A stretch of DNA of 64,000 bases from contig NZ_LIYD01000005.1 in the NCBI RefSeq assembly GCF_001278115.1, positions 4,063,813 to 4,127,812 of the forward strand, read 5' to 3'. A program made the translations under genes and the position numbers. Below the pieces are notes generated by a model that was not told the origin of the DNA, searched no databases, and worked only from the letters and a program-made list of their open reading frames with translations. This DNA is from Flavobacterium akiainvivens. GTDB taxonomy: Bacteria > Bacteroidota > Bacteroidia > Flavobacteriales > Flavobacteriaceae. Below, one piece after another: positions 1 to 64,000 of the stretch; the first letter of the stretch is position 1; the number at the start of each line of letters is the position of its first letter.

Positions 1-15
1 TGGAGTTTTTTTATG

Positions 16-44
16 CTCAGATGCTAAGTAGCTCAGCGGCTCAG
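16..44. repeat. CTNAG octamer array
   Basis: CTNAG pentamers start at 16, 24, 32 and 40, exactly 8 bp apart (CTCAG, CTAAG, CTCAG, CTCAG). The same period recurs at 6.6, 7.4, 8.25, 9.7 and 47.9 kb. The array ends just before the 3' end of rpe. A partner arm, if there is one, lies before the window. Confidence 0.75.
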
Positions 45-51
45 TAGCTTG

Positions 52-711
52 TTAAGAAAGTAGCTTCTTCAAATTCTCAATTGTAGCAATTGGGTCTTCT
101 GCACGGAAAACAAAGTTACCGGCTACCAGTACATCGGCACCGGCGGCGGCAAGCTGTGCAGCGTTTTTATCGGTAACGCCGCCATCTATTTCAATAAGGG
201 TAGAGGCGCCGTTGCGTGTAATGATTTCCTTAAGCTGTTTTACCTTATCATACGTTTTTTCGATGAAAGACTGGCCGCCAAAGCCCGGGTTTACACTCAT
301 GATACATACCAGGTCGGTATCATTGATAATGTCTTCCAAAAGGCTTACGTTAGTGTGTGGGTTTATGGCAATACCGGCTTTCATGCCTTCAGCCTTTATG
401 GCCTGTAGCGTGCGGTGCAGGTGTGTGCAGGCTTCATAGTGTACGGTAAGGTTAGTGGCACCCAGTTCGGCAAAGGTTTTAATGTAGCGGTCAGGATCTA
501 CAATCATAAGGTGCACGTCTATGGTTTTTTTAGCGTGGCGGGTAATGGCTTCCAGCACCGGCATACCAAAAGAAATGTTGGGCACAAACACGCCGTCCAT
601 AATATCTATATGAAACCAGTCGGCCTGGCTGGCGTTAACCATTTCAATATCGCGCTGCAGGTTGGCAAAGTCGGCTGCCAAAACTGAAGGTGCTATAAGT
701 GTGTTTTTCAT
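52..711 (-). CDS. rpe: ribulose-phosphate 3-epimerase
   Basis: Interconverts ribulose 5-phosphate and xylulose 5-phosphate in the pentose phosphate pathway, in the cytoplasm. The 219-residue length is usual for this TIM-barrel family. Visible motifs are IAPSVLAADF at the N-terminus, the metal-ligand regions FHIDIMDG, DVHLMI and EIDGGV, and the phosphate-loop sequence VNPGFGGQSF. The frame stays open upstream to 771, but the ATG at 711 gives the family N-terminus (MKNTLIAPSV) and lies about 30 nt after a TATCTTTG -7 box, so I chose it. The gene appears monocistronic. Function is secure from family motifs. Confidence 0.96.
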   Translation of the reverse strand: MKNTLIAPSVLAADFANLQRDIEMVNASQADWFHIDIMDGVFVPNISFGMPVLEAITRHAKKTIDVHLMIVDPDRYIKTFAELGATNLTVHYEACTHLHRTLQAIKAEGMKAGIAINPHTNVSLLEDIINDTDLVCIMSVNPGFGGQSFIEKTYDKVKQLKEIITRNGASTLIEIDGGVTDKNAAQLAAAGADVLVAGNFVFRAEDPIATIENLKKLLS

Positions 712-741
712 ACTTAAAAAGTTGTTGTTGTTTAGTTGGAG

Positions 742-749
742 CAAAGATA
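742..749 (-). promoter_or_regulatory. -7 promoter box of rpe
   Basis: On the minus strand this reads TATCTTTG, a perfect match to the Bacteroidota -7 consensus TAnnTTTG. It places the transcript start about 25 nt before the rpe ATG at 711. No strong -33 TTG was assigned. Confidence 0.6.
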
Positions 750-756
750 CATTTTT

Positions 757-787
757 AGTTTCAGGTTTCAAGTTTCAGGTTTCAGGG
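757..787. repeat. heptamer repeat (TTTCAGG)n
   Basis: Four consecutive 7-bp units of the form TTTCAGG/TTTCAAG lie immediately upstream of the rpe promoter. The type resembles the GTTCAGT heptamers at 31.2 kb. The rest of the 772-1127 gap holds the hairpins listed next and no credible ORF. Confidence 0.6.
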
Positions 788-912
788 AGGGGTTGAAGCT
801 AATTTTAACGTTAGTATCAAAAAGCTGATGGCTAATTGCTGAAAGCTGTATTAACGGCACAATATTTGTAAGATAGAATGCGTTAATGTAATGAAGATAT
901 AGCCCATTTATA

Positions 913-939
913 CCTGCGGGACATCGATCACCCCGCAGG
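913..939. other. GC-rich hairpin
   Basis: CCTGCGGG and CCCGCAGG form an 8-bp perfect stem with an 11-nt loop. No T-run follows on either strand, so it is not a standard intrinsic terminator. It sits between the rpoD terminator and rpe. Role unknown. Confidence 0.5.
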
Positions 940-956
940 GCAGGGCTTATATAAAT

Positions 957-985
957 TGAAAAACTCCGGTAATCAGCCGGAGTTC
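957..985 (-). terminator. rho-independent terminator of rpoD
   Basis: Read on the minus strand, AACTCCGG pairs with CCGGAGTT around a short loop and is followed by TTTTT. It lies about 140 nt downstream of the rpoD stop codon. Confidence 0.75.
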
Positions 986-1127
986 AATCATCAATCAAAA
1001 AACGAACAGTTATTGAACTGTTTGTATTGTTATATACTGGTGTGGGTATAATGCATATTTATACCGCCAAAATACGACATTTATTTAAAATACGAAATTT
1101 TGGCGGCTATTTTTGCCAAACCTTGCC

Positions 1128-1991
1128 TTATCCAAGGTAGGTTTTAAGTATTTTACTCCTTGAAGTGTGTTTTAACCTCCTGATAGCCTTTTCTTTAATC
1201 TGGCGTACGCGTTCGCGGGTAAGGTCAAAAGTTTCTCCTATTTCTTCAAGTGTCATTGGGTGCTGGTCTCCCAAACCGAAATAAAGCCTTACAACATCGG
1301 CCTCACGTGGGGTAAGGGTTTCAAGGGCACGCTCAATTTCTGTGCGAAGCGATTCGTGTATCAGCTCCCTGTCCGGGTTTGGCGATTCGCCAGAGCGCAA
1401 TACGTCATACAGGTTAGAGTCTTCACCTTCTACAAGCGGTGCATCCATTGACAGGTGACGGCCGCTGTTTTTCATACTCTCCTTAACATCGTTAACGGTC
1501 ATGTCAAGCTCTTTGGCAATTTCCTCGGCGCTTGGGGCACGTTCATTACTCTGCTCAAGCAGGGCATACATTTTATTAATCTTGTTTATAGAGCCAATCT
1601 TGTTAAGCGGTAGCCTTACAATACGAGACTGCTCAGCAAGTGCCTGAAGTATAGACTGGCGAATCCACCATACGGCGTAAGATATAAATTTAAAACCGCG
1701 TGTTTCGTCAAAACGCTGGGCGGCTTTTATAAGTCCCAGGTTACCTTCGTTAATAAGGTCGGGCAGAGTAAGACCCTGGTTTTGGTACTGTTTTGCAACC
1801 GATACCACAAAACGCAGGTTAGCTTTAGTAAGTTTTTCAAGAGCGCGCTGGTCACCTGCTTTAATGCGCTGTGCCAGTTCTACCTCCTCATCCGCTGTGA
1901 TCAAATCAACTTTACCAATCTCCTGGAGGTATTTGTCTAAAGAAGCAGTTTCCCTGTTGGTTACCTGCTTCGTAATTTTTAACTGTCTCAT
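1128..1991 (-). CDS. rpoD: primary sigma factor, RpoD/SigA type
   Basis: Directs core RNA polymerase to housekeeping promoters. At 287 residues it is the short form typical of Bacteroidota, without region 1.1 or the non-conserved insert of proteobacterial sigma-70. Region 1.2 is near residues 15-45. Region 2 is near 50-120 and contains [18 protein letters not shown] and [10 protein letters not shown]. Region 3 is near 125-200. Region 4 is near 215-280 and has the helix-turn-helix [20 protein letters not shown]. The TAnnTTTG boxes seen across the window are what this divergent sigma is known to recognise. Transcribed alone, with its own terminator. Confidence 0.97.
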
Positions 1992-2100
1992 GTAAAAATT
2001 CCCTGTGGTTTAAAATATTCAGTAGTTATACGTAAGGGACGGACAAAAGGTTACAAAGATTTTTAATTTATAGTAAAAATTAACACTATCACGTTTTCTT

Positions 2101-2131
2101 AAAAAAGCAAACCCCTGCGGCGGCAGGGGTA
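2101..2131 (-). terminator. terminator of the ECF/barrel operon
   Basis: On the minus strand ACCCCTGC pairs with GCAGGGGT around a 4-nt loop, then TTGCTTTTTT follows. It lies about 50 nt after the stop codon of the gene ending at 2180. Confidence 0.75.
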
Positions 2132-2179
2132 AACTAACTCATCATTGGTTGAAAAAACTATATACTTGTTGGTTGTATA

Positions 2180-3901
2180 TTAAAACCTGTACTGAAGGCC
2201 CGCCTGAACGTATAGCGATATGGGGTTAACGCCTTCAAATGTATTAAAGTAGTATTTAAAGCCGGGCTCTACATTAAGCTGCAATTCGCGTACAAACTTG
2301 TAGTAGAAGCCAAAGCCGGCATTGCCCGAAAGGCTAAAATCGTTAGCGCGGTTAAGGCTGCCCAGCAGCACGCTGCCCTGGTTGTTAAGGGCATGGAGCT
2401 CGTTGTCGCCCATAAAGAACATACTGAAACCGCCTTTAAAATACAAATCGGCACGGGTACCAAACAGGGCATAAGTAGCTTCTACCGGTACTTCTACAAT
2501 GCTGGTTTTTTGGCGCAGGGTTACCGGGCTGTTGCCCAGTGCCACGTTTGCAGCAGTGTTGCTCATACCATCGGCATAAGTAACGCCGCTGTAGTTGCCG
2601 CCAAGGGTAACACCGGTAGTGTTTTGTGTAATGCCCATGCTGCTTACACCGGCACGTACGCTAAACTGGCTTGAAAATTCATAGCCAACGTAAGCGCCAA
2701 AATTTGTAGATGTTTCGGCAGAAGAGCGGCTGTTGTTAAGCGACGGGTCTATAAGCGATGTGCTTTCGCCAAACTTATAGTTAGTAGGCGCCACAAAGGC
2801 AAACACATAAAAATCATTGCGGTAGCCTTCGCCTCCGCTAAGGTTGTCCTGTAAAGCATAAGCGGGTTTTGCAAAGCTGCGTTCCCTGCTTTTTTCGTCG
2901 TCAAGCTTTTTTTGTACCAGCAGCAGGCTATCGGCCATTGCTTTTGTAATGGTAGGGAAATTACCCGCGCTGTACACAAATTGTGCATCGGTATTGATTT
3001 TAGTGCGGCCTTTGCCTGTAATTGTAGCTACAGGTGTTGTGGCTGAGGATGTGGCGTTTGTAGCCGGTTGGTTTTGAACATTATTGTTTTGGTTTTGTAC
3101 AGGTGCGTTACCCGAAACATTGTTATGGTTATCCGGTTGCCCTGAAGCTGCAACCTGAACTCCTGCCTGGTTTGTGGCATTGGCCATTTTTGCAGGGTTG
3201 TTTTGAATAGCAGGTGTTGAGGCAACTGTTTGCTTACTATTAGTATTGCCTTTAGTGGCAGTACTGTTGTTTTTGCCTTTGGCAGATGCCTTATTTACAG
3301 TAGCCACAGCAGCTGTATTTTTGCTGTTTGAAGTTGAACTGCTGTTCGCCTTATTGCTTTCGGTAGTACTACGGTTAGTATTGGCTTGTGTGGTTTTGGT
3401 ATTACTTGCCGAACTGTTATTTGCTGAGGCATTTACTGCATTGCCTGTAGCCGGCGTAGTACTGTTTACAACAGATGTTGTATTGCCGGAATCAGTAGCA
3501 GTTACTGCATTGCTATTAACGCCTGCATTACCCTGTGAGCCTGGGGTAGCAGTGCCTTGTGGCAATGTAACATTTGTATTTGTGCCGGTTTCGGGTGCTG
3601 TTGTACTGTTACCTGTACCATTACCTGAAGCGGTTCCGGTTGTGGTTTGCTGTTTTTCGCCGGGCATTTTAATGATAATTTCCGGCATGTATTGTTCCCA
3701 CTGCGGGTAGGTAAATACTGCCAGCAGCACTACACCCAACACGATAGATGTAGCCTTGCCCCAAAACGGCATGCGGAAACCACCACGCTTTTGCTGCTGC
3801 AAAGAGGCGTTTATGTTTTGCCACACAGCATCGCCGGGCTCGCGGTGCAGCCCGCCAAGCCTGTCTTTAAAGGCCTTGCCTATGTCTTGCTTATTTTCCA
3901 T
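2180..3901 (-). CDS. putative dual membrane-spanning anti-sigma protein with C-terminal outer-membrane barrel
   Basis: The 573-residue protein has four zones. Residues 1-48 look like a cytosolic anti-sigma segment. Residues 50-68 form one hydrophobic helix. Residues 82-295 are a low-complexity Thr/Ser/Asn/Ala/Gln linker. Residues 360-573 have alternating aromatic strands ending in Tyr-Arg-Phe, the terminal aromatic residue expected of an outer-membrane barrel. There is no cleavable signal peptide. The start overlaps the end of the upstream ECF sigma gene by 11 nt. The layout matches the dual membrane-spanning anti-sigma (Dma) proteins described in Bacteroides, so I infer that it holds that sigma at the inner membrane while sensing the outer membrane. 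A conventional barrel protein with an N-terminal anchor is the alternative. Confidence 0.75.
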   Translation of the reverse strand: MENKQDIGKAFKDRLGGLHREPGDAVWQNINASLQQQKRGGFRMPFWGKATSIVLGVVLLAVFTYPQWEQYMPEIIIKMPGEKQQTTTGTASGNGTGNSTTAPETGTNTNVTLPQGTATPGSQGNAGVNSNAVTATDSGNTTSVVNSTTPATGNAVNASANNSSASNTKTTQANTNRSTTESNKANSSSTSNSKNTAAVATVNKASAKGKNNSTATKGNTNSKQTVASTPAIQNNPAKMANATNQAGVQVAASGQPDNHNNVSGNAPVQNQNNNVQNQPATNATSSATTPVATITGKGRTKINTDAQFVYSAGNFPTITKAMADSLLLVQKKLDDEKSRERSFAKPAYALQDNLSGGEGYRNDFYVFAFVAPTNYKFGESTSLIDPSLNNSRSSAETSTNFGAYVGYEFSSQFSVRAGVSSMGITQNTTGVTLGGNYSGVTYADGMSNTAANVALGNSPVTLRQKTSIVEVPVEATYALFGTRADLYFKGGFSMFFMGDNELHALNNQGSVLLGSLNRANDFSLSGNAGFGFYYKFVRELQLNVEPGFKYYFNTFEGVNPISLYVQAGLQYRF

Positions 3902-4475
3902 TGCTCACGTTATAATTTCCAAGGCTTTGCTTAGCCTTTACTTTTTCCTTTAATATGGCCTTTGCCCTGTGCAGGTTGCTTTTGCTGGTGCTTTCGCTTA
4001 TGCCCAGGCTTTCGGCTATTTCTTTGTGGCTGTAATCGTCCAGCTCATACATACTAAAAACAAGGCGGTACTGATCGGGCAATTGCTGCACCAGGCTAAG
4101 CAGGTAGCTGGCAGGCAGGTTTACCTCATCATCAGTAACATCTGTATCTTCAGGCAGGTTGTCTTTAATGGGCACCATCAAGGTGTTTTTCTTGTAGCTG
4201 TCTATGGCCTTATTTATGGTAATGCGCTTCATCCAGCCTTCAAAAGAGCCTGCGTTTTTATACTTGCTAATATTGGTAAAGATTTCTATAAACGCGTTGT
4301 GCAGGTTGTCTTCGGCTTCTTCCTCATTACGGCAGTATTTAAGGCACAGGGTATACAATACACCCTTGTAGGCCAGGTACAGTTGTTCCTGGGCCTTAGC
4401 ATTGCCCTTTATGCAGCCCTTAATGATGTCGTCGAGATTCAAAGCCTCTTGTTTAGGTAGGGTTAAAGCTAACAA
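3891..4475 (-). CDS. ECF-family RNA polymerase sigma factor
   Basis: 194 residues. Sigma region 2 is near 25-95 (EEEAEDNLHNAFIEIFTNI, then GSFEGWMKRITINKAID). Region 4 is near 130-180 with the helix-turn-helix HKEIAESLGISESTSKSNLH. Regions 1 and 3 are absent, as in extracytoplasmic-function sigmas. It is translationally coupled by an 11-nt overlap to the downstream two-membrane protein, which I take to be its anti-sigma partner. The pair shares the terminator at 2101-2131. Target genes cannot be told from the window, though an envelope-stress role is likely from the partner. Confidence 0.92.
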   Translation of the reverse strand: MLALTLPKQEALNLDDIIKGCIKGNAKAQEQLYLAYKGVLYTLCLKYCRNEEEAEDNLHNAFIEIFTNISKYKNAGSFEGWMKRITINKAIDSYKKNTLMVPIKDNLPEDTDVTDDEVNLPASYLLSLVQQLPDQYRLVFSMYELDDYSHKEIAESLGISESTSKSNLHRAKAILKEKVKAKQSLGNYNVSNGK

Positions 4476-4620
4476 TTATACCTGGTTTATCGCGTCATAC
4501 TTCCGTTTAAAATTTGCTTCCGGCGCTGTTTTTATGGAGCGCCGGTGCAAAAATTGTTTTCTCTTTCTTAGCAATTTAATTATTAGTCTGCCTAAAAAAC
4601 AAAAGGTTGCGTGCGGGCAT

Positions 4621-4650
4621 AAAAAAAGCAGGCGTTTTTTGCGCCTGCTC
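4621..4650 (-). terminator. terminator of lipoprotein gene
   Basis: On the minus strand AGCAGGCG pairs with CGCCTGCT, followed by seven T. It lies 20 nt after the stop at 4671. Confidence 0.8.
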
Positions 4651-4670
4651 CTTCACTATGGTTTTTGGTG

Positions 4671-5516
4671 TTACTCGTTATAGTAAAAAAATGTTTCTTC
4701 GGTAAGGTCTGCACCAAAATCATTAAAGCTGGTCTTTTTCCTGTATGTCTGATAGTTATTGGCGTTGAAGGTACGCTCAAACTCCCACATATTTTCATAC
4801 GACTTAACGTATTGCGAATGCGTTTCGGCCACCTGGTTAAGCTGGTTTTGCGGCAGTATGCGGTTGTTGCGCTCGGCAACGCTAAGCAGCGAATTTTGGG
4901 GCTTCTGTACGTTAAAATACGTAAAGCTTGCAAAAAGTTGTTCCTGGTCCCAGTCGCTTATGTACTGCATAATGTTAGAGGGCGTGCCTCCGTCAAAATT
5001 TACATAAGATGCATTATTGCTTTCAACAAATTGAGATGAAATAATAAGCCCGTCGCTGTTAGTGGCGTAGGTAATTAACGGTACTGCAACACCCCCGCTA
5101 ACCTGGGCATAGGTAATGGTACCATCTGTATTATAGGTAAACTGCGAAATATTGTTGTCAAAAAGGTTTTGGTTGCTTCTTGATACAATACGGCCCTGGG
5201 CATCAAAGGTGTCGATTGATGTGTAAACCAACGTGTTTGAGGCATCAAAGCCGGCAACAGTTTGGGTTGTGGCGGTATAAACAGCCTCAGAACGTTCCAA
5301 GATAGTGCCGCTTGCGCTAAAAAGGGTATCGGCAATAAACCGGCCCTGTGTGTTGTAATAGGCTACACGCTTGGTGTTGTAATTGCTCTCGAGGGGTTCG
5401 TAAGTAATGGTCTTTGCCAGCGTTAGGGCATTAGGGGTGCTTGGTGTTGAATCGTCATCAGAGCACGACACCAGTACACATGCCGGTGCCGCAAGGAGTA
5501 AAAGTAACTTTTTCAT
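4671..5516 (-). CDS. surface-type lipoprotein of unknown function
   Basis: 281 residues with a lipoprotein signal peptide: MKKLLLLL core and lipobox VLVSC, with Cys18 as the expected lipidated residue. The residues after the cysteine are SDDDSTPS. In Bacteroidota, acidic SDD-type sequences directly after the cysteine are known lipoprotein export signals to the cell surface, so surface display is inferred. The body has repeated short motifs such as YNTQGRF, FDAQGRIVSR and YNTDGTI, reminiscent of RHS/YD-like beta repeats, but I cannot assign a family. Monocistronic, with its own terminator. Confidence 0.8.
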   Translation of the reverse strand: MKKLLLLLAAPACVLVSCSDDDSTPSTPNALTLAKTITYEPLESNYNTKRVAYYNTQGRFIADTLFSASGTILERSEAVYTATTQTVAGFDASNTLVYTSIDTFDAQGRIVSRSNQNLFDNNISQFTYNTDGTITYAQVSGGVAVPLITYATNSDGLIISSQFVESNNASYVNFDGGTPSNIMQYISDWDQEQLFASFTYFNVQKPQNSLLSVAERNNRILPQNQLNQVAETHSQYVKSYENMWEFERTFNANNYQTYRKKTSFNDFGADLTEETFFYYNE

Positions 5517-5588
5517 GGCGTAAAGTATTAATGGTTTGTATTTAAGTCTGTTAAATTACTTAAAGTTGCGCCATAACTATGTTAAAGT

Positions 5589-6548
5589 TTAAAATATTTC
5601 TGTTGCAGCCTGCATGCGCTGCATATACAGTTCAACCTTTTGGTGGGCACGGTTAAAAAACACCTTCCTGTCGCGCGTGCCGCTAAGGTTAAGCGATTTG
5701 CTGCTGCGCAGCTGGTGCTTAAAAAACGCCAGGGCATTGGTGCAGGTATCGGCATCTTCGGTAATAAAATAGCCCAGCATGGTGTAGGGCACAAAAAGCG
5801 ATTGCTGCTGTGGCGCGCTAAGCAGCACATTGTTGTTGAGTATAAGCAGCTCGTTATAATACAGGCTAAAACGCCCCTGCCCGTTGCAGCACCGGTCTTC
5901 GGCGGTGTTGAGGATGGCTTTTAGGTCTTCGCACAGCAGGAGGGCATTGGGCAATGATACCAACCCGCTCTGGAAAAAATAGTACACCTGTTGCAGGGTA
6001 CTGTTTATGGTGGTGTCGTTCCAGATTTCGTGTACCTCTACCTTTTCATAAATATCTTTAAGGCGGGTGCTGTGCTGCAAAAGCGCCCTGTCTACCGTAA
6101 AAGCCTCGAAGCTGCCCTGGTTTTGGGTGCCCGACAGCAGGTTGAGCCATACATACAGCTTAAACTTGCTGAGCAGCGTGCCGCCTATGGTATAAAACAG
6201 CGGAATATCTTTAGCGCTGTAGTACATTTTTGCGTCCGGATATTGGGCAAATGCCGCAATATTATCGGCCGAGTGCCTAAAGTAGGCTTCCATATCCTGT
6301 AGTGAGCTTATCTCGGCTGTTTTTTCTACAATTACTTTTTTGCTGCCTGCAAAAAGGGCATCCATGCTCAGGCCGTAGTGGCGGCACAGGGTAATGGTTT
6401 CTTCAATGCTGAATTTACTTTTCTGGCTCACACGGCGGTGGGCGGCATCATAGCTTATGCCCAGTACTTCGGCAATGGCTTCTATTACTGACCGGCTTTT
6501 ATCAAGCTTATTCCTTACCGCTTTAAGCAAAACATCCTGGTTATCCAT
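5589..6548 (-). CDS. helix-turn-helix regulator, possibly BetR-like
   Basis: 319 residues from the ATG at 6548. The frame is open to 6596, but MDNQDVLLKAV begins the recognisable domain. Residues 1-65 form a helix-turn-helix of XRE/BetR type (AIAEVLGISYDAAHRRVSQ as recognition region, then IEETITLCRHYGLSMDALF). The remaining ~250 residues are a helical, partly aromatic region I do not recognise; it may bind a ligand or a partner. No membrane segment is evident. It is divergent from the repeat-protein pair starting at 6715, so these may be targets, but no palindromic operator was found between them. Confidence 0.72.
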   Translation of the reverse strand: MDNQDVLLKAVRNKLDKSRSVIEAIAEVLGISYDAAHRRVSQKSKFSIEETITLCRHYGLSMDALFAGSKKVIVEKTAEISSLQDMEAYFRHSADNIAAFAQYPDAKMYYSAKDIPLFYTIGGTLLSKFKLYVWLNLLSGTQNQGSFEAFTVDRALLQHSTRLKDIYEKVEVHEIWNDTTINSTLQQVYYFFQSGLVSLPNALLLCEDLKAILNTAEDRCCNGQGRFSLYYNELLILNNNVLLSAPQQQSLFVPYTMLGYFITEDADTCTNALAFFKHQLRSSKSLNLSGTRDRKVFFNRAHQKVELYMQRMQAATEIF

Positions 6549-6635
6549 TTTTGCGATTTTCACAAATATAGGTTTTATTTTAATCGATTGGCACAAATTA
6601 AATTGCGGTGTTCGCGATAATTTTGATTCAAGGTT

Positions 6636-6712
6636 CTGAGGTACTTAGGTACTTAGGTGCTAAGGTTTCTCTACAGCCCCAAACTCAGAACCTCAGAATC
6701 TAAGAACCTTAA
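6636..6712. repeat. paired CTNAG octamer arrays
   Basis: CTNAG pentamers start at 6636, 6644, 6652, 6660 and then 6684, 6692, 6700, with CTTAA at 6708. All are 8 bp apart, and the gap is also a multiple of 8. The right half is close to the reverse complement of the left half, so a long imperfect hairpin can form. The array ends 2 nt before the next start codon. Confidence 0.8.
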
Positions 6713-6714
6713 AA

Positions 6715-7407
6715 ATGAAACACCTACTCATCTTACTCTTTTCAATTACTGCCTTTGCGCAGCAGGCCGATACGTTGCAAACGCGTTTTTTCAGCCTTAC
6801 GCCAACGCCCAGAAGGATTGACCGTGTAAATGGCCTGGCAATAGGCTTTGGCGGGTCGTTGAGTAATACGCCTACTATGTTTAACGGGGTTAATATTGAA
6901 GTAAACCCGCTTACGCCCCTTATACTTATTTTCCTGGATCCGGCTAAAATACTGGTAGCAGATAATGAAAAAGTAATGCGCACCGTTAACGGGCTGCACC
7001 TTGCCGCCGGTGGCTTTATGGATGGCGATGACTTTAACGGGCTGGGCATTTCGGTTTTTAGTATTACCAATAAAACCAACGGGCTTACCATAAGCGCACT
7101 GTATAATGTGAGCAGGCAGCTGCACGGGGTGCACATTTCAGGCTTAAGCAACAGTGCGCACATAGAAGGCAGCGGGCTTTTTATAGCGGCGCTTAACAAT
7201 GGCAAAAAATTTAGCGGCGTGCAGATAGGCGGCTTTAATACTGCCGAATACTTTAAAGGGGTAAGCATAGGTATTGCCAATACCTGCACCGGAGAGATGA
7301 ACGGCCTGCAAATAGGCCTTATAAATAAAGCAAAGAAATGCAACGGCCTGCAAATAGGCTTACTTAACCAAAACGACAGGGGCACAATGCCTTTTATTAA
7401 CTGGTAG
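6715..7407 (+). CDS. exported repeat protein, LA_2272 surface-repeat type (copy 1)
   Basis: 230 residues: a signal peptide (MKHLLILLFSITAFA, cleavage before QQAD), then about eight degenerate repeats of the form NGLxIGxxN or GVxIGxxN up to residue 225 (for example MNGLQIGLINKAKKCNGLQI). The pattern matches what databases call LA_2272 family surface repeat proteins and suggests a stacked beta-helix or outer-membrane fold. No catalytic motif is visible. The next gene is a close paralogue with an almost identical signal-peptide DNA sequence, so the pair arose by tandem duplication. Localisation to the envelope is inferred. Confidence 0.78.
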   Translation: MKHLLILLFSITAFAQQADTLQTRFFSLTPTPRRIDRVNGLAIGFGGSLSNTPTMFNGVNIEVNPLTPLILIFLDPAKILVADNEKVMRTVNGLHLAAGGFMDGDDFNGLGISVFSITNKTNGLTISALYNVSRQLHGVHISGLSNSAHIEGSGLFIAALNNGKKFSGVQIGGFNTAEYFKGVSIGIANTCTGEMNGLQIGLINKAKKCNGLQIGLLNQNDRGTMPFINW

Positions 7408-7416
7408 AAGAAGCTG

Positions 7417-7542
7417 CTAAGCTTCTTAGCCACTAAGCGTTTTAGCTTTTGAAAGCACGCGATTATTGTTGACTATGATTAATAACATACTGCTGAGCCA
7501 CAACGCCGGGCAGCTCAGTAGCTAAGAAACTCAGTAGCTCAG
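7417..7542. repeat. paired CTNAG octamer arrays between paralogues
   Basis: Left array: CTAAG 7417, CTTAG 7425, CTAAG 7433, TTTAG 7441. Right array: CTCAG 7514, CTAAG 7522, CTCAG 7530, CTCAG 7538. Spacing within each is exactly 8 bp. The arms face each other across about 70 bp and fill most of the gap between the two paralogous repeat-protein genes. Confidence 0.8.
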
Positions 7543-7553
7543 CGGCTTTTATT

Positions 7554-8246
7554 ATGAAACACCTACTCATCTTACTCTTTTCGGTTGCTGCGCTGGCGCA
7601 GCAGGCCGATGCCAAAAAATGGACACCCTTTAGCCTTACGCCTGTAGGGCAGGATACCTATCGTGTAAACGGAATGGCCATGGGCCTTGGTGTGGGCTTT
7701 CCGTCTGAAGATAATGCAGAAGTAACCATTAACGGGTTTAACCTTGAAATTAATCCGCTTGCGCCGCTGTACATGCTGTTTTTTGACCCGTCGAGGGTTA
7801 AACGCGACAGTATTTACACCCGCGTTAACGGCCTGCATATTTCAACTGCGGGGCTTATAGGCAATGCACGCCTTAATGGCCTTGGGGTGTCGCTGTTTAA
7901 TGCAGGGTCGGCCAGTAACGGGGTTAATGTCTCGGTGCTGTATAACGTTAACCGGGTTATGAACGGCCTGCACATAGCTGCTTTTGGTAATTCTGTTGAA
8001 GAAAAGGGCAACGGCCTGCTTGTGGGCATGGGCAATAATGCGGTAAAATACAACGGGGTTATGCTGGGGCTTTTTAACCGCGGGGAAACCATAAGGGGGC
8101 TAAACATAGGCATAACCAATATAACTGCCGGAGAAATGACGGGCCTTCAGGTAGGTATTTTTAACCGTACCAAAAAGTGCCGCGGCCTGCAGATAGGGCT
8201 GTGGAATGTAAACGAAAAACGCAGCCTGCCTTTTGTTAACTGGTAA
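7554..8246 (+). CDS. exported repeat protein, LA_2272 surface-repeat type (copy 2)
   Basis: 230 residues, the same length as copy 1 and the same architecture: signal peptide ending ALA-QQAD, then NGLxIG/NGVxLGxxN repeats through to the shared C-terminus LPFVNW. The first ~28 nt of both genes are nearly identical while the repeat region has diverged, which suggests an older duplication or selection on the export signal. CTNAG arrays flank the gene on both sides. Function unknown; envelope location inferred. Confidence 0.78.
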   Translation: MKHLLILLFSVAALAQQADAKKWTPFSLTPVGQDTYRVNGMAMGLGVGFPSEDNAEVTINGFNLEINPLAPLYMLFFDPSRVKRDSIYTRVNGLHISTAGLIGNARLNGLGVSLFNAGSASNGVNVSVLYNVNRVMNGLHIAAFGNSVEEKGNGLLVGMGNNAVKYNGVMLGLFNRGETIRGLNIGITNITAGEMTGLQVGIFNRTKKCRGLQIGLWNVNEKRSLPFVNW

Positions 8247-8252
8247 AAGCTG

Positions 8253-8281
8253 CTTAGCTACTTAGCCGCTTAGCATCTAAG
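8253..8281. repeat. CTNAG octamer array
   Basis: CTTAG at 8253, 8261 and 8269, then CTAAG at 8277, each 8 bp apart, beginning just after the stop codon of copy 2. No matching right arm is found before the next gene, so this looks like a half element. Confidence 0.75.
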
Positions 8282-8335
8282 CCTTTGAGAGGGGTTGCGC
8301 ACAGCCGCGGGTTTCATCCGGTAAAATAAACAGAT

Positions 8336-8935
8336 ATGAAACTAAAAACAGCCATAATTACACTATTGCCTGCCGTTTTCCTGATGTCCTGCGGCAGCCT
8401 GAAAATCACAAGTGAGTATGCCGGAAAAGTATGGCATATAGACGGATACAGCATAATGTATTGCAGGAAAATGGGTTGGGCAGGCCCGCCATTTTATACG
8501 TATGATGTGTATAGGGATGGGCGCTACATAAACTATGGCGCCTTACAGGATAACGACTCCTGCCTGTTGCGCTTTGAGGAAAACCGCGAACGCTATGTGT
8601 ACTTCAATTTGTGTAACGGCACTAAAAGAGTGTATGCAGATAGTAAGGAACTGCTTAGCGCAGAAACCATTGATTCGGTACTGATAAAAGGCAGTACGGC
8701 TACCCTGCGTTTAAGCGCTAATGAGATAAAGAAATATGTAAAGATGTGGAACAAGGCAGAGGCTAATGGCTTTAAGCGCCTGGGTACGGGGTATGACTAT
8801 GAGGTACTGGTGTATGCAAACGGCGCGGCACGGCATATATGGCTGCTTAACAACTATGTTACCGAAGATGGCGCGTGGTCGTATAGTTTTAAATGGAATA
8901 CTTTTTTTGAAAAAATGCGGCAGAAGGTGCGTTGA
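8336..8935 (+). CDS. lipoprotein of unknown function
   Basis: 199 residues with a lipoprotein signal: lipobox FLMSC, Cys19, then GSLKITS. The mature part is mixed alpha/beta with several aromatic strands (WHIDGYSIMYCRKMGW, YVYFNLCNGTKRVY) and ends in a basic helix. No family recognised. It is followed after 50 nt by an exported barrel-like protein on the same strand, so a shared envelope role is possible. The mature protein contains three additional Cys residues (in MYCRK, SCLLRF and NLCNG). Confidence 0.72.
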   Translation: MKLKTAIITLLPAVFLMSCGSLKITSEYAGKVWHIDGYSIMYCRKMGWAGPPFYTYDVYRDGRYINYGALQDNDSCLLRFEENRERYVYFNLCNGTKRVYADSKELLSAETIDSVLIKGSTATLRLSANEIKKYVKMWNKAEANGFKRLGTGYDYEVLVYANGAARHIWLLNNYVTEDGAWSYSFKWNTFFEKMRQKVR

Positions 8936-8985
8936 CGTAACCGAAAACAGGATGCTGCCTCAGCGTTAATTTATACAATAACACT

Positions 8986-9672
8986 ATGAAAAAGATACTG
9001 ATATTTTTAATCCTATTGGCTGTTAGCCCGGTGCATGCCCAGCAAAACCGGGGTATTGAGCGCGACTCTACCATTACCGATACTACCCGTTATGCGCGTT
9101 TTGTGGCAGAGGCCGGGGTGCGCATCCCGCTGGGGCGGATGAAGGAAAAATACGGCACATCTGCCGAGTTTGGTGCCTGGTGGCGCACCCGTGTTGCCTA
9201 TAACGATATGCTTGACCTGGGTTTTAGCCTGTATATTCCCCAAAACCCGCAGGAGTTTACCTATACCTACCGCGGCGAGGCGCTGCCCACAAATGCCATA
9301 GGTGTTTCGGGTATGGTGGGCATGCGGTTTTGCAATGTGTATGTATTGGGCGGCAAAACCAGCCTGGAGTGGGTAAGCAGCTACGGCTATGCCTTTTTTA
9401 CCTATTATGACGAATACCGCGACCGCCACTATACTGACCCGCCCGTTACACCCGCCGAAGACGAAGAGAACGAGAACACGGTTGACCTCTTTGGCGAGAG
9501 CTATGCCCGTGCGCTAAGTACCTTCCACATAGGGCAGGGGGTACGGCTGCACGTGGGGCGGGTATCGTTTTATGCGGCCTATAACTTTGCACCTTACGGG
9601 TTTTTTAGCAACAACGTACCCGATAATTTTGGCAGCCACAGCGTGAGTGTATGTGCGCAGGTGAGAATCTAA
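8986..9672 (+). CDS. exported beta-barrel-like protein
   Basis: 228 residues with a cleavable signal peptide (MKKILIFLILLAVSPVHA, then QQNRG). The mature part alternates polar and aromatic residues in strands (ARFVAEAGVRIPLG, TSAEFGAWWRTRVAY, VSFYAAYNFAPYGFF) and ends HSVSVCAQVRI. The pattern fits a small outer-membrane barrel of 8-10 strands. An acidic loop DEENENTVD lies near residue 165. No specific family recognised. The stop codon overlaps the first unit of the next CTNAG array. Confidence 0.68.
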   Translation: MKKILIFLILLAVSPVHAQQNRGIERDSTITDTTRYARFVAEAGVRIPLGRMKEKYGTSAEFGAWWRTRVAYNDMLDLGFSLYIPQNPQEFTYTYRGEALPTNAIGVSGMVGMRFCNVYVLGGKTSLEWVSSYGYAFFTYYDEYRDRHYTDPPVTPAEDEENENTVDLFGESYARALSTFHIGQGVRLHVGRVSFYAAYNFAPYGFFSNNVPDNFGSHSVSVCAQVRI

Positions 9673-9795
9673 GGCGCTTAGGCCCTGAGGTGCTGAGGTA
9701 CTTAGGGTAAAGCCGCTGTAATTGTCAAAAAATAGCTACGGTGTAATGTTTGTAAAACCTCAGAACCTTAGTTCCTCAGTAACTCAGAACCTAAA
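9669..9795. repeat. paired CTNAG octamer arrays
   Basis: Left array: CTAAG 9669 (including the stop codon of the preceding gene), CTTAG 9677, CTGAG 9685, CTGAG 9693, CTTAG 9701. Right array: CTCAG 9759, CTTAG 9767, CTCAG 9775, CTCAG 9783, CTAAA 9791. All are spaced 8 bp. The right array ends 4 nt before the next start codon. Confidence 0.8.
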
Positions 9796-9799
9796 AAAA

Positions 9800-10402
9800 A
9801 TGAAAAAACTTCCCATCCTTCTTATCCTGTTTCGCCTGGTGCTGGGGCCGTGCATGATTGCACTGGCGTACCACTATGGCGAAGCTGCCCGCATGCCGCT
9901 TGTGGTTATGCTGCTGGCAGGTATACTATCTGATATTTTTGACGGTATTATTGCCCGTAATCAGGGCATAAGCACTGCCACGCTGCGCCGTATGGACAGC
10001 CAGACCGACCTTGTTTTCTGGCTTTGTGCCGGATGGTGTGCCTGGCTGCTGAGCCCGGATATCATCATCCAAAACAAAATAGCCATTATTACGCTTTTTG
10101 CCATGGAGGGGTTAACCTACCTGTTCAGCTTCCTGAAATTTGGCAAAGAAACCTGCACGCACGCGCTGCTAAGCAAGCTGTGGGGCATTATGCTGTTTGC
10201 CGCCTTTACAAGTATACTGGGCTTTGACTATGCGGGTATACCCTTTGCGCTGGCTATTGTTTTCGGGGTTATATCGCACCTTGACGTGTACCTTATAATC
10301 CTGTTCCTGCCTAAATGGACGCACGATGTGCCCAGTGCGTGGCATGCCTGGCAAATACGGCAGGGCAGGGATATTAAGCGCCACAAAATGTTTAACGGAT
10401 AG
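9800..10402 (+). CDS. CDP-alcohol phosphatidyltransferase family protein
   Basis: 200 residues from the ATG at 9800 (MKKLPILL). The frame is open to 9722, but that segment is repeat DNA. The integral membrane enzyme has about six helices and the family motif SDIFDGIIAR, which carries Asp45, Asp48, Gly49, Ala52 and Arg53, then Asp66 and Asp70. These bind the metal and CDP group when a phospholipid head group is transferred. The conserved glycine expected four residues before Asp66 is Leu62 here, an uncommon change. Substrate unknown; it could be phosphatidylglycerol-phosphate synthase-like or a side branch. Ends convergently, overlapping the DUF3817 gene by 11 nt. Confidence 0.85.
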   Translation: MKKLPILLILFRLVLGPCMIALAYHYGEAARMPLVVMLLAGILSDIFDGIIARNQGISTATLRRMDSQTDLVFWLCAGWCAWLLSPDIIIQNKIAIITLFAMEGLTYLFSFLKFGKETCTHALLSKLWGIMLFAAFTSILGFDYAGIPFALAIVFGVISHLDVYLIILFLPKWTHDVPSAWHAWQIRQGRDIKRHKMFNG

Positions 10403-10697
10403 GCCTGAGTATCTTGTGGTCTATGTAAAATGTGCCAAAGGGTATTATGCAGGCCAGGAGTACCTTCCAGGTGGTTTGGCTAAACTTCCAGCCCTGGTCT
10501 ACCCCCACACTGAGCGTATTGAAAATGAACAGCAAAAACAGCGCACCGTGTATGGGGCCAAGGGTTTTTACCAGAGATGGGTCAGACGCGGCATACTTAA
10601 GTGGTACGGCCACAAAAACCAGCAAGAGTAAAGAAATGCCTTCTAAAAAGCCGATGATGCGCAACCGGCCTGTGTTTGTTTTGAATAAGTGTATCAT
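10392..10697 (-). CDS. DUF3817 membrane protein
   Basis: 101 residues from the ATG at 10697. Three hydrophobic helices and the family pattern RIIGFLEGISLLLLVFVAVP, then GPIHGALFLLF. This matches the DUF3817 family of small inner-membrane proteins, whose function is unknown. It begins 2 nt after the upstream membrane-protein gene, so the two form an operon driven from the TetR-controlled promoter at 11185. Confidence 0.85.
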   Translation of the reverse strand: MIHLFKTNTGRLRIIGFLEGISLLLLVFVAVPLKYAASDPSLVKTLGPIHGALFLLFIFNTLSVGVDQGWKFSQTTWKVLLACIIPFGTFYIDHKILRPIR

Positions 10698-10699
10698 GA

Positions 10700-11155
10700 T
10701 TAAAAGCGAATTAACGGGCGGTGGGCAAGTGTTGAAAACGGCCACGGTATGGCAACCAGTATAACCAGCAGTGCTATGCCAAAAAAGGTATAGATGGTTT
10801 TAAACTTCCGGCTGTCGGTGGGCTGGCGTTTGGCCCGGGCAGAGCCTATTGTAACCACCACAATGGCCAGCAGCATGAGCAGTATGTGGATTACACCAAA
10901 GAAAACAGGTTCGCCGGCGTTATCTCCCACACCGCTGTTAAAGTATTTAACCATGGGGCTCTGGGTATAGAGTACCATACCCAACATGAGCTGTATGTGG
11001 GCTATGGTAGCGCTCCAGTGACGCAGGGCGTTATCTGTTTTTGTAAAGGGTTGCAGGGTGCGGTAGCGGCACCACGAGCGATAAAGAGTGTAGCACAGCG
11101 CCGCCAGTACCAGCCACCGGAACATCGAATGTGCTATAAGTAAAATATTAAACAT
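10700..11155 (-). CDS. four-helix inner-membrane protein
   Basis: 151 residues with four predicted membrane helices near residues 5-25, 45-65, 83-103 and 120-140. Histidines occur at the membrane faces (IAHSMFRW, LRHWSATIAHIQ, FGVIHIL), a layout like small cytochrome-b-type or DUF420-like proteins, though I cannot assign a family. First gene of a two-gene operon with the DUF3817 gene. Its promoter carries a 28-bp palindrome, so it is probably controlled by the adjacent TetR protein. Confidence 0.75.
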   Translation of the reverse strand: MFNILLIAHSMFRWLVLAALCYTLYRSWCRYRTLQPFTKTDNALRHWSATIAHIQLMLGMVLYTQSPMVKYFNSGVGDNAGEPVFFGVIHILLMLLAIVVVTIGSARAKRQPTDSRKFKTIYTFFGIALLVILVAIPWPFSTLAHRPLIRF

Positions 11156-11184
11156 ACTATTCGGTATTTTTTGATTGATGGCAG

Positions 11185-11192
11185 CAAAGGTA
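11185..11192 (-). promoter_or_regulatory. -7 promoter box of membrane-protein operon
   Basis: On the minus strand this reads TACCTTTG, a perfect TAnnTTTG box, 29 nt before the ATG at 11155. The palindromic operator covers the place where the -33 element should lie. Confidence 0.7.
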
Positions 11193-11195
11193 AAA

Positions 11196-11223
11196 TAAAA
11201 ACATACTAATTAGTATGTTTTTA
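11196..11223. promoter_or_regulatory. 28-bp palindromic operator, probable TetR site
   Basis: A perfect 28-bp palindrome with core ACATACTAATTAGTATGT (11201-11218). It lies between the tetR stop codon and the -7 box of the divergently named but same-strand membrane operon, over the -33 region. Position and symmetry fit a repressor site for the neighbouring TetR protein. It could also act as an A/T-rich hairpin at the end of tetR. Confidence 0.7.
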
Positions 11224-11235
11224 AATAAAAAAATA

Positions 11236-11823
11236 TCAAAGGGTGCTGAGGTAGTTTTTAAACTCGGCAAGGAAAGGGGTGTAACAGTCTTTGCCATACA
11301 TTTTGCCCAGGTTGCGAATGCCGCCATAAGATGCCAGTACATACAGGGCTACCTGAGATGCATTGGTTTCAGGCTTGATGCTGCCGTTTGATTTGCCGTT
11401 TTCTATACAGGCAATAATGGCATTGCGCCAGTTATCAGCCAGGGTGGTAAGGGTTTTGTTAAAGGCATCGCTATAGCCCGAAAGCTCATCGATAAGGTTT
11501 ATGGCGGGACAGCCGTATTTTACCACAAAAAAAGGGTTTTGCAGCAACAGGCCGTGCATCATGGCATAAAGTTCTTCCTTTGGGTTTTTGCCCGATGTAA
11601 GCGGTGTTAGCAGGGCTTCTTCCATACCGGGGCGCATTACCTCGTTTATCATGGCCAGGCCCATATCATCTTTGTTCTTAAAATGATAAAAAAACGCGCC
11701 CTTGGTTACCTGTGTAGTGGCTATAACCTGGTCAATACTGGTGGTGCGGTAGCCGTTGGCATACACCAGTGCAAAGGCTTTTTGCAGTATGTTGAGGCGT
11801 GTGGCAGCGGCTTTGGCAGACAT
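11236..11823 (-). CDS. TetR/AcrR family transcriptional regulator
   Basis: 195 residues. The N-terminal helix-turn-helix spans about residues 7-52 (AATRLNILQKAFALVYANGY, then TSIDQVIATTQVTKGAFFYH), followed by FKNKDDMGLAMI. The C-terminal helical ligand domain includes GCPAINLIDELS, as in TetR_C_11-type regulators of electrophile or drug response. It sits directly upstream of a two-gene membrane operon on the same strand. The palindrome at 11196-11223 is its likely binding site. Its own promoter is the TACATTTG box at 11842. Confidence 0.92.
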   Translation of the reverse strand: MSAKAAATRLNILQKAFALVYANGYRTTSIDQVIATTQVTKGAFFYHFKNKDDMGLAMINEVMRPGMEEALLTPLTSGKNPKEELYAMMHGLLLQNPFFVVKYGCPAINLIDELSGYSDAFNKTLTTLADNWRNAIIACIENGKSNGSIKPETNASQVALYVLASYGGIRNLGKMYGKDCYTPFLAEFKNYLSTL

Positions 11824-11841
11824 TTTTTAATGATTACTATG

Positions 11842-11849
11842 CAAATGTA
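11842..11849 (-). promoter_or_regulatory. -7 promoter box of tetR
   Basis: Minus strand TACATTTG, 18 nt before the ATG at 11823. Upstream are three spaced copies of a GTA(G/A)CAATT word (11847-11880), which could be activator or repressor half-sites. Confidence 0.6.
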
Positions 11850-11895
11850 GCAATTATTCAATGTAGCAATTGATTTATGTAACAATTGGGCCCGC

Positions 11896-13356
11896 TTACA
11901 TTTTTTTGATTTCGGCTTCAAGCTTACTGATATCTGATGGCGATGCGGCATGCAGCTGATGCACGGTGCCATTACTGCCCACCAGCATATACCACGGAAT
12001 AAGGATACCGGTATTGTTAACATCGCCGTCGCTGTTAAATAATTTGGTAATGTTAAGGTCAAGCGCCGGGTTTACCCGTATGTGGTGCCCCTGCAAGCCA
12101 TAGTGGCCTATCATTTTTTTCCAGGTTTCGTCTTTATCTTCTTTATCTACCGAAATGTAGAGCACCGTAACATTGTTTGCCTTTAGTATTTTGTACAGCT
12201 CATCTTTATACTTAAACTCATCGCGGCACGGCCCGCACCAGGTGGCCCACACATCTATAAAGAGTTTTTGCCCCTCAAATTTTTTAACCAGTTCTTCAAA
12301 AGTATTCAACTGGCGGTAATTATCTACATAGGCAGCGCCCTGCGGCAGGCTTTCGGTTTCGGCAAAAAAGGCAATAACGGGCGCTATTTTTGGTTCAAAA
12401 TAACTAATGTAACCGCTTTTTGGGTAGTGTTGTTTAAGGTAATTAAATACGGTTATGGCGCCTTTGTCTTTCCTGTCGCCATATAAATAACCATACAATG
12501 TCTGTGCAATAAAACATTCGGCATACTGCTTTGGCAAAAGGCCGGAAGTATGTTTTATTCCGCTAAGGGCATCAGTGGCGTTTACTATATTTTTTTGGTT
12601 GAACCCAACCTCCTGGTATGCCTTGAAATTTTTATATTCCATCAGGTAATAGCCACACCACGGCGACTGCAGCACACCCGGCTGCTCTTTTCTGAATATG
12701 GCCTCCCAAATATCCTGAAACGGTTTTAGGTTAGGCTTTGTGGCTTCATTTTCTGTACTATGTTTAATGAGTATGGCATATGATTTTGTTGCGGCATAAA
12801 ACGTTTGGCGTTCGTGTGTTAATGCTTCAAAAATATTTTTAGAAATAAGCTTGCCGTTATAAAGCGTGGTTATACCCTCAAAGTCTTTTTTGTATAGTTG
12901 GCTGAAATGATTTTCAAACTCTTTTGGGTCTTCAATTTTAGAGGCTTGCTGCGCTGTTTCAAAAAAAAGCCCCTCACGTATTTGGCTTAACATAGCATTG
13001 TAGTGTTGTTGCACCGGGGCATCAGTACCTGTAACCTTGGTGGTTATAAAGTCGCCATTCTTAATAATGTCAATATTATATTGCCCACCCGGAACGGCCA
13101 CAACATAGCCCGCGGGCTGGTAGTTGTAGTATATATCTATAAAGGCTACATTGCTTATATCGGTGTTTATTTCGAAGTTGCCATTTGCATCTACTACTGC
13201 CGTATAACAAAATTCAAAACCTGATGAACCGTTAACCGGTGCGTTATAACGCAGGGCTTCAGGAAGCTTGCCGTTTATTTTACCTTTAATTATAATGGGT
13301 TTAGCCCATGCGGCACACACCACAAACAGGCACAGGAGGAGGATTTTTATTTTCAT
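11896..13356 (-). CDS. TlpA-family thiol:disulfide oxidoreductase, exported
   Basis: 486 residues with a signal peptide ending AAWA. Residues 20-115 resemble the beta-rich N-terminal domain often placed before thioredoxin folds in Bacteroidota. A helical middle region follows. The C-terminal ~150 residues are a thioredoxin/AhpC-TSA domain with the active site WATWCGPCRDEF near residue 370 and the cis-Pro region around IPWYML. Predicted periplasmic disulfide reductase. The substrate is unknown and no cytochrome-biogenesis genes lie nearby. Monocistronic. Confidence 0.88.
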   Translation of the reverse strand: MKIKILLLCLFVVCAAWAKPIIIKGKINGKLPEALRYNAPVNGSSGFEFCYTAVVDANGNFEINTDISNVAFIDIYYNYQPAGYVVAVPGGQYNIDIIKNGDFITTKVTGTDAPVQQHYNAMLSQIREGLFFETAQQASKIEDPKEFENHFSQLYKKDFEGITTLYNGKLISKNIFEALTHERQTFYAATKSYAILIKHSTENEATKPNLKPFQDIWEAIFRKEQPGVLQSPWCGYYLMEYKNFKAYQEVGFNQKNIVNATDALSGIKHTSGLLPKQYAECFIAQTLYGYLYGDRKDKGAITVFNYLKQHYPKSGYISYFEPKIAPVIAFFAETESLPQGAAYVDNYRQLNTFEELVKKFEGQKLFIDVWATWCGPCRDEFKYKDELYKILKANNVTVLYISVDKEDKDETWKKMIGHYGLQGHHIRVNPALDLNITKLFNSDGDVNNTGILIPWYMLVGSNGTVHQLHAASPSDISKLEAEIKKM

Positions 13357-13488
13357 GATGGAACAGGTTAGTACAGTAAAAGTAAGAAAAACTTTTAAAA
13401 CCTGACCCCGAAAGCATCTGAACTAAAAGAATTTATCGAAACCTGAAATAGAGTATGTTCTTCAAAGATTAAAGAATGCTTTAGAATC

Positions 13489-14205
13489 TTACTGCGGAAA
13501 ACACTCAGTACCCACGGCGCCCCTGTATTGCAGCACCACGCGTTCGTTATAGGCTACGGCGGTACAGTCTGTAACATATTCTTTAACAGTGGCAGGGCTT
13601 ACTTCCTGGTTAAAAATAATATAGCTAAAGCGTTCGCGCAGGTTTGCGGCATACGTAACCTCTGTAGCGGCATAGCCGTTTTGTATGCCTATGCAGCCCG
13701 CCTTTTGCAGGGCTACCCTTACGTTTTCAAGGTCCTGGGGTGTCCAGTTAAGGCGTTTCAGGGTTTTGCTGAGGTCGGCACTATTAGGCGCCATATTGCG
13801 CATTTCGAGGTCAGTACCCGGTATGGGGCCGTATATGAGTATATCTATACTTTCGGGGATATTAAACAGGGCATTTGCCGGGTTAAAAAACACGCCTATA
13901 GAGTGCTCCTGTGGTACCATGGGGCTAAAGAGGTGCAACAGCTGGTTAAAATAGGGCTGTTTCTTTGCCATGTTGTCCTGCATTGCTTTTTTGCTGCCCT
14001 GCGGCTGGCTCATTACAAACAGTAAAAAATCCTGCTCTTTGCCGGGTGGTGTGCCCTGGTATTCGCGGTTGTATTCTTCCTGCAAACTGCCGTTAAAACG
14101 GGTTATAAGGCTTTTAAACAGTGAATCTCGGTTAACGGAGGGTGACAGGCTTTGGGCGTGCATAGCGGCAGATATAAGGCAAATAAACAGGTAGTGTAAT
14201 TTCAT
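13489..14205 (-). CDS. exported protein of unknown function
   Basis: 238 residues with a signal peptide (MKLHYLFICLISAAMHA, then QSLSP). The mature protein is mixed alpha/beta without recognisable motifs. It has cysteines in KAGCIGIQ, VTDCTAV and GTECFPQ, so one disulfide is possible. Same strand and 68 nt downstream of the secreted gene at 14274, possibly co-transcribed. Function unknown. Confidence 0.7.
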   Translation of the reverse strand: MKLHYLFICLISAAMHAQSLSPSVNRDSLFKSLITRFNGSLQEEYNREYQGTPPGKEQDFLLFVMSQPQGSKKAMQDNMAKKQPYFNQLLHLFSPMVPQEHSIGVFFNPANALFNIPESIDILIYGPIPGTDLEMRNMAPNSADLSKTLKRLNWTPQDLENVRVALQKAGCIGIQNGYAATEVTYAANLRERFSYIIFNQEVSPATVKEYVTDCTAVAYNERVVLQYRGAVGTECFPQ

Positions 14206-14273
14206 TATAATGCAGGTTGTTTGCGTTTTTAAAGATAACGAAATTTTGCGGGGTTAATTGCAGTAAGGGTAAA

Positions 14274-15266
14274 CTAACGCCTGATTTCCCCGGTGTTTAA
14301 GTAATAATTAATGCTGTTTATAATTCGGGATGTATTTGCAATGTAGTTGGCACGGTCTTCATCGCTGCATTTTCCGGTGGCTATATCGCTGTATGAAAGG
14401 GCTATCGGTTCACAAAAAGTGCCGTCTGTAAACCTTAAATGCGTGTAGGTAGCCGTGATTTTACCATCTTCAATGGCAAAGCTTATGCTAAACTCACCGT
14501 TAATAATTTCTTTTTCGGGTTCTATAAATGCCTTCCTACCAAAAATGTCGTAATGCGACCCGGTGTAGCTTACCGTTTTTTCGACATCGTTACACTGAGG
14601 TTTTGATGTATATGAAAAATACGACTGGAAAAGGTTGTAGAGTTCGGTTGCATTAAGCCCGGGCTTTTCTATAACCACTGTGCCTGTACCGCTGGCATTA
14701 AATGAAAATAAGAGCGGGTTCTTGTAGGCGTCCCGGTAGTGTGTTGCGCCATGATACTGTAGTGTTTTAGTGTTGGCATAGCCCACAATAGCCTGTATGA
14801 GCAGCGAAAACTGCCGGTTATAAATGTCTTTCTCTCCCGGATATATTAAAATGGTTTCCTGTCCGGTTATGAATTTTGAAAAGTCTATAAAGTATTGCTG
14901 CCCATTGTTCCTGAAGTATTTGTGCTGTAGTGAAAAGAGTAATTTGCCAGTTGCTACTTTGATTTCTATATTATAAACCGCTGCTACATCAGGTTTTCGG
15001 TTTGGGTAGCTGTTCCTGCCCAGTACATTGTAAATGGTGCCTGTTGCGATAAAGCTGCTATCGGCCACAGTTATTGTGTGCTGCCCTATATTAAGGCCAT
15101 TTTTATTACTAAGCAACCCGTTTATGCTGTTAAACAATTCGGCAGATGTTTTGTTGGGTATGGCTACTTCTGCTACACCCACGCCCGAACCTGTAAAAGC
15201 AACGGTTTGTGTAAGTGCCTTTACAGAGACAAAATAAACCAGTATGAAGAGGAGGAGTTTTTTCAT
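14274..15266 (-). CDS. exported protein with two similar halves
   Basis: 330 residues with a signal peptide ending KALT. The mature part seems duplicated. Residues ~20-165 (GSGVGVAEVAIPNKTSAELF, later YNVLGRNSYPN) resemble ~190-310 (GTGTVVIEKPGLNATELYNL, later YDIFGRKAFIE). Each half has a strand, a helix of the SAELFNSI/ATELYNLF type, then further strands, reminiscent of DUF4468-like domains. That family assignment is tentative. No catalytic residues are evident. Possibly in one transcript with the next gene downstream. Confidence 0.68.
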   Translation of the reverse strand: MKKLLLFILVYFVSVKALTQTVAFTGSGVGVAEVAIPNKTSAELFNSINGLLSNKNGLNIGQHTITVADSSFIATGTIYNVLGRNSYPNRKPDVAAVYNIEIKVATGKLLFSLQHKYFRNNGQQYFIDFSKFITGQETILIYPGEKDIYNRQFSLLIQAIVGYANTKTLQYHGATHYRDAYKNPLLFSFNASGTGTVVIEKPGLNATELYNLFQSYFSYTSKPQCNDVEKTVSYTGSHYDIFGRKAFIEPEKEIINGEFSISFAIEDGKITATYTHLRFTDGTFCEPIALSYSDIATGKCSDEDRANYIANTSRIINSINYYLNTGEIRR

Positions 15267-15341
15267 GGTTATTTTGAATTAGAGTAACCTAATCATTATT
15301 TGACGCGGTATATGGCAAGTTTGCTTTGTAATGCTTATTGC

Positions 15342-15641
15342 CTATTTGCCCGGGTATTTTTTAGGGTTGAGGTATGTGTTGAAAACGGAATAGATGTACA
15401 CTTTCTTCTCGATATCATCTATTTCATATAGTAAAAGAAACGGGAATTTTTTTAAGGGAAAGCCTGTAATGTTCTTATAGCGTATCCTGAAATGAGGATT
15501 TTTTTCAAGGGATTTATAAGCTACATCTAACTCTTTACCTAAGTTTATTATCGCTTGCATACTGCCTTTTTCTGCATAATACTCATAAGCATTTGCAATA
15601 TCTAAATGTGCTTTTGGAGATATGCTAACCTTATAGCCCAT
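15342..15641 (-). CDS. RelE/ParE-family toxin
   Basis: 99 residues with the RelE/ParE fold pattern: YKVSISPKAHLDIANAYEYY at the start, then a helix, then FRIRYKNI and FPFLLLYEIDD, and a C-terminal YIYSVFNTYLNPKKY. It overlaps the upstream small gene by 11 nt, the usual antitoxin-first coupling of type II toxin-antitoxin pairs. Whether it cleaves mRNA (RelE) or inhibits gyrase (ParE) cannot be told from sequence. Family call is good; activity is inferred. Confidence 0.88.
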   Translation of the reverse strand: MGYKVSISPKAHLDIANAYEYYAEKGSMQAIINLGKELDVAYKSLEKNPHFRIRYKNITGFPLKKFPFLLLYEIDDIEKKVYIYSVFNTYLNPKKYPGK

Positions 15642-15867
15642 ATTTTTCCCTCAACATTTTTTGTGACTCTTCATAAGGAATAAAGTCAGCTTTATTTTCT
15701 GTAGCAAGGCGCTCGTCGAGTATTGCTTTTGCAGCTTCAGGTAATTCAAAATCATTTTCGGCATCAGCAAGGTCAGTATGCCTGGCCTTCATTTGGTTCC
15801 ATTCTTCGATAGGTATTACAACTGCGGTTGTATTGCCTTCACTGTCTGATATATATTGTAATTTCAT
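15631..15867 (-). CDS. antitoxin of RelE/ParE-type toxin
   Basis: 78 residues. The N-terminus (MKLQYISDSEGNTTAVVIPI, then EEWNQMKARH) is the strand/helix pattern of small antitoxins in the Phd/YefM-like or addiction-module class. The acidic C-terminal half (DFELPEAAKAILDERLATEN) would wrap the toxin. It precedes and overlaps the toxin gene. Autoregulation is usual for such pairs, but I saw no clear palindrome upstream. Confidence 0.85.
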   Translation of the reverse strand: MKLQYISDSEGNTTAVVIPIEEWNQMKARHTDLADAENDFELPEAAKAILDERLATENKADFIPYEESQKMLREKYGL

Positions 15868-15904
15868 GATACAATTGTTTTATCCAAAAATAAGGAAAAT
15901 TTGG

Positions 15905-16531
15905 TTACTCGCAATCCCGCACCTTTAGCGGCAGCATATTGCCTACCTCTTCGGGATTATCATATTCCATGTCAAGATAGTCATAATACACCCAAACGCC
16001 GTTCTTCTGTTCTAAAACATTGGGTATGTAGCCAATAGTAATGGGGTCAAAATCATCAAAGGAATCTTCGTGCACGCTAAACACAAATACTTCCTGCCAG
16101 GTGGCGTTGCAAAGTGAATAAATGTGGCAGTAACTGTGGCGGCTGTGGTCTATGTTGTTTGCCATAACGGCAACTTCGTCACCGGGTGTATTGTTGATGT
16201 TGCCCAGGTTGGTGAGCAGTATAACACCATTGGCACCTTTAAAGGTGAGAAGCGGGGTGCTGCCTTTAAGTGAAATAATGGTTTGATAGCCCATGGTACT
16301 GTAGTTGTTTACATACAAATCCCAAGATTGGATTACAGGATACCTGTATTCGGTTATCTTCATGCCAAGGCTATCGGCTATAAACTGGGTCAGGGTATCA
16401 GGTTTGCCATCGCCGTTAAAATCGCAGTCAGCCGAAAATTCAGTGGCTTCGGCATATTCATATACCAGGTTGTCCTGGCTATGTGCAGCCAGGCTAAACA
16501 GGATGAGAAGCGGGGTAAGGAGCCATTTCAT
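15905..16531 (-). CDS. exported FG-GAP-like protein (copy 2)
   Basis: 208 residues, signal peptide ending AHS-QDN. Residues ~33-45 contain DFNGDGKPDTLTQF, the calcium-loop pattern of FG-GAP/VCBS repeats. A second region (LTNLGNINNTPGDEVAVM) is also repeat-like. Paralogue of the gene at 16533, which starts the same transcript and ends 1 nt before this start. The C-terminus LPLKVRDCE parallels MKPLKVPNCN in the paralogue. Likely periplasmic or surface. Function unknown. Confidence 0.78.
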   Translation of the reverse strand: MKWLLTPLLILFSLAAHSQDNLVYEYAEATEFSADCDFNGDGKPDTLTQFIADSLGMKITEYRYPVIQSWDLYVNNYSTMGYQTIISLKGSTPLLTFKGANGVILLTNLGNINNTPGDEVAVMANNIDHSRHSYCHIYSLCNATWQEVFVFSVHEDSFDDFDPITIGYIPNVLEQKNGVWVYYDYLDMEYDNPEEVGNMLPLKVRDCE

Positions 16532-16532
16532 A

Positions 16533-17153
16533 TTAGTTGCAGTTGGGTACTTTAAGGGGTTTCATAGGGATGGTAGGGTCTTCAAACCAGTCCATATAAT
16601 CTATGTATACCCATGTGCCGTTTTGTTTTTCGAGCCTTCCGGGAATGGCGGTAAACACAGGCTCAACACTGCCGGTGTATATAAAGTCCATTTCGTTTAT
16701 GTTGAAGTTAAACACTTCAGCCCAGTTTCCGCTGCAATAAGAATAGATGCGGCAGTGGTTAAGGTTGCTGTAGTCTTTAAGAAACGGTACCAGGGCTACC
16801 TCATCTCCTTTGGTACTGTTAATGTTACCCAGGTTAATGAGGCACAACAGGCCTACGCCCATTTGGCGGTTAATATCAATAAGGCTGCCGTTGAGGGTAA
16901 ATTCATTATAATAGTGCATGCGGGTGTATAGGGGTATGGTAGTGTCCCAGTCGCCGGTATCAAGAATGTAGTCAAGTTTATTGCCCAGGCTATCGGCCAC
17001 AAACTGGCTCAGGGTATCCTGTTTGCCATCTCCGTTAAAATCGCCGGTTATGGTTAGGGCAGGGGCATGGGTATAGCCTTTGGGTGCTTTTTTTTGGGCC
17101 GAAGCCGAAAAAGTAAGGAGGAGGGCAAAAACAATTGCCGCAGTACATTTCAT
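16533..17153 (-). CDS. exported FG-GAP-like protein (copy 1)
   Basis: 206 residues, signal peptide ending SASA-QKKAP. Carries DFNGDGKQDTLSQFVADSLG near residue 38, LINLGNINSTKGDEVAL in the middle and the C-terminus MKPLKVPNCN. These three blocks align with the next gene, so the two are tandem duplicates with a 1-nt gap. The promoter is the TACATTTG box at 17171, 18 nt before the ATG. The single integrin-like calcium loop suggests a domain fragment rather than a full propeller. Function unknown. Confidence 0.78.
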   Translation of the reverse strand: MKCTAAIVFALLLTFSASAQKKAPKGYTHAPALTITGDFNGDGKQDTLSQFVADSLGNKLDYILDTGDWDTTIPLYTRMHYYNEFTLNGSLIDINRQMGVGLLCLINLGNINSTKGDEVALVPFLKDYSNLNHCRIYSYCSGNWAEVFNFNINEMDFIYTGSVEPVFTAIPGRLEKQNGTWVYIDYMDWFEDPTIPMKPLKVPNCN

Positions 17154-17170
17154 GGTGAAGGGATTTTATC

Positions 17171-17178
17171 CAAATGTA
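17171..17178 (-). promoter_or_regulatory. -7 promoter box of FG-GAP-like pair
   Basis: Minus-strand TACATTTG, 18 nt before the ATG at 17153. The 26-bp palindrome at 17252 lies about 75 bp further upstream. Confidence 0.6.
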
Positions 17179-17251
17179 GAATTTTTAGTTGAAAGCGGGA
17201 AGGTCAAAAGTCAAAAGTATGAAAGGCGAAAGCGGGAAATGTTAAGGAGGC

Positions 17252-17277
17252 AAAATTCACGATATATCGTGAATTTT
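17252..17277. other. 26-bp perfect palindrome
   Basis: The half-site AAAATTCACGATA (17252-17264) is followed directly by its exact reverse complement. On the plus strand it is followed by three more T. No gene ends into it on the plus strand, so a regulator site upstream of the FG-GAP-like pair is as likely as a terminator. The 17154-17512 gap otherwise holds the promoter, periodic repeats and the pnp terminator, and no ORF. Confidence 0.6.
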
Positions 17278-17296
17278 TTTTGAGGCTGTTTTGAGT

Positions 17297-17375
17297 TAAA
17301 AGCGAAAAAATGATAAAGTGCAAAGTATAAAATTGCCCGATGGACTTTATGACTTTCGACGTTTGACTTTATGAC
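17297..17375. repeat. CTTT/AAAG periodic inverted repeat
   Basis: The left half has AAAG-type words at 7-10 bp intervals (GATAAAGTGCAAAGTATAAA). The right half has GACTTTAT twice and GACTTTCG (17343-17374), with 8- and 14-bp intervals. ATAAAGT pairs with ACTTTAT. A further GTCAAAAG-type array lies at 17202-17235. Same class as 20329-20419. Confidence 0.6.
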
Positions 17376-17453
17376 TGAATATTGAACTCCAAAAGTGAAG
17401 AATTAGCGTTAAAATCGTCTTAAAATGTAAGATTTTACTGAGTTGGCCTAAAC

Positions 17454-17485
17454 TAAAAAAACCTGCTGCAAAATGCAACAGGTTT
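17454..17485 (-). terminator. terminator of pnp
   Basis: On the minus strand AACCTGTTGCA pairs with TGCAGCAGGTT (one mismatch), followed by seven T. It begins 28 nt after the pnp stop. Confidence 0.8.
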
Positions 17486-17512
17486 TCTTTTGGAATTAAA
17501 CCTTTATATAAA

Positions 17513-19831
17513 CTAAGATTGTGGATCTTCTGTTTGATTGTCAGGCCTTTCGGTCCTTTCAGGGCGTGGGCCGTCGTTACGGCGTTCTTCCCTTGGGCCA
17601 CGGTCGCGAGAGTTGCGGTCGTCGCGTCCGCCACGGTTGTCGCGTCCACCACGGTTGTCACGGCCACGGTCGTTACGGTCGCGGTCAGGACGTGGTTCGC
17701 GCTCCTTATATCCTTCAGGCTTAGGTAGTAACGCTTTGCGCGATACCTTTTCCTTACGGGTTTTAGGGTCGATACCTATGTACTTCACATTGAATACATC
17801 GCCCATGTTAACCACATCGGTTACGTTTTCAGTACGTGCCCAGTCAAGCTCAGAAACGTGTAGAAGTACCTCATTACCAGGGGCTTGGGTGTATTCTACA
17901 ACGGCGCCAAACTCAAGTACTTTGATAACCTTAACCTCATACGTCTCGCCCACCTGTGGCTTGAATATGATAGAGTCAATCTTATCAAGTACAGCCTGCA
18001 TGCCTGCAGGGCTTACACCAAGGATTTCTACTTCGCCCTGCTCGTCTACTTCGTTGATTACTATGGTAGTACCGGTTGCTTTTTGTAGTTCCTGGATAAC
18101 TTTACCTCCAGGGCCAATAAGCGCACCAATAAATGCACCAGGTATAGTAACCTTAAGTATTTTAGGCGAGTGGTCTTTAACGGTTTCGCGTGGTTTCTCT
18201 ATAGTTTCCAGTAACTTACCAAGAATATGAAGGCGGCCTTCTTTAGCTTGCTCAAGGGCTTTCTCCATGATTTCATAGTTAAGTCCCTCAATTTTAATGT
18301 CCATTTGGCAAGCGGTAATACCATCGGCAGTACCGGTTACTTTAAAGTCCATATCGCCAAGGTGGTCTTCATCGCCAAGAATGTCGCTAAGAACGGCATA
18401 ACGGCCTGTGGCATCGTCACTTATAAGTCCCATAGCAATACCTGAAACAGGTTTTGTCATTTGGATACCGGCATCCATAAGGGCCAGTGTACCGGCACAA
18501 ACAGTAGCCATAGAAGATGATCCGTTGCTCTCAAGTACCTCACTTACAATACGTACGGTGTAAGGGTTCTCGGCAGGAATCATGTTTTTAAGTGCACGCT
18601 GGGCCAGGTTACCGTGGCCTACTTCGCGGCGGCTTGTGCCCCTAAGTGGCTTAGCCTCACCGGTTGAGAACGGCGGGAAGTTGTAGTGCAGGTAAAAACG
18701 CTCTTCGCCCTGCTCTGTAGGCAGGTCGATAATGTTTGCCTCACGTGATGTACCAAGGGTTACAGTTGCAAGTGCCTGGGTTTCACCACGTGTAAACAAA
18801 GATGAGCCGTGCGCTGAAGGCAGGTAGTCTACCTCGCTCCATATAGGGCGAATCTCGTTAGTCTTACGGCCGTCAAGACGCTGGCCAAGGTCAAGGATTA
18901 CGTTCCTTACGGCTTCTTTATTGGTTTTGTAAAGGTATTTGCTAATAAGGTCGCCGTTTTCAAGCAACTCTTCTTCAGTAAATGTAGCCTTAACTTCCTC
19001 TTTTACAGCAGCAAATTTTTCTGAACGCTCGTGTTTTGCAGAACCTTCGCTGGCTATTGCAAAATACTTGTCGTAAGAAAGTTCGCGTACTTTAGCTTTG
19101 ATTTCATCATCATTGCGTTCAGCCTCATACTCGCGGAATGTTTTGCCTACAGCAGTCCTAAGGCGCTCCTGTACAGCAATCTGGTCTTTGATGGCTTCGT
19201 GTGCAAATTTGATAGCTGCAACCATGTCGGCTTCAGAAATCTCTTTCATTTCGCCTTCTACCATACATACTGAGTCAGCGCTGGCGCCTATCATCATATC
19301 GATATCAGAAAGGGCAAGATCTGCCTTGCTTGGGTTGATAACAAACTGGCCATCAACACGTGCAACGCGCACTTCAGAGATTAGTGTGTAGAATGGTGCA
19401 TCAGATACAGCAAGTGCGGCAGAAGCGGCAAGGCCTGCAAGTGCATCGGGCATAACGTTTTCGTCATGGCTCATTAGCTGTATCATTACCTGTGTTTCGG
19501 CATGGTAGTCATCCGGGAAAAGCGGACGTAATACCCTGTCTACAAGGCGCATCACCAGTACTTCATTGTCACTTGGCCTTGCTTCACGTTTAAAGAAACC
19601 ACCCGGAAAACGGCCTGCAGCGGCAAATTTTTCGCGGTAGTCTACAGTAAGTGGTAAAAAGTCTATTCCGGGCGCTGCTGTCCTGGCACTTACTACAGTG
19701 GCAAGAAGCATACAGTTGCCCATTTTCACTACTACCGAGCCATCTGCCTGCTTGGCAAGCTTACCGGTCTCGATAGTAATGGTGCGGCCATCACTAAGGG
19801 TGATGGTTTCATTAATAATGTTTAAACTCAT
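17513..19831 (-). CDS. pnp: polyribonucleotide nucleotidyltransferase (PNPase)
   Basis: Phosphorolytic 3'-to-5' exoribonuclease in mRNA decay. 772 residues: two RNase PH domains (about 10-230 and 310-545; [17 protein letters not shown] and [14 protein letters not shown] mark the second), a KH domain ([20 protein letters not shown], near 560-615) and an S1 domain ([20 protein letters not shown], near 625-695). The final ~60 residues are an Arg/Asp/Gly-rich tail ([12 protein letters not shown]), longer than the ~700-residue E. coli type. Such tails are common in Bacteroidota PNPase and may bind RNA. Downstream of rpsO on the same strand, as in many bacteria. Confidence 0.97.
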
Positions 19832-19925
19832 ACGGTTTTAACTATTTGATTAAACAATGGGTTGTTTGTGTTGTTGTGTTGTGTGTAGTTGTTTAGAACC
19901 CAATGAAAAACCAAAACTTTTTATA

Positions 19926-19933
19926 CAAAAATA
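19926..19933 (-). promoter_or_regulatory. -7 promoter box of pnp
   Basis: Minus-strand TATTTTTG, a perfect TAnnTTTG, about 94 nt before the pnp ATG. It leaves a leader of roughly 85 nt in which CAATGGGTT and AACCCAATG can pair, a possible site for PNPase autocontrol. Confidence 0.55.
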
Positions 19934-19941
19934 CCAAAAAC

Positions 19942-19965
19942 AAAAAGAGGCGCGCGGGCACCTCT
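19942..19965 (-). terminator. terminator of rpsO
   Basis: On the minus strand AGAGGTGC pairs with GCGCCTCT around CCGC, followed by TTTTTG. It lies 12 nt after the rpsO stop. Confidence 0.75.
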
Positions 19966-19977
19966 TCTCATCTTAGA

Positions 19978-20247
19978 TTATTTCCTGATGTTTAGTTCTT
20001 TGATAATCTCACGATACCTGTTGATTTCTTTTTTCTTCAGATAATCAAGAAGGCTTCTCCTTTTACCTACCAGTTTAACAAGAGAACGCTCAGTGTTGTA
20101 ATCATGGCGATTTTTCTTAAGGTGCTCTGTAAGGTGGTTAATCCTGAATGTAAAAAGGGCAATTTGTCCTTCAGCTGAACCAGTGTTGGCAGCGTCTTTA
20201 CCGTGTTTTGCGAAAATTTCCGCTTTAACTTCTTTAGTTAAGTACAT
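19978..20247 (-). CDS. rpsO: 30S ribosomal protein S15
   Basis: 89 residues, the standard S15 length. Family motifs: GSAEGQIALFTFRINHLTEH, HDYNTERSLVKLVGKRR and LLDYLKKKEINRY. Binds 16S rRNA in the central domain of the small subunit. The gene precedes pnp, the conserved rpsO-pnp order, though here each has its own promoter and rpsO has a terminator. Promoter box TACCTTTG at 20301. Confidence 0.98.
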   Translation of the reverse strand: MYLTKEVKAEIFAKHGKDAANTGSAEGQIALFTFRINHLTEHLKKNRHDYNTERSLVKLVGKRRSLLDYLKKKEINRYREIIKELNIRK

Positions 20248-20300
20248 GCTAATATTATTTAAATAATTATTATGTATACAGGTGTATCCTGATTTGCGTG

Positions 20301-20308
20301 CAAAGGTA
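20301..20308 (-). promoter_or_regulatory. -7 promoter box of rpsO
   Basis: Minus-strand TACCTTTG, 53 nt before the rpsO ATG, giving a leader of about 45 nt. Confidence 0.6.
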
Positions 20309-20328
20309 AGTCAAATTTTTGAAATTTG

Positions 20329-20419
20329 AAGTCGAAAGTTAGAAAGTTTTTAAAGTCGTAAAGTTTTGCAATGCATCGGGTTACGACTTTATGGCTTTCG
20401 GCTTTTGACTTTAGACTTA
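20329..20419. repeat. CTTT/AAAG periodic inverted repeat
   Basis: Left arm 20329-20368 has AAAG words every 7-9 bp. Right arm 20381-20419 has CTTT words at 20387, 20395, 20402, 20409 and 20416. AAAGTCGTAA (20352-20361) pairs perfectly with TTACGACTTT (20381-20390). The right arm runs into the stop codon of the neighbouring gene. Confidence 0.65.
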
Positions 20420-20872
20420 AAAAAGCTTCGCCACTTCTGCATTTACAAACTCAAGAAAACGTTCGTCAAGTTCAGTAAAAGCATCCAGAACTTCGCTGTC
20501 GATGTCTATCTGGCCTATGTTTTTGCCGTCTACAAATAACGGTACTACAATTTCACTCTTAACGGTAATGCTGCAGGCTATGTAGTTATCCTGTGCAGTA
20601 ACATCGGGCACTACAAAGTTTTTATTGCTAACGGCTACCTGGCCGCAAATGCCTTTGCCAAAGGGTATAACGGTGTGGTCTGTAGCTTCGCCGGCATAAG
20701 GGCCCAGTATAAGTTCTTCCTTATCGCCATTGCGAAAATAAAAGCCTACCCAGTCATAATAATCAATATTGTCGCGCAGCAGGTGGCATATTTGCAATAG
20801 CTTGTCTTCGCGCAAAACGCCTTCATGGTGCAGTATATCTGTAACTTTTGGTTCAAGTTCCTGAAATGTCAT
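20417..20872 (-). CDS. GAF-domain free methionine-(R)-sulfoxide reductase
   Basis: 151 residues from the ATG at 20872 (MTFQELEP). The open frame starts at 20896, but the -7 box at 20894 makes the upstream start unlikely. A single GAF domain carries the fRMsr signatures: GICGQVAV with the first cysteine, VVPDV, then YIACSITVKSEIVVPL with the second cysteine, and GQIDIDS. These enzymes reduce free Met-R-O with thioredoxin. The residue after IAC is Ser where characterised family members usually have Asp, so activity is probable rather than certain. Divergent from xrtF. Confidence 0.9.
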   Translation of the reverse strand: MTFQELEPKVTDILHHEGVLREDKLLQICHLLRDNIDYYDWVGFYFRNGDKEELILGPYAGEATDHTVIPFGKGICGQVAVSNKNFVVPDVTAQDNYIACSITVKSEIVVPLFVDGKNIGQIDIDSEVLDAFTELDERFLEFVNAEVAKLF

Positions 20873-20893
20873 GATATTTAAATTAAAGTTTAG

Positions 20894-20901
20894 CAAAAGT
20901 A
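20894..20901 (-). promoter_or_regulatory. -7 promoter box of fRMsr gene
   Basis: Minus-strand TACTTTTG, 22 nt before the ATG at 20872. It forms a divergent promoter pair with the xrtF box 25 bp away and decides the fRMsr start. Confidence 0.65.
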
Positions 20902-20926
20902 GGCAGTAAAGATGGTAGGTTTTGTA

Positions 20927-20934
20927 TATTTTTG
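20927..20934 (+). promoter_or_regulatory. -7 promoter box of xrtF
   Basis: TATTTTTG. Transcription would begin near 20940, downstream of the TTG codon at 20932. The GTG at 20956 is therefore the better start for xrtF. Confidence 0.65.
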
Positions 20935-20955
20935 TTAAAAATTACTGCCCTCAAC

Positions 20956-21498
20956 GTGAACGCTTTTCAAAAAAATAAACCTTTTTTTATCTTCCTTGCC
21001 AAGTTTGGCGGAACCTATTTGGTGCTTGCACTTATATATTCTTTTTACCTTAGCCGGTTTGATGCTGAGCATTTTGAGCCTGATGGTGTTACAACAATGG
21101 TCTCTAAGCAATCGGCGTGGCTGGCTAATGCTTTTGGCGAAGAGGCTCGTGTTGAGCCTCACACTAAAGAAGCATCTTACAAGTTTTTTTTAAACGGGCG
21201 TCACATGGTTCGCATAGTTGAAGGCTGTAATGCTGTGAGTGTTATGATACTGTTTGCAGCGTTTGTGGTGGCGTTTTCATCTACTTTTAAGCGCACTGTT
21301 TTGTATATTTTTTGTGGAACATTGGTAATACATTTGCTTAATGTGCTGCGTATAGCGTTGTTGTGCATGGCTCTTTTTTATTATAAAGACTGGGGCCCGT
21401 TTTTGCACGATATTCTTTTCCCATTGTTTATATATGGGGTAGTTATGGTGCTTTGGATATTATGGGTAGCTAAATTTAGGGGTAATGAAAAAAAGTAA
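20956..21498 (+). CDS. xrtF: exosortase family protein XrtF
   Basis: Predicted inner-membrane transpeptidase-like sorting enzyme. 180 residues from GTG 20956. Several membrane helices carry the exosortase catalytic triad: Cys91 in VEGCNAVSV, Arg132 in NVLRIALL and His151 in FLHDILFP. I chose GTG because the -7 box at 20927 excludes the upstream TTG and the N-terminus then fits the family (FQKNKPFFIFLAKF). It overlaps its partner gene by 14 nt. No protein in the window shows a clear PEP-CTERM-like tripartite tail, so its substrate is not evident here. Confidence 0.9.
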   Translation: MNAFQKNKPFFIFLAKFGGTYLVLALIYSFYLSRFDAEHFEPDGVTTMVSKQSAWLANAFGEEARVEPHTKEASYKFFLNGRHMVRIVEGCNAVSVMILFAAFVVAFSSTFKRTVLYIFCGTLVIHLLNVLRIALLCMALFYYKDWGPFLHDILFPLFIYGVVMVLWILWVAKFRGNEKK

Positions 21499-21922
21499 GT
21501 TTGGTATAAGCGGTATACAGTTGGTGGGTATATTTGCCCTTATTGTGGTATTTGCCTGTATCCGCATTTTTGAAGACCAGCTTTTTTATGACCCCCTTAA
21601 GCTGTTTTTTAAGCATGAGGGAAAGGTATTGCCGCAGTATGATAACTTTAGGCTTTTTACGGGTATAGCCTTCAGGTATTTGCTTAATGGCCTTGTGTCG
21701 GTAGCAATATTATGGGTGGCTTTTAAGGACCTGCAAATAGTAAAATTAAGCGCACTGCTATATGGGGTGTTTTTTTTATTGATAGCCCCGGCATTGTTTA
21801 TAGCATTAAAGGTAGATTCGCCTAATTTACTGCTAATATTTTACCTGCGCCGTTTTCTTATACATCCATTACTTATCTTATTGTTCCTCCCGGCGTTTTA
21901 CTACCAGAAAGGCACGAAATAA
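21485..21922 (+). CDS. exosortase F system-associated membrane protein
   Basis: 145 residues with four hydrophobic helices (near 10-30, 58-80, 86-107, 118-138). It has the partner-family pattern IRIFEDQLFYDPL, FTGIAFRYLLN and LRRFLIHP. In Flavobacteriia a protein of this type regularly follows xrtF. The start lies inside the end of xrtF (14-nt overlap), which indicates translational coupling. It probably works with XrtF in the inner membrane; the mechanism is unknown. The next gene begins 52 nt later with its own possible promoter. Confidence 0.87.
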   Translation: MKKSKFGISGIQLVGIFALIVVFACIRIFEDQLFYDPLKLFFKHEGKVLPQYDNFRLFTGIAFRYLLNGLVSVAILWVAFKDLQIVKLSALLYGVFFLLIAPALFIALKVDSPNLLLIFYLRRFLIHPLLILLFLPAFYYQKGTK

Positions 21923-21960
21923 TTTTTGTGCAAAATCCTCGTTATTAAAGCATAAATGGC

Positions 21961-21968
21961 TATTTTTG
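21961..21968 (+). promoter_or_regulatory. -7 promoter box before HYC_CC_PP gene
   Basis: TATTTTTG lies only 6 nt before the ATG at 21975. Transcription would start at or within about 3 nt of the start codon, so the mRNA may be leaderless. Other boxes in this window lie 17-30 nt from their start codons. Confidence 0.5.
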
Positions 21969-21974
21969 CCCTGC

Positions 21975-22412
21975 ATGAAACTAAATAAGCACATAAGTAT
22001 ATTGTTAAGCGCCCTGGTATTGTTTGCCAATATGGGCCTTGCGCTTAATGTGCATTATTGCCATGAGAAGGTAACTTCGGTTTCATTTGCCTATAAAGTT
22101 GCCGAGCCTGCCAATAGCCACCATCATACACATGATGAGGATGAAGGAAAGGGCTGCTGCAAAAAAGTGGTGGATAACCACAAAAAGTGCTGTAAAGATG
22201 ATGTGCTTAAGGTAAAAGATACACCGGAGAAAGCCATTGTAAAATCATTACAATTTGACCTTGGTGCTTTTTACACCGTTGAAACCTGGAAACCATCGGT
22301 TTTTAGTGGTTTTGATGTAGTAAAGGTAAAGAAAGATACCCCGTCTTTTTATTGCGAAAGCAATGCGCCACCCCTCTACAAATTATATTGCCAATACGTT
22401 TTATACGCCTAA
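21975..22412 (+). CDS. HYC_CC_PP family metal-associated protein
   Basis: 145 residues from ATG 21975. A signal peptide (to about residue 24) is followed by the three family marks: His27-Tyr28-Cys29 (NVHYCHEKV), Cys-Cys pairs at 61-62 and 72-73 (KGCCKK, KKCCKD), and the C-terminal APPLYKLYC. A His cluster (HHHTH, 49-53) lies between. The cysteine/histidine content and the following TonB receptor plus HMA protein point to handling of copper or a similar soft metal outside the cytoplasm. Family known by name only; role inferred from context. Confidence 0.87.
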   Translation: MKLNKHISILLSALVLFANMGLALNVHYCHEKVTSVSFAYKVAEPANSHHHTHDEDEGKGCCKKVVDNHKKCCKDDVLKVKDTPEKAIVKSLQFDLGAFYTVETWKPSVFSGFDVVKVKKDTPSFYCESNAPPLYKLYCQYVLYA

Positions 22413-22483
22413 GTATTATGTTTTTATCAGCTTAGTCCCAACCTTTTGGGCTTAAACATGATCATTAACATTAATACTCTATT

Positions 22484-24736
22484 ATGCGTTATATATATAT
22501 AATCATTTCGCTGCTGGGTGCTTATTGCGCACAGGCACAGCAAACCCTTACGGGAAAAGTATCAGACGAGCAGGGGCAGCCCGCCGCCGGCGTAAGCGTG
22601 TACTGGCTTGATACTTCGGTTTCTGCAACTACAGATGAAACCGGTTCTTTTGAAATTGACTACAAGCCGGAATATATAAAGCTTGTAATCTCATTTCTTG
22701 GCTACACTACAGATACCCTTGAGGTAGCTTCACCTCAATACATTACTCACAAACTTACGCCCGATGGCAATAACGTGCTCGATGCCGTTAACCTTGAGGT
22801 AAAGCGCAAAACCCTTGAACGTAAAAAGTCAACCGCGCTTAATACTACCAATATGGGGCATGGCGAACTGCTTAAGGCTGCCTGCTGTAATATTGCCGAA
22901 AGCTTTGAAACCAATCCTTCTATAGATGTTAACTTTAGCGATGCCCTTACCGGCAGCCGCCAGATAAAAATGCTGGGCCTAACCAGCCCCTACCTGCTTA
23001 TTGCTGAGGAAAATATACCCGCCGTGCGTGGTGCCAGCCAGGCGTTTGGACTGTCTTTTATTCCCGGTACATGGGTAGAGAGCATACAAATAACCAAAGG
23101 AGCGGGGCCTGTTATTAACGGCTATGAAAGTATTTCAGGACAAATAAACTACGAGCTGCTTAAACCGGCTAATGACGATCCGTTCTTTTTAAATGCTTAC
23201 GGCTCAACCGACAGCCGTTTTGAGGTTAACACGCATTTCAATAAAAAGTTTTCTGATAAGTGGAGCTCAACCCTGTTTGTACACGGTAATGCGCGTGTGG
23301 GCAAGAACGACATGAACGATGACGGTTTCCTGGATAACCCGCTGGGCAAACAGATAAACATTATGAACCGCTGGCAATATAACGACCTTGAAAAAGGCTG
23401 GGTTAGTTTTATGAACGTGCGCTATATGCGCGATGAAAAACAGGCCGGTGAGGTAGATTTTGACCCGGACAGGGATAAGTTTACCACAAACCACTGGGGT
23501 AGCGAAATTAATACCGATAAGCTTGATGCATCGGCCAAACTGGGCTATGTGTGGCCTGATATGCCGTGGCAGAGCGTAGGTGTGCAGGCAGCGGTTAACT
23601 GGCACAACCAGGAGTCGTACTTTGGTTTCCGTACCTACGATATTGAGCAGAAAAGCGCTTATTCTAACCTGATATTCAGCTCTATCATTAACAACTCTAT
23701 GAATAAGTTCTCTACAGGGCTTAACTTTACGTATGATAACTATGGTGAGTTTGTAGGTATGCACGATATGGGTACTACCGATTACAGCCGTATAGATAAT
23801 TCGGTTGGGGCGTTTTTTGAATACACACACGATAATAATACCGACCTGAGTTATGTAATTGGCGGCCGTGTAGACTACCACAACCGCCTTGGCGCATTTT
23901 TTACACCGCGTGCCCACCTGCGCTACAACCCGTGGGAGGGTGGTACTTTTCGTGCTTCTGCCGGAAGGGGAAAAAGGGCAGCTAACATTTTTGCCGAAAA
24001 CCAGTCTTTATTTGGTAGCTCACGCGATTTAATGATTATGAATGCCGGTGGCAAAGTGTATGGCCTTGACCCTGAAATTGCCTGGAACTATGGCGTGAGC
24101 TTTGTACAAAGCTTCCCGCTGTTTAATAAAAACGCTGAGTTTGTGGTAGATTTTTACCGCACCGACTTCCAGAACCAGGTGGTGGTAGACCTGTATGCAT
24201 CGCCGCAGCAGGCCCATTTTTACAATCTTGATGGTAGAAGCTATGCCAATAGCCTTCAGGTAGAGTTTAACCTGGAGCTTACACACCATTTTAATATCCG
24301 TACTGCTTATAAATACTACGATATCAAGACGGATTACATGACCGGTACGTTTGAGCGACCGCTGCAGGCTAAAAACCGTTTCTTTACCAATATAGCTTAT
24401 GAAACACACGTAGGCGATGGCGGTAAGCAGTGGAAGTTTGACTTTACCTACAACTGGATGGGCAAGCAGCGCCTGCCATACACCGGCAGCAACCCTGCTG
24501 AGTACCAGATGGGTGATTATTCGCCGTCCTTCTCGTTAATGAATGCACAGGTTACGCGCACGTTCTCGAGCGTATTTGAAGCTTATGTAGGTGCCGAGAA
24601 CCTGGGTAACTACCAGCAGAAAAGGGCTATTGTGGGTAATGATGACCCGTTTGGCCCGTATTTTGACACAAGTATAATCTACGGCCCTATATTCGGGCAA
24701 ATGTATTATGCGGGTATCCGTTTTAAAATAAAGTAG
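22484..24736 (+). CDS. TonB-dependent receptor of metal-handling cluster
   Basis: Outer-membrane active transporter, 750 residues. Signal peptide to about residue 18 (CAQA-QQTL). A carboxypeptidase-regulatory-like beta domain spans 20-105 (TLTGKVSDEQGQPAAGVSVY). The plug is near 120-235 and the 22-strand barrel runs to the terminal FKIK. The plug begins with a vicinal Cys134-Cys135 (KAACCNIAES), which is unusual for a siderophore receptor and suggests contact with a metal. Flanked by the HYC_CC_PP and HMA genes, likely one operon. Substrate probably copper or another transition metal; not provable here. Confidence 0.9.
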   Translation: MRYIYIIISLLGAYCAQAQQTLTGKVSDEQGQPAAGVSVYWLDTSVSATTDETGSFEIDYKPEYIKLVISFLGYTTDTLEVASPQYITHKLTPDGNNVLDAVNLEVKRKTLERKKSTALNTTNMGHGELLKAACCNIAESFETNPSIDVNFSDALTGSRQIKMLGLTSPYLLIAEENIPAVRGASQAFGLSFIPGTWVESIQITKGAGPVINGYESISGQINYELLKPANDDPFFLNAYGSTDSRFEVNTHFNKKFSDKWSSTLFVHGNARVGKNDMNDDGFLDNPLGKQINIMNRWQYNDLEKGWVSFMNVRYMRDEKQAGEVDFDPDRDKFTTNHWGSEINTDKLDASAKLGYVWPDMPWQSVGVQAAVNWHNQESYFGFRTYDIEQKSAYSNLIFSSIINNSMNKFSTGLNFTYDNYGEFVGMHDMGTTDYSRIDNSVGAFFEYTHDNNTDLSYVIGGRVDYHNRLGAFFTPRAHLRYNPWEGGTFRASAGRGKRAANIFAENQSLFGSSRDLMIMNAGGKVYGLDPEIAWNYGVSFVQSFPLFNKNAEFVVDFYRTDFQNQVVVDLYASPQQAHFYNLDGRSYANSLQVEFNLELTHHFNIRTAYKYYDIKTDYMTGTFERPLQAKNRFFTNIAYETHVGDGGKQWKFDFTYNWMGKQRLPYTGSNPAEYQMGDYSPSFSLMNAQVTRTFSSVFEAYVGAENLGNYQQKRAIVGNDDPFGPYFDTSIIYGPIFGQMYYAGIRFKIK

Positions 24737-24782
24737 ATAAAACTTAAATTTCATATATTTAACAACTTAAAAAATCTCAACC

Positions 24783-25163
24783 ATGAAAAAACTAATTGCA
24801 GTAATGCTTATACTGTTTGCCGGGGTATCTGCCCAGGCACAGGAAAAAAAGAATAAAAATGCTAAAGAAGAAATTGCCGTAAGCGGTAATTGCGATCAAT
24901 GTAAAAAGCGCATAGAAAAGGCTGCCTACAGCGTTAAAGGTGTTAAAAGTGCCGACTGGCATGCAGACCACCAGGATATGCACCTTATTTATGACGAAAA
25001 CAAATGCAGCCTTGACGATATTCGTAAAGCGGTAGCGGCTACCGGCCATGATACTGACGAGGTTAAAGCTACAGATGAGGCTTATGAAGACCTGCACGGC
25101 TGCTGCAAGTATGACCGTACTGCAAGTGTAGAACACACTGACCACGATGAGCACCAGCATTAA
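24783..25163 (+). CDS. exported heavy-metal-associated (HMA) domain protein
   Basis: 126 residues. Signal peptide ending AQAQ-EKK, then an HMA ferredoxin-like domain with the metal loop GNCDQCKKR (Cys37, Cys40) and GHDTDEVKA at the end of the fold. The tail carries HGCCKY and a His/Asp-rich end HTDHDEHQH, extra soft-metal ligands. HMA domains usually pass Cu(I) between partners. Being exported and 46 nt after the receptor gene, it may accept metal that crosses the outer membrane. Followed by a strong terminator. Confidence 0.9.
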   Translation: MKKLIAVMLILFAGVSAQAQEKKNKNAKEEIAVSGNCDQCKKRIEKAAYSVKGVKSADWHADHQDMHLIYDENKCSLDDIRKAVAATGHDTDEVKATDEAYEDLHGCCKYDRTASVEHTDHDEHQH

Positions 25164-25185
25164 TATACTGCTGTAAACGTTATAG

Positions 25186-25216
25186 TACCCCTGTTTTTTA
25201 GCAGGGGTATTCTTTT
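25186..25216 (+). terminator. terminator of metal-handling operon
   Basis: TACCCCTG pairs with CAGGGGTA, followed by TTCTTTT, 23 nt after the HMA stop. Confidence 0.8.
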
Positions 25217-25262
25217 ATGAAAAAATCAGGTGCGTGTTTAATTTTGTGATGTGATTTTCGCA

Positions 25263-25270
25263 TACCTTTG
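25263..25270 (+). promoter_or_regulatory. -7 promoter box
   Basis: TACCTTTG, 18 nt before the ATG at 25289, with a TTTG 16 nt upstream that could serve as the -33 element. Confidence 0.65.
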
Positions 25271-25288
25271 TAATGCAAAACTGTTTAT

Positions 25289-25660
25289 ATGAAAATAATA
25301 AGGGAAATGATAAACCACAACAAAGGCTTCTTTGCCTTTGGTATGGTGCTGTTTTTTCTTTTTGCGGGATTGTCTAAAAGTTTTGCCGGTACTAAATCAA
25401 TAAAAAGCCACACTAAAAAAGAACAGTCTGTAAGTGTTATTATTGCCGAAGGCGATGAAACAAAGTACGATGAGCTTAAGGCCTTTGATTATGCCGATGA
25501 TTTTGAACTTGAATGCACCTTCTTTGGAGAAGATGCCCACGGTGGTTTTTTTGAACCTGTAGAGGCTCAAAAAACCGCACCCCGCTTTACCCTTTGTAAA
25601 GATGTATATACTGTTCCGTTGTATGACCTTTTCTGCAACTGGAAATTCCACCTTTCTTAA
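25289..25660 (+). CDS. small exported protein with PLYxLxC tail
   Basis: 123 residues. A short N-terminal basic segment, then a hydrophobic signal or anchor near 13-33 (FFAFGMVLFFLFAG), then an acidic mature region (DYADDFELECTFFGED). The C-terminus VPLYDLFCNWKFHLS resembles the PPLYKLYCQYVLYA end of the HYC_CC_PP protein 3 kb upstream, although the HYC and CC motifs are missing. It has its own promoter and follows the metal operon. I do not recognise a family; a distant relative of HYC_CC_PP is possible. Confidence 0.68.
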   Translation: MKIIREMINHNKGFFAFGMVLFFLFAGLSKSFAGTKSIKSHTKKEQSVSVIIAEGDETKYDELKAFDYADDFELECTFFGEDAHGGFFEPVEAQKTAPRFTLCKDVYTVPLYDLFCNWKFHLS

Positions 25661-25677
25661 TATTTAATTCCTTGATT

Positions 25678-25697
25678 ACAGGTTTTTAGCCTGTAGG
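25678..25697. other. short hairpin
   Basis: TACAGG pairs with CCTGTA around TTTTTAG, 20 nt after the stop at 25660. There is no T-run, so it may be a weak 3' end structure. The stretch 25661-26187 has no credible ORF and holds the hairpins and repeats listed next. Confidence 0.45.
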
Positions 25698-25805
25698 GGA
25701 ATTGCCGTGCACGTCAGCCTTATTGGCCTGATGCCTGCCGTTTATTGCCAGTTTAGGCCATTTTGTTAGCTGTTACATACTGAAGATATAAGTTGTTAAT
25801 TGCCC

Positions 25806-25856
25806 GGAATACCGGCGGTAGCACTGCCTGTTTGCTGACCGGTATTCCTTTTTTTT
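25806..25856 (+). terminator. strong terminator-like hairpin 1 in gene-free region
   Basis: GGAATACCGG (25806-25815) pairs with CCGGTATTCC (25839-25848), then eight T. It lies about 145 nt beyond the last stop codon, so it may end a separate non-coding transcript rather than the coding one. Confidence 0.75.
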
Positions 25857-25963
25857 ACAAGCTTATAAGTATGCCTGCCGGCAATCTGTTTTTTTAATCC
25901 GTTACATTTTTGGGCTAAGGTTTGTGCTTTAGCTGCTATAATAAAGTGCCGCAATCCGGCATT

Positions 25964-25991
25964 GGTGTTTTTTAATTAGTTGGTTATGAAA
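25964..25991 (+). repeat. 28-bp direct repeat, unit 1
   Basis: Begins GGTGTTTTTTAATTAG and ends GGTTATGAAA. It is repeated at 26080-26107 with one mismatch, 116 bp later. Each copy runs directly into a terminator hairpin and is preceded by a small GC hairpin (TGCCG/CGGCA here). Confidence 0.8.
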
Positions 25992-26023
25992 GCCTTCTTT
26001 TAGCGAAGGGGGCTTTCTTTTTT
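25988..26023 (+). terminator. terminator-like hairpin 2
   Basis: GAAAGCC pairs with GGCTTTC, with an inner CCTTC/GAAGG stem, followed by six T. It overlaps the end of repeat unit 1. Confidence 0.75.
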
Positions 26024-26079
26024 AAGTATTTACATTGCACCTGCAATATACAATAAGGCGTTGTTATAGCACAGCGCCG

Positions 26080-26107
26080 GGTGTTTTTTAATTAGTTGGT
26101 TACGAAA
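26080..26107 (+). repeat. 28-bp direct repeat, unit 2
   Basis: Same sequence as 25964-25991 apart from TACGAAA instead of TATGAAA. Followed by a terminator with an unrelated stem sequence, so the repeat itself rather than the hairpin is what is conserved. Confidence 0.8.
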
Positions 26108-26141
26108 TCCCTGCCCCAGTCCGGGCGGGGATTTCTTTTTT
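26104..26141 (+). terminator. terminator-like hairpin 3
   Basis: GAAATCCC pairs with GGGATTTC, with an inner GCCC/GGGC stem, followed by six T. It lies 47 nt before the DUF2306 gene start. Confidence 0.75.
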
Positions 26142-26173
26142 ATAGCACAGCTGTTTTTAAATACAGTTTTGTG

Positions 26174-26181
26174 TATTTTTG
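26174..26181 (+). promoter_or_regulatory. -7 promoter box of DUF2306 gene
   Basis: TATTTTTG, 6 nt before the ATG at 26188. This would give an mRNA with almost no leader, as for the gene at 21975. Confidence 0.5.
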
Positions 26182-26187
26182 ATGCAC

Positions 26188-26835
26188 ATGAAAATCAGTA
26201 ACATAAACATACCCGCGCAGGGTAACCGGTGGCAGTGGCTGCTTGTTGCTGTATTTGTGTATTTCTATTGGCTCATGCTTAAAATAACGTTGTTGTATGT
26301 GCCTTACAGCAACAGTGTGGCCTTCCTTAAAATAAAGCAGACTGAAGTTGCTTCCCACCCGGAATACCTGTACCTGTTTTATGCCCATGTGTATACCAGT
26401 ATATTTGTGTTGCTGTTCGGTTTTATGCAGTTCTTTAAATTTAAAACTGAAACAGGGCGAAAGATTCATCGTTTTGCGGGTTACCAGTATATTGTGTTGT
26501 TGCTTGGTTTTGCAGCGCCCAGTGGGCTTTATATGGGCTGGCATGCTAATGGAGGTGCGGCGGCTAAAGTGTCATTTATGCTTCTTAGCTTGCTTTGGGG
26601 TGTTACCACAGTGCTGGCTTTTGTGAAGATAAAAAAAGGGCAGGTAGCTGCCCATCGTGGCTGGATGGTGCGAAGCTTTGCACTTACGCTGTCGGCTGTT
26701 ACGTTAAGACTGTGGAAGATTGTAATTGTATTCCTGTTTCATCCGCCACCTATGGATGTTTATAAAATAATTGCCTGGCTGGGCTGGATACCCAACTTAA
26801 TAATTGCTGAAATAATAATTCGTAACAACAAATAA
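26188..26835 (+). CDS. DUF2306 family membrane protein
   Basis: 215 residues from ATG 26188 (MKISNINI). Upstream TTG and ATG codons in frame lie within or next to the -7 box. About six membrane helices with family-type histidines: YAHVYTSIFVLLFGFMQFF, GRKIHRFAGYQY, GLYMGWHA and AAHRGWMVRSFALT. DUF2306 proteins are uncharacterised, and the paired histidines resemble those of membrane heme or redox proteins. It ends 3 nt before the YARHG lipoprotein gene, so the two are probably co-transcribed. Confidence 0.85.
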   Translation: MKISNINIPAQGNRWQWLLVAVFVYFYWLMLKITLLYVPYSNSVAFLKIKQTEVASHPEYLYLFYAHVYTSIFVLLFGFMQFFKFKTETGRKIHRFAGYQYIVLLLGFAAPSGLYMGWHANGGAAAKVSFMLLSLLWGVTTVLAFVKIKKGQVAAHRGWMVRSFALTLSAVTLRLWKIVIVFLFHPPPMDVYKIIAWLGWIPNLIIAEIIIRNNK

Positions 26836-26838
26836 CCA

Positions 26839-27783
26839 ATGAAAAAAATCCTCACACTTGTACTGCTTGCACCCTTATTTTTTTCGTGTAAAGAAGAAGC
26901 AAAGCAGACTAAACAAATAGCCGAAGTTGTAGAAACCGATAATAAGGAAGACTATTACGGCATATGGATGGGCGACCTTAAGCCTGTGTATGATGCACAT
27001 AATGACTCACTTTTTGTGCCCCAGAAAAAAATAACCCTCAAAATTAACCGCATTGTGGGCGATGTGGTGTATGGGCATAGTATTATAGACGGTATACAAA
27101 GGCCGCTTAGGGGTAAAATGACCAATAAAGACGGCGATACCGTACTCTTTACCCTTGACGAACCGGGTACCCTGGATAACGATGGCCGCTATGAGCTGGA
27201 ACTGCTTAAAGGTTCGTTTATGGAGGGGCAGCATGTGCTGTTTAAGGAAAGCGCCTCTACCACACAGGTAAAAACACTAAGGCTTTCGCACAGGCAGTTT
27301 GTGTATAATCCTAATTTTATGCTTAGTGACGAAGTGGAGCTTGTAGACTGGGATAACCCAAAAACTGAGAAAGTGGCTTATGATATGGATGAATCTGATG
27401 AGGCTTCAGCTAATGGAGACAGTATACCTGCAATAGTGAATGATACGATTGATGATGAAGAATATATAGAAATAGAAGAGTATTACCGCACAGCATCTGA
27501 CCAGGTGTTTAAAATAAACGGCTCTACCACAAAACTTAAGGAAGAAGACCTTAAAAACCTGCGTAAGCTTGATCTGGAAATTATCAGGAACTCCATATTT
27601 GCCCGTCATGGCCTTGCGTTTAAAACACCAACTGTGCGTAGTTTTTTTGAGGCCAGTTATTGGTATGTGCCTATATCTGATGATGTGAATAAAGAACTTA
27701 CCGCTCTTGAGAAGCAAAATATAGTATTACTGAAACGCCTTGAAGAATATGCTGAAGACCATTACGATTCTTTCGGTAGATAG
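26839..27783 (+). CDS. YARHG-domain lipoprotein
   Basis: 314 residues with lipobox FFSC and Cys16 after MKKILTLVLLAPL. Residues 35-180 are a beta-rich domain (YYGIWMGDLKPVYD, LRGKMTNKDGD). An acidic linker follows near 190-220. The C-terminal YARHG domain near 235-310 contains LEIIRNSIFARHGLAF, with the family motif written FARHG. YARHG domains occur on extracellular proteins and are thought to bind the cell wall or other surface partners. Ends at a terminator shared with groL. Confidence 0.87.
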   Translation: MKKILTLVLLAPLFFSCKEEAKQTKQIAEVVETDNKEDYYGIWMGDLKPVYDAHNDSLFVPQKKITLKINRIVGDVVYGHSIIDGIQRPLRGKMTNKDGDTVLFTLDEPGTLDNDGRYELELLKGSFMEGQHVLFKESASTTQVKTLRLSHRQFVYNPNFMLSDEVELVDWDNPKTEKVAYDMDESDEASANGDSIPAIVNDTIDDEEYIEIEEYYRTASDQVFKINGSTTKLKEEDLKNLRKLDLEIIRNSIFARHGLAFKTPTVRSFFEASYWYVPISDDVNKELTALEKQNIVLLKRLEEYAEDHYDSFGR

Positions 27784-27796
27784 AAAATAAATGAAG

Positions 27797-27822
27797 AAAG
27801 GCAGCCAATTGGCTGCCTTTTT
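27797..27822. terminator. bidirectional terminator
   Basis: AAAGGCAGCC and GGCTGCCTTT form a perfect 10-bp stem around AATT, with T-rich flanks on both strands, between the convergent YARHG and groL genes. Confidence 0.8.
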
Positions 27823-27841
27823 ATATATAATGCGGAGATGA

Positions 27842-29497
<1,656 letters not shown>

Positions 29498-29513
29498 TTA
29501 ACTATTAAACGCG

Positions 29514-29789
29514 TTATACTATTGCAAAAATTTCTTCTTCTTTCATGATAAGGTAGTCCTTACCTTCAAATTTAAGCTCGGTTCCTGCATATTTGCCATA
29601 CAATACAGTATCGCCCACTTTTACGGTCATTTCATGGTCTTTAGTGCCGTTGCCCACAGCTACCACAATGCCTTTTTGCGGTTTTTCTTTAGCAGTATCC
29701 GGAATAAATATGCCAGAAGCAGTTTGTGTTTCTGCAGCTACCGGCTCAATAAGAACGCGGTCGTGAAGCGGTTTAATGTTTAAAGCCAT
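29514..29789 (-). CDS. groS: co-chaperonin GroES (Cpn10)
   Basis: 91 residues, standard length. Caps the GroEL chamber. Typical sequence: [12 protein letters not shown], mobile loop region [19 protein letters not shown], then [20 protein letters not shown]. First gene of the groS-groL operon, with promoter box TAAATTTG at 29863 and a leader of about 70 nt. Confidence 0.98.
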
Positions 29790-29862
29790 ATCTCTATGTT
29801 TTTTTGTTGTTTTAAATTGTTGTTTTCTTTTTTTCAGAAACTGTGCCAGTTTGAAAATCTGA

Positions 29863-29870
29863 CAAATTTA
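29863..29870 (-). promoter_or_regulatory. -7 promoter box of groS-groL
   Basis: Minus-strand TAAATTTG, 74 nt before the groS ATG, right after the secG terminator. Confidence 0.6.
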
Positions 29871-29877
29871 CAGCAAT

Positions 29878-29910
29878 AAAAAATGCCAGCTTTGACAGGC
29901 TGGCATTTTT
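29878..29910 (-). terminator. terminator of secG operon
   Basis: AAAAATGCCAG and CTGGCATTTTT form an 11-bp stem. On the minus strand it follows the secG stop by 20 nt and ends in a T-run. Confidence 0.8.
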
Positions 29911-29930
29911 AGTATAAAATTTTTGTTATT

Positions 29931-30284
29931 TTAGTTTGCAGGTTGTGCAGGAGCAGCCGGTTGTGCAGCGCCTGGTTGTGCAGGAACACCTGTTTTAGCC
30001 GGAGCTTCGGTTTTAGGAGCCACTGCGCCTTCGTCTATAATACCGTCGTTAGAGGCAAAAGTGCCGAAGCTAAGGCTTGAAAGCAATATAAGTATTACAA
30101 GTATAGTACCCAGTGTCCAGGTGCTTTTATCAAGAAAATCAGTAGTTTTTTGCACACCACCCATAATCTGAGGGCCGCCTATTGATGAAGAAAGGCCGCC
30201 GCCTTTAGGGTTTTGTACCATGATTACCACTACAAGCAAGAAGCTAACTATTGTGATAAGTACTAAGAAAATCGTGAATCCCAT
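29931..30284 (-). CDS. secG: protein translocase subunit SecG
   Basis: 117 residues. Two membrane helices (near 3-23 and 55-75) flank the conserved cytosolic loop VVIMVQNPKGGGLSSSIGG. An Ala/Pro-rich tail (KTGVPAQPGAAQPAAPAQPA) is added at the C-terminus. Part of the SecYEG channel. It starts 6 nt after the upstream TPR gene, so the two are co-transcribed. Confidence 0.95.
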   Translation of the reverse strand: MGFTIFLVLITIVSFLLVVVIMVQNPKGGGLSSSIGGPQIMGGVQKTTDFLDKSTWTLGTILVILILLSSLSFGTFASNDGIIDEGAVAPKTEAPAKTGVPAQPGAAQPAAPAQPAN

Positions 30285-30290
30285 CTGTTC

Positions 30291-31208
30291 TTATTTGTTA
30301 TTTTGTTGTAAATCTTTTATCTCCGAAATGCGGTTTGCAAAGAAAACACTTTTTTCCGGATATTTCAAAATTAAAATTTCATAAGCCTGTATGGCTTTTG
30401 CATATTTTTTTTGCTCCAGGTAAACACGCGCTAAAGTCTCGGTCATAAGGCCCGGTGCTTCGGTAGTGGTGCGGCTTAAATTCTCCCACGGCGAAGGGTC
30501 GTTCTTTACAGGAACTATCTTGGGGGTTGCCTCAAGAAACTTGTCAATAAGGTTCAGCTTTTCGTCAAGCGGGTTCTTTTCATCCGTTGGTTCGGGCTGG
30601 CGCTCAATGGGTTTTAAGCGGCTCAGTTGCAGCCATTCGGCAAAAGAGTGGGTTTCAGCAGCGTCAAAGGCTAACGGCTTGCCGATTGTTTCTTCAGCTG
30701 TTTGTTCCTCAGCTTCGTGTTTAACCGGTTCCGGTTCAGGCTGTGTTACTGTCTCTGCTTTTGTGATTTCCTGTTCCTGAATCGGTTCGGCTTCAATCTG
30801 CGGTTCAGCAGCCTCTGTTTCCGATTCTTTTATGAGGCTTTTGATGGATTGCTCCAGCTTTTCAACCGGCGATAGGGCAGGGGTAGGTTCTACAGTAGTT
30901 TCTTCAACGTCAACCGTAATTTCGCTTATGGCTTTCTCCTGTTCCTCAAGAACATCGCGGTCTATGCTCCGGAAGCCTTCAGATGTTATAAAGTCAAACA
31001 ACACACTCCTGTCTGCCGTGTAGGCCGCCGTTTTCTTCAGCTCAGTATTATAACGGAAGCTATCTTTATTATAAAGCCCTTTAAGGTAAATGGCGCGCGC
31101 ACTTTGCAGGTATGGAAATTCCGCCAGGATGCTTTCCAGGTCCGATGCCTGCCTGTCGTGTAACGAATAAGGCTTATTGAGCAGGTATGTGTAGTCTTTT
31201 GTTGTCAG
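30291..31208 (-). CDS. TPR-type protein, start codon unclear
   Basis: Clear coding sequence runs from about 31208 to 30291. It includes LESILAEFPYLQSARAIYLK and TAAYTADRSVLFDFITSEGF, then an acidic Glu/Pro-rich middle, then the TPR-like LARVYLEQKKYAKAIQAYEI and LKYPEKSVFFANRI. The only ATG/GTG/TTG-type starts in frame lie deep inside (GTG 31004), which would drop the conserved N-terminus. In-frame CTG 31208 is the last sense option before a TGA two codons upstream. The native start seems to have been overwritten by the heptamer repeat array at 31213. It lies between lptE and secG, its usual position in Flavobacteria. Function unknown. Confidence 0.65.
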   Translation of the reverse strand: MTTKDYTYLLNKPYSLHDRQASDLESILAEFPYLQSARAIYLKGLYNKDSFRYNTELKKTAAYTADRSVLFDFITSEGFRSIDRDVLEEQEKAISEITVDVEETTVEPTPALSPVEKLEQSIKSLIKESETEAAEPQIEAEPIQEQEITKAETVTQPEPEPVKHEAEEQTAEETIGKPLAFDAAETHSFAEWLQLSRLKPIERQPEPTDEKNPLDEKLNLIDKFLEATPKIVPVKNDPSPWENLSRTTTEAPGLMTETLARVYLEQKKYAKAIQAYEILILKYPEKSVFFANRISEIKDLQQNNK

Positions 31209-31212
31209 TTTT

Positions 31213-31254
31213 GTTCAGTGTTCAGTGTTCAGTGTTCAGTGTTCAGTGTTCAGT
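31213..31254. repeat. heptamer tandem repeat (GTTCAGT)6
   Basis: Six perfect consecutive copies of GTTCAGT, directly upstream of the first readable codons of the TPR gene. A related array (CAGTAAT type, 7-bp period) lies at 31826-31850 on the other side of lptE copy 2. Confidence 0.85.
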
Positions 31255-31302
31255 GCTAAAGATAACAATGAACGATAAACCATGAACTACAAACACGTAA
31301 GT

Positions 31303-31818
31303 TTACCATTTGGCCAAAGTGGCATTAAATATATCCTGTGTTATCCTTTCAAAAATTTCGTCAAGGGCAGTGTTAAGGGTTTCTCCGGTTAGCATTTTGT
31401 TGGCATCATAGTCATAGTAAAAACTAAACGGCTTCTCAAAATTGTCCTTTTCATTCTTTGTATTAGTAAACCTTACATTAACAGTAACGGTTAATCTGTT
31501 TTGTGCAGCACGCTGGTTAGCTGTTGCTGTCATGGGGGTTACCTTAAATTTGGTAATCTCGCCTTCATACACCAGGTCGCCACCGGTATTGTTCAGGCTC
31601 AGGTTAGTTTGGTTTTGCACCAGTTCCTGAAGCCTTTGCGTAAACCTGCGTTCTATACCCGGCTCAACAATTTCAGCATTATTCTGGAATGCATTAACCT
31701 GAAATGTTTTTACATCAGGATGAATGTTGCTGCCGCTTAAGCTATATTTATCATTGCCACTCCCACAGCCCAATATGGGCAGTACTACCAGCAATATGAT
31801 TATTTTTATTACACGCAT
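31303..31818 (-). CDS. LptE-family lipoprotein (copy 2)
   Basis: 171 residues, lipobox LGC (Cys18), then SGNDKYSLSGSNIHPDVK. Family pattern: PDVKTFQVNAFQNNAEIVEP, YEGEITKFKVTPM and NRLTVTVNVRFTN. LptE plugs the LptD barrel and helps to place LPS in the outer membrane. It is a close paralogue of the gene at 31909; the last ~20 residues (DEIFERITQDIFNATLAKW) are identical. The duplicated unit also includes about 40 bp of 3' flank. Which copy works with LptD is unknown. Confidence 0.88.
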   Translation of the reverse strand: MRVIKIIILLVVLPILGCGSGNDKYSLSGSNIHPDVKTFQVNAFQNNAEIVEPGIERRFTQRLQELVQNQTNLSLNNTGGDLVYEGEITKFKVTPMTATANQRAAQNRLTVTVNVRFTNTKNEKDNFEKPFSFYYDYDANKMLTGETLNTALDEIFERITQDIFNATLAKW

Positions 31819-31908
31819 TTTTTTAGTGTTCAGTAATCAGTAATCAGTATTTTGTAACGCTGCTATTGGCAACCATAAACTATAAACAATGAACCACAAA
31901 CACGCAGT

Positions 31909-32415
31909 TTACCATTTAGCCAAAGTGGCATTAAATATGTCCTGTGTTATCCTTTCAAAAATTTCGTCAAGGGCAAGGGTAAGTGTTTCCCTTGAAGGCA
32001 GGGCATCTCCGGCATAGTCATAGTAAAAGCTGAACGGCTTTTCAAAATCGTCTTCCTCTTTCTTTTTATTGGTAAACCTTACATTAATAGTAACGGTAAG
32101 CCTGTTTTGTGCAGCACGCTGATCTGCCGTGGCGGCCATAGGTGTTATGCGGAACTGTGTAATCTCTCCTTCATATATCAGGTCGCCACCGGTATTGGTA
32201 AGGCTCAGGTTGGTTTGGTTTTGTATAAGGTCTTGTAGCCTGATGGTAAAATCACGCTCTATACCCGGCTCTACCACTTCGGCATTATTCTGGAAGTGAT
32301 TAACCTGGAAGCTTTTAACATCGGGCGAAACGTTAGCCCCTGTAAACGAATATATGCCGCACCCGCTAAGTGTGGTTAGTGTTAACAGGGTAATAAGTAT
32401 TTTAAAAATGCGCAT
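31909..32415 (-). CDS. lptE: LptE-family LPS-assembly lipoprotein (copy 1)
   Basis: 168 residues from the ATG at 32415 (MRIFKILITLL). Lipobox LSGC, Cys19, then GIYSFTGANVSPDVK, the normal short spacing after the cysteine, whereas copy 2 has an extra segment here. Residues through the C-terminus align with copy 2 (FQNNAEVVEPGIERDF, QNQTNLSLTNTGGDL). Starts 4 nt after the sigma-54 activator, so it belongs to that operon. I take this as the ancestral copy from position and spacing; that is an inference. Confidence 0.9.
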   Translation of the reverse strand: MRIFKILITLLTLTTLSGCGIYSFTGANVSPDVKSFQVNHFQNNAEVVEPGIERDFTIRLQDLIQNQTNLSLTNTGGDLIYEGEITQFRITPMAATADQRAAQNRLTVTINVRFTNKKKEEDDFEKPFSFYYDYAGDALPSRETLTLALDEIFERITQDIFNATLAKW

Positions 32416-32419
32416 GGGC

Positions 32420-33724
32420 TTACAGGTCAAATTGTTTGATTTTTCTATATAATGTACGTTCAGATATGCCCAGTTCATCGGCGGCGGCTTTGCGCTTGCC
32501 TTTGTTGCGTTCCAGGGCTTTCTTTATCAGCTCAATTTCTTTTTCGTCAAGGCGCAGTATCTCGCTTTCTTCAACGGCATCGGCATACAGGTAGTGGCCG
32601 TCTTCATAATCATCATCGTCATGGTGGTCTTCAACAACGGGCTCCGGGCGGCTTACGGGCTGTGGTGTGTATACTTCCTGCCTGCGGTTGTTTTCCTCAA
32701 AAAAGCGGTTATGGTTGTTGTTTTCCCTGCTTTCAGGCTGGCCGTAAATACGCTGGATTAACCCTTTGTTGGTTTCCTGAACCCCGGCGGTATTGCCGTT
32801 TTGCATAAGGTCCATGGTAAGTTTTTTGAGGTCGTTAATATCAGCACGCATATCAAAAAGCACTTTGTACAAAATTTCGCGTTCGGTGCTAAAATCGCTT
32901 TCGGCTTTTTTGGTGCCAATCACGGCCGGAAGGTTGCTGCCCTCCTGTGGTAAGTAATTTGCAAGTACAGAAAGTGAAATATTACGGTTAGTTTCAAGTA
33001 CCGATATCTGTTCGGCAATGTTGCGCAGCTGGCGTATGTTTCCGCTCCAGCGGTAGCGCAAGAGCAGGCTAACAGCATCATCTTCAAGCCTTATGGGCGG
33101 CATTTTATATTTATGCGCAAAATCTGAAGAGAATTTACGGAACAGCAGGTGTATATCATCCTTACGGTCGCGCAGTGGCGGCAGGCCAATCTCCACAGTA
33201 CTAAGGCGGTAGTATAAATCCTCACGGAATTTGCCTTTCTCAATAGCTTCCTGCATCTGCACGTTTGTGGCGGCCACAATGCGCACGTTGGTTTTTTGTA
33301 CCTGGCTGGAACCCACCTTTATAAACTCGCCGTTTTCCAGCACGCGTAGCAGGCGCACCTGTGTGGTAAGGGGCAGTTCGCCTACTTCGTCAAGGAAGAT
33401 GGTACCGCCGTCGGCTACTTCAAAATATCCCTCGCGGGTAGAAGTTGCTCCGGTAAAGGCACCTTTTTCGTGACCAAAGAGTTCACTGTCAATGGTTCCC
33501 TCTGGTATTGCACCACAGTTAACGGCAATGTATTTACCGTGCTTTCGGTGCGAAAGGGCATGTATAATTTTCGGGATGCTTTCTTTACCCACGCCGCTTT
33601 CGCCGGTTACCAGTACTGATATGTCAGTTGGTGCCACCTGAATGGCCTTTTCAACCGCGCGGTTTAGCTTGGGGTCATTCCCTATAATTTCAAATCGTTG
33701 CTTTATGGCTTGTACGCTTTCCAT
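32420..33724 (-). CDS. sigma-54-interacting transcriptional activator
   Basis: 434 residues. AAA+ domain near 12-250: Walker A GESGVGKES, the sigma-54 contact loop GAFTGA, Walker B GGTIFLDEVGELP and the arginine region FREDLYYRLSTVEI. There is no N-terminal receiver or sensor domain, so activity may be set by expression or by a partner. A Glu/Asp/His-rich linker spans ~330-380, and a Fis-type helix-turn-helix near 395-434 (KRKAAADELGISERTLYRKI) binds DNA. First gene of the lptE-secG operon. Known synteny in Flavobacteria places it next to miaB; here the two are parted by an inserted GxxExxY element. Confidence 0.93.
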   Translation of the reverse strand: MESVQAIKQRFEIIGNDPKLNRAVEKAIQVAPTDISVLVTGESGVGKESIPKIIHALSHRKHGKYIAVNCGAIPEGTIDSELFGHEKGAFTGATSTREGYFEVADGGTIFLDEVGELPLTTQVRLLRVLENGEFIKVGSSQVQKTNVRIVAATNVQMQEAIEKGKFREDLYYRLSTVEIGLPPLRDRKDDIHLLFRKFSSDFAHKYKMPPIRLEDDAVSLLLRYRWSGNIRQLRNIAEQISVLETNRNISLSVLANYLPQEGSNLPAVIGTKKAESDFSTEREILYKVLFDMRADINDLKKLTMDLMQNGNTAGVQETNKGLIQRIYGQPESRENNNHNRFFEENNRRQEVYTPQPVSRPEPVVEDHHDDDDYEDGHYLYADAVEESEILRLDEKEIELIKKALERNKGKRKAAADELGISERTLYRKIKQFDL

Positions 33725-33735
33725 TTTGTTTTTTG

Positions 33736-33760
33736 TTTTGCCACGAATTGCACGAATTTC
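33736..33760 (+). repeat. left terminal inverted repeat of GxxExxY element
   Basis: 25 bp starting TTTTGCCACGAATT and ending CACGAATTTC. It matches the reverse complement of 34162-34186 at 23 of 25 positions. It lies 12 bp from the start codon of the sigma-54 activator. Confidence 0.8.
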
Positions 33761-33779
33761 TCTAATTTCTTCTTGAAGA

Positions 33780-34151
33780 TTATTTTATAATTCTTCTATG
33801 CTCCAGTGACTTGCTATTAAAATTGGCTATAATGCCAAGCTGTCCTCTGATAAGCCGAACATAATTCAACGTTTGTGCTACGTGAATGTCGACAATGCCG
33901 GTTACAGCTTTTACTTCTAAAATTATATCATCATACACTACAAAATCAGCATAAAACTTGTGAGGTAGTACTATGTCTTTATATTCAATAAAATACTCTT
34001 TTTCTCTCGCAAAAGGAATATTGTTTTTCCTAAATTCATATTCAAGAGCATCTTTATACACTATTTCTAAAAGCCCACCGCCAAGATGCTTATGGACTTC
34101 CATACAAATTCCAACTATTTTGTAATATTCTTCCTTGTGAATTAATTCCAT
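33780..34151 (-). CDS. GxxExxY protein (putative PD-(D/E)XK nuclease fold)
   Basis: 123 residues. The name motif appears as GLLEIVY near residue 26. Further on, FYADFVVYDDIILEVKAV has the Asp...Glu-x-Lys spacing of the PD-(D/E)XK nuclease fold, and HVAQTLNYVRL is the usual family helix. The gene alone fills a 451-bp segment bounded by 25-bp inverted repeats, inserted between miaB and the sigma-54 activator. The termini match a solo hairpin at 60177-60241. Family activity has not been shown biochemically as far as I know. I infer a mobile cassette whose nuclease-like protein may act on its own termini. Confidence 0.88.
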   Translation of the reverse strand: MELIHKEEYYKIVGICMEVHKHLGGGLLEIVYKDALEYEFRKNNIPFAREKEYFIEYKDIVLPHKFYADFVVYDDIILEVKAVTGIVDIHVAQTLNYVRLIRGQLGIIANFNSKSLEHRRIIK

Positions 34152-34161
34152 TTAAATTTGT

Positions 34162-34186
34162 GAAATTCGTGTAATTAGTGGCAAAA
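34162..34186 (-). repeat. right terminal inverted repeat of GxxExxY element
   Basis: Read on the minus strand it begins TTTTGCCACTAATTACACG. It shares GCCACTAATTACAC with the 60.2-kb hairpin. It ends 9 bp before the miaB stop codon. No target-site duplication was evident. Confidence 0.8.
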
Positions 34187-34194
34187 ATCAAATC

Positions 34195-35640
34195 TTACTG
34201 CATTTGGCTGTAACCTATAGCTTCTCCTATTAGGGTTGAAGTTGTACAGTCTGACGTTAATACATTTACAAAATCGCCTGGTTTGTAGTTTCCTTTCGGA
34301 AATACCACTGTGGTGTTCTGTGAGTTACGGCCGCTCCAGTGGGCATCGCTGCGCTTAGATGTTTTTTCAACCAATACCTCTACCACCTGGCCCACAAAAC
34401 GCTCTGTGCGCTTTAGTGCCATGCTTTGTTGCAGGTTAATGATTTCTGTAAGGCGGCGGTTTTTTACCGCGTCCGGAATATCGTCTTCCAGCTTACGGGC
34501 GGCAAGTGTACCGGGACGTTCTGAATAGGCAAACATAAAACCAAAGTCATATTTGCAATGCTCCATAAGGCTAAGCGTGTCCTGGTGGTCTTCTTCAGTC
34601 TCGGTAGGGAAGCCTGCAATCATATCCTGAGATAAAGATATTTCAGGGATAATGCGATATATGTTGTCTACCAGCGTTAGGTATTCCTCACGGGTGTGCT
34701 GGCGGTTCATTTCTTTAAGTATACGTGTGCTGCCGCTTTGCACCGGCAGGTGAATGTACTTGCATATATTATGGTGTTTGGCCATAACCTCTATAACCTC
34801 AAGGTGCATATCCTGCGGGTTGCTGGTACTGAAACGAAAACGCATTTTAGGGTAGGTGGTAGCCACCATATCCAGCAGTTGTGCAAAATCTACGGCTGTG
34901 GCTTTTTGCATTTCGCTGGCTTTTGCATAGTCTTTTTTAAGTCCGCCGCCATACCACAGGTAGCTGTCTACGTTTTGGCCGAGCAGGGTTATTTCTTTAA
35001 AGCCTTTATTCCAAAGGTCTTTAATTTCTTCCATTATGCTTTGCGGCTCGCGGCTGCGCTCACGGCCACGGGTAAACGGCACTACGCAAAACGTACACAT
35101 ATTGTCGCACCCGCGGGTGATTGATACAAATGCGGTAACGCCATTGCTGTTAAGCCTTACAGGTGCAATGTCGCCATAGGTTTCTTCTTTACTCAGGATA
35201 ACGTTTATGGCATCGCGGCCTTCTTCAACTTCTTTAAGCAGGTTGGGCAGGTCTTTGTAGGCATCGGGCCCCACAACCATGTCCACTATTTTTTCTTCCT
35301 CCAGGAACTGGCTTTTTAAACGTTCGGCCATACAGCCCAAAACGCCCACCTTCATGCCCGGGTTTATCTTTTTAACGGCGTTGTATTTTTCCAGCCTTTT
35401 GCGCACGGTTTGCTCTGCCTTATCACGGATAGAGCACGTGTTAACTAACACTAAATCAGCTTCTTCCAGGTTTTGTGTGGTGTTAAAACCTTCATTGGCA
35501 AGTATAGACGCAACAATTTCGCTGTCAGAAAAATTCATCTGGCAGCCGTAGCTTTCTATAAAAAGTTTTTTTGTGTTACCTTCCTTCTGCTCTAAAACAA
35601 GGGCGTTGCCTTGCTTGTTTTCTTCAATAATCTTTTCCAT
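34195..35640 (-). CDS. miaB: tRNA-2-methylthio-N6-isopentenyladenosine synthase MiaB
   Basis: 481 residues from ATG 35640. Methylthiolates i6A37 in tRNAs reading UNN codons. N-terminal MTTase domain with the cluster cysteines in ESYGCQMNF, VNTCSIRD and LGCMAE. Radical-SAM domain with RGCDNMCTFCVVPFTRG (CxxxCxxC). C-terminal TRAM domain (VGQVVEVLVEKTSKRS to VLTSDCTTSTLIGEAI). Promoter box TATCTTTG at 35672. Monocistronic here because a repeat element separates it from the next operon. Confidence 0.97.
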   Translation of the reverse strand: MEKIIEENKQGNALVLEQKEGNTKKLFIESYGCQMNFSDSEIVASILANEGFNTTQNLEEADLVLVNTCSIRDKAEQTVRKRLEKYNAVKKINPGMKVGVLGCMAERLKSQFLEEEKIVDMVVGPDAYKDLPNLLKEVEEGRDAINVILSKEETYGDIAPVRLNSNGVTAFVSITRGCDNMCTFCVVPFTRGRERSREPQSIMEEIKDLWNKGFKEITLLGQNVDSYLWYGGGLKKDYAKASEMQKATAVDFAQLLDMVATTYPKMRFRFSTSNPQDMHLEVIEVMAKHHNICKYIHLPVQSGSTRILKEMNRQHTREEYLTLVDNIYRIIPEISLSQDMIAGFPTETEEDHQDTLSLMEHCKYDFGFMFAYSERPGTLAARKLEDDIPDAVKNRRLTEIINLQQSMALKRTERFVGQVVEVLVEKTSKRSDAHWSGRNSQNTTVVFPKGNYKPGDFVNVLTSDCTTSTLIGEAIGYSQMQ

Positions 35641-35671
35641 ATACACTACTGCATGTGCGTTTTAAGAACGG

Positions 35672-35679
35672 CAAAGATA
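35672..35679 (-). promoter_or_regulatory. -7 promoter box of miaB
   Basis: Minus-strand TATCTTTG, 31 nt before the ATG at 35640. Confidence 0.6.
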
Positions 35680-35743
35680 GTAATAAATTATATATGCCTG
35701 TCAAGTTGGCAGCTATGTTGAAGTTAAAAAATAATATGTAGTA

Positions 35744-35766
35744 ACACCTATATATTATATAGGTGT
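35744..35766. other. 23-bp palindrome between miaB and topA
   Basis: ACACCTATATA, one central T, then TATATAGGTGT. It is perfect and A/T-rich in the centre. It sits 68 bp upstream of the topA -7 box and 65 bp upstream of the miaB box, a position suited to a regulator acting on one or both. No T-run follows. Confidence 0.55.
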
Positions 35767-35833
35767 AGCGTTAAATGTGTATAAAAAACGCACAAATTAA
35801 ATTTGCTGAAATTCAATATTTAAAAAAAACCAA

Positions 35834-35841
35834 TACTTTTG
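35834..35841 (+). promoter_or_regulatory. -7 promoter box of topA
   Basis: TACTTTTG, 18 nt before the ATG at 35860. It excludes the upstream in-frame TTG at 35839 as a start. Confidence 0.65.
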
Positions 35842-35859
35842 CGACCAAAGAAATGTTGT

Positions 35860-38364
35860 ATGGCAAAGAATTTAGTGATTGTTGAGTCGCCTGCAAAGGC
35901 AAAGACCATTGAAAAGTTTTTAGGGAAAGAGTATCAGGTAGAGAGTAGCTATGGCCACATTGCCGATCTCCCGAGCAAGGAAATGGGGGTGGATGTAGAA
36001 AATGGTTTTGCTCCTAAATATGAGGTGTCACCCGATAAAAAATCATTGGTTAAAAAACTCAGGGATCTTTCTAAATCGGCCGAGACCGTTTGGCTGGCTT
36101 CCGATGAAGACCGCGAGGGTGAGGCCATTGCCTGGCACCTGGCGGAAGAACTTAAACTGGACCAAAAGAAAACTAAACGTATTGTTTTTCATGAAATTAC
36201 CAAAACGGCAATACAAAAAGCCATTGAAAACCCAAGGAGTATAGATTATAACCTTGTAAACGCCCAGCAGGCACGCCGCGTGCTCGACAGGCTTGTGGGT
36301 TATGAGCTGTCGCCCGTGCTTTGGAAAAAGGTTAAAAGCGGCCTTTCTGCCGGTAGGGTGCAGTCGGTTTCGGTACGCCTTATTGTAGAGCGCGAACGTG
36401 AGATACAGGGTTTTAATGCGGAAGCTTCTTATACGGTTACTGCCGAGTTTGCAAACGAAGCCGGAAAAACATTTAAGGCCAAGCTGCCTAAAAACTTTAC
36501 TACAAAGCAGGAAGCGCAGGATTTCCTGAATAAAAATATAGGCTCGCAATACAAAGTGGCCGATTTGGAAACCAAGCCTGCCAAGAAATCGCCAGCAGCG
36601 CCGTTTACTACATCTACCCTGCAACAGGAAGCCGCGCGTAAGCTGTACTTCCCGGTAGGGGTAACCATGATGCTGGCGCAAAGGCTGTATGAGGCGGGTC
36701 TTATTACTTATATGAGGACCGACAGTGTTAACCTTAGTAATGAGGCTATGACTGCCGCAGCTGATGAAATAACCCGTTCTTACGGTAAGGAGTTCAGCCG
36801 TCCACGTAATTATAATACTAAGAGCAAAGGGGCGCAGGAGGCGCACGAAGCCATACGCCCTACAGATATGTCTTTGCATGGTGTAAACATAGACCGCGAC
36901 CAGGCCAGGTTGTATGACCTGATTTGGAAGCGCACGCTGGCCTCGCAAATGAGCGATGCTGAACTGGAAAGGACTAACGTTAAAATAGTGGCTAATAACC
37001 ACGGAGAGCAGTTTGCTGCATCGGGCGAGGTGCTTAAGTTTGAAGGTTTCCTTAAAGTATACCTTGAAGGCAGCGATGATGAAGAAACCGAACAGGAAGG
37101 TATGCTGCCGGCACTTCGTGTAAACGAAAGGCTAACTAATAATTATATAACCGCTACCGAGCGTTTTAGCCGTCCGCCTGCCCGCTACACTGAGGCAGCG
37201 CTGGTTAAAAAGCTTGAAGAGCTGGGTATAGGCCGCCCGTCTACCTATGCACCTACCATTAGTACCATCATCAGCAGGAACTATGTTGAAAAGGGTAATT
37301 TTGAAGGTCAGCAACGCAATTATACGCAGCTTACGCTAAAAGGCGCTGATGTTAAAGAGCAACTGCTTAGTGAAAATGTTGGTTCAGATAAAGGCAAACT
37401 GGTGCCAACTGATATTGGTACTATTGTGAATGATTTCCTTGTAAATCACTTCGATACTATTTTAGATTATAATTTTACTGCCAAGGTTGAAGAAGATTTT
37501 GATGCCATTGCTTCAGGAAGTGAAGACTGGACCAAAATGATGGAGGATTTTTACAGCCATTTCCACCCAACGGTAAAAGATGTTGAAAAGAATGCCGACC
37601 GCGAATCGGGCGAGCGTATTTTGGGTACCGACCCAAAAACAGGCAAGCCGGTAAGCGTGCGCCTGGGTAAATTTGGCCCTATGGCACAAATAGGTGAGCC
37701 TGATGACGAAGTAAAACAGTTTGCCAGCCTGTTGCCGGAACAAAATATAGGTACCATAACTCTTGATGAGGCTCTTGGGCTTTTTGCCCTGCCTAAAGCA
37801 TTGGGTACTTATGATGGTGAAGAGGTAGAGGTAAACAACGGCCGTTTTGGCCCGTATGTGCGTTTTGGCAAGCAGTTTATTTCGCTGCCTAAAGGCGAAG
37901 ACCCGCTTGATGTTACATTTGAGCGTGCTAAGGAGCTAATAGGGGAGAAGCAGCAGGCTGATGCTCCTATTGGCGAATATGAAGGCCAGCCGGTGCAAAA
38001 AGGGGTAGGCCGTTTTGGCCCGTTTATAAAATGGAATGGTATCTTTATCAACGTAAGTAAAAAGTATAACTTTGACAGGCTTAGCCAGGACGATATTGTA
38101 AACCTGATTGAAGACAAACTGCAAAAAGACCAGGATAAGGTAATCCATAACTGGGAAAATGAAGGTATTAAGGTTGAAAAAGCCCGTTGGGGGCGTTCGG
38201 TTATCCTGAAAGGCAAGGTTAAGATAGAGTTGAATAAGGATGTTGATGCAGCGGCGCTTACGCTTGACCAGGTTAAGGCCATGATTGAAGAAAAGGCCCC
38301 TGCAAAGAAAACAGCGGCAAAAAAAGCTACAACAACTAAAAAGGCTTCGGCAAAGAAAAAATAA
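35860..38364 (+). CDS. topA: DNA topoisomerase I
   Basis: 834 residues from ATG 35860 (MAKNLVIVESPAKAKTIEKF). Relaxes negative supercoils. Toprim domain at the N-terminus (ASDEDREGEAIAWHLAEEL), catalytic region with the active tyrosine in LITYMRTDSVNLS, then IGRPSTYAPTISTI. The C-terminal part has three to four repeats of the form FGPYVRFGKQF/FGPFIKWNGIF instead of zinc ribbons. The tail is Lys/Ala-rich (KKTAAKKATTTKKASAKKK), as in many Bacteroidota. Next gene starts 3 nt after the stop. Confidence 0.97.
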   Translation: MAKNLVIVESPAKAKTIEKFLGKEYQVESSYGHIADLPSKEMGVDVENGFAPKYEVSPDKKSLVKKLRDLSKSAETVWLASDEDREGEAIAWHLAEELKLDQKKTKRIVFHEITKTAIQKAIENPRSIDYNLVNAQQARRVLDRLVGYELSPVLWKKVKSGLSAGRVQSVSVRLIVEREREIQGFNAEASYTVTAEFANEAGKTFKAKLPKNFTTKQEAQDFLNKNIGSQYKVADLETKPAKKSPAAPFTTSTLQQEAARKLYFPVGVTMMLAQRLYEAGLITYMRTDSVNLSNEAMTAAADEITRSYGKEFSRPRNYNTKSKGAQEAHEAIRPTDMSLHGVNIDRDQARLYDLIWKRTLASQMSDAELERTNVKIVANNHGEQFAASGEVLKFEGFLKVYLEGSDDEETEQEGMLPALRVNERLTNNYITATERFSRPPARYTEAALVKKLEELGIGRPSTYAPTISTIISRNYVEKGNFEGQQRNYTQLTLKGADVKEQLLSENVGSDKGKLVPTDIGTIVNDFLVNHFDTILDYNFTAKVEEDFDAIASGSEDWTKMMEDFYSHFHPTVKDVEKNADRESGERILGTDPKTGKPVSVRLGKFGPMAQIGEPDDEVKQFASLLPEQNIGTITLDEALGLFALPKALGTYDGEEVEVNNGRFGPYVRFGKQFISLPKGEDPLDVTFERAKELIGEKQQADAPIGEYEGQPVQKGVGRFGPFIKWNGIFINVSKKYNFDRLSQDDIVNLIEDKLQKDQDKVIHNWENEGIKVEKARWGRSVILKGKVKIELNKDVDAAALTLDQVKAMIEEKAPAKKTAAKKATTTKKASAKKK

Positions 38365-38367
38365 TAC

Positions 38368-39516
38368 ATGGGTTTAGAATTTTTACAACCTGTTGAAAAT
38401 ACGCTGTATGAATATATAACCGCCCTGCCGGAACAGGCGCTGGGCAGGAAAACTGTTTTTCATACCGAAGATAATTTTCCGGAGTTTGAAGCCGGCAGTA
38501 TAGCAATTATAGGTGTTTTTGAAAACCGTGGGCTTGATGAAGAAAGGCCACATGTGCACCTTAACTACATTCGTAAAGAGTTTTACAGCCTTTATCCGGG
38601 CAACTGGCACGTTCCTGTTGTTGATTTAGGCAATATTAAAGAAGGGGCATCTTTGCAGGATACCTATTATGCGGTAAAAAGCATTGCTGCGGCTCTTATA
38701 AAGCAACGTGTGCTCCTTGTAGTGCTGGGAGGGTCGCAAGACCTTACTTATGCCATTTACAGGGGGTATGACGTCCTTGAGCAAATGGTAAACGTGGTGT
38801 CTGTTGACAGCCGTTTTGATTTTGGTAAGGGAAATGATGAAATTTCAGCTTCGTCATACCTTACTTCTATGATAATGGATGAGCCACATAATATGTTTAG
38901 CTACACAAACCTTGGGTATCAAACGTATTATAACCCACAGGAAGAGATAGATTTAATTGAAAAATTATACTTTGACGCCTATCGTTTGGGTGAAGTTTGC
39001 AACGATACTACCCTTGCTGAACCTGTAATGCGTGATGCAGACCTTGTAAGCATTGATTTGGGTGTAGTAAAATCAGGTGATTCAGGAAATATTGTTAAAT
39101 TTATCCCAAATGGTTTTGATGGCAAAGAAATTTGTATTTTAGCGCGGTACGCCGGGATAAGTGACAAGGTTACTTCTTTTGGTGTGTTTAACCACTCAGA
39201 TACCCGTCAGGAAGCGGGGTTGGTAGCACAAATATTGTGGTATTTTATAGAGGGGGTTAATTACAGGAGCAATGAATATCCGTTCGGCAGCCGCGAGCAT
39301 TATATAAAGTACATCGTAACCGGCGAAGAAGAAGAGCTTATTTTCTATAAAAGCGACAAGACTGAGCGGTGGTGGATGGAGTTACAGGCGCCCGGCGTCA
39401 ATACTAAATTGAAAAAGGCTGCGTTATTACCGTGTAGTTATAAAGATTACCTGAGCGCGTGTAATGACGAGGTGCCGGAGAGATTGTGGAAAGCTCAAAG
39501 AAAAAACATTATTTAA
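38368..39516 (+). CDS. arginase-fold protein lacking metal ligands
   Basis: 382 residues, usually labelled formimidoylglutamase or arginase-like. The ureohydrolase framework is clear (VLLVVLGGSQDLTYAI; NVVSVDSRFDFGKG; DADLVSIDLGVVKSGD), but the metal site is damaged. The family GGxH histidine is Gln124, the His of DAHxD is Arg149, and the second Asp of DxD is Gly232. Asp147, Asp151 and Asp230 remain. Hydrolase activity is therefore unlikely. It lies 3 nt after topA and 149 nt before gldK. The protein is otherwise intact, so I infer a structural or regulatory role, perhaps for gliding/T9SS. It is not a HutG for the hutU at 52.9 kb. Confidence 0.85.
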   Translation: MGLEFLQPVENTLYEYITALPEQALGRKTVFHTEDNFPEFEAGSIAIIGVFENRGLDEERPHVHLNYIRKEFYSLYPGNWHVPVVDLGNIKEGASLQDTYYAVKSIAAALIKQRVLLVVLGGSQDLTYAIYRGYDVLEQMVNVVSVDSRFDFGKGNDEISASSYLTSMIMDEPHNMFSYTNLGYQTYYNPQEEIDLIEKLYFDAYRLGEVCNDTTLAEPVMRDADLVSIDLGVVKSGDSGNIVKFIPNGFDGKEICILARYAGISDKVTSFGVFNHSDTRQEAGLVAQILWYFIEGVNYRSNEYPFGSREHYIKYIVTGEEEELIFYKSDKTERWWMELQAPGVNTKLKKAALLPCSYKDYLSACNDEVPERLWKAQRKNII

Positions 39517-39664
39517 CGGTATTGTTACAAAAAATGCCTGTTTTTGACCGTCTTATCAAATAATTTCAGGAAAGGTTGGTTTTTTCTTTAAAAAAATTGT
39601 TTTTTTCAAAATAAATAAATAGGTTTACGCCCTTAAAATAGAATTACATTAATAACCCAAATTT

Positions 39665-41050
39665 ATGAAGAAGTTCATTGCATTAACAGCAACTTTATCT
39701 TTACTAATCAGCTGTGGTTCCAGTGATCGTGGGGAACTGGTAGGTGTTAAAGGAAAGAAGTGGAGGCCGGAGAAGCCTTATGGTATGGCTCTGGTTCCGG
39801 GTGGCGCTTACATTATGGGTAAGTCTGACGAGGATTTGGCTAATGTGCAGGACGCTCCTACAAAAACGGTTACTGTTCGTTCGTTTTACATGGATGAGAC
39901 AGAGATTACTAACAGCGAGTATCGCCAGTTCATAGAGTGGGTTAAAGATTCTACTATCAGGACAAGGCTTGCTATTCTTGCTGATGAGCAGGGGCAAACC
40001 CCGGGTAGCGGTGGTATAGGCGAGTATGCCTTTAAAGATCAGTCTACAGAAGGTGAAGAGAAATCTCCGTATGATACTTATATGGAAGAAAACTACTGGA
40101 GCCTTGGTACAGATGATGATATGTATGCCGGCCGCAAGCTTAACCACAAGCCTAAACTTATTAAGGATGTTCAGAAATATCCTGATGAGTATTATGTAGA
40201 AGTTATGGACTCTATGTATCTTCCTGAGTCTGAATCATACAATGGGTTAAGGACTATAGATGTAACTAAGCTTGTGTTTAAATACACCTGGATGGATATA
40301 GATGCTGCTGCCAAAGATAAGACTACGGGTATCAGCAGGACTAAAAGGAGTAAGTATCTTAAAACAGAACCGGTAGCGGTTTATCCTGATACTACTGCCT
40401 GGATTAAAGACTTTGCTTATTCTTACAATGAGCCAATGCATAACGATTACTTTTGGCATGACGCTTACGGCGAATATCCTGTAGTGGGTGTTAACTGGAA
40501 GCAGGCAAAAGCATTTTGTGCATGGAGGACTCTTAATAAAAACGCTTACCAAAAAGAAAAGAAAAGGCAGTTTGTAAACTCTTTCCGTCTTCCAACTGAA
40601 GCGGAGTGGGAATATGCTGCACGTGGTGGCCTGCAATCAGCAACTTATCCTTGGGGTGGTCCTTACTCTAAAAATGATACAGGTTGTTTCCTTGCTAACT
40701 TTAAGCCAAACCGTGGAGACTATGCGGCAGACGGTGCCCTTTATACAGTGGAGGCAGAATCTTTTGATCCTAACGGCTACAACCTGTTTAATATGTCGGG
40801 TAACGTATCTGAGTGGACAGATTCTTCTTATGATGCTAACTCTTATGAGTATGTTTCTACAATGAACCCTAACGCTTCTGAGGCAGCAAACAAGCGTAAA
40901 GTAATCCGTGGTGGTTCTTGGAAAGATGTTTCTTATTTCCTTCAGGTTAGTACACGTGACTGGGAATATGCAGACTCTGCAAGGAGCTACATAGGTTTCA
41001 GGACAGTTCAGGATTACATGGGTACACAAAATACTGCTAACGGCAGGTAA
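39665..41050 (+). CDS. gldK: gliding motility / T9SS lipoprotein GldK
   Basis: 461 residues with lipobox LISC (Cys17). The body is a formylglycine-generating-enzyme-like (SUMF1) domain: MALVPGGAYIMGKSDED, VRSFYMDETEITNSEYRQFI, RLPTEAEWEYAARGG, FNMSGNVSEWTDSS and VIRGGSWKD. With GldN it forms a ring on the periplasmic side of the outer membrane in the type IX secretion machine; the fold is not used as an enzyme there. First gene of gldK-L-M-N. Codons are rich in T-ending forms compared with neighbours, consistent with high expression. Confidence 0.97.
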   Translation: MKKFIALTATLSLLISCGSSDRGELVGVKGKKWRPEKPYGMALVPGGAYIMGKSDEDLANVQDAPTKTVTVRSFYMDETEITNSEYRQFIEWVKDSTIRTRLAILADEQGQTPGSGGIGEYAFKDQSTEGEEKSPYDTYMEENYWSLGTDDDMYAGRKLNHKPKLIKDVQKYPDEYYVEVMDSMYLPESESYNGLRTIDVTKLVFKYTWMDIDAAAKDKTTGISRTKRSKYLKTEPVAVYPDTTAWIKDFAYSYNEPMHNDYFWHDAYGEYPVVGVNWKQAKAFCAWRTLNKNAYQKEKKRQFVNSFRLPTEAEWEYAARGGLQSATYPWGGPYSKNDTGCFLANFKPNRGDYAADGALYTVEAESFDPNGYNLFNMSGNVSEWTDSSYDANSYEYVSTMNPNASEAANKRKVIRGGSWKDVSYFLQVSTRDWEYADSARSYIGFRTVQDYMGTQNTANGR

Positions 41051-41145
41051 TTCACAATAATTTTAATCGAGAGTAACCAACTCAAATTTATTTTTTGAAT
41101 ATTTAAAATTAATTAACTTAACTAAAAACTAAATTTTATTTTATT

Positions 41146-41784
41146 ATGGCACTACCACAAAGAGTTATGAACATGGCCTATGGTCTTGGAGCTGCGGTTG
41201 TAATTATTGGAGCACTTTTTAAATTGATGCACTGGCCGGGCGCAAGTGAGATGCTTATTGCCGGTCTTGGTACTGAGGCGTTCATTTTTGCTCTTTCTGC
41301 TTTTGAACCAATTCACAAAGAGCTTGACTGGTCTTTAGTTTACCCTGAACTTGCAGGTGGCGAGGCTAAAGAGAAAAAAGCAGTTGCTAAAAAAGAAAAT
41401 CCTACTGAAGCTCAGGGTCTGCTTTCTCAAAAACTTGACAACCTGCTTAAAGAAGCTAAAATCGATGGTGAGCTTATGGCAAGCCTTGGTAGCAGCATCA
41501 AAAACTTCGAATCTGCTGCAAAAGGTATCGCTCCTACAGTAGACGCAGTTGCTTCAACTAAAAAATACAGCGAAGAAATGACTTCAGCTGCCCAGCAAAT
41601 GGAAGCCCTTAACGGCCTTTACAAAGTTCAGCTTGACAGCGCTGAGCGTAATGCTGCTGCTAACAGGGAAATAGCTGAAAACGCTTCTAAACTACAACAG
41701 GAAATGTCTGCTATGACTAAGAATATCGCTCAGCTTAACAGCGTTTATGGCGGTATGCTTTCTGCAATGGGTAACAGGGCTTAA
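41146..41784 (+). CDS. gldL: gliding motility / T9SS motor protein GldL
   Basis: 212 residues. Two inner-membrane helices (about 11-28 and 37-54), with Lys26 and Glu44 in or beside them at positions that match the charged residues important in studied GldL/PorL. The rest is a cytosolic coiled-coil-like region. GldL pentamers around GldM dimers turn proton flow into motion that powers T9SS and gliding. 95 nt after gldK and 55 nt before gldM. Confidence 0.97.
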   Translation: MALPQRVMNMAYGLGAAVVIIGALFKLMHWPGASEMLIAGLGTEAFIFALSAFEPIHKELDWSLVYPELAGGEAKEKKAVAKKENPTEAQGLLSQKLDNLLKEAKIDGELMASLGSSIKNFESAAKGIAPTVDAVASTKKYSEEMTSAAQQMEALNGLYKVQLDSAERNAAANREIAENASKLQQEMSAMTKNIAQLNSVYGGMLSAMGNRA

Positions 41785-41839
41785 TTAGCTAATTAGTATC
41801 CTTATTATATAACTAAAAAACAAGAAAGACTAATTAGAA

Positions 41840-43393
41840 ATGGCTGGAGGAAAATTAACCCCAAGGCAAAAGATGGTGAACCTGATGTACCTGGTTTTCA
41901 TCGCTATGATGGCCTTAAATATGTCAAAAGAGGTACTATCTGCTTTTGGCCTTATGAATGAGAAGTTTGAATCTTCAAACAAAGATGCTCAATCAAACAA
42001 CGAAGCTTTGTATGCTACTCTTGCTTCTAAGGCAGGTGAAAATGCTGCTCAATATGGTGAGGCAAAAAAGGTTGCTGACCAAGTGCAAAAAGTTTCGGCT
42101 GATTTTTATGCCTATATCGAATCTCTAAAGGTTGATATAACAAAAGAAATCGAAAAAGTTGATGGTAAATTGCCTTATGAGGCGATGGATAAAGGTGATA
42201 AGATTGACGAAACTTGGTTTAGCGGAGACGGCTATTCTAAGAAAGGTCAGGAAGTTGTTGCTGCTATTGATAAATACAGGACAGAAATGGCTGCATTGCT
42301 TGCCGGTAATCCTAAATTTGTAAGTGTTATAAGGGATGTAAATGCTAAGTTTGCTACTGCAGATGTTAAAGACCGTGAAGGTGTAACTAAAAAGTTCCTT
42401 GATTATCATTATAAAGGTTTCCCTGCTATTGCCTCTTTGACTAAACTTTCTGCAATGCAGAATGATGTTGAAACTATTGAGGCAGCTATTTACAGTGCCG
42501 CACTTGGTAAAGCTGCAGAAGATGCGGCTTCATATAGCAATTATGCTGCTATTGTGGTTCTTGATAAAAATGCTTATTTCCAGGGTGAAGCTGTTACAGG
42601 TAAAGTTGTTCTTGGTCGTTATGATGCAAAAACAGTACCTACTTCAGTTAGCGTAAATGGTGGTTCTGTATCAATGGAGAATGGTCAGGCTGTTCTTAAA
42701 ATTGGTGCGGGTTCTATTGGTGAGCATGAAATCAATGGTAACTTTGTATTTAAAGAAAGTGGTAAAGACATTACTATTCCAATTAAAGGACAATATGTTG
42801 TTGTGCCACAGCCTAAAGATGCTACAATATCTGCGGATAAGATGAACTCTGTTTACCGTGGTGTTGACAACCCAATGACAGTTTCATTTGCAGGTGTATC
42901 TGCTAATGATGTTAGTGCAACTGCACCTGGTGCATGGAAAAAGTCAGGTGATGGTAAATATAACTGGAACGTAACTTCTGTTTCTGGTGATAAAGCAAAA
43001 ATCAGTGTAACGGCTAAGCTACCTGGTGGTAAGACGGCTACATCGGTTAAAGAATTTAATGTTAGGCCTATTCCGGCTCCGGTTGCAGAACTTAGGGGTA
43101 AAATCAACAGTGGTAAAGGTAATAAGAACGACCTTCTTAACTCTACGATAAGGGTTGCATTCCCTGACTTTGTTTTTGATGTTAAGACTCAGGTTACTTC
43201 TTTTGAACTTTCTGTACCTGGTAGTTCTACACTTGTTGTACAAGGTGATAAATTTAACGGTGCTGCCCAGGCTCTTATAAATAAGGCTAAAAGGGGTGAC
43301 GTGATTACTATTAACAATGTAAAATGTACTCTTATCGGAGTTCCGGGTTATACTGTTAAAGGTTCTGCTCCTTTTGCATGGGAAGTGCAATAA
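41840..43393 (+). CDS. gldM: gliding motility / T9SS motor protein GldM
   Basis: 517 residues. One N-terminal membrane helix near 13-33 (NLMYLVFIAMMALNMSKEVL), then a large periplasmic part made of several domains (D1 about 36-225, then beta domains to the C-terminus). It passes rotation from the GldL ring through the periplasm to the GldK/GldN ring. Length and order are as in Flavobacterium. Confidence 0.97.
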   Translation: MAGGKLTPRQKMVNLMYLVFIAMMALNMSKEVLSAFGLMNEKFESSNKDAQSNNEALYATLASKAGENAAQYGEAKKVADQVQKVSADFYAYIESLKVDITKEIEKVDGKLPYEAMDKGDKIDETWFSGDGYSKKGQEVVAAIDKYRTEMAALLAGNPKFVSVIRDVNAKFATADVKDREGVTKKFLDYHYKGFPAIASLTKLSAMQNDVETIEAAIYSAALGKAAEDAASYSNYAAIVVLDKNAYFQGEAVTGKVVLGRYDAKTVPTSVSVNGGSVSMENGQAVLKIGAGSIGEHEINGNFVFKESGKDITIPIKGQYVVVPQPKDATISADKMNSVYRGVDNPMTVSFAGVSANDVSATAPGAWKKSGDGKYNWNVTSVSGDKAKISVTAKLPGGKTATSVKEFNVRPIPAPVAELRGKINSGKGNKNDLLNSTIRVAFPDFVFDVKTQVTSFELSVPGSSTLVVQGDKFNGAAQALINKAKRGDVITINNVKCTLIGVPGYTVKGSAPFAWEVQ

Positions 43394-43436
43394 TAAATTA
43401 AAGTACGCGTTTATTATTTAATAATACTTTGAGCTA

Positions 43437-44366
43437 ATGAATAGGAAGATTTTTTTATCAGTTTCTTTGCTTTTTGCGGGAGTTATAGGGGTTAATGCCC
43501 AATCTAATATACTTAATGCAAAAACTCCTGACGAGATAGGCAAAAAAACTGCAGCACAGGATTCGCTGGATTATGATAAGCCACTTCCGTATGGCTATGT
43601 GGGTGACAGGGATATGTTGTTTGCCAAAAGGGTATGGGAAGTTGTCGATCTTGACCAACGCATCAATTTTCCTATGTACTTTCCTACTGAAGATAGCCAC
43701 CTAGGAGACGAAAGACAGTCGCTATTTGGTGTGTTGACTGCAGCTATGGATAGTGGTAAGCTTACAGAAGTGTATGAAGATTCATACTTCACTACTAAAG
43801 TTCCGCCAGAAAATGTAAAGGATAAGTTTTTCTTTAAAGAATTGAATGGTAGTGGTATTGACCTTAAAAACCAATATCCGGACAAAGATTTAGCACAGCT
43901 TGAGGCTGAAGGTATCATTAATGCAGAACATTATGATACCAGTATTTTACAGCCTTCTGATGTTACTAAATATAAAGTTATGGGTATTTGGTATTTTGAT
44001 AAGCGTCAGGGTGAACTTAAATACCGCATACTTGGTATATGTCCTATGGCTCCAAGTGCTCTTGATAAACTTAGGAGTGGTGAGGGCGCTGAAGCAGTTG
44101 AACTGTTTTGGGTGTTTTATCCTGGTGCAAGGGATGTGCTTCACAAAGCGAAAGCTTTCAACGAGCGTAACTCTGCAATGCCTATCACTTTTGACCACCT
44201 TCTTAACTCAAGGCGCTTTTCGGGCACTATTGTAAAAGAAGAGAACGTAATGGGCGACAGGCTTATTGAAGAATACATGAGGGATAATTCACAAATGCAG
44301 CTTCTTGAAGCAGAGCGTGTTAAAGATAAAATACGCAACTTTGAGCAAGATATGTGGAACTACTAA
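43437..44366 (+). CDS. gldN: gliding motility / T9SS protein GldN
   Basis: 309 residues with signal peptide ending GVNA-QSNI. Family pattern: DRDMLFAKRVWEVVDLDQRI, YKVMGIWYFDKRQGELKYRI and RFSGTIVKEENVMGDR. Partner of GldK in the periplasmic ring of the T9SS. Last gene of the operon, followed by a terminator. No second gldN-like gene (gldO) follows, unlike in F. johnsoniae. Confidence 0.97.
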   Translation: MNRKIFLSVSLLFAGVIGVNAQSNILNAKTPDEIGKKTAAQDSLDYDKPLPYGYVGDRDMLFAKRVWEVVDLDQRINFPMYFPTEDSHLGDERQSLFGVLTAAMDSGKLTEVYEDSYFTTKVPPENVKDKFFFKELNGSGIDLKNQYPDKDLAQLEAEGIINAEHYDTSILQPSDVTKYKVMGIWYFDKRQGELKYRILGICPMAPSALDKLRSGEGAEAVELFWVFYPGARDVLHKAKAFNERNSAMPITFDHLLNSRRFSGTIVKEENVMGDRLIEEYMRDNSQMQLLEAERVKDKIRNFEQDMWNY

Positions 44367-44388
44367 TTGGTATCCCTTTAAAATATGA

Positions 44389-44420
44389 AAAACTCTTACC
44401 ATTACGGTAAGAGTTTTTTT
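44389..44420 (+). terminator. terminator of gldKLMN operon
   Basis: AACTCTTACC pairs with GGTAAGAGTT around ATTAC, followed by TTTTT, 25 nt after gldN and just before the next gene. Confidence 0.85.
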
Positions 44421-44432
44421 ATTTTTATACCC

Positions 44433-45473
44433 ATGAAAGATTACATAATAGTGGGTGGTGGCCTTGCCGGTATTTGCTTTGCAGAAATAGCTTTACAGGC
44501 CGGTAAAGCGGTGGTGCTGATTACAGATGATTCTCAGAATTCAAGTACGGTTGCGGCCGGGGTTTATAACCCGGTGGTTTTAAAAAGGCTTAATATTACC
44601 CAGGATGCCCAGGAGCACATGGATTATATGGCGCCTTTTTACAAGCAGGTTGAAGAAAGGATAGGGGTTGTATTTAATAACCCTGTACCGGTTTACAGGA
44701 GGTTTGCAGGTGTTGAAGAACAAAACAACTGGTTTGCCGCTGCTGATAAGCCATCGTTAACCGCGTTTCTGTCCACACAAATTATCCATAAGCAATTTGA
44801 GGGTGTAGATGCGCCTTATGGTTTTGGAGAAGTATTGCACACCGGTTTTATGGATACTACCAGGCTATTAAACGGTTATCTTTCTTATCTTAAAAAGGAA
44901 GAATCTTTATTACAGGAAACTTTTATTCACGCTGATCTACAAATTCATGACGGTTTTGTTTCTTATAGAGGTATCAATGCAAAACACATTGTTTTTGCAG
45001 AGGGCTACGGCATAAAGGCTAACCCGTATTTTAATCAGCTTCCGCTTAATGGTACTAAAGGCGAAATTCTTATTATTAAAGCGCCCGGATTGGATATTAA
45101 CTTTATAGCAAAAGGCAGTGTTTTTGTGTTGCCTTTTGGCGATGGCATATTTAAAGTTGGGGCTACTTATGAATGGGACGATAAAACCACTATTCCTACA
45201 GCCGCTGCCCGTGCTGAACTTGTAGAGAAGCTTGAGGAGCTAATAACCTGCCCGTATGAAGTTATAGGCCAGCTGGCGGGTATTCGCCCCACAGTTAAAG
45301 ACAGGAAAGCGCTTGTGGGTACGCATCCGCAATATAAAAACATACACCTGCTAAATGGCTTGGGCACACGCGGTGTTATTCTTGGGCCGCCTATGGCTAA
45401 AATGTTATTTGACCAGATTGAAAATAATATCCCTGTAAAGAAAGAAGTAGACCTGAACCGTTTTAGTGCTTAA
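44433..45473 (+). CDS. FAD-dependent oxidoreductase (DAO-like)
   Basis: 346 residues from ATG 44433; the frame open from 44385 lies in the terminator. N-terminal Rossmann FAD motif YIIVGGGLAGICFAEIAL (GxGxxG as GGGLAG), then STVAAGVYNPVVLKR, a GTKGEILI loop, and a C-terminal FAD region IGQLAGIRPTVKDRKALVG ending LGTRGVILGPPMAK. Resembles the DadA/ThiO-type amine oxidase family. Substrate unknown. Ends convergently, overlapping the DUF983 gene by 11 nt. Confidence 0.88.
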   Translation: MKDYIIVGGGLAGICFAEIALQAGKAVVLITDDSQNSSTVAAGVYNPVVLKRLNITQDAQEHMDYMAPFYKQVEERIGVVFNNPVPVYRRFAGVEEQNNWFAAADKPSLTAFLSTQIIHKQFEGVDAPYGFGEVLHTGFMDTTRLLNGYLSYLKKEESLLQETFIHADLQIHDGFVSYRGINAKHIVFAEGYGIKANPYFNQLPLNGTKGEILIIKAPGLDINFIAKGSVFVLPFGDGIFKVGATYEWDDKTTIPTAAARAELVEKLEELITCPYEVIGQLAGIRPTVKDRKALVGTHPQYKNIHLLNGLGTRGVILGPPMAKMLFDQIENNIPVKKEVDLNRFSA

Positions 45474-45852
45474 TATCGCGCCAGTCTTTTCGGTATTTGA
45501 TAAAAATATTGATCCATATGTTTCGCGATATACGCATTTGTATGGGCATAAGCCCAATAAGCGTTACCACAATAGTTATAAAGGCTGTTTCGATAGATGT
45601 TTCAAAGAAAACAAAGCTTATTACAAATGCCGCAATGCTAAAGGCCACGCCCAGGCCATAGCTTACATACATAGCGCCGTAGAAAAATGCAGGCTCAATT
45701 TTATAATGAAGGCCGCAATGGCTGCAATTGTCATGCATTTTATATATTTTCGCAAGGTGAAACGGATTTTTGTCTACATACATGCTTTCCATGTGGCAGC
45801 GTGGGCAACATCCGGTTACAATGCTGTATAATTTAGATCCTTTTTTAAACAT
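45463..45852 (-). CDS. DUF983 family membrane protein
   Basis: 129 residues. An N-terminal zinc-ribbon-like segment with CCPRCHMESMY and NCSHCGLHY (two CxxC pairs), then PAFFYGAMYVSYGL and two to three membrane helices. This is the DUF983 pattern; function unknown, sometimes near cytochrome oxidase assembly genes, though not here. Promoter box TAACTTTG at 45873-45880. Divergent from the ABC-F gene. Confidence 0.9.
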   Translation of the reverse strand: MFKKGSKLYSIVTGCCPRCHMESMYVDKNPFHLAKIYKMHDNCSHCGLHYKIEPAFFYGAMYVSYGLGVAFSIAAFVISFVFFETSIETAFITIVVTLIGLMPIQMRISRNIWINIFIKYRKDWRDIKH

Positions 45853-45901
45853 CAGCAGTCAAAATTATATTACAAAGTTACTCTTTTAAAGCAGCTATAA
45901 A

Positions 45902-47815
45902 ATGCTTAACATACATAATTTATCGGTTTCTTTTGGCGGAACCTACCTGTTTGAAGAAGTTACCTTCAGGCTGGGTGCGGGAGACCGTGTAGGCCTTGTG
46001 GGTAAGAACGGCGCCGGGAAATCGACCATGCTTAAAATACTTTCGGGCGATATACAGCCTGATAGCGGAACTATTGCCTTTGAAAAAGATGCCAGGATAG
46101 GCTTTTTGCGCCAGGATATTGACTTTATTCCCGGGCGAACAGTACTGGATGAAGCCTACCAGGCGTTTGTTGAAATCAAATCGCTTGAGGCTAAAATTGA
46201 GGATATAAACCATCAACTGGTTACGCGTACTGATTACGAAAGTGAAGCCTATTCTAAACTGATAGAAGACCTAAGTGATTATACCCACCATTATGATATT
46301 TTGGGTGGCTATAACTATGTGGGTAATACCGAACGTATTTTGCTTGGCCTTGGCTTTAAACGCGAGGATTTTGACAAGCTTACCGATACTTTTTCGGGAG
46401 GATGGCGTATGAGGATTGAATTAGCAAAACTCCTGCTGCAAAGCAATGATATACTGCTGCTGGATGAACCTACCAACCACCTTGATATTGAAAGTATCAT
46501 CTGGCTGGAATCGTTCCTTAAAACCTATCCGGGAGTGGTGGTTATTGTATCGCACGATAAAATGTTCCTGGATAATGTTACCAACCGTACTATTGAAATC
46601 TCACTGGGTAAGGCTTATGATTTTGCCAAACCGTACAGCCAGTACTTAGTGTTGCGTGAGGAAATACGCGAAAAACAGCTGGCTACACAAAAGAACCAGC
46701 AAAAAAGCATTGAGCATACCGAGAAGCTGATTGAGAAATTCCGTGCCAAAGCCAGCAAGGCCAGCATGGCACAGTCGCTTATCAAGAAGCTGGATAAGGT
46801 TGAGCGTATAGAGGTTGACGAAGACGACAATTCGGTAATGAACATATCGTTTCCTGTATCGCAAACGCCGGGCAGGGTAGTGGTAGAAGCCGAGCACGTT
46901 ACCAAGAAATATGGCGATAAGCTTATCCTTAAAGATATAAGCCTTTTAGTAGAACGCGGCAGCAAGATTGCTTTTGTGGGCCAGAACGGCCAGGGCAAAT
47001 CTACCTTTATGAAAGCGCTTGTAGAAGAAATTGACTACACCGGCACCATAAAACTGGGCCACAATGTACAGTTGGGTTATTTTGCACAAAACCAGGCAGA
47101 ACACCTTGACGGTGAAATAACGCTGCTTGAAACTATGGAAAATGCAGCTACCGATACCAACCGCAGTAAAGTGCGCGATATGCTTGGGGCTTTCCTTTTC
47201 CGTGGGGATGATGTGGAGAAGAAAGTTAAGGTATTAAGCGGTGGCGAGCGTAACAGGCTTGCGCTTTGTAAGCTATTATTACAGCCCATAAACGTGCTGG
47301 TAATGGATGAGCCTACCAACCACCTTGATATTAAGAGTAAGAATGTGCTTAAGGCAGCGTTGCAAAAATACCAGGGTACGTTGCTGCTTGTGAGCCACGA
47401 CAGGGATTTCCTGCAGGGCATGAGCAACATTGTATATGAGTTTAAAGACCATGTAATAAGGGAATATCTGGGCGATATTAACTTCTTCCTGGAGCAGCGT
47501 AATATGCAAAATATGCGTGAGGTTGAAAAGAAAACCGCTGCACCGGCACAGCCTGCAAAACAGGAAAAAGCCAAACCTCAGCAAAGTTTTGAAGACCAGA
47601 AGAAAAACAAAACGCTGCAAAACCGCCTGAGCAAAATTGAAAGCCAGATACAGCAGCTGGAAAGCGAAATTCAGAAAGACGACAGGGCACTGGCGGAACA
47701 TCCTGAAAAGCTGATGAGCGATGCTTCATTCTTTAGCGCTTATGAAAATAAAAAGAAAGCCCTTGACGACCTGATGCTCGAATGGGAACAGGTTCAGGAA
47801 GAGCTTGAATCATAA
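45902..47815 (+). CDS. ABC-F family ATPase (Uup/EttA-like)
   Basis: 637 residues with two ATP-binding domains and no membrane part. Domain 1: Walker A GKNGAGKST (near 36), signature FSGGWRMRIELAKLLL, Walker B ILLLDEPTNHLD. Domain 2: GQNGQGKST, LSGGERNRLALCKLLL, VLVMDEPTNHLD. A linker helix pair joins them (EKLIEKFRAKASKASMAQSL). The C-terminus is a charged coiled coil (ENKKKALDDLMLEWEQVQEE), as in Uup. Such proteins act on the ribosome or on DNA branch structures. No antibiotic-resistance link is visible. Own terminator follows. Confidence 0.93.
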   Translation: MLNIHNLSVSFGGTYLFEEVTFRLGAGDRVGLVGKNGAGKSTMLKILSGDIQPDSGTIAFEKDARIGFLRQDIDFIPGRTVLDEAYQAFVEIKSLEAKIEDINHQLVTRTDYESEAYSKLIEDLSDYTHHYDILGGYNYVGNTERILLGLGFKREDFDKLTDTFSGGWRMRIELAKLLLQSNDILLLDEPTNHLDIESIIWLESFLKTYPGVVVIVSHDKMFLDNVTNRTIEISLGKAYDFAKPYSQYLVLREEIREKQLATQKNQQKSIEHTEKLIEKFRAKASKASMAQSLIKKLDKVERIEVDEDDNSVMNISFPVSQTPGRVVVEAEHVTKKYGDKLILKDISLLVERGSKIAFVGQNGQGKSTFMKALVEEIDYTGTIKLGHNVQLGYFAQNQAEHLDGEITLLETMENAATDTNRSKVRDMLGAFLFRGDDVEKKVKVLSGGERNRLALCKLLLQPINVLVMDEPTNHLDIKSKNVLKAALQKYQGTLLLVSHDRDFLQGMSNIVYEFKDHVIREYLGDINFFLEQRNMQNMREVEKKTAAPAQPAKQEKAKPQQSFEDQKKNKTLQNRLSKIESQIQQLESEIQKDDRALAEHPEKLMSDASFFSAYENKKKALDDLMLEWEQVQEELES

Positions 47816-47816
47816 A

Positions 47817-47858
47817 AAGAAAGCCCTAATCTAATTACAAGATTGGGGCTTTTTTTTG
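47817..47858 (+). terminator. terminator of ABC-F gene
   Basis: AAGCCC-AATCT pairs with AGATT-GGGCTT, followed by eight T, ending where the next CTNAG array begins. Confidence 0.75.
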
Positions 47859-47887
47859 CTTAGCAGCTAATTGGCTCAGGGGCTCAG
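47859..47887. repeat. CTNAG octamer array
   Basis: CTTAG 47859, CTAAT 47867, CTCAG 47875, CTCAG 47883, with exact 8-bp spacing, placed between the terminator and the 3' end of the small lipoprotein gene. It lies 38 kb from the main cluster of these arrays. Confidence 0.75.
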
Positions 47888-47895
47888 CAGCTTTC

Positions 47896-48210
47896 TTATT
47901 CCGTTTTCTTTTCTACTTTAACCGTAGTTTGTTTTCGGTTTATGGTTACATCATTTTCATTATCGCCATTCTTGCTTTTAATGCTCACGCCACCATCGCC
48001 AATACTAACCGATGTGCCGTTGGGCTTTTCTTCGGTTGTAGTGGTTGTAGTTGTTGTGGTAGTGGTACTTTGGGTTTGTGGCTCAGGTACCTGTTTTGGT
48101 GCCGGGTCTTCTACCGGTGGCGGTGTTGCAGGTGGGGTGGTTTCTTTATCGTTTTTGCACGAAGTCAGGCTTAGCATGGCAACGGCAGCAATCATTATTA
48201 CACGTTTCAT
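47896..48210 (-). CDS. small Thr/Pro-rich lipoprotein
   Basis: 104 residues, lipobox LTSC (Cys18), then KNDKETTPP. A Pro-rich stretch is followed by a run of about eleven Thr (encoded by mixed ACN codons), then SVSIGDGGVSIKSKNGDNEN. The Thr run is a low-complexity tether that could vary in length. No domain recognised. Probably an outer-membrane lipoprotein on the periplasmic side, since the residues after Cys are not a strong acidic surface signal. Confidence 0.7.
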   Translation of the reverse strand: MKRVIMIAAVAMLSLTSCKNDKETTPPATPPPVEDPAPKQVPEPQTQSTTTTTTTTTTTEEKPNGTSVSIGDGGVSIKSKNGDNENDVTINRKQTTVKVEKKTE

Positions 48211-48307
48211 AAATAGGTTATTTAATTGTTTATCAGTAACTAAATTACCTCTTTATAAGATTAATCCTGCTTAAAGGAACGCTAAACTTTCTTAAGGTTT
48301 CTTAATG

Positions 48308-49276
48308 CTATTGTATTAGCCCTATGCGTTTGCTGTGTGCAATAGCTTCGCTGCTGTCTTTAAAATAACAGGTTGCAACCCCCATGCTTTCAATATTTTT
48401 AACCGCGACAAGGGCCTTACTTTTTTTGCTTTTCCCAGTCTGGCGAATATAAACCGCCTTAACCGTTACCGGGAAAATCTTGCATACGTCTTCATACAAA
48501 AAGGGGTCGTGCTGGCTGTCATCGCCCAGCAGGGTATATTGCAGGTGCGGGTAAAACTCCAGTATGTGTTTTATCTTGTCAAACTTATGGTTGTGGTTGC
48601 CGCGGCCGGTAACAAAAAAATCCATCAGGCTGGTTTTTATGTCTTTTAAAAGCAGTACGGCACGGGGCAAGTCGTGTTTGGCCGTAAATTTGGTAATAAA
48701 GCTATACAGGTTCCACTCGCTGCTGGAAACGTAAAAAAATGCATTCTGCTCGTCTTTTTTGTTTCGGCCTGCGGTGCTCAGTGCCTGGTAGTGGGGCACT
48801 ACATCGGCAAAAATCTTGCGGCTGTTTATGTTTCGGAATAACAATATGTACAGTTTTTTAAACAGGTTACGGGTGTGCGATACCAAAAAAGTGTCGTCTA
48901 TATCGCTTATAAAGCCCAGGGTGCCTTCGGGCGGGCGAATGTAAGTGCCCTTTTCCCTGATTTCTTCGCCATCATGAAATGTGCTTACATAATAATCGGC
49001 CCAGCCATAGGCAAATTCTTCGGTAAGGGGGATACAGAATTTAAAATACCCGTCATCCAGCGATTTGGTGTGAATTTTAATACCGTTGTGTTCCAGGTAC
49101 ACATCGGCATTGGGTATGGTTTTTATCAAAAACATTTTAAGTACTGACCGTGCGTTTTTAAAGCGCTTCTTTTCAAATTCATAACTGCCGGCCGTGTTGG
49201 GGCGAAAAACGTGCCCAAACACAATAAATTCCTGGTCGTTAGCATAGCCGCGGTATAGTTTTAAGACTGGCTTCAT
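48308..49276 (-). CDS. App1-family phosphatidate phosphatase (DUF2183)
   Basis: 322 residues. An N-terminal beta domain is followed by the catalytic domain with the DxDxT motif SDIDDTFLVSHTRN (near 140), then FFYVSSSEWNLYSFITKF and the acidic LLGDDSQHDPFLYEDV near residue 270. This is the haloacid-dehalogenase-like App1 pattern, first known for phosphatidate phosphatase in yeast. It is divergent from the lipid kinase gene at 49345 (68-bp gap), so the two may balance phosphatidate and diacylglycerol. Substrate not proven. Confidence 0.9.
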   Translation of the reverse strand: MKPVLKLYRGYANDQEFIVFGHVFRPNTAGSYEFEKKRFKNARSVLKMFLIKTIPNADVYLEHNGIKIHTKSLDDGYFKFCIPLTEEFAYGWADYYVSTFHDGEEIREKGTYIRPPEGTLGFISDIDDTFLVSHTRNLFKKLYILLFRNINSRKIFADVVPHYQALSTAGRNKKDEQNAFFYVSSSEWNLYSFITKFTAKHDLPRAVLLLKDIKTSLMDFFVTGRGNHNHKFDKIKHILEFYPHLQYTLLGDDSQHDPFLYEDVCKIFPVTVKAVYIRQTGKSKKSKALVAVKNIESMGVATCYFKDSSEAIAHSKRIGLIQ

Positions 49277-49344
49277 GAAAAATTATAAATTTGATAAGAA
49301 ATTACATCTTACAATTTACCTACTTTTAATCAAAAAGAACGTTA

Positions 49345-50220
49345 ATGGCTTCTGAAAAGTTTTTGTTTGTAATAAACCCTATTTCCGGCGGCAATGATAA
49401 GGCCGAACTGGTAGATGCTGTGCGCGAATATGCCGCCAACGAAGGTGTTGAACTGATAGAGTATGAAACTACCGGTAAAGATGATGAGGGGAACATAAGA
49501 AAATTGTATGAAGAACATAAAACCCCGCGCCTGCTGGTTGCCGGTGGCGACGGCACTATTAAAATGGCTGCCGAAGCGGTGGAACACCATGATGTGGTTA
49601 TAGGCGTGCTGCCCGCGGGTTCGGCTAACGGGCTTTCGGTTGACCTGGATTTGCCAACCGATTTGCAGGAGATACTTAAAGTGGCGTTTCATGGCAACTA
49701 TATGGAGATGGACATGGTGTGCATTAACAACAAAAAAAGCCTGCATTTGGCCGATATTGGCGCTAATGCCGAACTGATAAAACGCTATGAGGAAGGCACC
49801 ATGCGCGGTAAACTGAGTTATGCGCTAAAAGCCATAAGCACCCTGGCCACGCTGGGCGACCCTTTTCATGTTACTGTTGAAGCCGATGGCAATACTACCC
49901 AAACCCCTGCGCGTATGGTGGTTATTGCCAATACACAAAAGTATGGCACCGGGGTTACCATAAACCCTGTGGGTAAGCCCGATGACGGTTTTTTTGAAAT
50001 AGTAGTACTTAAAAGCCTTGATGTTTTGCTGATAGGCAAGATAATGGCAGGCAATATGCCGCTTGATGCTGACGAGGACGTGGTGATAATTTCTACACAG
50101 CAGGCTGTTATTACCGTAGATAAGCCCACAAGCTTTCAGGTAGATGGTGAGTTTTGCGGCGAGGAAACCAAACTTGACGTGCGTATACTGCACAAGCAAA
50201 TGCGCGTGGCGATACCTTAA
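49345..50220 (+). CDS. diacylglycerol/lipid kinase family protein
   Basis: 291 residues with the lipid-kinase catalytic domain: FVINPISGGNDKAEL, VAGGDGTIKMAAEAV (the GGDGT nucleotide loop) and GVLPAGSANGLSVDL. The C-terminal beta-sandwich runs from about 130, with NTQKYGTGVTINP and FQVDGEFCGEE. Resembles YegS/DgkB enzymes that phosphorylate diacylglycerol or related lipids. Divergent from the App1 phosphatase. The 16 bases around its stop codon are repeated at 50436-50451, on the far side of an inverted-repeat element. Confidence 0.9.
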   Translation: MASEKFLFVINPISGGNDKAELVDAVREYAANEGVELIEYETTGKDDEGNIRKLYEEHKTPRLLVAGGDGTIKMAAEAVEHHDVVIGVLPAGSANGLSVDLDLPTDLQEILKVAFHGNYMEMDMVCINNKKSLHLADIGANAELIKRYEEGTMRGKLSYALKAISTLATLGDPFHVTVEADGNTTQTPARMVVIANTQKYGTGVTINPVGKPDDGFFEIVVLKSLDVLLIGKIMAGNMPLDADEDVVIISTQQAVITVDKPTSFQVDGEFCGEETKLDVRILHKQMRVAIP

Positions 50221-50230
50221 ACGGACTGCG
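50215..50230. repeat. direct repeat flanking CAGAG element, left
   Basis: CCTTAAACGGACTGCG, including the stop codon of the kinase gene. It matches 50436-50451 at 15 of 16 bases. Confidence 0.7.
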
Positions 50231-50255
50231 TTCTTTATGGCATTAAATTATAGCA

Positions 50256-50419
50256 CAGAGATTCTCAGAGGAAGCCCAGAGGTACACAGAGTTTTCAGAA
50301 GAGTTTTTTAGGATGCGCTTTCAGCGCGAGGCCACAGAGCTGACTGCCCTCTGTATTCTCATACTGAAGGTAAACCTCTGATTCTTCGCGAATCTCTGGG
50401 CTGCCTCTGAGAATCTCTG
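50256..50419. mobile_element. MITE-like inverted-repeat element (CAGAG type)
   Basis: The 26-bp termini 50256-50281 and 50394-50419 are inverted copies with one mismatch; the outer 16 bp (CAGAGATTCTCAGAGG) are perfect. Inside, CAGAG words recur every 10-11 bp and GCGCT/AGCGC forms a central hairpin. There is no ORF. It is flanked by a near-perfect 16-bp direct repeat. Probably a non-autonomous element. Confidence 0.7.
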
Positions 50420-50430
50420 GGGTACATCTC

Positions 50431-51576
50431 TTATCCCTTAAACGGGCTGCGGGGTTTCCATGTTATAACCGGGTCAAAATACTGAAAAAGCCTGCCCATA
50501 AACAGGTTGATAAGCGGGTTGGTGTGCTTTATGAGTCCGTATACTTCCTCGGCGCGGGCACCAACACTGCTTTTAATTTCCATAGCGCTTCGGGCAAAGA
50601 TTATATGCCTGAACTGCTTCTTAATAGCATAAGCTACCATGTCATACAGCATATTGAGGTACAGCATTTTTTCTTTTTGCAGGGCATCATCGTAGCCTAA
50701 AAAATAGGTATCCATATCAGTACCGTTTTTTATGAGCGTATTGAAGCCGATTAGTTTCCCGTCGATAAAGTACCCATAGAACAGGAAATCGTTGCCCAGG
50801 GCGTCTTTAAATGCTTTAAAATGCCCTTCCGGCAGGTGGAACGTGTTGAATGATGCATTGCCTGCCACGGTTAAATACAGGCGTTGTATGCAGGCGGCGT
50901 GCGCCTCAATTTCTTCAGCATTAAGCTTGCGTTTTTCTATACCTTCGGCTTTTTTGCGTGCGCGGTTGTATTGCGTGCGGTACTTGGTGTTAAGGTCAGG
51001 TAAATAGCCTTCAATATCCTGCCATTTGGGTTTGATGTCAAAAATCATGTTGGGCTGGGTGCAAAATTTAAAGTACCCGTTGTAACCAGCGGCTTTAAAA
51101 TCGGGCAGCTCTTGCGAGTTGAAATCCTTAATGGTAAGCAGGTTAATGTAAATGCACCGTTTGCAGTATTGGCGTTTTAATTCCTGTTGCGCTTTGAGCA
51201 GCATTTTTAGCGCTTCCGTTTCAGGGAAATCAGCGTCCAATACATAGGCATTCTGGCCCGTAAGCATATTGTTGCCTATAATCAGCACGTGCGATGAAAA
51301 CTTTTTGTACAGGTAGTGTTTCAGGCTAAAGCCGCTTTGGTTTTCAACATAGGTATTAATACTGCTTATGTTTATGTACTGGGCCAGGGCAATGCCGCGA
51401 AGTGTACTTCCCTCAAACAGCCCAATGAAGCTGCACTCCATGTTTGCGGGCGCAGATGTTTGCAATACGCCCAGGTAAGCCCGGCTAAGGAATATGTTGG
51501 CTTTGGCCAAAGTATCCCAATCCGCAGGGAGTTCATCTGCGGAAGCGTAAATTGTAAAAGAGGTTTGTAGTGCCAT
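50431..51576 (-). CDS. FemAB/GNAT-like acyltransferase
   Basis: 381 residues from ATG 51576 (MALQTSFTIYASADEL). The frame is open to 51753, but that part is repeat DNA. The fold resembles FemAB-type or GNAT peptidoglycan/peptide acyltransferases: two N-acyltransferase-like halves, with FYGYFIDGKLIGFNTLIKNG, then MDTYFLGYDDALQKEKMLYL and FARSAMEIKSSVGARAEEVY in the second half. Substrate unknown. Its last codons and stop overlap the right copy of a 16-bp direct repeat next to the CAGAG element, so the C-terminus may have been altered by that event. Confidence 0.78.
   Translation of the reverse strand: MALQTSFTIYASADELPADWDTLAKANIFLSRAYLGVLQTSAPANMECSFIGLFEGSTLRGIALAQYINISSINTYVENQSGFSLKHYLYKKFSSHVLIIGNNMLTGQNAYVLDADFPETEALKMLLKAQQELKRQYCKRCIYINLLTIKDFNSQELPDFKAAGYNGYFKFCTQPNMIFDIKPKWQDIEGYLPDLNTKYRTQYNRARKKAEGIEKRKLNAEEIEAHAACIQRLYLTVAGNASFNTFHLPEGHFKAFKDALGNDFLFYGYFIDGKLIGFNTLIKNGTDMDTYFLGYDDALQKEKMLYLNMLYDMVAYAIKKQFRHIIFARSAMEIKSSVGARAEEVYGLIKHTNPLINLFMGRLFQYFDPVITWKPRSPFKG
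50436..50451. repeat. direct repeat flanking CAGAG element, right
   Basis: CCTTAAACGGGCTGCG, 15 of 16 identical to 50215-50230. On the minus strand it encodes the last residues of the FemAB-like protein. Confidence 0.7.
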
Positions 51577-51581
51577 AATAA

Positions 51582-51698
51582 AGCCCTGTTTGTCATTTCG
51601 ACCGGAGCGCAGCGAAGTGGAGAAATCTAAATCTCGAATAAGTTGAGATGCTTCGACTTCGGAAGCTCCGCTCAGCATGACAAAACACAAACAGGGCT
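51582..51698. mobile_element. nested inverted-repeat element inside a terminator-like stem
   Basis: The outer arms AGCCCTGTTTGT (51582-51593) and ACAAACAGGGCT (51687-51698) are a perfect 12-bp inverted repeat, as for a terminator stem. Between them lies an inner inverted repeat: GTCAT/ATGAC, GGAGC/GCTCC and AGAAATCT/AGATGCTTC, with the Bacteroidota-type phrase GGAGCGCAGCGAAGTGG. It separates the FemAB-like gene from the DUF1761 gene. Confidence 0.7.
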
Positions 51699-51707
51699 GT
51701 AAAGGTA

Positions 51708-52199
51708 TTAATTTTCCCAGGCACACAGTATGCCGCCCTGCAGGGTAAAGCATACGGCAAAGTAGCCTACGTTTATAAAAATGTATTTCCAGCTTTTCAT
51801 TTCAAAAAGCGAGTTGGTGCCAATTATGGGCAGTGCCAGGAACAAGGCTGTCATAAAACCGTGGAGTGCGCCGTGCTTAAACGTGCGGTAGGCGTGCTGA
51901 TAATCGCCCATAAAGGCTTCATAGCTGGGTTTGGCACTCTCAATAAACGGCATGCCGCCTATCATGCTCAGTGCGCCAAACTGGTGTATTACTATGGTTT
52001 GCAGCATAAAGGTTGCCATGAGTGAAAACAGTAGGGTTAGCCCGAAAATTTTAAACATATTGGCGCTCTTTGCGGCATCGGCATTAACGCCGGCTTCACG
52101 CATCCAGATGCTGCCGAAAACTTTAGGGTTGTACCACACAAAGCCTACGGGCAATACAATAAGGGTGGACACTAAATAGGCCCAGGGATTTACTAACAT
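51708..52199 (-). CDS. DUF1761 family membrane protein
   Basis: 163 residues with four membrane helices and the family pattern LPVGFVWYNPKVFGSIWMRE at the N-terminus, HGALHGFMTALFLALP and CFTLQGGILCAWE at the end. Function unknown. A CAAATGTA (minus TACATTTG) promoter box lies near 52230. The terminator region downstream has been invaded by the nested element. Confidence 0.88.
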   Translation of the reverse strand: MLVNPWAYLVSTLIVLPVGFVWYNPKVFGSIWMREAGVNADAAKSANMFKIFGLTLLFSLMATFMLQTIVIHQFGALSMIGGMPFIESAKPSYEAFMGDYQHAYRTFKHGALHGFMTALFLALPIIGTNSLFEMKSWKYIFINVGYFAVCFTLQGGILCAWEN

Positions 52200-52250
52200 A
52201 ATTGATTTTGTTTTATGGTTGTCTAAAACAAATGTAGCAATAATTTTGGC

Positions 52251-52586
52251 TTAACGTTGTGTGCGTAAGTGTTTTGTAAATCGCCAGAAGCTTCTGGTAG
52301 TCAGGTAGTCGGGGTTGCGTTCGTTAGCATAGGCCTCGCGCTCAAAGCTAATGTTGCGGTAAGCCAGGTCGTGGTTTTTGTACTGTATGAGGCGGAATAA
52401 ATATTCCAGCACATACCACAGGTAAAACAATAAAATAAGTAGCTCGAGCTGCTGGCGCAGGTGCATGCGCTCGTGGTTGAGGAAGGTGGGGTTTATGTCG
52501 TTTTTATCTCCCACAAGTATAAAAGGGAATATGGCCATACCGGCATATCCCTTTGGGACTAAATATTTAGAGGCTATTACTATCAT
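52251..52586 (-). CDS. small putative zinc metalloprotease-like protein (HExxH)
   Basis: 111 residues from ATG 52586 (MIVIASKYLVPKG). It carries NHERMHLRQQLELL, a HExxH zinc motif near residue 38, and a downstream FEREAYANERN with a glutamate that could be the third ligand. A hydrophobic helix (LLILLFYLWYVLEYLF) follows the motif. This resembles a minimal M48/M56-like core or a cryptic protease-like family of Bacteroidota. Activity is unproven because the length is much shorter than classical proteases. Divergent from the DUF5522 gene, 28 nt away. Confidence 0.72.
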   Translation of the reverse strand: MIVIASKYLVPKGYAGMAIFPFILVGDKNDINPTFLNHERMHLRQQLELLILLFYLWYVLEYLFRLIQYKNHDLAYRNISFEREAYANERNPDYLTTRSFWRFTKHLRTQR

Positions 52587-52601
52587 TTTGTGCAAAGTTT
52601 A

Positions 52602-52609
52602 TAAATTTG
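52602..52609 (+). promoter_or_regulatory. -7 promoter box of DUF5522 gene
   Basis: TAAATTTG, 5 nt before the ATG at 52615, again implying an mRNA with almost no leader. Confidence 0.5.
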
Positions 52610-52614
52610 CGAAT

Positions 52615-52782
52615 ATGAGCAGCGGATTTTTTGGAAATAAATTAACAGAAGGCGAAGATTATTACCTTTCGCCCGAAGGCTACAAGGTGTTTACCGAAGC
52701 CTGGCACCTTAAACGCGGCTATTGCTGTAAAAGCGGTTGCCGCCACTGCCCGTATGGCTATGATAAACGAACAGGCAGATAA
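52615..52782 (+). CDS. DUF5522 small cysteine-rich protein
   Basis: 55 residues from ATG 52615 (MSSGFFGNKL). The tail CCKSGCRHCPYGY is the family signature, with four cysteines and a histidine suited to binding a metal or iron-sulfur group. The first part, EGEDYYLSPEGYKVFTEAWH, is also conserved in the family as I know it. Cytosolic, function unknown. The stop codon directly abuts an inverted-repeat element. Confidence 0.85.
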   Translation: MSSGFFGNKLTEGEDYYLSPEGYKVFTEAWHLKRGYCCKSGCRHCPYGYDKRTGR

Positions 52783-52930
52783 GCCTCTCCCCAGCCCTCT
52801 CCAAAGGAGAGGGAGCCGGGAACCGAAGACAGTTTGGTAACAATGCTACAAAAAGATATTACTAATTCGTAATCAAAATATTCGAGTGTAGCTGCCCCCC
52901 TCTCCTTTGGAGAGGGGTTGGGGGTGAGGC
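52783..52930. mobile_element. MITE-like inverted-repeat element (GAGAGGG type)
   Basis: The termini are near-inverted copies of ~32 bp: left GCCTCTCCCCAGCCCTCTCC, right ending GGGGTTGGGGGTGAGGC. Each also contains its own small palindrome (CTCTCC-AAA-GGAGAG). The A/T-rich centre has no ORF. It starts right after the DUF5522 stop and ends 21 bp before hutU. A related C/G-rich block lies inside hutU. Confidence 0.72.
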
Positions 52931-52951
52931 CGACAAAAACTAAAACAAAAA

Positions 52952-54991
52952 ATGACATTCCACGAACAGATACTTGAAGGCATACCGGCAATCCTGCCGC
53001 AGCCAAAACCGTATGACCCGGCCATAAACCATGCGCCCAAGCGTAAGGAGATTTTATCGGCTGATGAGAAAAAGCTGGCACTGCGCAATGCATTACGCTA
53101 TTTTGAGCCGCAGCACCATGCCGTTTTGGTTAAAGAGTTTACCCAGGAGCTTGAAAATTATGGGCGTATTTATATGTACCGCCTGAGGCCCGATTATAAA
53201 ATGTATGCCCGCCCTGTAGAAGAATATCCGGGCATGAGCCAGCAGGCAAAGGCTATTATGCTCATGATTCAGAATAACCTGGATTATGCCGTGGCACAGC
53301 ACCCGCACGAACTTATTACATACGGAGGCAACGGTGCGGTGTTCCAAAACTGGGCGCAATACCGCCTTACCATGAAGTACCTTGCCGAAATGACCGACGA
53401 ACAAACGCTGGTTATGTACAGCGGGCACCCTATGGGGCTGTTTCCGTCGCACAAAGAGGCGCCAAGGGTGGTGGTAACAAATGGCATGATGATACCCAAC
53501 TACAGCAAGCCTGACGACTGGGAAAAATTCAATGCGCTGGGTGTATCGCAATACGGGCAAATGACGGCCGGCAGCTATATGTACATAGGCCCGCAGGGCA
53601 TTGTGCACGGCACTACCATTACGGTGCTGAATGCGCTGAGAAAGATAGCCCCCCCCGCCCCCGAAGGGGGGGCTTCCGTACTGTCAGATTCCTCCCCTTT
53701 GGGGAGGTCAGGTGGGGCTGGGAAGATTTTTGTAACTTCAGGATTGGGGGGCATGAGCGGCGCCCAGCCCAAGGCCGGTAACATTGCAGGCTGTATAACA
53801 GTGTGTGCCGAAGTGAACCCTAAAGCGGTACATACCCGCCACAGCCAGGGCTGGGTAGACGAGGTGGTAACCGATGTGGATGCCCTTGTAGCCCGTGTGC
53901 GCACCGCAAAACAAAATAAAGAAGTAGTATCTATAGCCTACCAGGGCAACGTGGTAGACGTTTGGGAACGCTTTGATACAGAAGATATACATATAGACCT
54001 GGGCAGTGACCAAACCTCGCTACACAACCCGTGGGCGGGTGGGTATTACCCGGTTGGCTTGTCGTTAGAAGAATCAAACGAATTAATGGCTAACGACCCG
54101 GCCGCGTTTAAAGATAAGGTACAGGAGTCGCTACGCAGGCAGGCCGCCGCTATTAATAAGCACACGGCAAAAGGCACGTATTTCTTTGATTATGGTAACG
54201 CCTTCCTTTTAGAAGCATCGCGTGCCGGGGCCGATGTTATGGCGCCAAACGGAATCGACTTTAAATACCCCAGCTATGTGCAGGATATTATGGGGCCTAT
54301 GTGTTTTGATTTTGGCTTTGGTCCGTTCCGCTGGGTATGTGCATCGGGCAAACCGGAAGACTTACAGTTTACCGATAACCTTGCGGCAGAAGTTTTGGAA
54401 GAAATGGCACAAACGGCTCCTGCCGAAATTCGCCAGCAAATGGAAGATAACATACGCTGGATAAGGGGCGCACAGGAAAACAAGCTGGTGGTAGGCTCTC
54501 AGGCACGTATTTTATATGCCGATGCCGAAGGCCGCATTAATATAGCCCGTGCATTTAATAAGGCTATTGCCGAGGGTAAAGTTGGGCCAATAGTATTGGG
54601 CCGCGACCACCACGACGTGAGCGGTACCGACTCTCCTTACCGTGAAACCAGCAATATTTATGACGGTTCGCGCTTTACGGCCGATATGGCCATACACAAC
54701 GTGATTGGCGACAGTTTCCGCGGGGCAACCTGGGTTAGTATACACAACGGTGGCGGTGTGGGCTGGGGCGAAGTTATAAATGGTGGCTTCGGCATGGTTC
54801 TTGATGGTTCTACAGAAGCATCAAGGCGCTTGGAATCAATGCTTTTCTGGGATGTGAATAACGGTATTGCACGCCGCAGCTGGGCGCGTAATGAGGGCGC
54901 TGTTTTTGCCATAAAACGCGCTATGGAACACGAACCGCTATTGCAGGTAACGTTGCCCAACCTTGTAGACGACGCACTATTGGAATCATAA
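52952..54991 (+). CDS. hutU: urocanate hydratase (urocanase)
   Basis: NAD-dependent conversion of urocanate to imidazolonepropionate, the second step of histidine breakdown. 679 residues, longer than the ~560 of Pseudomonas type because of an N-terminal extension known in Bacteroidota and an inserted segment at 233-257. Signatures: YGGNGAVFQNWAQYRLTMKY, TSGLGGMSGAQPKA (NAD region), FDFGFGPFRWVCASG with the conserved cysteine, and WVSIHNGGGVGWGEVINGG. No hutH, hutI or hutG lies in the window. The inserted Pro/Gly/Ser-rich 25 residues sit just before the NAD loop; activity is probable since the frame is intact. Confidence 0.95.
   Translation: MTFHEQILEGIPAILPQPKPYDPAINHAPKRKEILSADEKKLALRNALRYFEPQHHAVLVKEFTQELENYGRIYMYRLRPDYKMYARPVEEYPGMSQQAKAIMLMIQNNLDYAVAQHPHELITYGGNGAVFQNWAQYRLTMKYLAEMTDEQTLVMYSGHPMGLFPSHKEAPRVVVTNGMMIPNYSKPDDWEKFNALGVSQYGQMTAGSYMYIGPQGIVHGTTITVLNALRKIAPPAPEGGASVLSDSSPLGRSGGAGKIFVTSGLGGMSGAQPKAGNIAGCITVCAEVNPKAVHTRHSQGWVDEVVTDVDALVARVRTAKQNKEVVSIAYQGNVVDVWERFDTEDIHIDLGSDQTSLHNPWAGGYYPVGLSLEESNELMANDPAAFKDKVQESLRRQAAAINKHTAKGTYFFDYGNAFLLEASRAGADVMAPNGIDFKYPSYVQDIMGPMCFDFGFGPFRWVCASGKPEDLQFTDNLAAEVLEEMAQTAPAEIRQQMEDNIRWIRGAQENKLVVGSQARILYADAEGRINIARAFNKAIAEGKVGPIVLGRDHHDVSGTDSPYRETSNIYDGSRFTADMAIHNVIGDSFRGATWVSIHNGGGVGWGEVINGGFGMVLDGSTEASRRLESMLFWDVNNGIARRSWARNEGAVFAIKRAMEHEPLLQVTLPNLVDDALLES
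53648..53722 (+). repeat. in-frame repeat block inside hutU
   Basis: 75 bp encoding residues 233-257. It is C/G-rich with two palindromes: CCCCCGAAGGGGG and CCTCCCCTTTGGGGAGG. The composition and CTCCCC-TTTG-GGGAG core match the GAGAGGG-type element upstream of the gene. The length is a multiple of three, so the frame is kept. Confidence 0.7.
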
Positions 54992-55064
54992 TCCTGCAAA
55001 GGTTAATTGTGTGCGCCAATGATGTAAATTGCTAAGAAAAAGAAAAACAATTAACTGTGAGATT

Positions 55065-55622
55065 ATGAAAGCTATAAAACTGCTCCCACTATTGCTTGCC
55101 ACGGTATTTGCCGTGTCGTGCAGCTCTGTTAGGGTAAATTCTGATTATGATGAAGCCGCTAACTTTACCACATTTAAAACCTATGGCTATCTTAAAGATG
55201 GTGTAGACAAGGCTGAGATAAGCGACCTGGATAAAAAACGCATATTAACCGCCATTGATGCCGAAATGGCCAAGAAAGGCTTTACCAAAAGCGATAAGCC
55301 CGATTTTTTAGTCAATATTTTTACAAAGGCTAATAAAGAGGTTAACGTAAACAACTGGGGCGGCTACGGCGGCTGGGGTTATGGCTGGGGACCCGGCTGG
55401 GGCTGGGGTGGCCCGTGGGGCTGGGGCGGAGGCTATAACAGCGTAAGCACCCATACCGAAGGTACACTGTATATAGATGTTATAGATACTGCTAAAAAAG
55501 AGCTTGTATGGCAGGGTGTGGGTACAGGCGTGCTTACTAAAAACCGCGAGAAAAAGCAGGAACGCATTAATGAGTTTGTAGAAAAGATAATTGCGGAGTT
55601 CCCTCCGCAGGATAAAAAATAA
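55065..55622 (+). CDS. DUF4136 domain lipoprotein
   Basis: 185 residues from ATG 55065; upstream codons in frame are not needed. Lipobox AVSC (Cys19), then SSVRVNSDYDEAANFTTFKT, the DUF4136 start. It contains ADKPDF-like SDKPDFLVNIFTKANKEV, then a Gly/Trp-rich insert (GGWGYGWGPGWGWGG, about 100-130), then TEGTLYIDVIDTAKKELVWQ. Outer-membrane lipoprotein of unknown function. The Gly/Trp block is a low-complexity insertion typical of several Bacteroidota DUF4136 proteins. Terminator follows. Confidence 0.9.
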   Translation: MKAIKLLPLLLATVFAVSCSSVRVNSDYDEAANFTTFKTYGYLKDGVDKAEISDLDKKRILTAIDAEMAKKGFTKSDKPDFLVNIFTKANKEVNVNNWGGYGGWGYGWGPGWGWGGPWGWGGGYNSVSTHTEGTLYIDVIDTAKKELVWQGVGTGVLTKNREKKQERINEFVEKIIAEFPPQDKK

Positions 55623-55641
55623 GATTTTTTTAGATGATATT

Positions 55642-55671
55642 GAGCCTCACAGTTTTGTGGGGCTTTTTTTA
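55642..55671 (+). terminator. terminator of DUF4136 gene
   Basis: AGCCTCAC pairs with GTGGGGCT (one G-T pair), followed by seven T. Confidence 0.8.
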
Positions 55672-55729
55672 TTAATGTAACGCAACCTTTTTGATTTTCA
55701 GTATCTAAAATATAAAAACCAATCACCTT

Positions 55730-58060
55730 ATGAAAAAGATCTCTCTATTGCTGCTGCTGTTTGTGGCGGGTGCTATGAATGCACAAATTGTAAACATTCC
55801 TGATGCGGCATTTAAGGCCAAATTACTCTCAGCAGACCCAAATTCAACAAATGGTGTAGTTGCCAGGGATATAAATAACCAGCCTATGGTAATTGATGCC
55901 AATAACGATGGTGAAATACAGGTTGCTGAAGCTCAGGCTGTATATTATTTGCAAGCCAGTTCACTTGAAATAATTTCTTATCAGGGGATTGAAGCATTTA
56001 TAAATGTTAAGTCCTTGGTTTGTAGTAGTCCTAATGTGACACAATTAGATGTAACCGCTCTGACCAATCTTGAAAGCCTTGGATTTCATAATTCGCAAAT
56101 TACTTCAATAAACCTGTTGCCGCTTGTAAATCTTAAATACCTGTATATGTCTAATGACCTGCTTACATCTTTAGATGTTACAGGACTTACAAATCTTGTT
56201 CATATTGAATGCGACGGCAACCAATTAACGGGCCTTACCCTTAACAACCTGCCTAACCTGATGATGCTAAAGTGCAATGGTAACCAGCTTACAAACCTTA
56301 CATTGTCTAATCTTCCTTCATTGGTTTCGATTGATGCCAGAGAAAATAATTTACAGGGGCTGGATTTTACCAATGTTGATAATGTTCACACTTTACTGGC
56401 TCTCCAAAACCCTTTTGTTTCTCTTGATTTGAGTGTTATGCCAAATTTAAGTATGTTTTATGTAAGTGAAAGCCAGCTAACCCAACTCGATCTTAGCAGT
56501 TGCCCTAACATTAGCTCGCTTTTTGTTGCAGATAACCCATTACTTGAATCTATAAGTTTGAAAAACGGCAACTTACAGAATACTTCTGAAATACTGTTTT
56601 ATAATACCAATACGTCATTACATTATATATGTGTAGATGAGGGTGAACAAGCACATATTTTAGACAGGCTTGCATTTACCAATACAACGGGAGTACAGGT
56701 AAATACTTATTGCTCTGTTGAGCCGGGCGGAAATTACAATACCATAACCGGTACCGTAACTTTTGATGGAGATGGCAATGGCTGTAACGCTTTAGATGAT
56801 GTTTTGCCACTTATTACTGTAACAATAAACGACGGGACAGATAATGGTTCTGCTATCAGTAGTACTGGGAGTTACAGTTTTTACACCCAATCAGGCACTT
56901 TTACCCTTACACCCCAATTTGAAAACGACTGGTTTACCACTACGCCTGCTATTGTAACCTTTGTTGATAACAATTACAACGTTACAATCCAAAACTTTTG
57001 TGTTACTGCAAACGGTATACACAATGATGTATCTGTGGTAATTGTGCCTATAGAACCTGCGCGCCCGGGCTTTGATGCGGTTTATAAAATAATCTACACC
57101 AATAACGGCAACCAAACCCTAAATGGCGATGTAACCTTTACTTATGATGATACTGTGCTGGATTATGTTAGTGCAAGCCCGTTACAAAATACATTGGCTA
57201 CGGGCTTACTAACCTGGAATTATAGTAACCTTCAGCCTTTTGAAAGAAGAGAAATTATAGCCACCTTAAATGTTAACAGCCCTATGGAAACCCCGGCGGT
57301 TAATATAGATGATCCGCTTGACTTAACAGCTTTAGCTTCACCTGCTACGGGAGATGAAACCCCTTTTAATAATACTTTTGCAATGAAGCAAATTGTTGTA
57401 GGAGCTTATGACCCTAACGATATTACCTGTCTTGAAGGAGAAACCGTACATCCTGAACAAATAGGGCAGTACCTGCACTATAATATTAATTTTGAGAATA
57501 CAGGTAACTATCCGGCAACGTTTGTGGTGGTTAAGGATATGATAGACGAGCAGGAGTTTGATGTAAGTTCGCTACGGCTAATTGATGCGAGCCACGATGT
57601 AAAGGTGCGCATAACCGGCAATAAGGTTGAGTTTTATTTTGACGATATTAACCTGGCGGCAAACGGGGGCAAGGGCAATGTGGTGTTTAAAATTAAAACG
57701 CTTAATACGCTTGCAGTAAATAGTGATGTAACCCAGCAGGCAGAAATTTATTTTGACTATAACTGGCCTATAATAACAGACGAGGCTACAACGCTGTTTT
57801 CTACACTGGGTATAGATGGGTTTGGTACAGACGGTAGTGTAAAAATATATCCTAATCCGGTAAAAGATGTTGTAAACATAACATCAGTGCACGATTTAAG
57901 GTATGCAGAACTGTATGATGTGCAGGGCAGGCTGCTGCAATCTGTAAAAATTAGCGGCAATAGTGCAGGCCTTGATATAAGTGCACGTGCACGTGGAATT
58001 TATTTTGTAAAAATTGTTTCAGAAAAAGGTGCTGGTTTTGAGAAAGTTATAAAGCTATAG
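55730..58060 (+). CDS. T9SS-secreted leucine-rich-repeat protein
   Basis: 776 residues. Signal peptide ending AMNA-QIVN. Leucine-rich repeats span about 85-275 (units such as LTSLDVTGLTNLVHIECDGN and LTGLTLNNLPNLMMLKCNGN). A beta domain is near 325-410, then a conserved-repeat domain near 415-555, and a DUF7619-like domain near 565-685 (YNINFENTGNYPATFVVVKD). The C-terminal 70 residues are a type A sorting domain: VKIYPNPVKDVVNI, LYDVQGRLLQS, ARGIYFVKI. It should be secreted by the GldKLMN-powered T9SS and attached or released at the surface. Likely adhesin or binding protein. Confidence 0.93.
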   Translation: MKKISLLLLLFVAGAMNAQIVNIPDAAFKAKLLSADPNSTNGVVARDINNQPMVIDANNDGEIQVAEAQAVYYLQASSLEIISYQGIEAFINVKSLVCSSPNVTQLDVTALTNLESLGFHNSQITSINLLPLVNLKYLYMSNDLLTSLDVTGLTNLVHIECDGNQLTGLTLNNLPNLMMLKCNGNQLTNLTLSNLPSLVSIDARENNLQGLDFTNVDNVHTLLALQNPFVSLDLSVMPNLSMFYVSESQLTQLDLSSCPNISSLFVADNPLLESISLKNGNLQNTSEILFYNTNTSLHYICVDEGEQAHILDRLAFTNTTGVQVNTYCSVEPGGNYNTITGTVTFDGDGNGCNALDDVLPLITVTINDGTDNGSAISSTGSYSFYTQSGTFTLTPQFENDWFTTTPAIVTFVDNNYNVTIQNFCVTANGIHNDVSVVIVPIEPARPGFDAVYKIIYTNNGNQTLNGDVTFTYDDTVLDYVSASPLQNTLATGLLTWNYSNLQPFERREIIATLNVNSPMETPAVNIDDPLDLTALASPATGDETPFNNTFAMKQIVVGAYDPNDITCLEGETVHPEQIGQYLHYNINFENTGNYPATFVVVKDMIDEQEFDVSSLRLIDASHDVKVRITGNKVEFYFDDINLAANGGKGNVVFKIKTLNTLAVNSDVTQQAEIYFDYNWPIITDEATTLFSTLGIDGFGTDGSVKIYPNPVKDVVNITSVHDLRYAELYDVQGRLLQSVKISGNSAGLDISARARGIYFVKIVSEKGAGFEKVIKL

Positions 58061-58125
58061 AAAAAATTTACCGATAAATAGATAATTTTTACCGAAAAAC
58101 ATTTCATTGTGAAGCATTCATTTAT

Positions 58126-58133
58126 TACTTTTG
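58126..58133 (+). promoter_or_regulatory. -7 box of candidate small RNA
   Basis: TACTTTTG, with a TTG 16 nt upstream. No start codon or ORF follows, but a hairpin terminator lies about 100 nt downstream. Confidence 0.5.
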
Positions 58134-58138
58134 AATCA

Positions 58139-58262
58139 GAAAAATATTGAAAATATAATGAATTGCGTTATTATCAGGTTGTGAGGAGAGCCTGAGCATA
58201 ACAAAAAGCATATTCATTATTACTTTGTCCTGTAAAGCCACGCACTTGCGTGGCTTTATTAC
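58139..58262 (+). ncRNA. candidate small RNA in gene-free region
   Basis: The 58061-58381 gap has no ORF. It does have a -7 box (58126), an internal hairpin TCAGG/CCTGA (near 58176-58197) and a strong hairpin AAAGCCACGC/GCGTGGCTTT (58234-58257). Together they fit a ~120-nt transcript. The hairpin may instead be the late terminator of the T9SS protein gene ending at 58060. Confidence 0.4.
58234..58262 (+). terminator. terminator-like hairpin
   Basis: AAAGCCACGC pairs perfectly with GCGTGGCTTT around ACTT; followed by ATTACTTTTA, a weak T-run. It ends either the candidate RNA or the preceding gene. Confidence 0.65.
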
Positions 58263-58381
58263 TTTTATATATTTTGTAAGATAATCTTTAGCCGGGCGCT
58301 TATTAAAAGAAAAAGTTTACGATTTAATAATATTTGCTGAGAAATCGTTAATTTTACCCTAAATAAAAAGCTAAGGCAACA

Positions 58382-60142
58382 ATGAGTACACCTTTTGAGA
58401 GCAACCCGCTTTTAGATAAGCTACCGCAGCATTTAAGGCAGTTTATAAAACCGCAGGATTATAATGAGTATACACCCATTAACCAGGCGGTGTGGCGGTA
58501 TGTTATGCGCAAAAATGTAGATTACCTTAGCCGTGTGGCCCACAGCTCTTATTTAGACGGCCTTAAAAAAACGGGTATAGAAGTAGAAAACATACCCAGT
58601 ATGTATGGCATGAACCGCATCCTTAAAGAAATAGGGTGGGCTGCCGTTGCGGTAGACGGTTTTATTCCGCCTAATGCGTTTATGGAGTTCCAGGCATATA
58701 ACGTACTGGTTATAGCCAGCGACATCCGACAGCTGGAGCATATAGAATACACTCCCGCACCCGATATTATTCATGAAGGCGCCGGGCACGCACCCATAAT
58801 TGCCAATCCTGAATATGCCGAATACCTGCGCCGTTTTGGCGAAATAGGCTGCAAGGCCATATCGTCGGCGCATGATTATGAGGTGTATGAGGCCATCCGC
58901 CTGCTATCGATACTTAAAGAAGCCGAAGGCACGCCACAGGATGAGATTGAAGCCGTAGAAAAGCTGGTAGACGACCTGCAAACCAAGCCGGTTGAACCCA
59001 GCGAAATGGCGCTCATCCGCAACCTGCATTGGTGGACGGTTGAGTACGGCCTAATTGGCACGGTTGAAGACCCTAAGATTTATGGCGCAGGGCTGCTGTC
59101 GTCTATTGGCGAAAGCGCCTGGTGCATGACCGATAATGTAAAAAAACAGCCGTATAGCATAGATGCGGCCTATCAGGGTTTTGATATTACCAAGCCGCAG
59201 CCGCAGCTGTTTGTAACGCCCGATTTTACACACCTTAGCCTGGTGCTTGAGGAGTTTGCCAATAAAATGGCGCTGCGCACCGGCGGCCTTAGCAGCGTGC
59301 AAAAGCTGATTAACAGCAAGGCGCTGGGCACGGTAGAGCTTAGTACCGGCCTGCAAATAAGCGGTGTGTTTACTAATGTTATAGAAAGCGAGGGCAAGCC
59401 TGTGTACCTGCAAACCACAGGCAAAACAGCATTGTCTTACCGTGAGAAGGAGCTTGTAGGGCACGATACATCTTACCATGCAGAGGGCTTTGGCAGCCCG
59501 GTAGGCAAGCTAAAGGGCATTAACCTGGCTATTGAAGACATGAGCCCGCGCGACCTTATGGCCTATGATATTTATGAAGGCCTGCGCGTTACCCTTGAGT
59601 TTGAGGGCGACATAACCGTAAGCGGCGAGATTATTACAGGAACCCGCAACCTGCAGGGCAAAATTATACTGATTAGCTTTAAAAACTGTACCGTTACCCA
59701 TAACGATACCGTGCTGTTTCAGCCGGAGTGGGGCATTTATGATATGGCAGTTGGCAAAAAGGTAACATCGGCGTTCTCCGGGCCGGCAGATGTTAAGAGC
59801 TTTGACCTGGTAAGCCACGTGCCAAGTTCTAAAACCATTAAGGCTAAGAAGTCGGCTGAAAGGGAAGAGCTGGAAGACCTGTACCAAAACATACGCAACA
59901 TCCGCGAAGGCAAACCGGCAGATAAAACCGTTGCTGAGGTTTTTGACATACTTACACAAAAGCACAACGGCGACTGGCTGCTGGCGGTTGAAATTGCCGA
60001 ACTACAGCACCGCGCCGGCAATAATGAGGCTGTAAACGCCGTTTTACAGTATCTGGACACCGTAAAAACAAGCCGTCCCGCAGTAGCAAACCTTGTAGAC
60101 GACGGCCTTGAACTTATATTTGAAAAAGAAAAAGTGAATTAA
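58382..60142 (+). CDS. aromatic amino acid hydroxylase (phenylalanine 4-hydroxylase type)
   Basis: 586 residues. The iron/pterin catalytic domain occupies about 20-330, with the 2-His motif DIIHEGAGHAPII (His at 131 and 136) and the following glutamate near 175 in HDYEVYEAI or nearby. The C-terminal 250 residues are an extra domain (YDIYEGLRVTLEFEGDI and so on) absent from the ~300-residue proteobacterial enzymes but usual in Bacteroidota. Expected to hydroxylate phenylalanine to tyrosine using tetrahydropterin, in the cytoplasm. Monocistronic with a strong terminator. Confidence 0.9.
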   Translation: MSTPFESNPLLDKLPQHLRQFIKPQDYNEYTPINQAVWRYVMRKNVDYLSRVAHSSYLDGLKKTGIEVENIPSMYGMNRILKEIGWAAVAVDGFIPPNAFMEFQAYNVLVIASDIRQLEHIEYTPAPDIIHEGAGHAPIIANPEYAEYLRRFGEIGCKAISSAHDYEVYEAIRLLSILKEAEGTPQDEIEAVEKLVDDLQTKPVEPSEMALIRNLHWWTVEYGLIGTVEDPKIYGAGLLSSIGESAWCMTDNVKKQPYSIDAAYQGFDITKPQPQLFVTPDFTHLSLVLEEFANKMALRTGGLSSVQKLINSKALGTVELSTGLQISGVFTNVIESEGKPVYLQTTGKTALSYREKELVGHDTSYHAEGFGSPVGKLKGINLAIEDMSPRDLMAYDIYEGLRVTLEFEGDITVSGEIITGTRNLQGKIILISFKNCTVTHNDTVLFQPEWGIYDMAVGKKVTSAFSGPADVKSFDLVSHVPSSKTIKAKKSAEREELEDLYQNIRNIREGKPADKTVAEVFDILTQKHNGDWLLAVEIAELQHRAGNNEAVNAVLQYLDTVKTSRPAVANLVDDGLELIFEKEKVN

Positions 60143-60146
60143 ACTG

Positions 60147-60175
60147 AAACGCCCCATGATTGGGGCGTTTTTTTG
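60147..60175 (+). terminator. terminator of aromatic hydroxylase gene
   Basis: AAACGCCCC pairs with GGGGCGTTT around ATGATT, followed by a long T-run. Confidence 0.88.
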
Positions 60176-60176
60176 T

Positions 60177-60241
60177 TTTAGCCACTAATTACACTGATTA
60201 ACACAAATTAATTGGAGCAATTAGTGTAATTAGTGGCTAAA
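60177..60241. mobile_element. solo inverted-repeat hairpin (GCCACTAATTACAC type)
   Basis: The 19-bp arms 60177-60195 and 60223-60241 are perfect inverted copies (TTTAGCCACTAATTACACT) around a 27-bp centre. The core GCCACTAATTACAC is the same as the right terminus of the GxxExxY element at 34.2 kb. It has no coding content, so it looks like a non-autonomous derivative. Confidence 0.8.
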
Positions 60242-60251
60242 TAAAAAGCTG

Positions 60252-60863
60252 TTAAGGCGCTACTTTGGTAATATTATCATTAGTAACCGCTTCGCCTTTA
60301 TATTGCAGGGTCCAGCCCATGGTGTTGGTAAGTATCAGTATTTTTTGCAGTTCGCTTACCAGGCGGTTTTGGGCATTGGTTTTCAGGGTAGATTTTTCAA
60401 TCTTTTTGGCAATGCTTTCTTTGGCCTGTTTGGCTATTTTGTTGTAGTCGTTTCCGGTAAACGCATTAAAGTTATCTTCTACAATATCATAATACTTTAG
60501 GTCGGGGCTTATCTTAATCTCTGCTTCCGGCAGGCTGGTTATGGTAATAACCTTGGTAACATCGTCAATATTATAGGTTACCTTGTGCAGGTCATACGCC
60601 ACCGTTACATCGGCATTTACAATTACAATGGCTTTTTTCTCGGCGTTATAAAACCCAAATCGCTTTTGGGTATCTTTATAGGTAATCACTTCACTAAAAT
60701 GGCCTTCGGTAACCACTAGCTTGCCCACGTTTTCTATTTGCTGCTGTATCAGGGTGGTTTCTTCCATTACAGTGCGGGCCTCGTCGTCCTTAAATTCGCA
60801 ATAGCGAAACGCTAATACAATTACTACTAAGGCTGCCAGGGCAACCAGTATTTTTTTAATCAT
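60252..60863 (-). CDS. DUF4230 family protein
   Basis: 203 residues with one N-terminal membrane anchor (IKKILVALAALVVIVLAFRY). The rest is a DUF4230 domain: VGKLVVTEGHFSEVITYKDT, AIVIVNADVTVAYDLHKVTY and EAEIKISPDLKYYDIVED. Predicted to face the periplasm. Function unknown; the fold is thought to be beta-rich like SPFH-adjacent proteins, which I cannot verify. Divergent from the small-protein array that starts at 60981. Confidence 0.88.
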   Translation of the reverse strand: MIKKILVALAALVVIVLAFRYCEFKDDEARTVMEETTLIQQQIENVGKLVVTEGHFSEVITYKDTQKRFGFYNAEKKAIVIVNADVTVAYDLHKVTYNIDDVTKVITITSLPEAEIKISPDLKYYDIVEDNFNAFTGNDYNKIAKQAKESIAKKIEKSTLKTNAQNRLVSELQKILILTNTMGWTLQYKGEAVTNDNITKVAP

Positions 60864-60980
60864 TGTTGTTTTTTCTTTTTTTGGTGTTACTCAAGTTATA
60901 AGAAAAAAGTGTGCCATATACGGTTTGTGTCAGTTATTTTGATACTTTTAACGCATATAAACTAATTAAAATCCTCATTC

Positions 60981-61445
60981 ATGAGCAAATTACTATTGCT
61001 GTTTGTGGCAATTACCGGCCTTACTGCACACGCACAAACCATTACACAGCAAACCCTTGAAGGAAAATGGAATGTAGTATTTATGGAAACCGAAGGCATA
61101 GGCATTGACTTCGAGAAAAAAACGGTAGCCATGGACCCGAAAATGAAAGAAGAGCTGGGCGCTGAATATGTGGCAGCCGTAGAAGGGCAGCTGAAGGAAA
61201 TGATAGACAGCGGCGCCGGGTTTAGTGTAACATTTAAAGGCGCTGAAGCTGTATTTTCTCAGTCTATGGGTGGCGAAACCAAAGACGATAAGGCTACTTA
61301 TGAGCTTAAAGCGGGCACTCCGCTGCTAATGGTGGTTACCATGGACGGTGGCGAAAGCAGGGTGCAGGAAGTAACCCTTAAAGACGGCAAACTTGAAATG
61401 ACGGGCCAGGAAAGCCGCGACAAAATGGTTTTAAAGAAAGCCTGA
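60981..61445 (+). CDS. small exported lipocalin-like protein, paralogue 1
   Basis: 154 residues, signal peptide ending AHA-QTIT. The mature part starts TLEGKWNVVFMETEG, the W-containing first strand seen in all seven members, then alternating strands and the end KDGKLEMTGQESRDKMVLKK. Pattern and size fit a lipocalin/calycin-like barrel, though the family is not firmly recognised. First of seven consecutive genes on this strand with gaps of 0-7 nt, surely one transcript. Ligand unknown. Contains a longer middle than members 3-7. Confidence 0.7.
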   Translation: MSKLLLLFVAITGLTAHAQTITQQTLEGKWNVVFMETEGIGIDFEKKTVAMDPKMKEELGAEYVAAVEGQLKEMIDSGAGFSVTFKGAEAVFSQSMGGETKDDKATYELKAGTPLLMVVTMDGGESRVQEVTLKDGKLEMTGQESRDKMVLKKA

Positions 61446-61449
61446 TATT

Positions 61450-61917
61450 ATGAAAGGGCCACTGTTTCTTCTACTGCTTCTTATTAATATAGCTACTGCC
61501 GGAGCACAGGCGGTCACAAAAGAAATGCTTAAAGGTAAGTGGGAAATGGTGTTTGTCGAATTTCCCGGGATGGCTCTGGATTTGGTAAATAAAAAATGCA
61601 CGCTGTCTGGCGAATTGGCAGATGATATTACACAGGAATACCGTGCCATGGCCGAAGAGCAGATGATGCAAGGCGTGGGCAATATGGAGGGCAGTCTTGT
61701 ATTTGATGATGTATTACTTACATCAAAAATTACGCAAAAAGGAGAAACAGGTATAGACCAGGGGCCTTATGAAATTAAAGCCACTACACCTGTAACTCTT
61801 GAAGTGGTTATGCCTCAGGGCAAAATGATACTCGAAATTTGGTTTAAGGATGATAATTTAATGCTAAAAAAGCATGAAGACCAAGGAGTGTTTACTTATA
61901 AAAAGGTTAATAATTAA
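61450..61917 (+). CDS. small exported lipocalin-like protein, paralogue 2
   Basis: 155 residues, signal peptide ending TAGA-QAVT, then MLKGKWEMVFVEFPG. Closest to paralogue 1 (both about 155 residues with a long middle helix; EEQMMQGVGNMEGS here against EGQLKEMIDSGAGFS there). Starts 4 nt after paralogue 1. Ends GVFTYKKVNN. The mature form has one cysteine (KKCTLS). Role unknown. Confidence 0.7.
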   Translation: MKGPLFLLLLLINIATAGAQAVTKEMLKGKWEMVFVEFPGMALDLVNKKCTLSGELADDITQEYRAMAEEQMMQGVGNMEGSLVFDDVLLTSKITQKGETGIDQGPYEIKATTPVTLEVVMPQGKMILEIWFKDDNLMLKKHEDQGVFTYKKVNN

Positions 61918-61924
61918 AAATACT

Positions 61925-62362
61925 ATGAAAAAATTACTGCTTACAGCCGGGTTTATGCTGGCTGCTGTTGCACTACATGCGCAAACTATTACACAGGAAC
62001 AACTACAGGGTAAATGGCGCCTTGTTACATATAATGATAATAACGGATCTATAGACATTGTTAAGGGCACCTGGAAAGTTAATGACGATGTACAAAATAA
62101 AGTATCTATAGAAGAACAGTATAATGATATTGTGCTGCAGGCCCAGGAAGCCGTACTTACCATAAAAGGCAATACCGCCAGCCAAACCGTAATGGGCGAG
62201 GAGCACAGCGGCAGCTTTACGCTACAGGATAAAGACGGTAAAACATACATGACGGTAGACCAGGATACCACTACCGTGCCGCAGGTATTTATTAAAGACA
62301 ACGCGCTGCACCTGGCTGATGCCGGTGTGGGTATGGAAATGATTTACAAACCTATTAAGTAA
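61925..62362 (+). CDS. small exported lipocalin-like protein, paralogue 3
   Basis: 145 residues from ATG 61925; the longer open frame from 61874 overlaps the previous gene and lacks a signal-peptide start. Signal ends LHA-QTIT, then LQGKWRLVTYNDNNG, SIDIVKGTWKV, and DKDGKTYMTVDQD with a final VFIKDNALHLADAGVGMEM. The DGKTYM and IKDxxLHxxD blocks are shared with paralogues 4-6. Part of the array transcript. Confidence 0.72.
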   Translation: MKKLLLTAGFMLAAVALHAQTITQEQLQGKWRLVTYNDNNGSIDIVKGTWKVNDDVQNKVSIEEQYNDIVLQAQEAVLTIKGNTASQTVMGEEHSGSFTLQDKDGKTYMTVDQDTTTVPQVFIKDNALHLADAGVGMEMIYKPIK

Positions 62363-62369
62363 CCTGACA

Positions 62370-62819
62370 ATGATAAGGATTATATATACCCTGCTGGCGG
62401 TATTGCTGCTGGTATCATGCGGTTCGGACAATAAAAACCCCAAGGCGGCCGACCTTGCCGGTAACTGGAAAATGGTAGAAATGAAAGACCCTGATATTAC
62501 CATAGACTTTGTAAAAAACGAGCTAAGGGCTAATGAGGGGGCTAAAAATGCCAAGCAAAAAATGGAAAACATGGGCAACAAAGTGCCCGATGCGCTTGTG
62601 GGCACTACTATTTCTATAAAAGATTCTACCCTTATAACGGCTATAAAAGGGGTAAAAGGGCAGCCTTCTACCTTTAGGCTTGAGGAAAAAGACGGCAAGA
62701 CCTACATGGTTATTATGCCTTTTGATATACAAAGGGCGCAGGTTTTTATTGAGGGCGGCAAGCTGCACCTTAAAGATGAATCGGTTAACGCAGAAACCAT
62801 AATGGTAAAACAGGACTAA
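62370..62819 (+). CDS. lipidated lipocalin-like paralogue 4
   Basis: 149 residues. Unlike the others it has a lipobox (LLLVSC, Cys17, then GSDNKN), so it should be anchored in a membrane. The rest matches the array: LAGNWKMVEMKDPD, EKDGKTYMVIMP and VFIEGGKLHLKDES. Its stop codon shares one base with the start of paralogue 5 (TAATG). The array thus combines soluble and lipid-anchored members. Confidence 0.75.
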   Translation: MIRIIYTLLAVLLLVSCGSDNKNPKAADLAGNWKMVEMKDPDITIDFVKNELRANEGAKNAKQKMENMGNKVPDALVGTTISIKDSTLITAIKGVKGQPSTFRLEEKDGKTYMVIMPFDIQRAQVFIEGGKLHLKDESVNAETIMVKQD

Positions 62820-63256
62820 TGAAAAAACTACTTTTTATACTGGCATTATTGTGTGGCCTTGGGCTACAGGCACAGGTGGTAACACAGGCTGAGGTGCAGG
62901 GCACCTGGAAAATAATATTTGTAGATAACCATGAGGCTAAAATTGATATTGAAAAGGGCTCGTGGGTAATAAAAGATGAAACCCCTGCGGTGACGTACAC
63001 CAGCGGAAACAGCTTTTATGAAGAAATGATGGCATCGGCCAAAAAGATTAGGTTTGAGTTTAAAGACAGCACCATAACATCTGTTAACGACGGTCAGCGC
63101 GAATCGAAAGTATTTAAGCTTGAGGTTAAAGACGGCAAAACCTACATGGGTGTTGAAAATGAGGAAGATGTACTGTGGATATACATTAAAGATGGCAAAA
63201 TGCATTACCAGGATGAGAAAGAAGGGATGCAGTTTGTTTTTGCCAAAGCAGAGTAA
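62819..63256 (+). CDS. small exported lipocalin-like protein, paralogue 5
   Basis: 145 residues, signal peptide ending LQA-QVVT. Then VQGTWKIIFVDNHEA, KIDIEKGSWVIKD, and the tail VKDGKTYMGVENEEDVLWIY followed by KDGKMHYQDEKEGMQFVFAK. The last ~70 bp of the gene are almost identical to paralogue 6 (four or five changes), which indicates a recent duplication or gene conversion limited to the 3' end. Confidence 0.72.
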   Translation: MKKLLFILALLCGLGLQAQVVTQAEVQGTWKIIFVDNHEAKIDIEKGSWVIKDETPAVTYTSGNSFYEEMMASAKKIRFEFKDSTITSVNDGQRESKVFKLEVKDGKTYMGVENEEDVLWIYIKDGKMHYQDEKEGMQFVFAKAE

Positions 63257-63259
63257 ACA

Positions 63260-63706
63260 ATGAAATCAATGTATCTATACCTCTTACCCCTGTTTGTTAC
63301 CACCCTAAGCGCCACTGCACAGGTAACAGATAAAAGCCTGGAGGGCAGGTGGAAGCTGGTAAGCTATGATGATGGTTTTGCTATAATAGATGTAGAAAAA
63401 GATACCTGGATAAAAAAGGACCAAAGCGAAGGCCTGAATAAAACGTATTCAACCAGATGTACTCCTTATGAAGGTGTAGTGCGATGGAGCCGTGAGAGCA
63501 GGTTTGAGTTTAATGATGGTGTTTTAACGATACTGTCTGATGGTGAGCGTGAGGCTAAAAAATACCTGCTTGAGTTTAAAGACGGTAAAACCTACGTGAG
63601 GATTGAAGGCGAAGAAGATGTACAGTGCATATACATTAAAGACGGCAAAATGCATTACCAGGACGAGAAAGATGGGATGCAGTTTGTTTTTGCCAAAGCA
63701 GAATAG
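63260..63706 (+). CDS. small exported lipocalin-like protein, paralogue 6
   Basis: 148 residues, signal peptide ending ATA-QVTD. Then LEGRWKLVSYDDGF, AIIDVEKDTW, and the tail KDGKTYVRIEGEEDVQCIYI followed by KDGKMHYQDEKDGMQFVFAK. Its 3' end is nearly identical to paralogue 5, while its 5' end is closer to paralogue 7 (LFVTTLSATAQV against LFVTALSATAQV). It therefore looks like a mosaic. Confidence 0.72.
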   Translation: MKSMYLYLLPLFVTTLSATAQVTDKSLEGRWKLVSYDDGFAIIDVEKDTWIKKDQSEGLNKTYSTRCTPYEGVVRWSRESRFEFNDGVLTILSDGEREAKKYLLEFKDGKTYVRIEGEEDVQCIYIKDGKMHYQDEKDGMQFVFAKAE

Positions 63707-63712
63707 CACACA

Positions 63713-64000
63713 ATGAAATTGCTATACCTGTTAATCCTGTTTGTTACCGCCCTGAGCGCTACTGCACAGGTTGCCGAGAAAGACATTGCCGGCAGGTGGA
63801 AGCTGGTAAGCTGTAATGATGGCTCGGCTATAATTGATGCCGAAAAGGGCACTTTTGTGTTGGATGCCGGTTATGTAAAGAGCCTTTCGGCAGCAGAACT
63901 TACAGAAAGCGAACGCGATTACCGCATACTGGTTAAGCAGTATGCCAATGCCTACCTGGATTTTAAGCAGGGCAAGGTGCAGCAGCAGTTTGGCGAAGAT
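63713..64000 (+). CDS. small exported lipocalin-like protein, paralogue 7 (cut by window end)
   Basis: Starts at ATG 63713 and is still open at 64000 after 96 codons. Signal peptide ending ATA-QVAE, then IAGRWKLVSCNDGS and AIIDAEKGTFVLD, which match paralogue 6 closely. A middle part SLSAAELTESERDYRI follows. The array may continue beyond the window. Confidence 0.7.
   Translation, partial: MKLLYLLILFVTALSATAQVAEKDIAGRWKLVSCNDGSAIIDAEKGTFVLDAGYVKSLSAAELTESERDYRILVKQYANAYLDFKQGKVQQQFGED

Follow-up and report, generated by a model that had tools for sequence, protein, structure and literature searches.

The locus examined here raises the question of why a small nuclease-like gene should be enclosed by inverted repeats, and whether the gene and its repeats behave as one mobile unit. 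The sequence-only reading of the window (the whole 64,000-nucleotide stretch of Flavobacterium akiainvivens DNA that was analysed) had described a 451-bp segment with a GxxExxY gene as its sole cargo, and this was borne out: an arm, the gene and an inverted arm were read in the window at positions 33736-34186. The gene (33780-34151, minus strand) encodes a PD-(D/E)XK nuclease of 123 aa with E29, D69, E79-x-K81 and Q93-x3-Y97 intact. The left arm (33736-33768, plus strand) lies past the stop codon of the gene and consists of iterated units of about 9-10 bp, TTTTGCCACGAATT-GCACGAATT-TCTCTAATTT, and the right arm (34154-34186, minus strand) lies 2 bp upstream of its ATG and reads TTTTGCCACTAATT-ACACGAATT-TCACAAATTT on the minus strand. 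The arms are 33 nt each and 88% complementary, with 385 nt between them, and a repeat finder returned them as the sole inverted pair in the surrounding 1.4 kb. Two conserved neighbours, both named by the look of their sequence, flank the segment: miaB (34195-35646, minus strand), which was used as the host-tree marker, and a sigma-54 activator gene (32420-33724, minus strand), which starts 11 bp away from the left arm. The cassette nearly fills the gap between the miaB stop (34195) and the activator start (33724), with 8 and 11 bp left over. Directly downstream of the activator gene, two adjacent and very similar lipoprotein-like genes (31303-31818 and 31909-32478), which we take to be LptE-like, appear by eye to be a tandem duplication.

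When GCCACGAATTNCACGAATT was searched in the window at up to three mismatches, five occurrences were found against 0.01 expected, three of them within the two arms and two within a gene-less solo copy of the same repeat type (60181-60237), a 57-nt hairpin located just past a terminator-like hairpin and with a computed DNA fold of -20.3 kcal/mol (z -10.2). In the whole genome, a 24-nt arm sequence gave 24 copies at up to three mismatches, including the two window arms, and its reversed control gave none. All 20 solo elements examined in this genome with a relaxed pattern had an inverted partner within 220 nt, and nine of them were 57-60 nt long; the five solo copies that were folded all formed hairpins, as follows from the way in which they were found. 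Ends of solo elements abutted a terminator-like hairpin in 4/40 cases compared to 31/2000 random positions, a comparison that supports no inference because elements and terminators are both likely to lie between genes. The genome carries three GxxExxY genes, namely the window copy with arms of the CACGAATT type, a second one (L001) with arms of a CACAGAG type, and a third (L002) for which the scoring test found no arm pair, although palindromes of a CACAAAG type form an array next to its start.

The window protein matched TIGR04256 (GxxExxY) with 128.1 bits (curated cut-off 35) and PF13366 (PDDEXK_3) with 113.4 bits (curated cut-off 22), and no other domain of Pfam or NCBIfam at E<=1. Its top match was a protein of F. 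rivuli (86%), and the best 28 of 80 named matches all came from Flavobacterium. Among 233 homologues, the active-site residues E29, D69, E79 and K81 were present in 228, 231, 230 and 232, respectively, and each of these four, as well as Q93 and Y97, was conserved in 224-232 of them. RecB/Cas4-type nucleases carry their motifs in the same order, E, D, ExK and QxxxY. An AlphaFold model of the protein (pLDDT 94) gave as top match with Foldseek and VIA-align the Cas4 nuclease SSO0001 (4ic1; E 1.2e-4; Z 10.0, 3.1 A over 98 residues). Numerous PD-(D/E)XK nucleases came next with Z of about 7 or less, values that would carry little weight on their own. The predicted fold is Cas4/RecB-like, although the structure tables leave other folds possible. 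By sequence, no solved relative was found at E<=1, PADLOC gave no match at E<=1, and PHROGs gave weak matches only (E>=0.027); two paralogues in the same genome matched Cas4 profiles weakly, with best E of 0.0011 and 0.0037. At a reverse-transcriptase locus described in the available text of PMC8934634, a cas4 gene appeared by CRISPRone to be adjacent where the authors' own pipeline gave a GxxExxY domain only, an overlap that fits the Cas4-like fold found here. The dN/dS values of GxxExxY were 0.027-0.148 in 11 of 12 pairs and 0 in the other, compared to 0.006-0.041 for miaB; by these substitution ratios, selection on GxxExxY is purifying and weaker than that on miaB.

The family was found in 152 of 296 genomes sampled across the phylum, and each of 61 Flavobacterium genomes had between 0 and 9 copies. 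Flanking arms were scored as the best ungapped inverted repeat between the 400-bp flanks of a gene (match +1, mismatch -2), a score of at least 16 being taken as strong. The sample comprised 200 GxxExxY genes (3 from the window's own genome, 68 from its genus or order, 49 from the phylum and 80 from named genome contigs), mainly best-scoring rather than random and including many orthologues. Strong arms were detected at 121/200 of these genes, whereas the same score was reached by only 2/699 ORFs elsewhere in these loci, which Pfam identifies as a phosphatase and an amylase, and by 0/600 dinucleotide-shuffled flanks. By group, strong arms were present at 2/3, 36/68, 18/49 and 65/80 genes, respectively, so that 56/120 remained without the named-contig loci. 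A strong pair was absent in 79/200 genes; decayed arms below the cut-off were visible by eye at L169, L228 and L254. The arms are made of iterated CAC-type units of 8-10 bp, and their self-identity peaked at lags of 9 and 10 nt (0.41 and 0.44) compared to 0.29 in shuffled arms. At five loci (L264, L269, L270, L278 and L315) the GxxExxY gene is broken or partial and is still bounded by arms.

Outside Bacteroidota, the few loci examined were an Acidobacteria MAG (L215, score 16), an Ignavibacteriae MAG (L212, score 12) and four of the eight plasmid-borne members. Three of those eight had scores of at least 16, in Gemmatirosa (where the gene is in two frames), Bernardetia and Bacteroides; the Treponema member had an 11-nt arm pair, the Sphingomonas member a single arm by eye, and those of Persicobacter, Prevotella and a Fusobacteria record no clear arms. 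On the 880-kb replicon of Sphingomonas parapaucimobilis (L325), GxxExxY lies between fabD and fabG at spacings of 33 and 2 bp, with one visible arm. The sequence-only reading had expected a cassette of this kind to share inverted termini with other GxxExxY genes, and had taken sister loci that keep the gene with unrelated flanks as evidence to the contrary. Such termini were found at most of the genes sampled, and the flanks at sister loci were matched arms, though of other sequence types.

The relation between arm sequence and protein was followed in 142 armed genes (score >=16, de-duplicated at 95%). Between genomes, protein identity correlated with arm similarity (Spearman 0.59; the largest of 999 permutations gave 0.10, Mantel p 0.001), and mean arm similarity rose from 0.21 at less than 30% protein identity to 0.77 at 80-95%. 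For 37 of the 40 genes with an armed paralogue read from the same genome, the arms were nearer to those of the closest homologue elsewhere than to those of any such paralogue. Therefore, the protein is a better guide to arm type than the genome is. The period of the units can also match, as arms with 8-nt spacing are present both at the gene L319 and at L295, the homologue nearest to it (79%). Part of this correlation is due to shared descent of orthologous sites, which the comparison of miaB and GxxExxY trees separates.

The sequence-only reading had held that the gene interrupts the usual neighbourhood of miaB and the activator gene. This was not supported, as GxxExxY lies between these two genes in 72/80 named loci of relatives of the window protein, loci that were found via the gene. 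Among the 30 best-matching miaB-site loci, the window included, the gene was present in 21 and absent in nine, of which L237 and L240 show by eye an apparent remnant arm. A recent local insertion was rejected, as the miaB site is the usual home of the gene across Flavobacterium. In three loci without the gene (L229, L238 and L239), the gap holds palindromes of other families by eye, with units GTTTCAGGTTTCAAGTTTCAGG.../AACCTGAAAC and AGCCCCCTAACCCCC ... GGGGGTTAGGGGGCT, which may be parts of additional repeat systems. Other GxxExxY clusters (L088/L090/L118, L095/L096/L101, L106/L107/L124 and L120-L123) are likewise flanked on each side by neighbours that are conserved across genomes, so that the miaB site is one of several.

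At least four arm types occupy the miaB site. Arm-type changes were counted on trees of 45 intact loci, the other six of 51 having been left out for broken or short genes; the activator windows comprised 37 rows. The GxxExxY protein tree required four changes, with a possible minimum of three and none of 200 shuffles as low as four, whereas the miaB tree required 15. Strong support was present on only 6/40 inner branches of the GxxExxY tree. With windows of 345 bp, 13, 16, 14 and 15 changes were counted along miaB (15 in the window abutting the cassette), 5 in GxxExxY DNA, and 12 and 12 in the activator gene; at third positions, GxxExxY required 7 changes and the end of miaB 16. When close hosts were compared (miaB identity >=0.87, 139 of 990 pairs), GxxExxY identity was 0.889 in the 74 pairs with the same arm type and 0.706 in the 65 pairs with different types, miaB identity being equal. 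In distant hosts (miaB identity <0.78), the corresponding values were 0.723 (99 pairs) and 0.718 (327 pairs), so that arm type there is irrelevant to gene identity and the types are old or coarse. The difference between the two trees indicates that whole arm-gene-arm cassettes have been swapped between species at this one position, the gene being replaced together with its two arms and the borders of the exchanged segment falling near the arms. The cassette is thus very probably an exchangeable unit. This agrees with the mobile half of the proposal of a mobile or self-mobilised cassette; for the other half, the nuclease would have to be what mobilises it.

The turnover of these sites was followed in a pair of sister genomes, G401 and G567, which have 92.6% identity over 194 kb of aligned DNA and whose contigs are colinear. 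Of the five GxxExxY genes in G567, one (L319) bears arms with a period of 8 nt, and no such arms were found at any of the three in G401; exact matches to the 8-nt motif numbered 58 in G567 and 13 in G401. In the G567 stretches, 14 sites of the 8-nt type were located (<=1 mismatch), and the flanks of 13 of them could be mapped in G401. The same type was present in G401 at three of the 13. At five of the other ten, G401 has by motif a 9-nt or CACAGATT-type element, compared to a background of 9/210 intergenic gaps with such elements in 400 kb of G401 (p 3e-5); at another (L369), it carries a different GxxExxY cassette (L316); and at the last four it has other sequence, which at L365 and L381 consists by eye of other palindromes. 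In the reverse direction, 11 sites of the 9-nt type in G401 were mapped in G567, where five hold the 8-nt type (one of them alongside the old type), four retain an old-type element (one diverged) and no element was recognised at the remaining two. At these sites, the flanks are intact while the intergenic DNA between them has been rewritten. Target duplications and empty sites, which the sequence-only reading had proposed to look for, did not appear in the sister-pair alignments: no duplication and no simple empty site were seen, the sites being rewritten rather than empty. The gene found only in G567 is what would indicate which hairpin type is the newer one.

Comparison of the loci L247 and L255 of G401 and G567 revealed three near-identical patches in 5.7 kb, one of which is the cassette. 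The patches are 300-500 bp almost without differences in DNA of about 92% identity. They represent recent recombination between species, and as the region holds two patches besides the cassette, ordinary recombination also acts there. A recent transfer of the cassette, as suggested by dS alone in this pair (0.015 for GxxExxY and 0.439 for miaB), is weakened by these two other patches.

Copies of the repeat were then counted across genomes. In 61 Flavobacterium genomes, GCCACGAATTNCACGAATT at up to two mismatches had from 0 to 213 copies per genome; more than 10 copies were present in 21 of the 50 genomes with a GxxExxY gene, and 39 genomes of other genera had at most one. In the 11 Flavobacterium genomes in which no GxxExxY gene was detected, the copies did not exceed seven, although the small size of these genomes (1.8-3.8 Mb) may contribute to the low counts. 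The expected dispersal of solo termini through the genome was thus observed, as was their rarity where GxxExxY was not found. In the 80 named 8-kb loci, no complete solo pair and two single arms were found away from the gene.

Classification of 73 genomes by the arm type at the miaB site gave 20 with type A, 18 with B, 9 with C, 4 with D and 3 with other arms, the remainder having no gene at this site (9) or no gene at all (10). Types A-D of the 51 genomes were set by eye, those of L231, L233 and L274 being the least clear, and copy counts were summed by hand and include the two arms of the cassette itself. The median number of A-type copies (<=1 mismatch) was 65 in A genomes compared to 1, 7 and 0 in B, C and D genomes, respectively (Mann-Whitney p 4e-7 for A against B, C and D, ignoring relatedness and genome size), and 0 in genomes with other arms, without the gene at the miaB site or without any gene. 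Among genomes with at least four copies, the commonest of three types was the own arm type in 19/19 A, 8/14 B and 8/9 C genomes. Discrimination was poorer for the C and B motifs: the median number of C-type copies was 31 with C arms and 21 with A arms (p 0.25), and that of B-type copies was 6 with B arms and 4 with A arms (p 0.03).

Several genomes did not follow this pattern. G509, with B arms, has 132 A-type copies and no A-armed gene among those read; G401 and G567, with C arms at the miaB site, have 56 and 42 A-type copies, none of the genes read from G401 having A arms and the only A-like gene of G567 being that with 8-nt spacing; G516 has 40 A-type copies and a sole GxxExxY gene without arms; G006 and G444 have 38 and 16 A-type copies and no A-armed gene among the genes read; and in G044, with eight B-type copies, no GxxExxY gene was found. 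The sequence-only reading had asked whether solo termini occur only in genomes with the gene, and this stands as a trend, with G516, G509 and G044 as exceptions. Repeats that outlive their gene would explain the mismatched genomes, and so would a mover other than GxxExxY. That arms, GxxExxY genes and dispersed repeats are associated can hardly be doubted.

Cargo carriage by phages or plasmids was rejected as an origin: with the L029 protein as query, matches were found in 0/50,697 phage records and in 8/72,556 plasmid records, all eight of which were called non-mobilizable. A search of viral contigs, the reach of which extends to close relatives, returned no relative of the window protein. In the literature searched, TIGR04256 was not named, the available passages naming GxxExxY do not mention repeats, the strings of the arm repeats occurred only in works that are unrelated by title, and no title or opening of an abstract in broader searches names these repeats. 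This suggests that the gene-plus-repeat system is undescribed in the literature searched.

Taking these data together, the window cassette is probably a member of a widespread group of repeat-associated nuclease cassettes, in which the nuclease spreads or replaces its cognate repeats. Non-autonomous copies of the arms, placed head to head round a short loop, make up the genome-wide hairpins. From the observed association of arms and gene, and from their exchange as a unit, we infer both the cleavage and the role of the nuclease as the driver. The nuclease would recognise the units of its own arms, one unit per approximately one helical turn, and would cut at these units or at the hairpin that they form when single-stranded. 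The break would be repaired with, or rejoined to, another copy of an arm pair, with or without the gene. Such a repair step would spread the cognate repeat and would tend to overwrite older repeats at existing sites. In the same way, a foreign cassette would replace a resident one, with preference for sites that already hold related repeats. One repair rule would then explain both the cassette exchange at miaB and the hairpin turnover in the sister pair. The chances are about even for a wider proposal, in which REP-type systems arose a second time and independently, driven by the GxxExxY proteins of several bacterial phyla. These would be Cas4-fold nucleases that read hairpins of iterated CAC units, spread their own repeat by overwriting those already present and, as arm-gene-arm cassettes, home into sites occupied by rivals.

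Other explanations were weighed against this nuclease-driven spread. Another enzyme, or host recombination, could move the repeats, with GxxExxY either carried along as a passenger or acting as a nuclease that polices the repeats by trimming the hairpins or cruciforms they form, and being kept since the arms tie it to a repeat family. This is unlikely, though with a real chance of being right: among the genes read from G516, G509 and G401, none has arms matching the repeats found there, purifying selection would also be expected from a host function, and the family is rare on plasmids and absent from the phage records searched, but a passenger accounts poorly for the rarity of such arms at the control genes and for an arm sequence that tracks the GxxExxY subfamily and not the genome. 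It is quite unlikely that the cassettes are alleles of a variable locus between which ordinary homologous recombination takes place, with the arms as allele-linked regulatory hairpins; such a locus might be subject to diversifying selection, like that of a defence gene. The near-identical patches shared by G401 and G567, as well as the strong divergence of alleles (identity 0.706) at a single site among closely related hosts, would be expected from such exchange. However, the adjoining 345 bp on each side do not track the cassette (12-15 changes vs 5), so that crossovers would be needed repeatedly within a few hundred bp on both sides; the dozens of dispersed hairpins of the same type would be left unexplained; and, as regards defence, the window protein lacks a PADLOC match and its two paralogues resemble Cas4 models weakly.

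Vertical inheritance of a gene flanked by transcription terminators or mRNA-stability hairpins is very improbable. The conservation of the miaB site across the genus and the strong folding of solo arm pairs are in line with it, whereas the disagreement between host and cassette trees is not, and on both strands of the window arms the T run comes before the palindrome. An intrinsic terminator at the arms was rejected, since a consensus scan of 33650-34300 gave one match, inside the gene, and none at the arms. Scarcely any weight can be given to a conventional insertion sequence with MITE derivatives and target-site duplication; inverted ends, a single ORF and short gene-less copies would all suit such an element, but neither a duplication nor an empty site was seen at the aligned sister-pair sites, the protein has no other domain in the profile searches, and the arms are built of iterated units. 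The driver reading, in which the nuclease acts on its own repeats, offers a testable function for an uncharacterised nuclease family and a possible origin for CAC-type intergenic repeats, which are not described in the literature searched. If it is true, REP-type repeat dispersal has evolved at least twice with unrelated enzymes, cognate pairs of gene and repeat that vary in unit sequence and period would form a panel for studying how a 120-residue nuclease reads DNA, and the exchange of cassettes at a fixed site would model the competition between homing elements.

Among known systems, Cas4 shares with GxxExxY the RecB-type PD-(D/E)XK fold, as predicted by the model, and the order of the motifs. 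Cas4 requires four Fe-S cysteines, whereas the window protein has one and hence no such set; its immediate neighbours are miaB and the activator gene and not cas genes, and it is bounded by its own repeats. PD-(D/E)XK homing enzymes exist, such as I-Ssp6803I, and as in homing endonucleases a nuclease gene displaces the allele present at a fixed site and travels together with its borders. In contrast to them, GxxExxY is intergenic, rather than within an intron, an intein or a coding gene, and is tied to dispersed repeats. TIRtrons are described in the available text of PMC3733652 as RAYT-like genes within terminal inverted repeats. Short non-autonomous copies with inverted ends are a feature common to MITEs, TIRtrons and the system described here, in which, however, the enzyme is unrelated and no target duplication was seen at the sister-pair sites aligned.

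The closest likeness is to REPtrons, in which, according to the available text of PMC8266576, PMC3116915 and PMC8049555, a RAYT nuclease gene is flanked by an inverted short palindromic repeat, and the REP repeats are dispersed as hairpin-capable inverted doublets, co-evolved with their cognate gene and rare on plasmids; the available text of PMC8266576 reports no evidence of mobility of tnpA_REP. The resemblance to REP-associated transposase systems noticed in the sequence-only reading is supported, as GxxExxY genes are flanked by inverted repeat copies, the repeat is dispersed as hairpin doublets, genes and arms form cognate pairs, and the genes are rare on plasmids. The differences are that the GxxExxY enzyme is a PD-(D/E)XK protein, whereas that of REPtrons is an HUH/tyrosine enzyme of the IS200/IS605 group; that the arms are iterated CAC units without the GTAG tag of REPs, GTAG or CTAC being present in 13/284 arms (with 8-nt margins); and that RAYT genes are mostly single-copy and vertically inherited, whereas GxxExxY genes occur as several paralogues per genome and are exchanged between species. 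With neither the HUH enzyme nor the GTAG tag, and with a gene that is exchanged, the system is REPtron-like in its working and not a REPtron. These comparisons suggest that it may represent an undescribed kind of mobile DNA, in which a repeat is paired with a dedicated nuclease unrelated to the RAYT enzymes.
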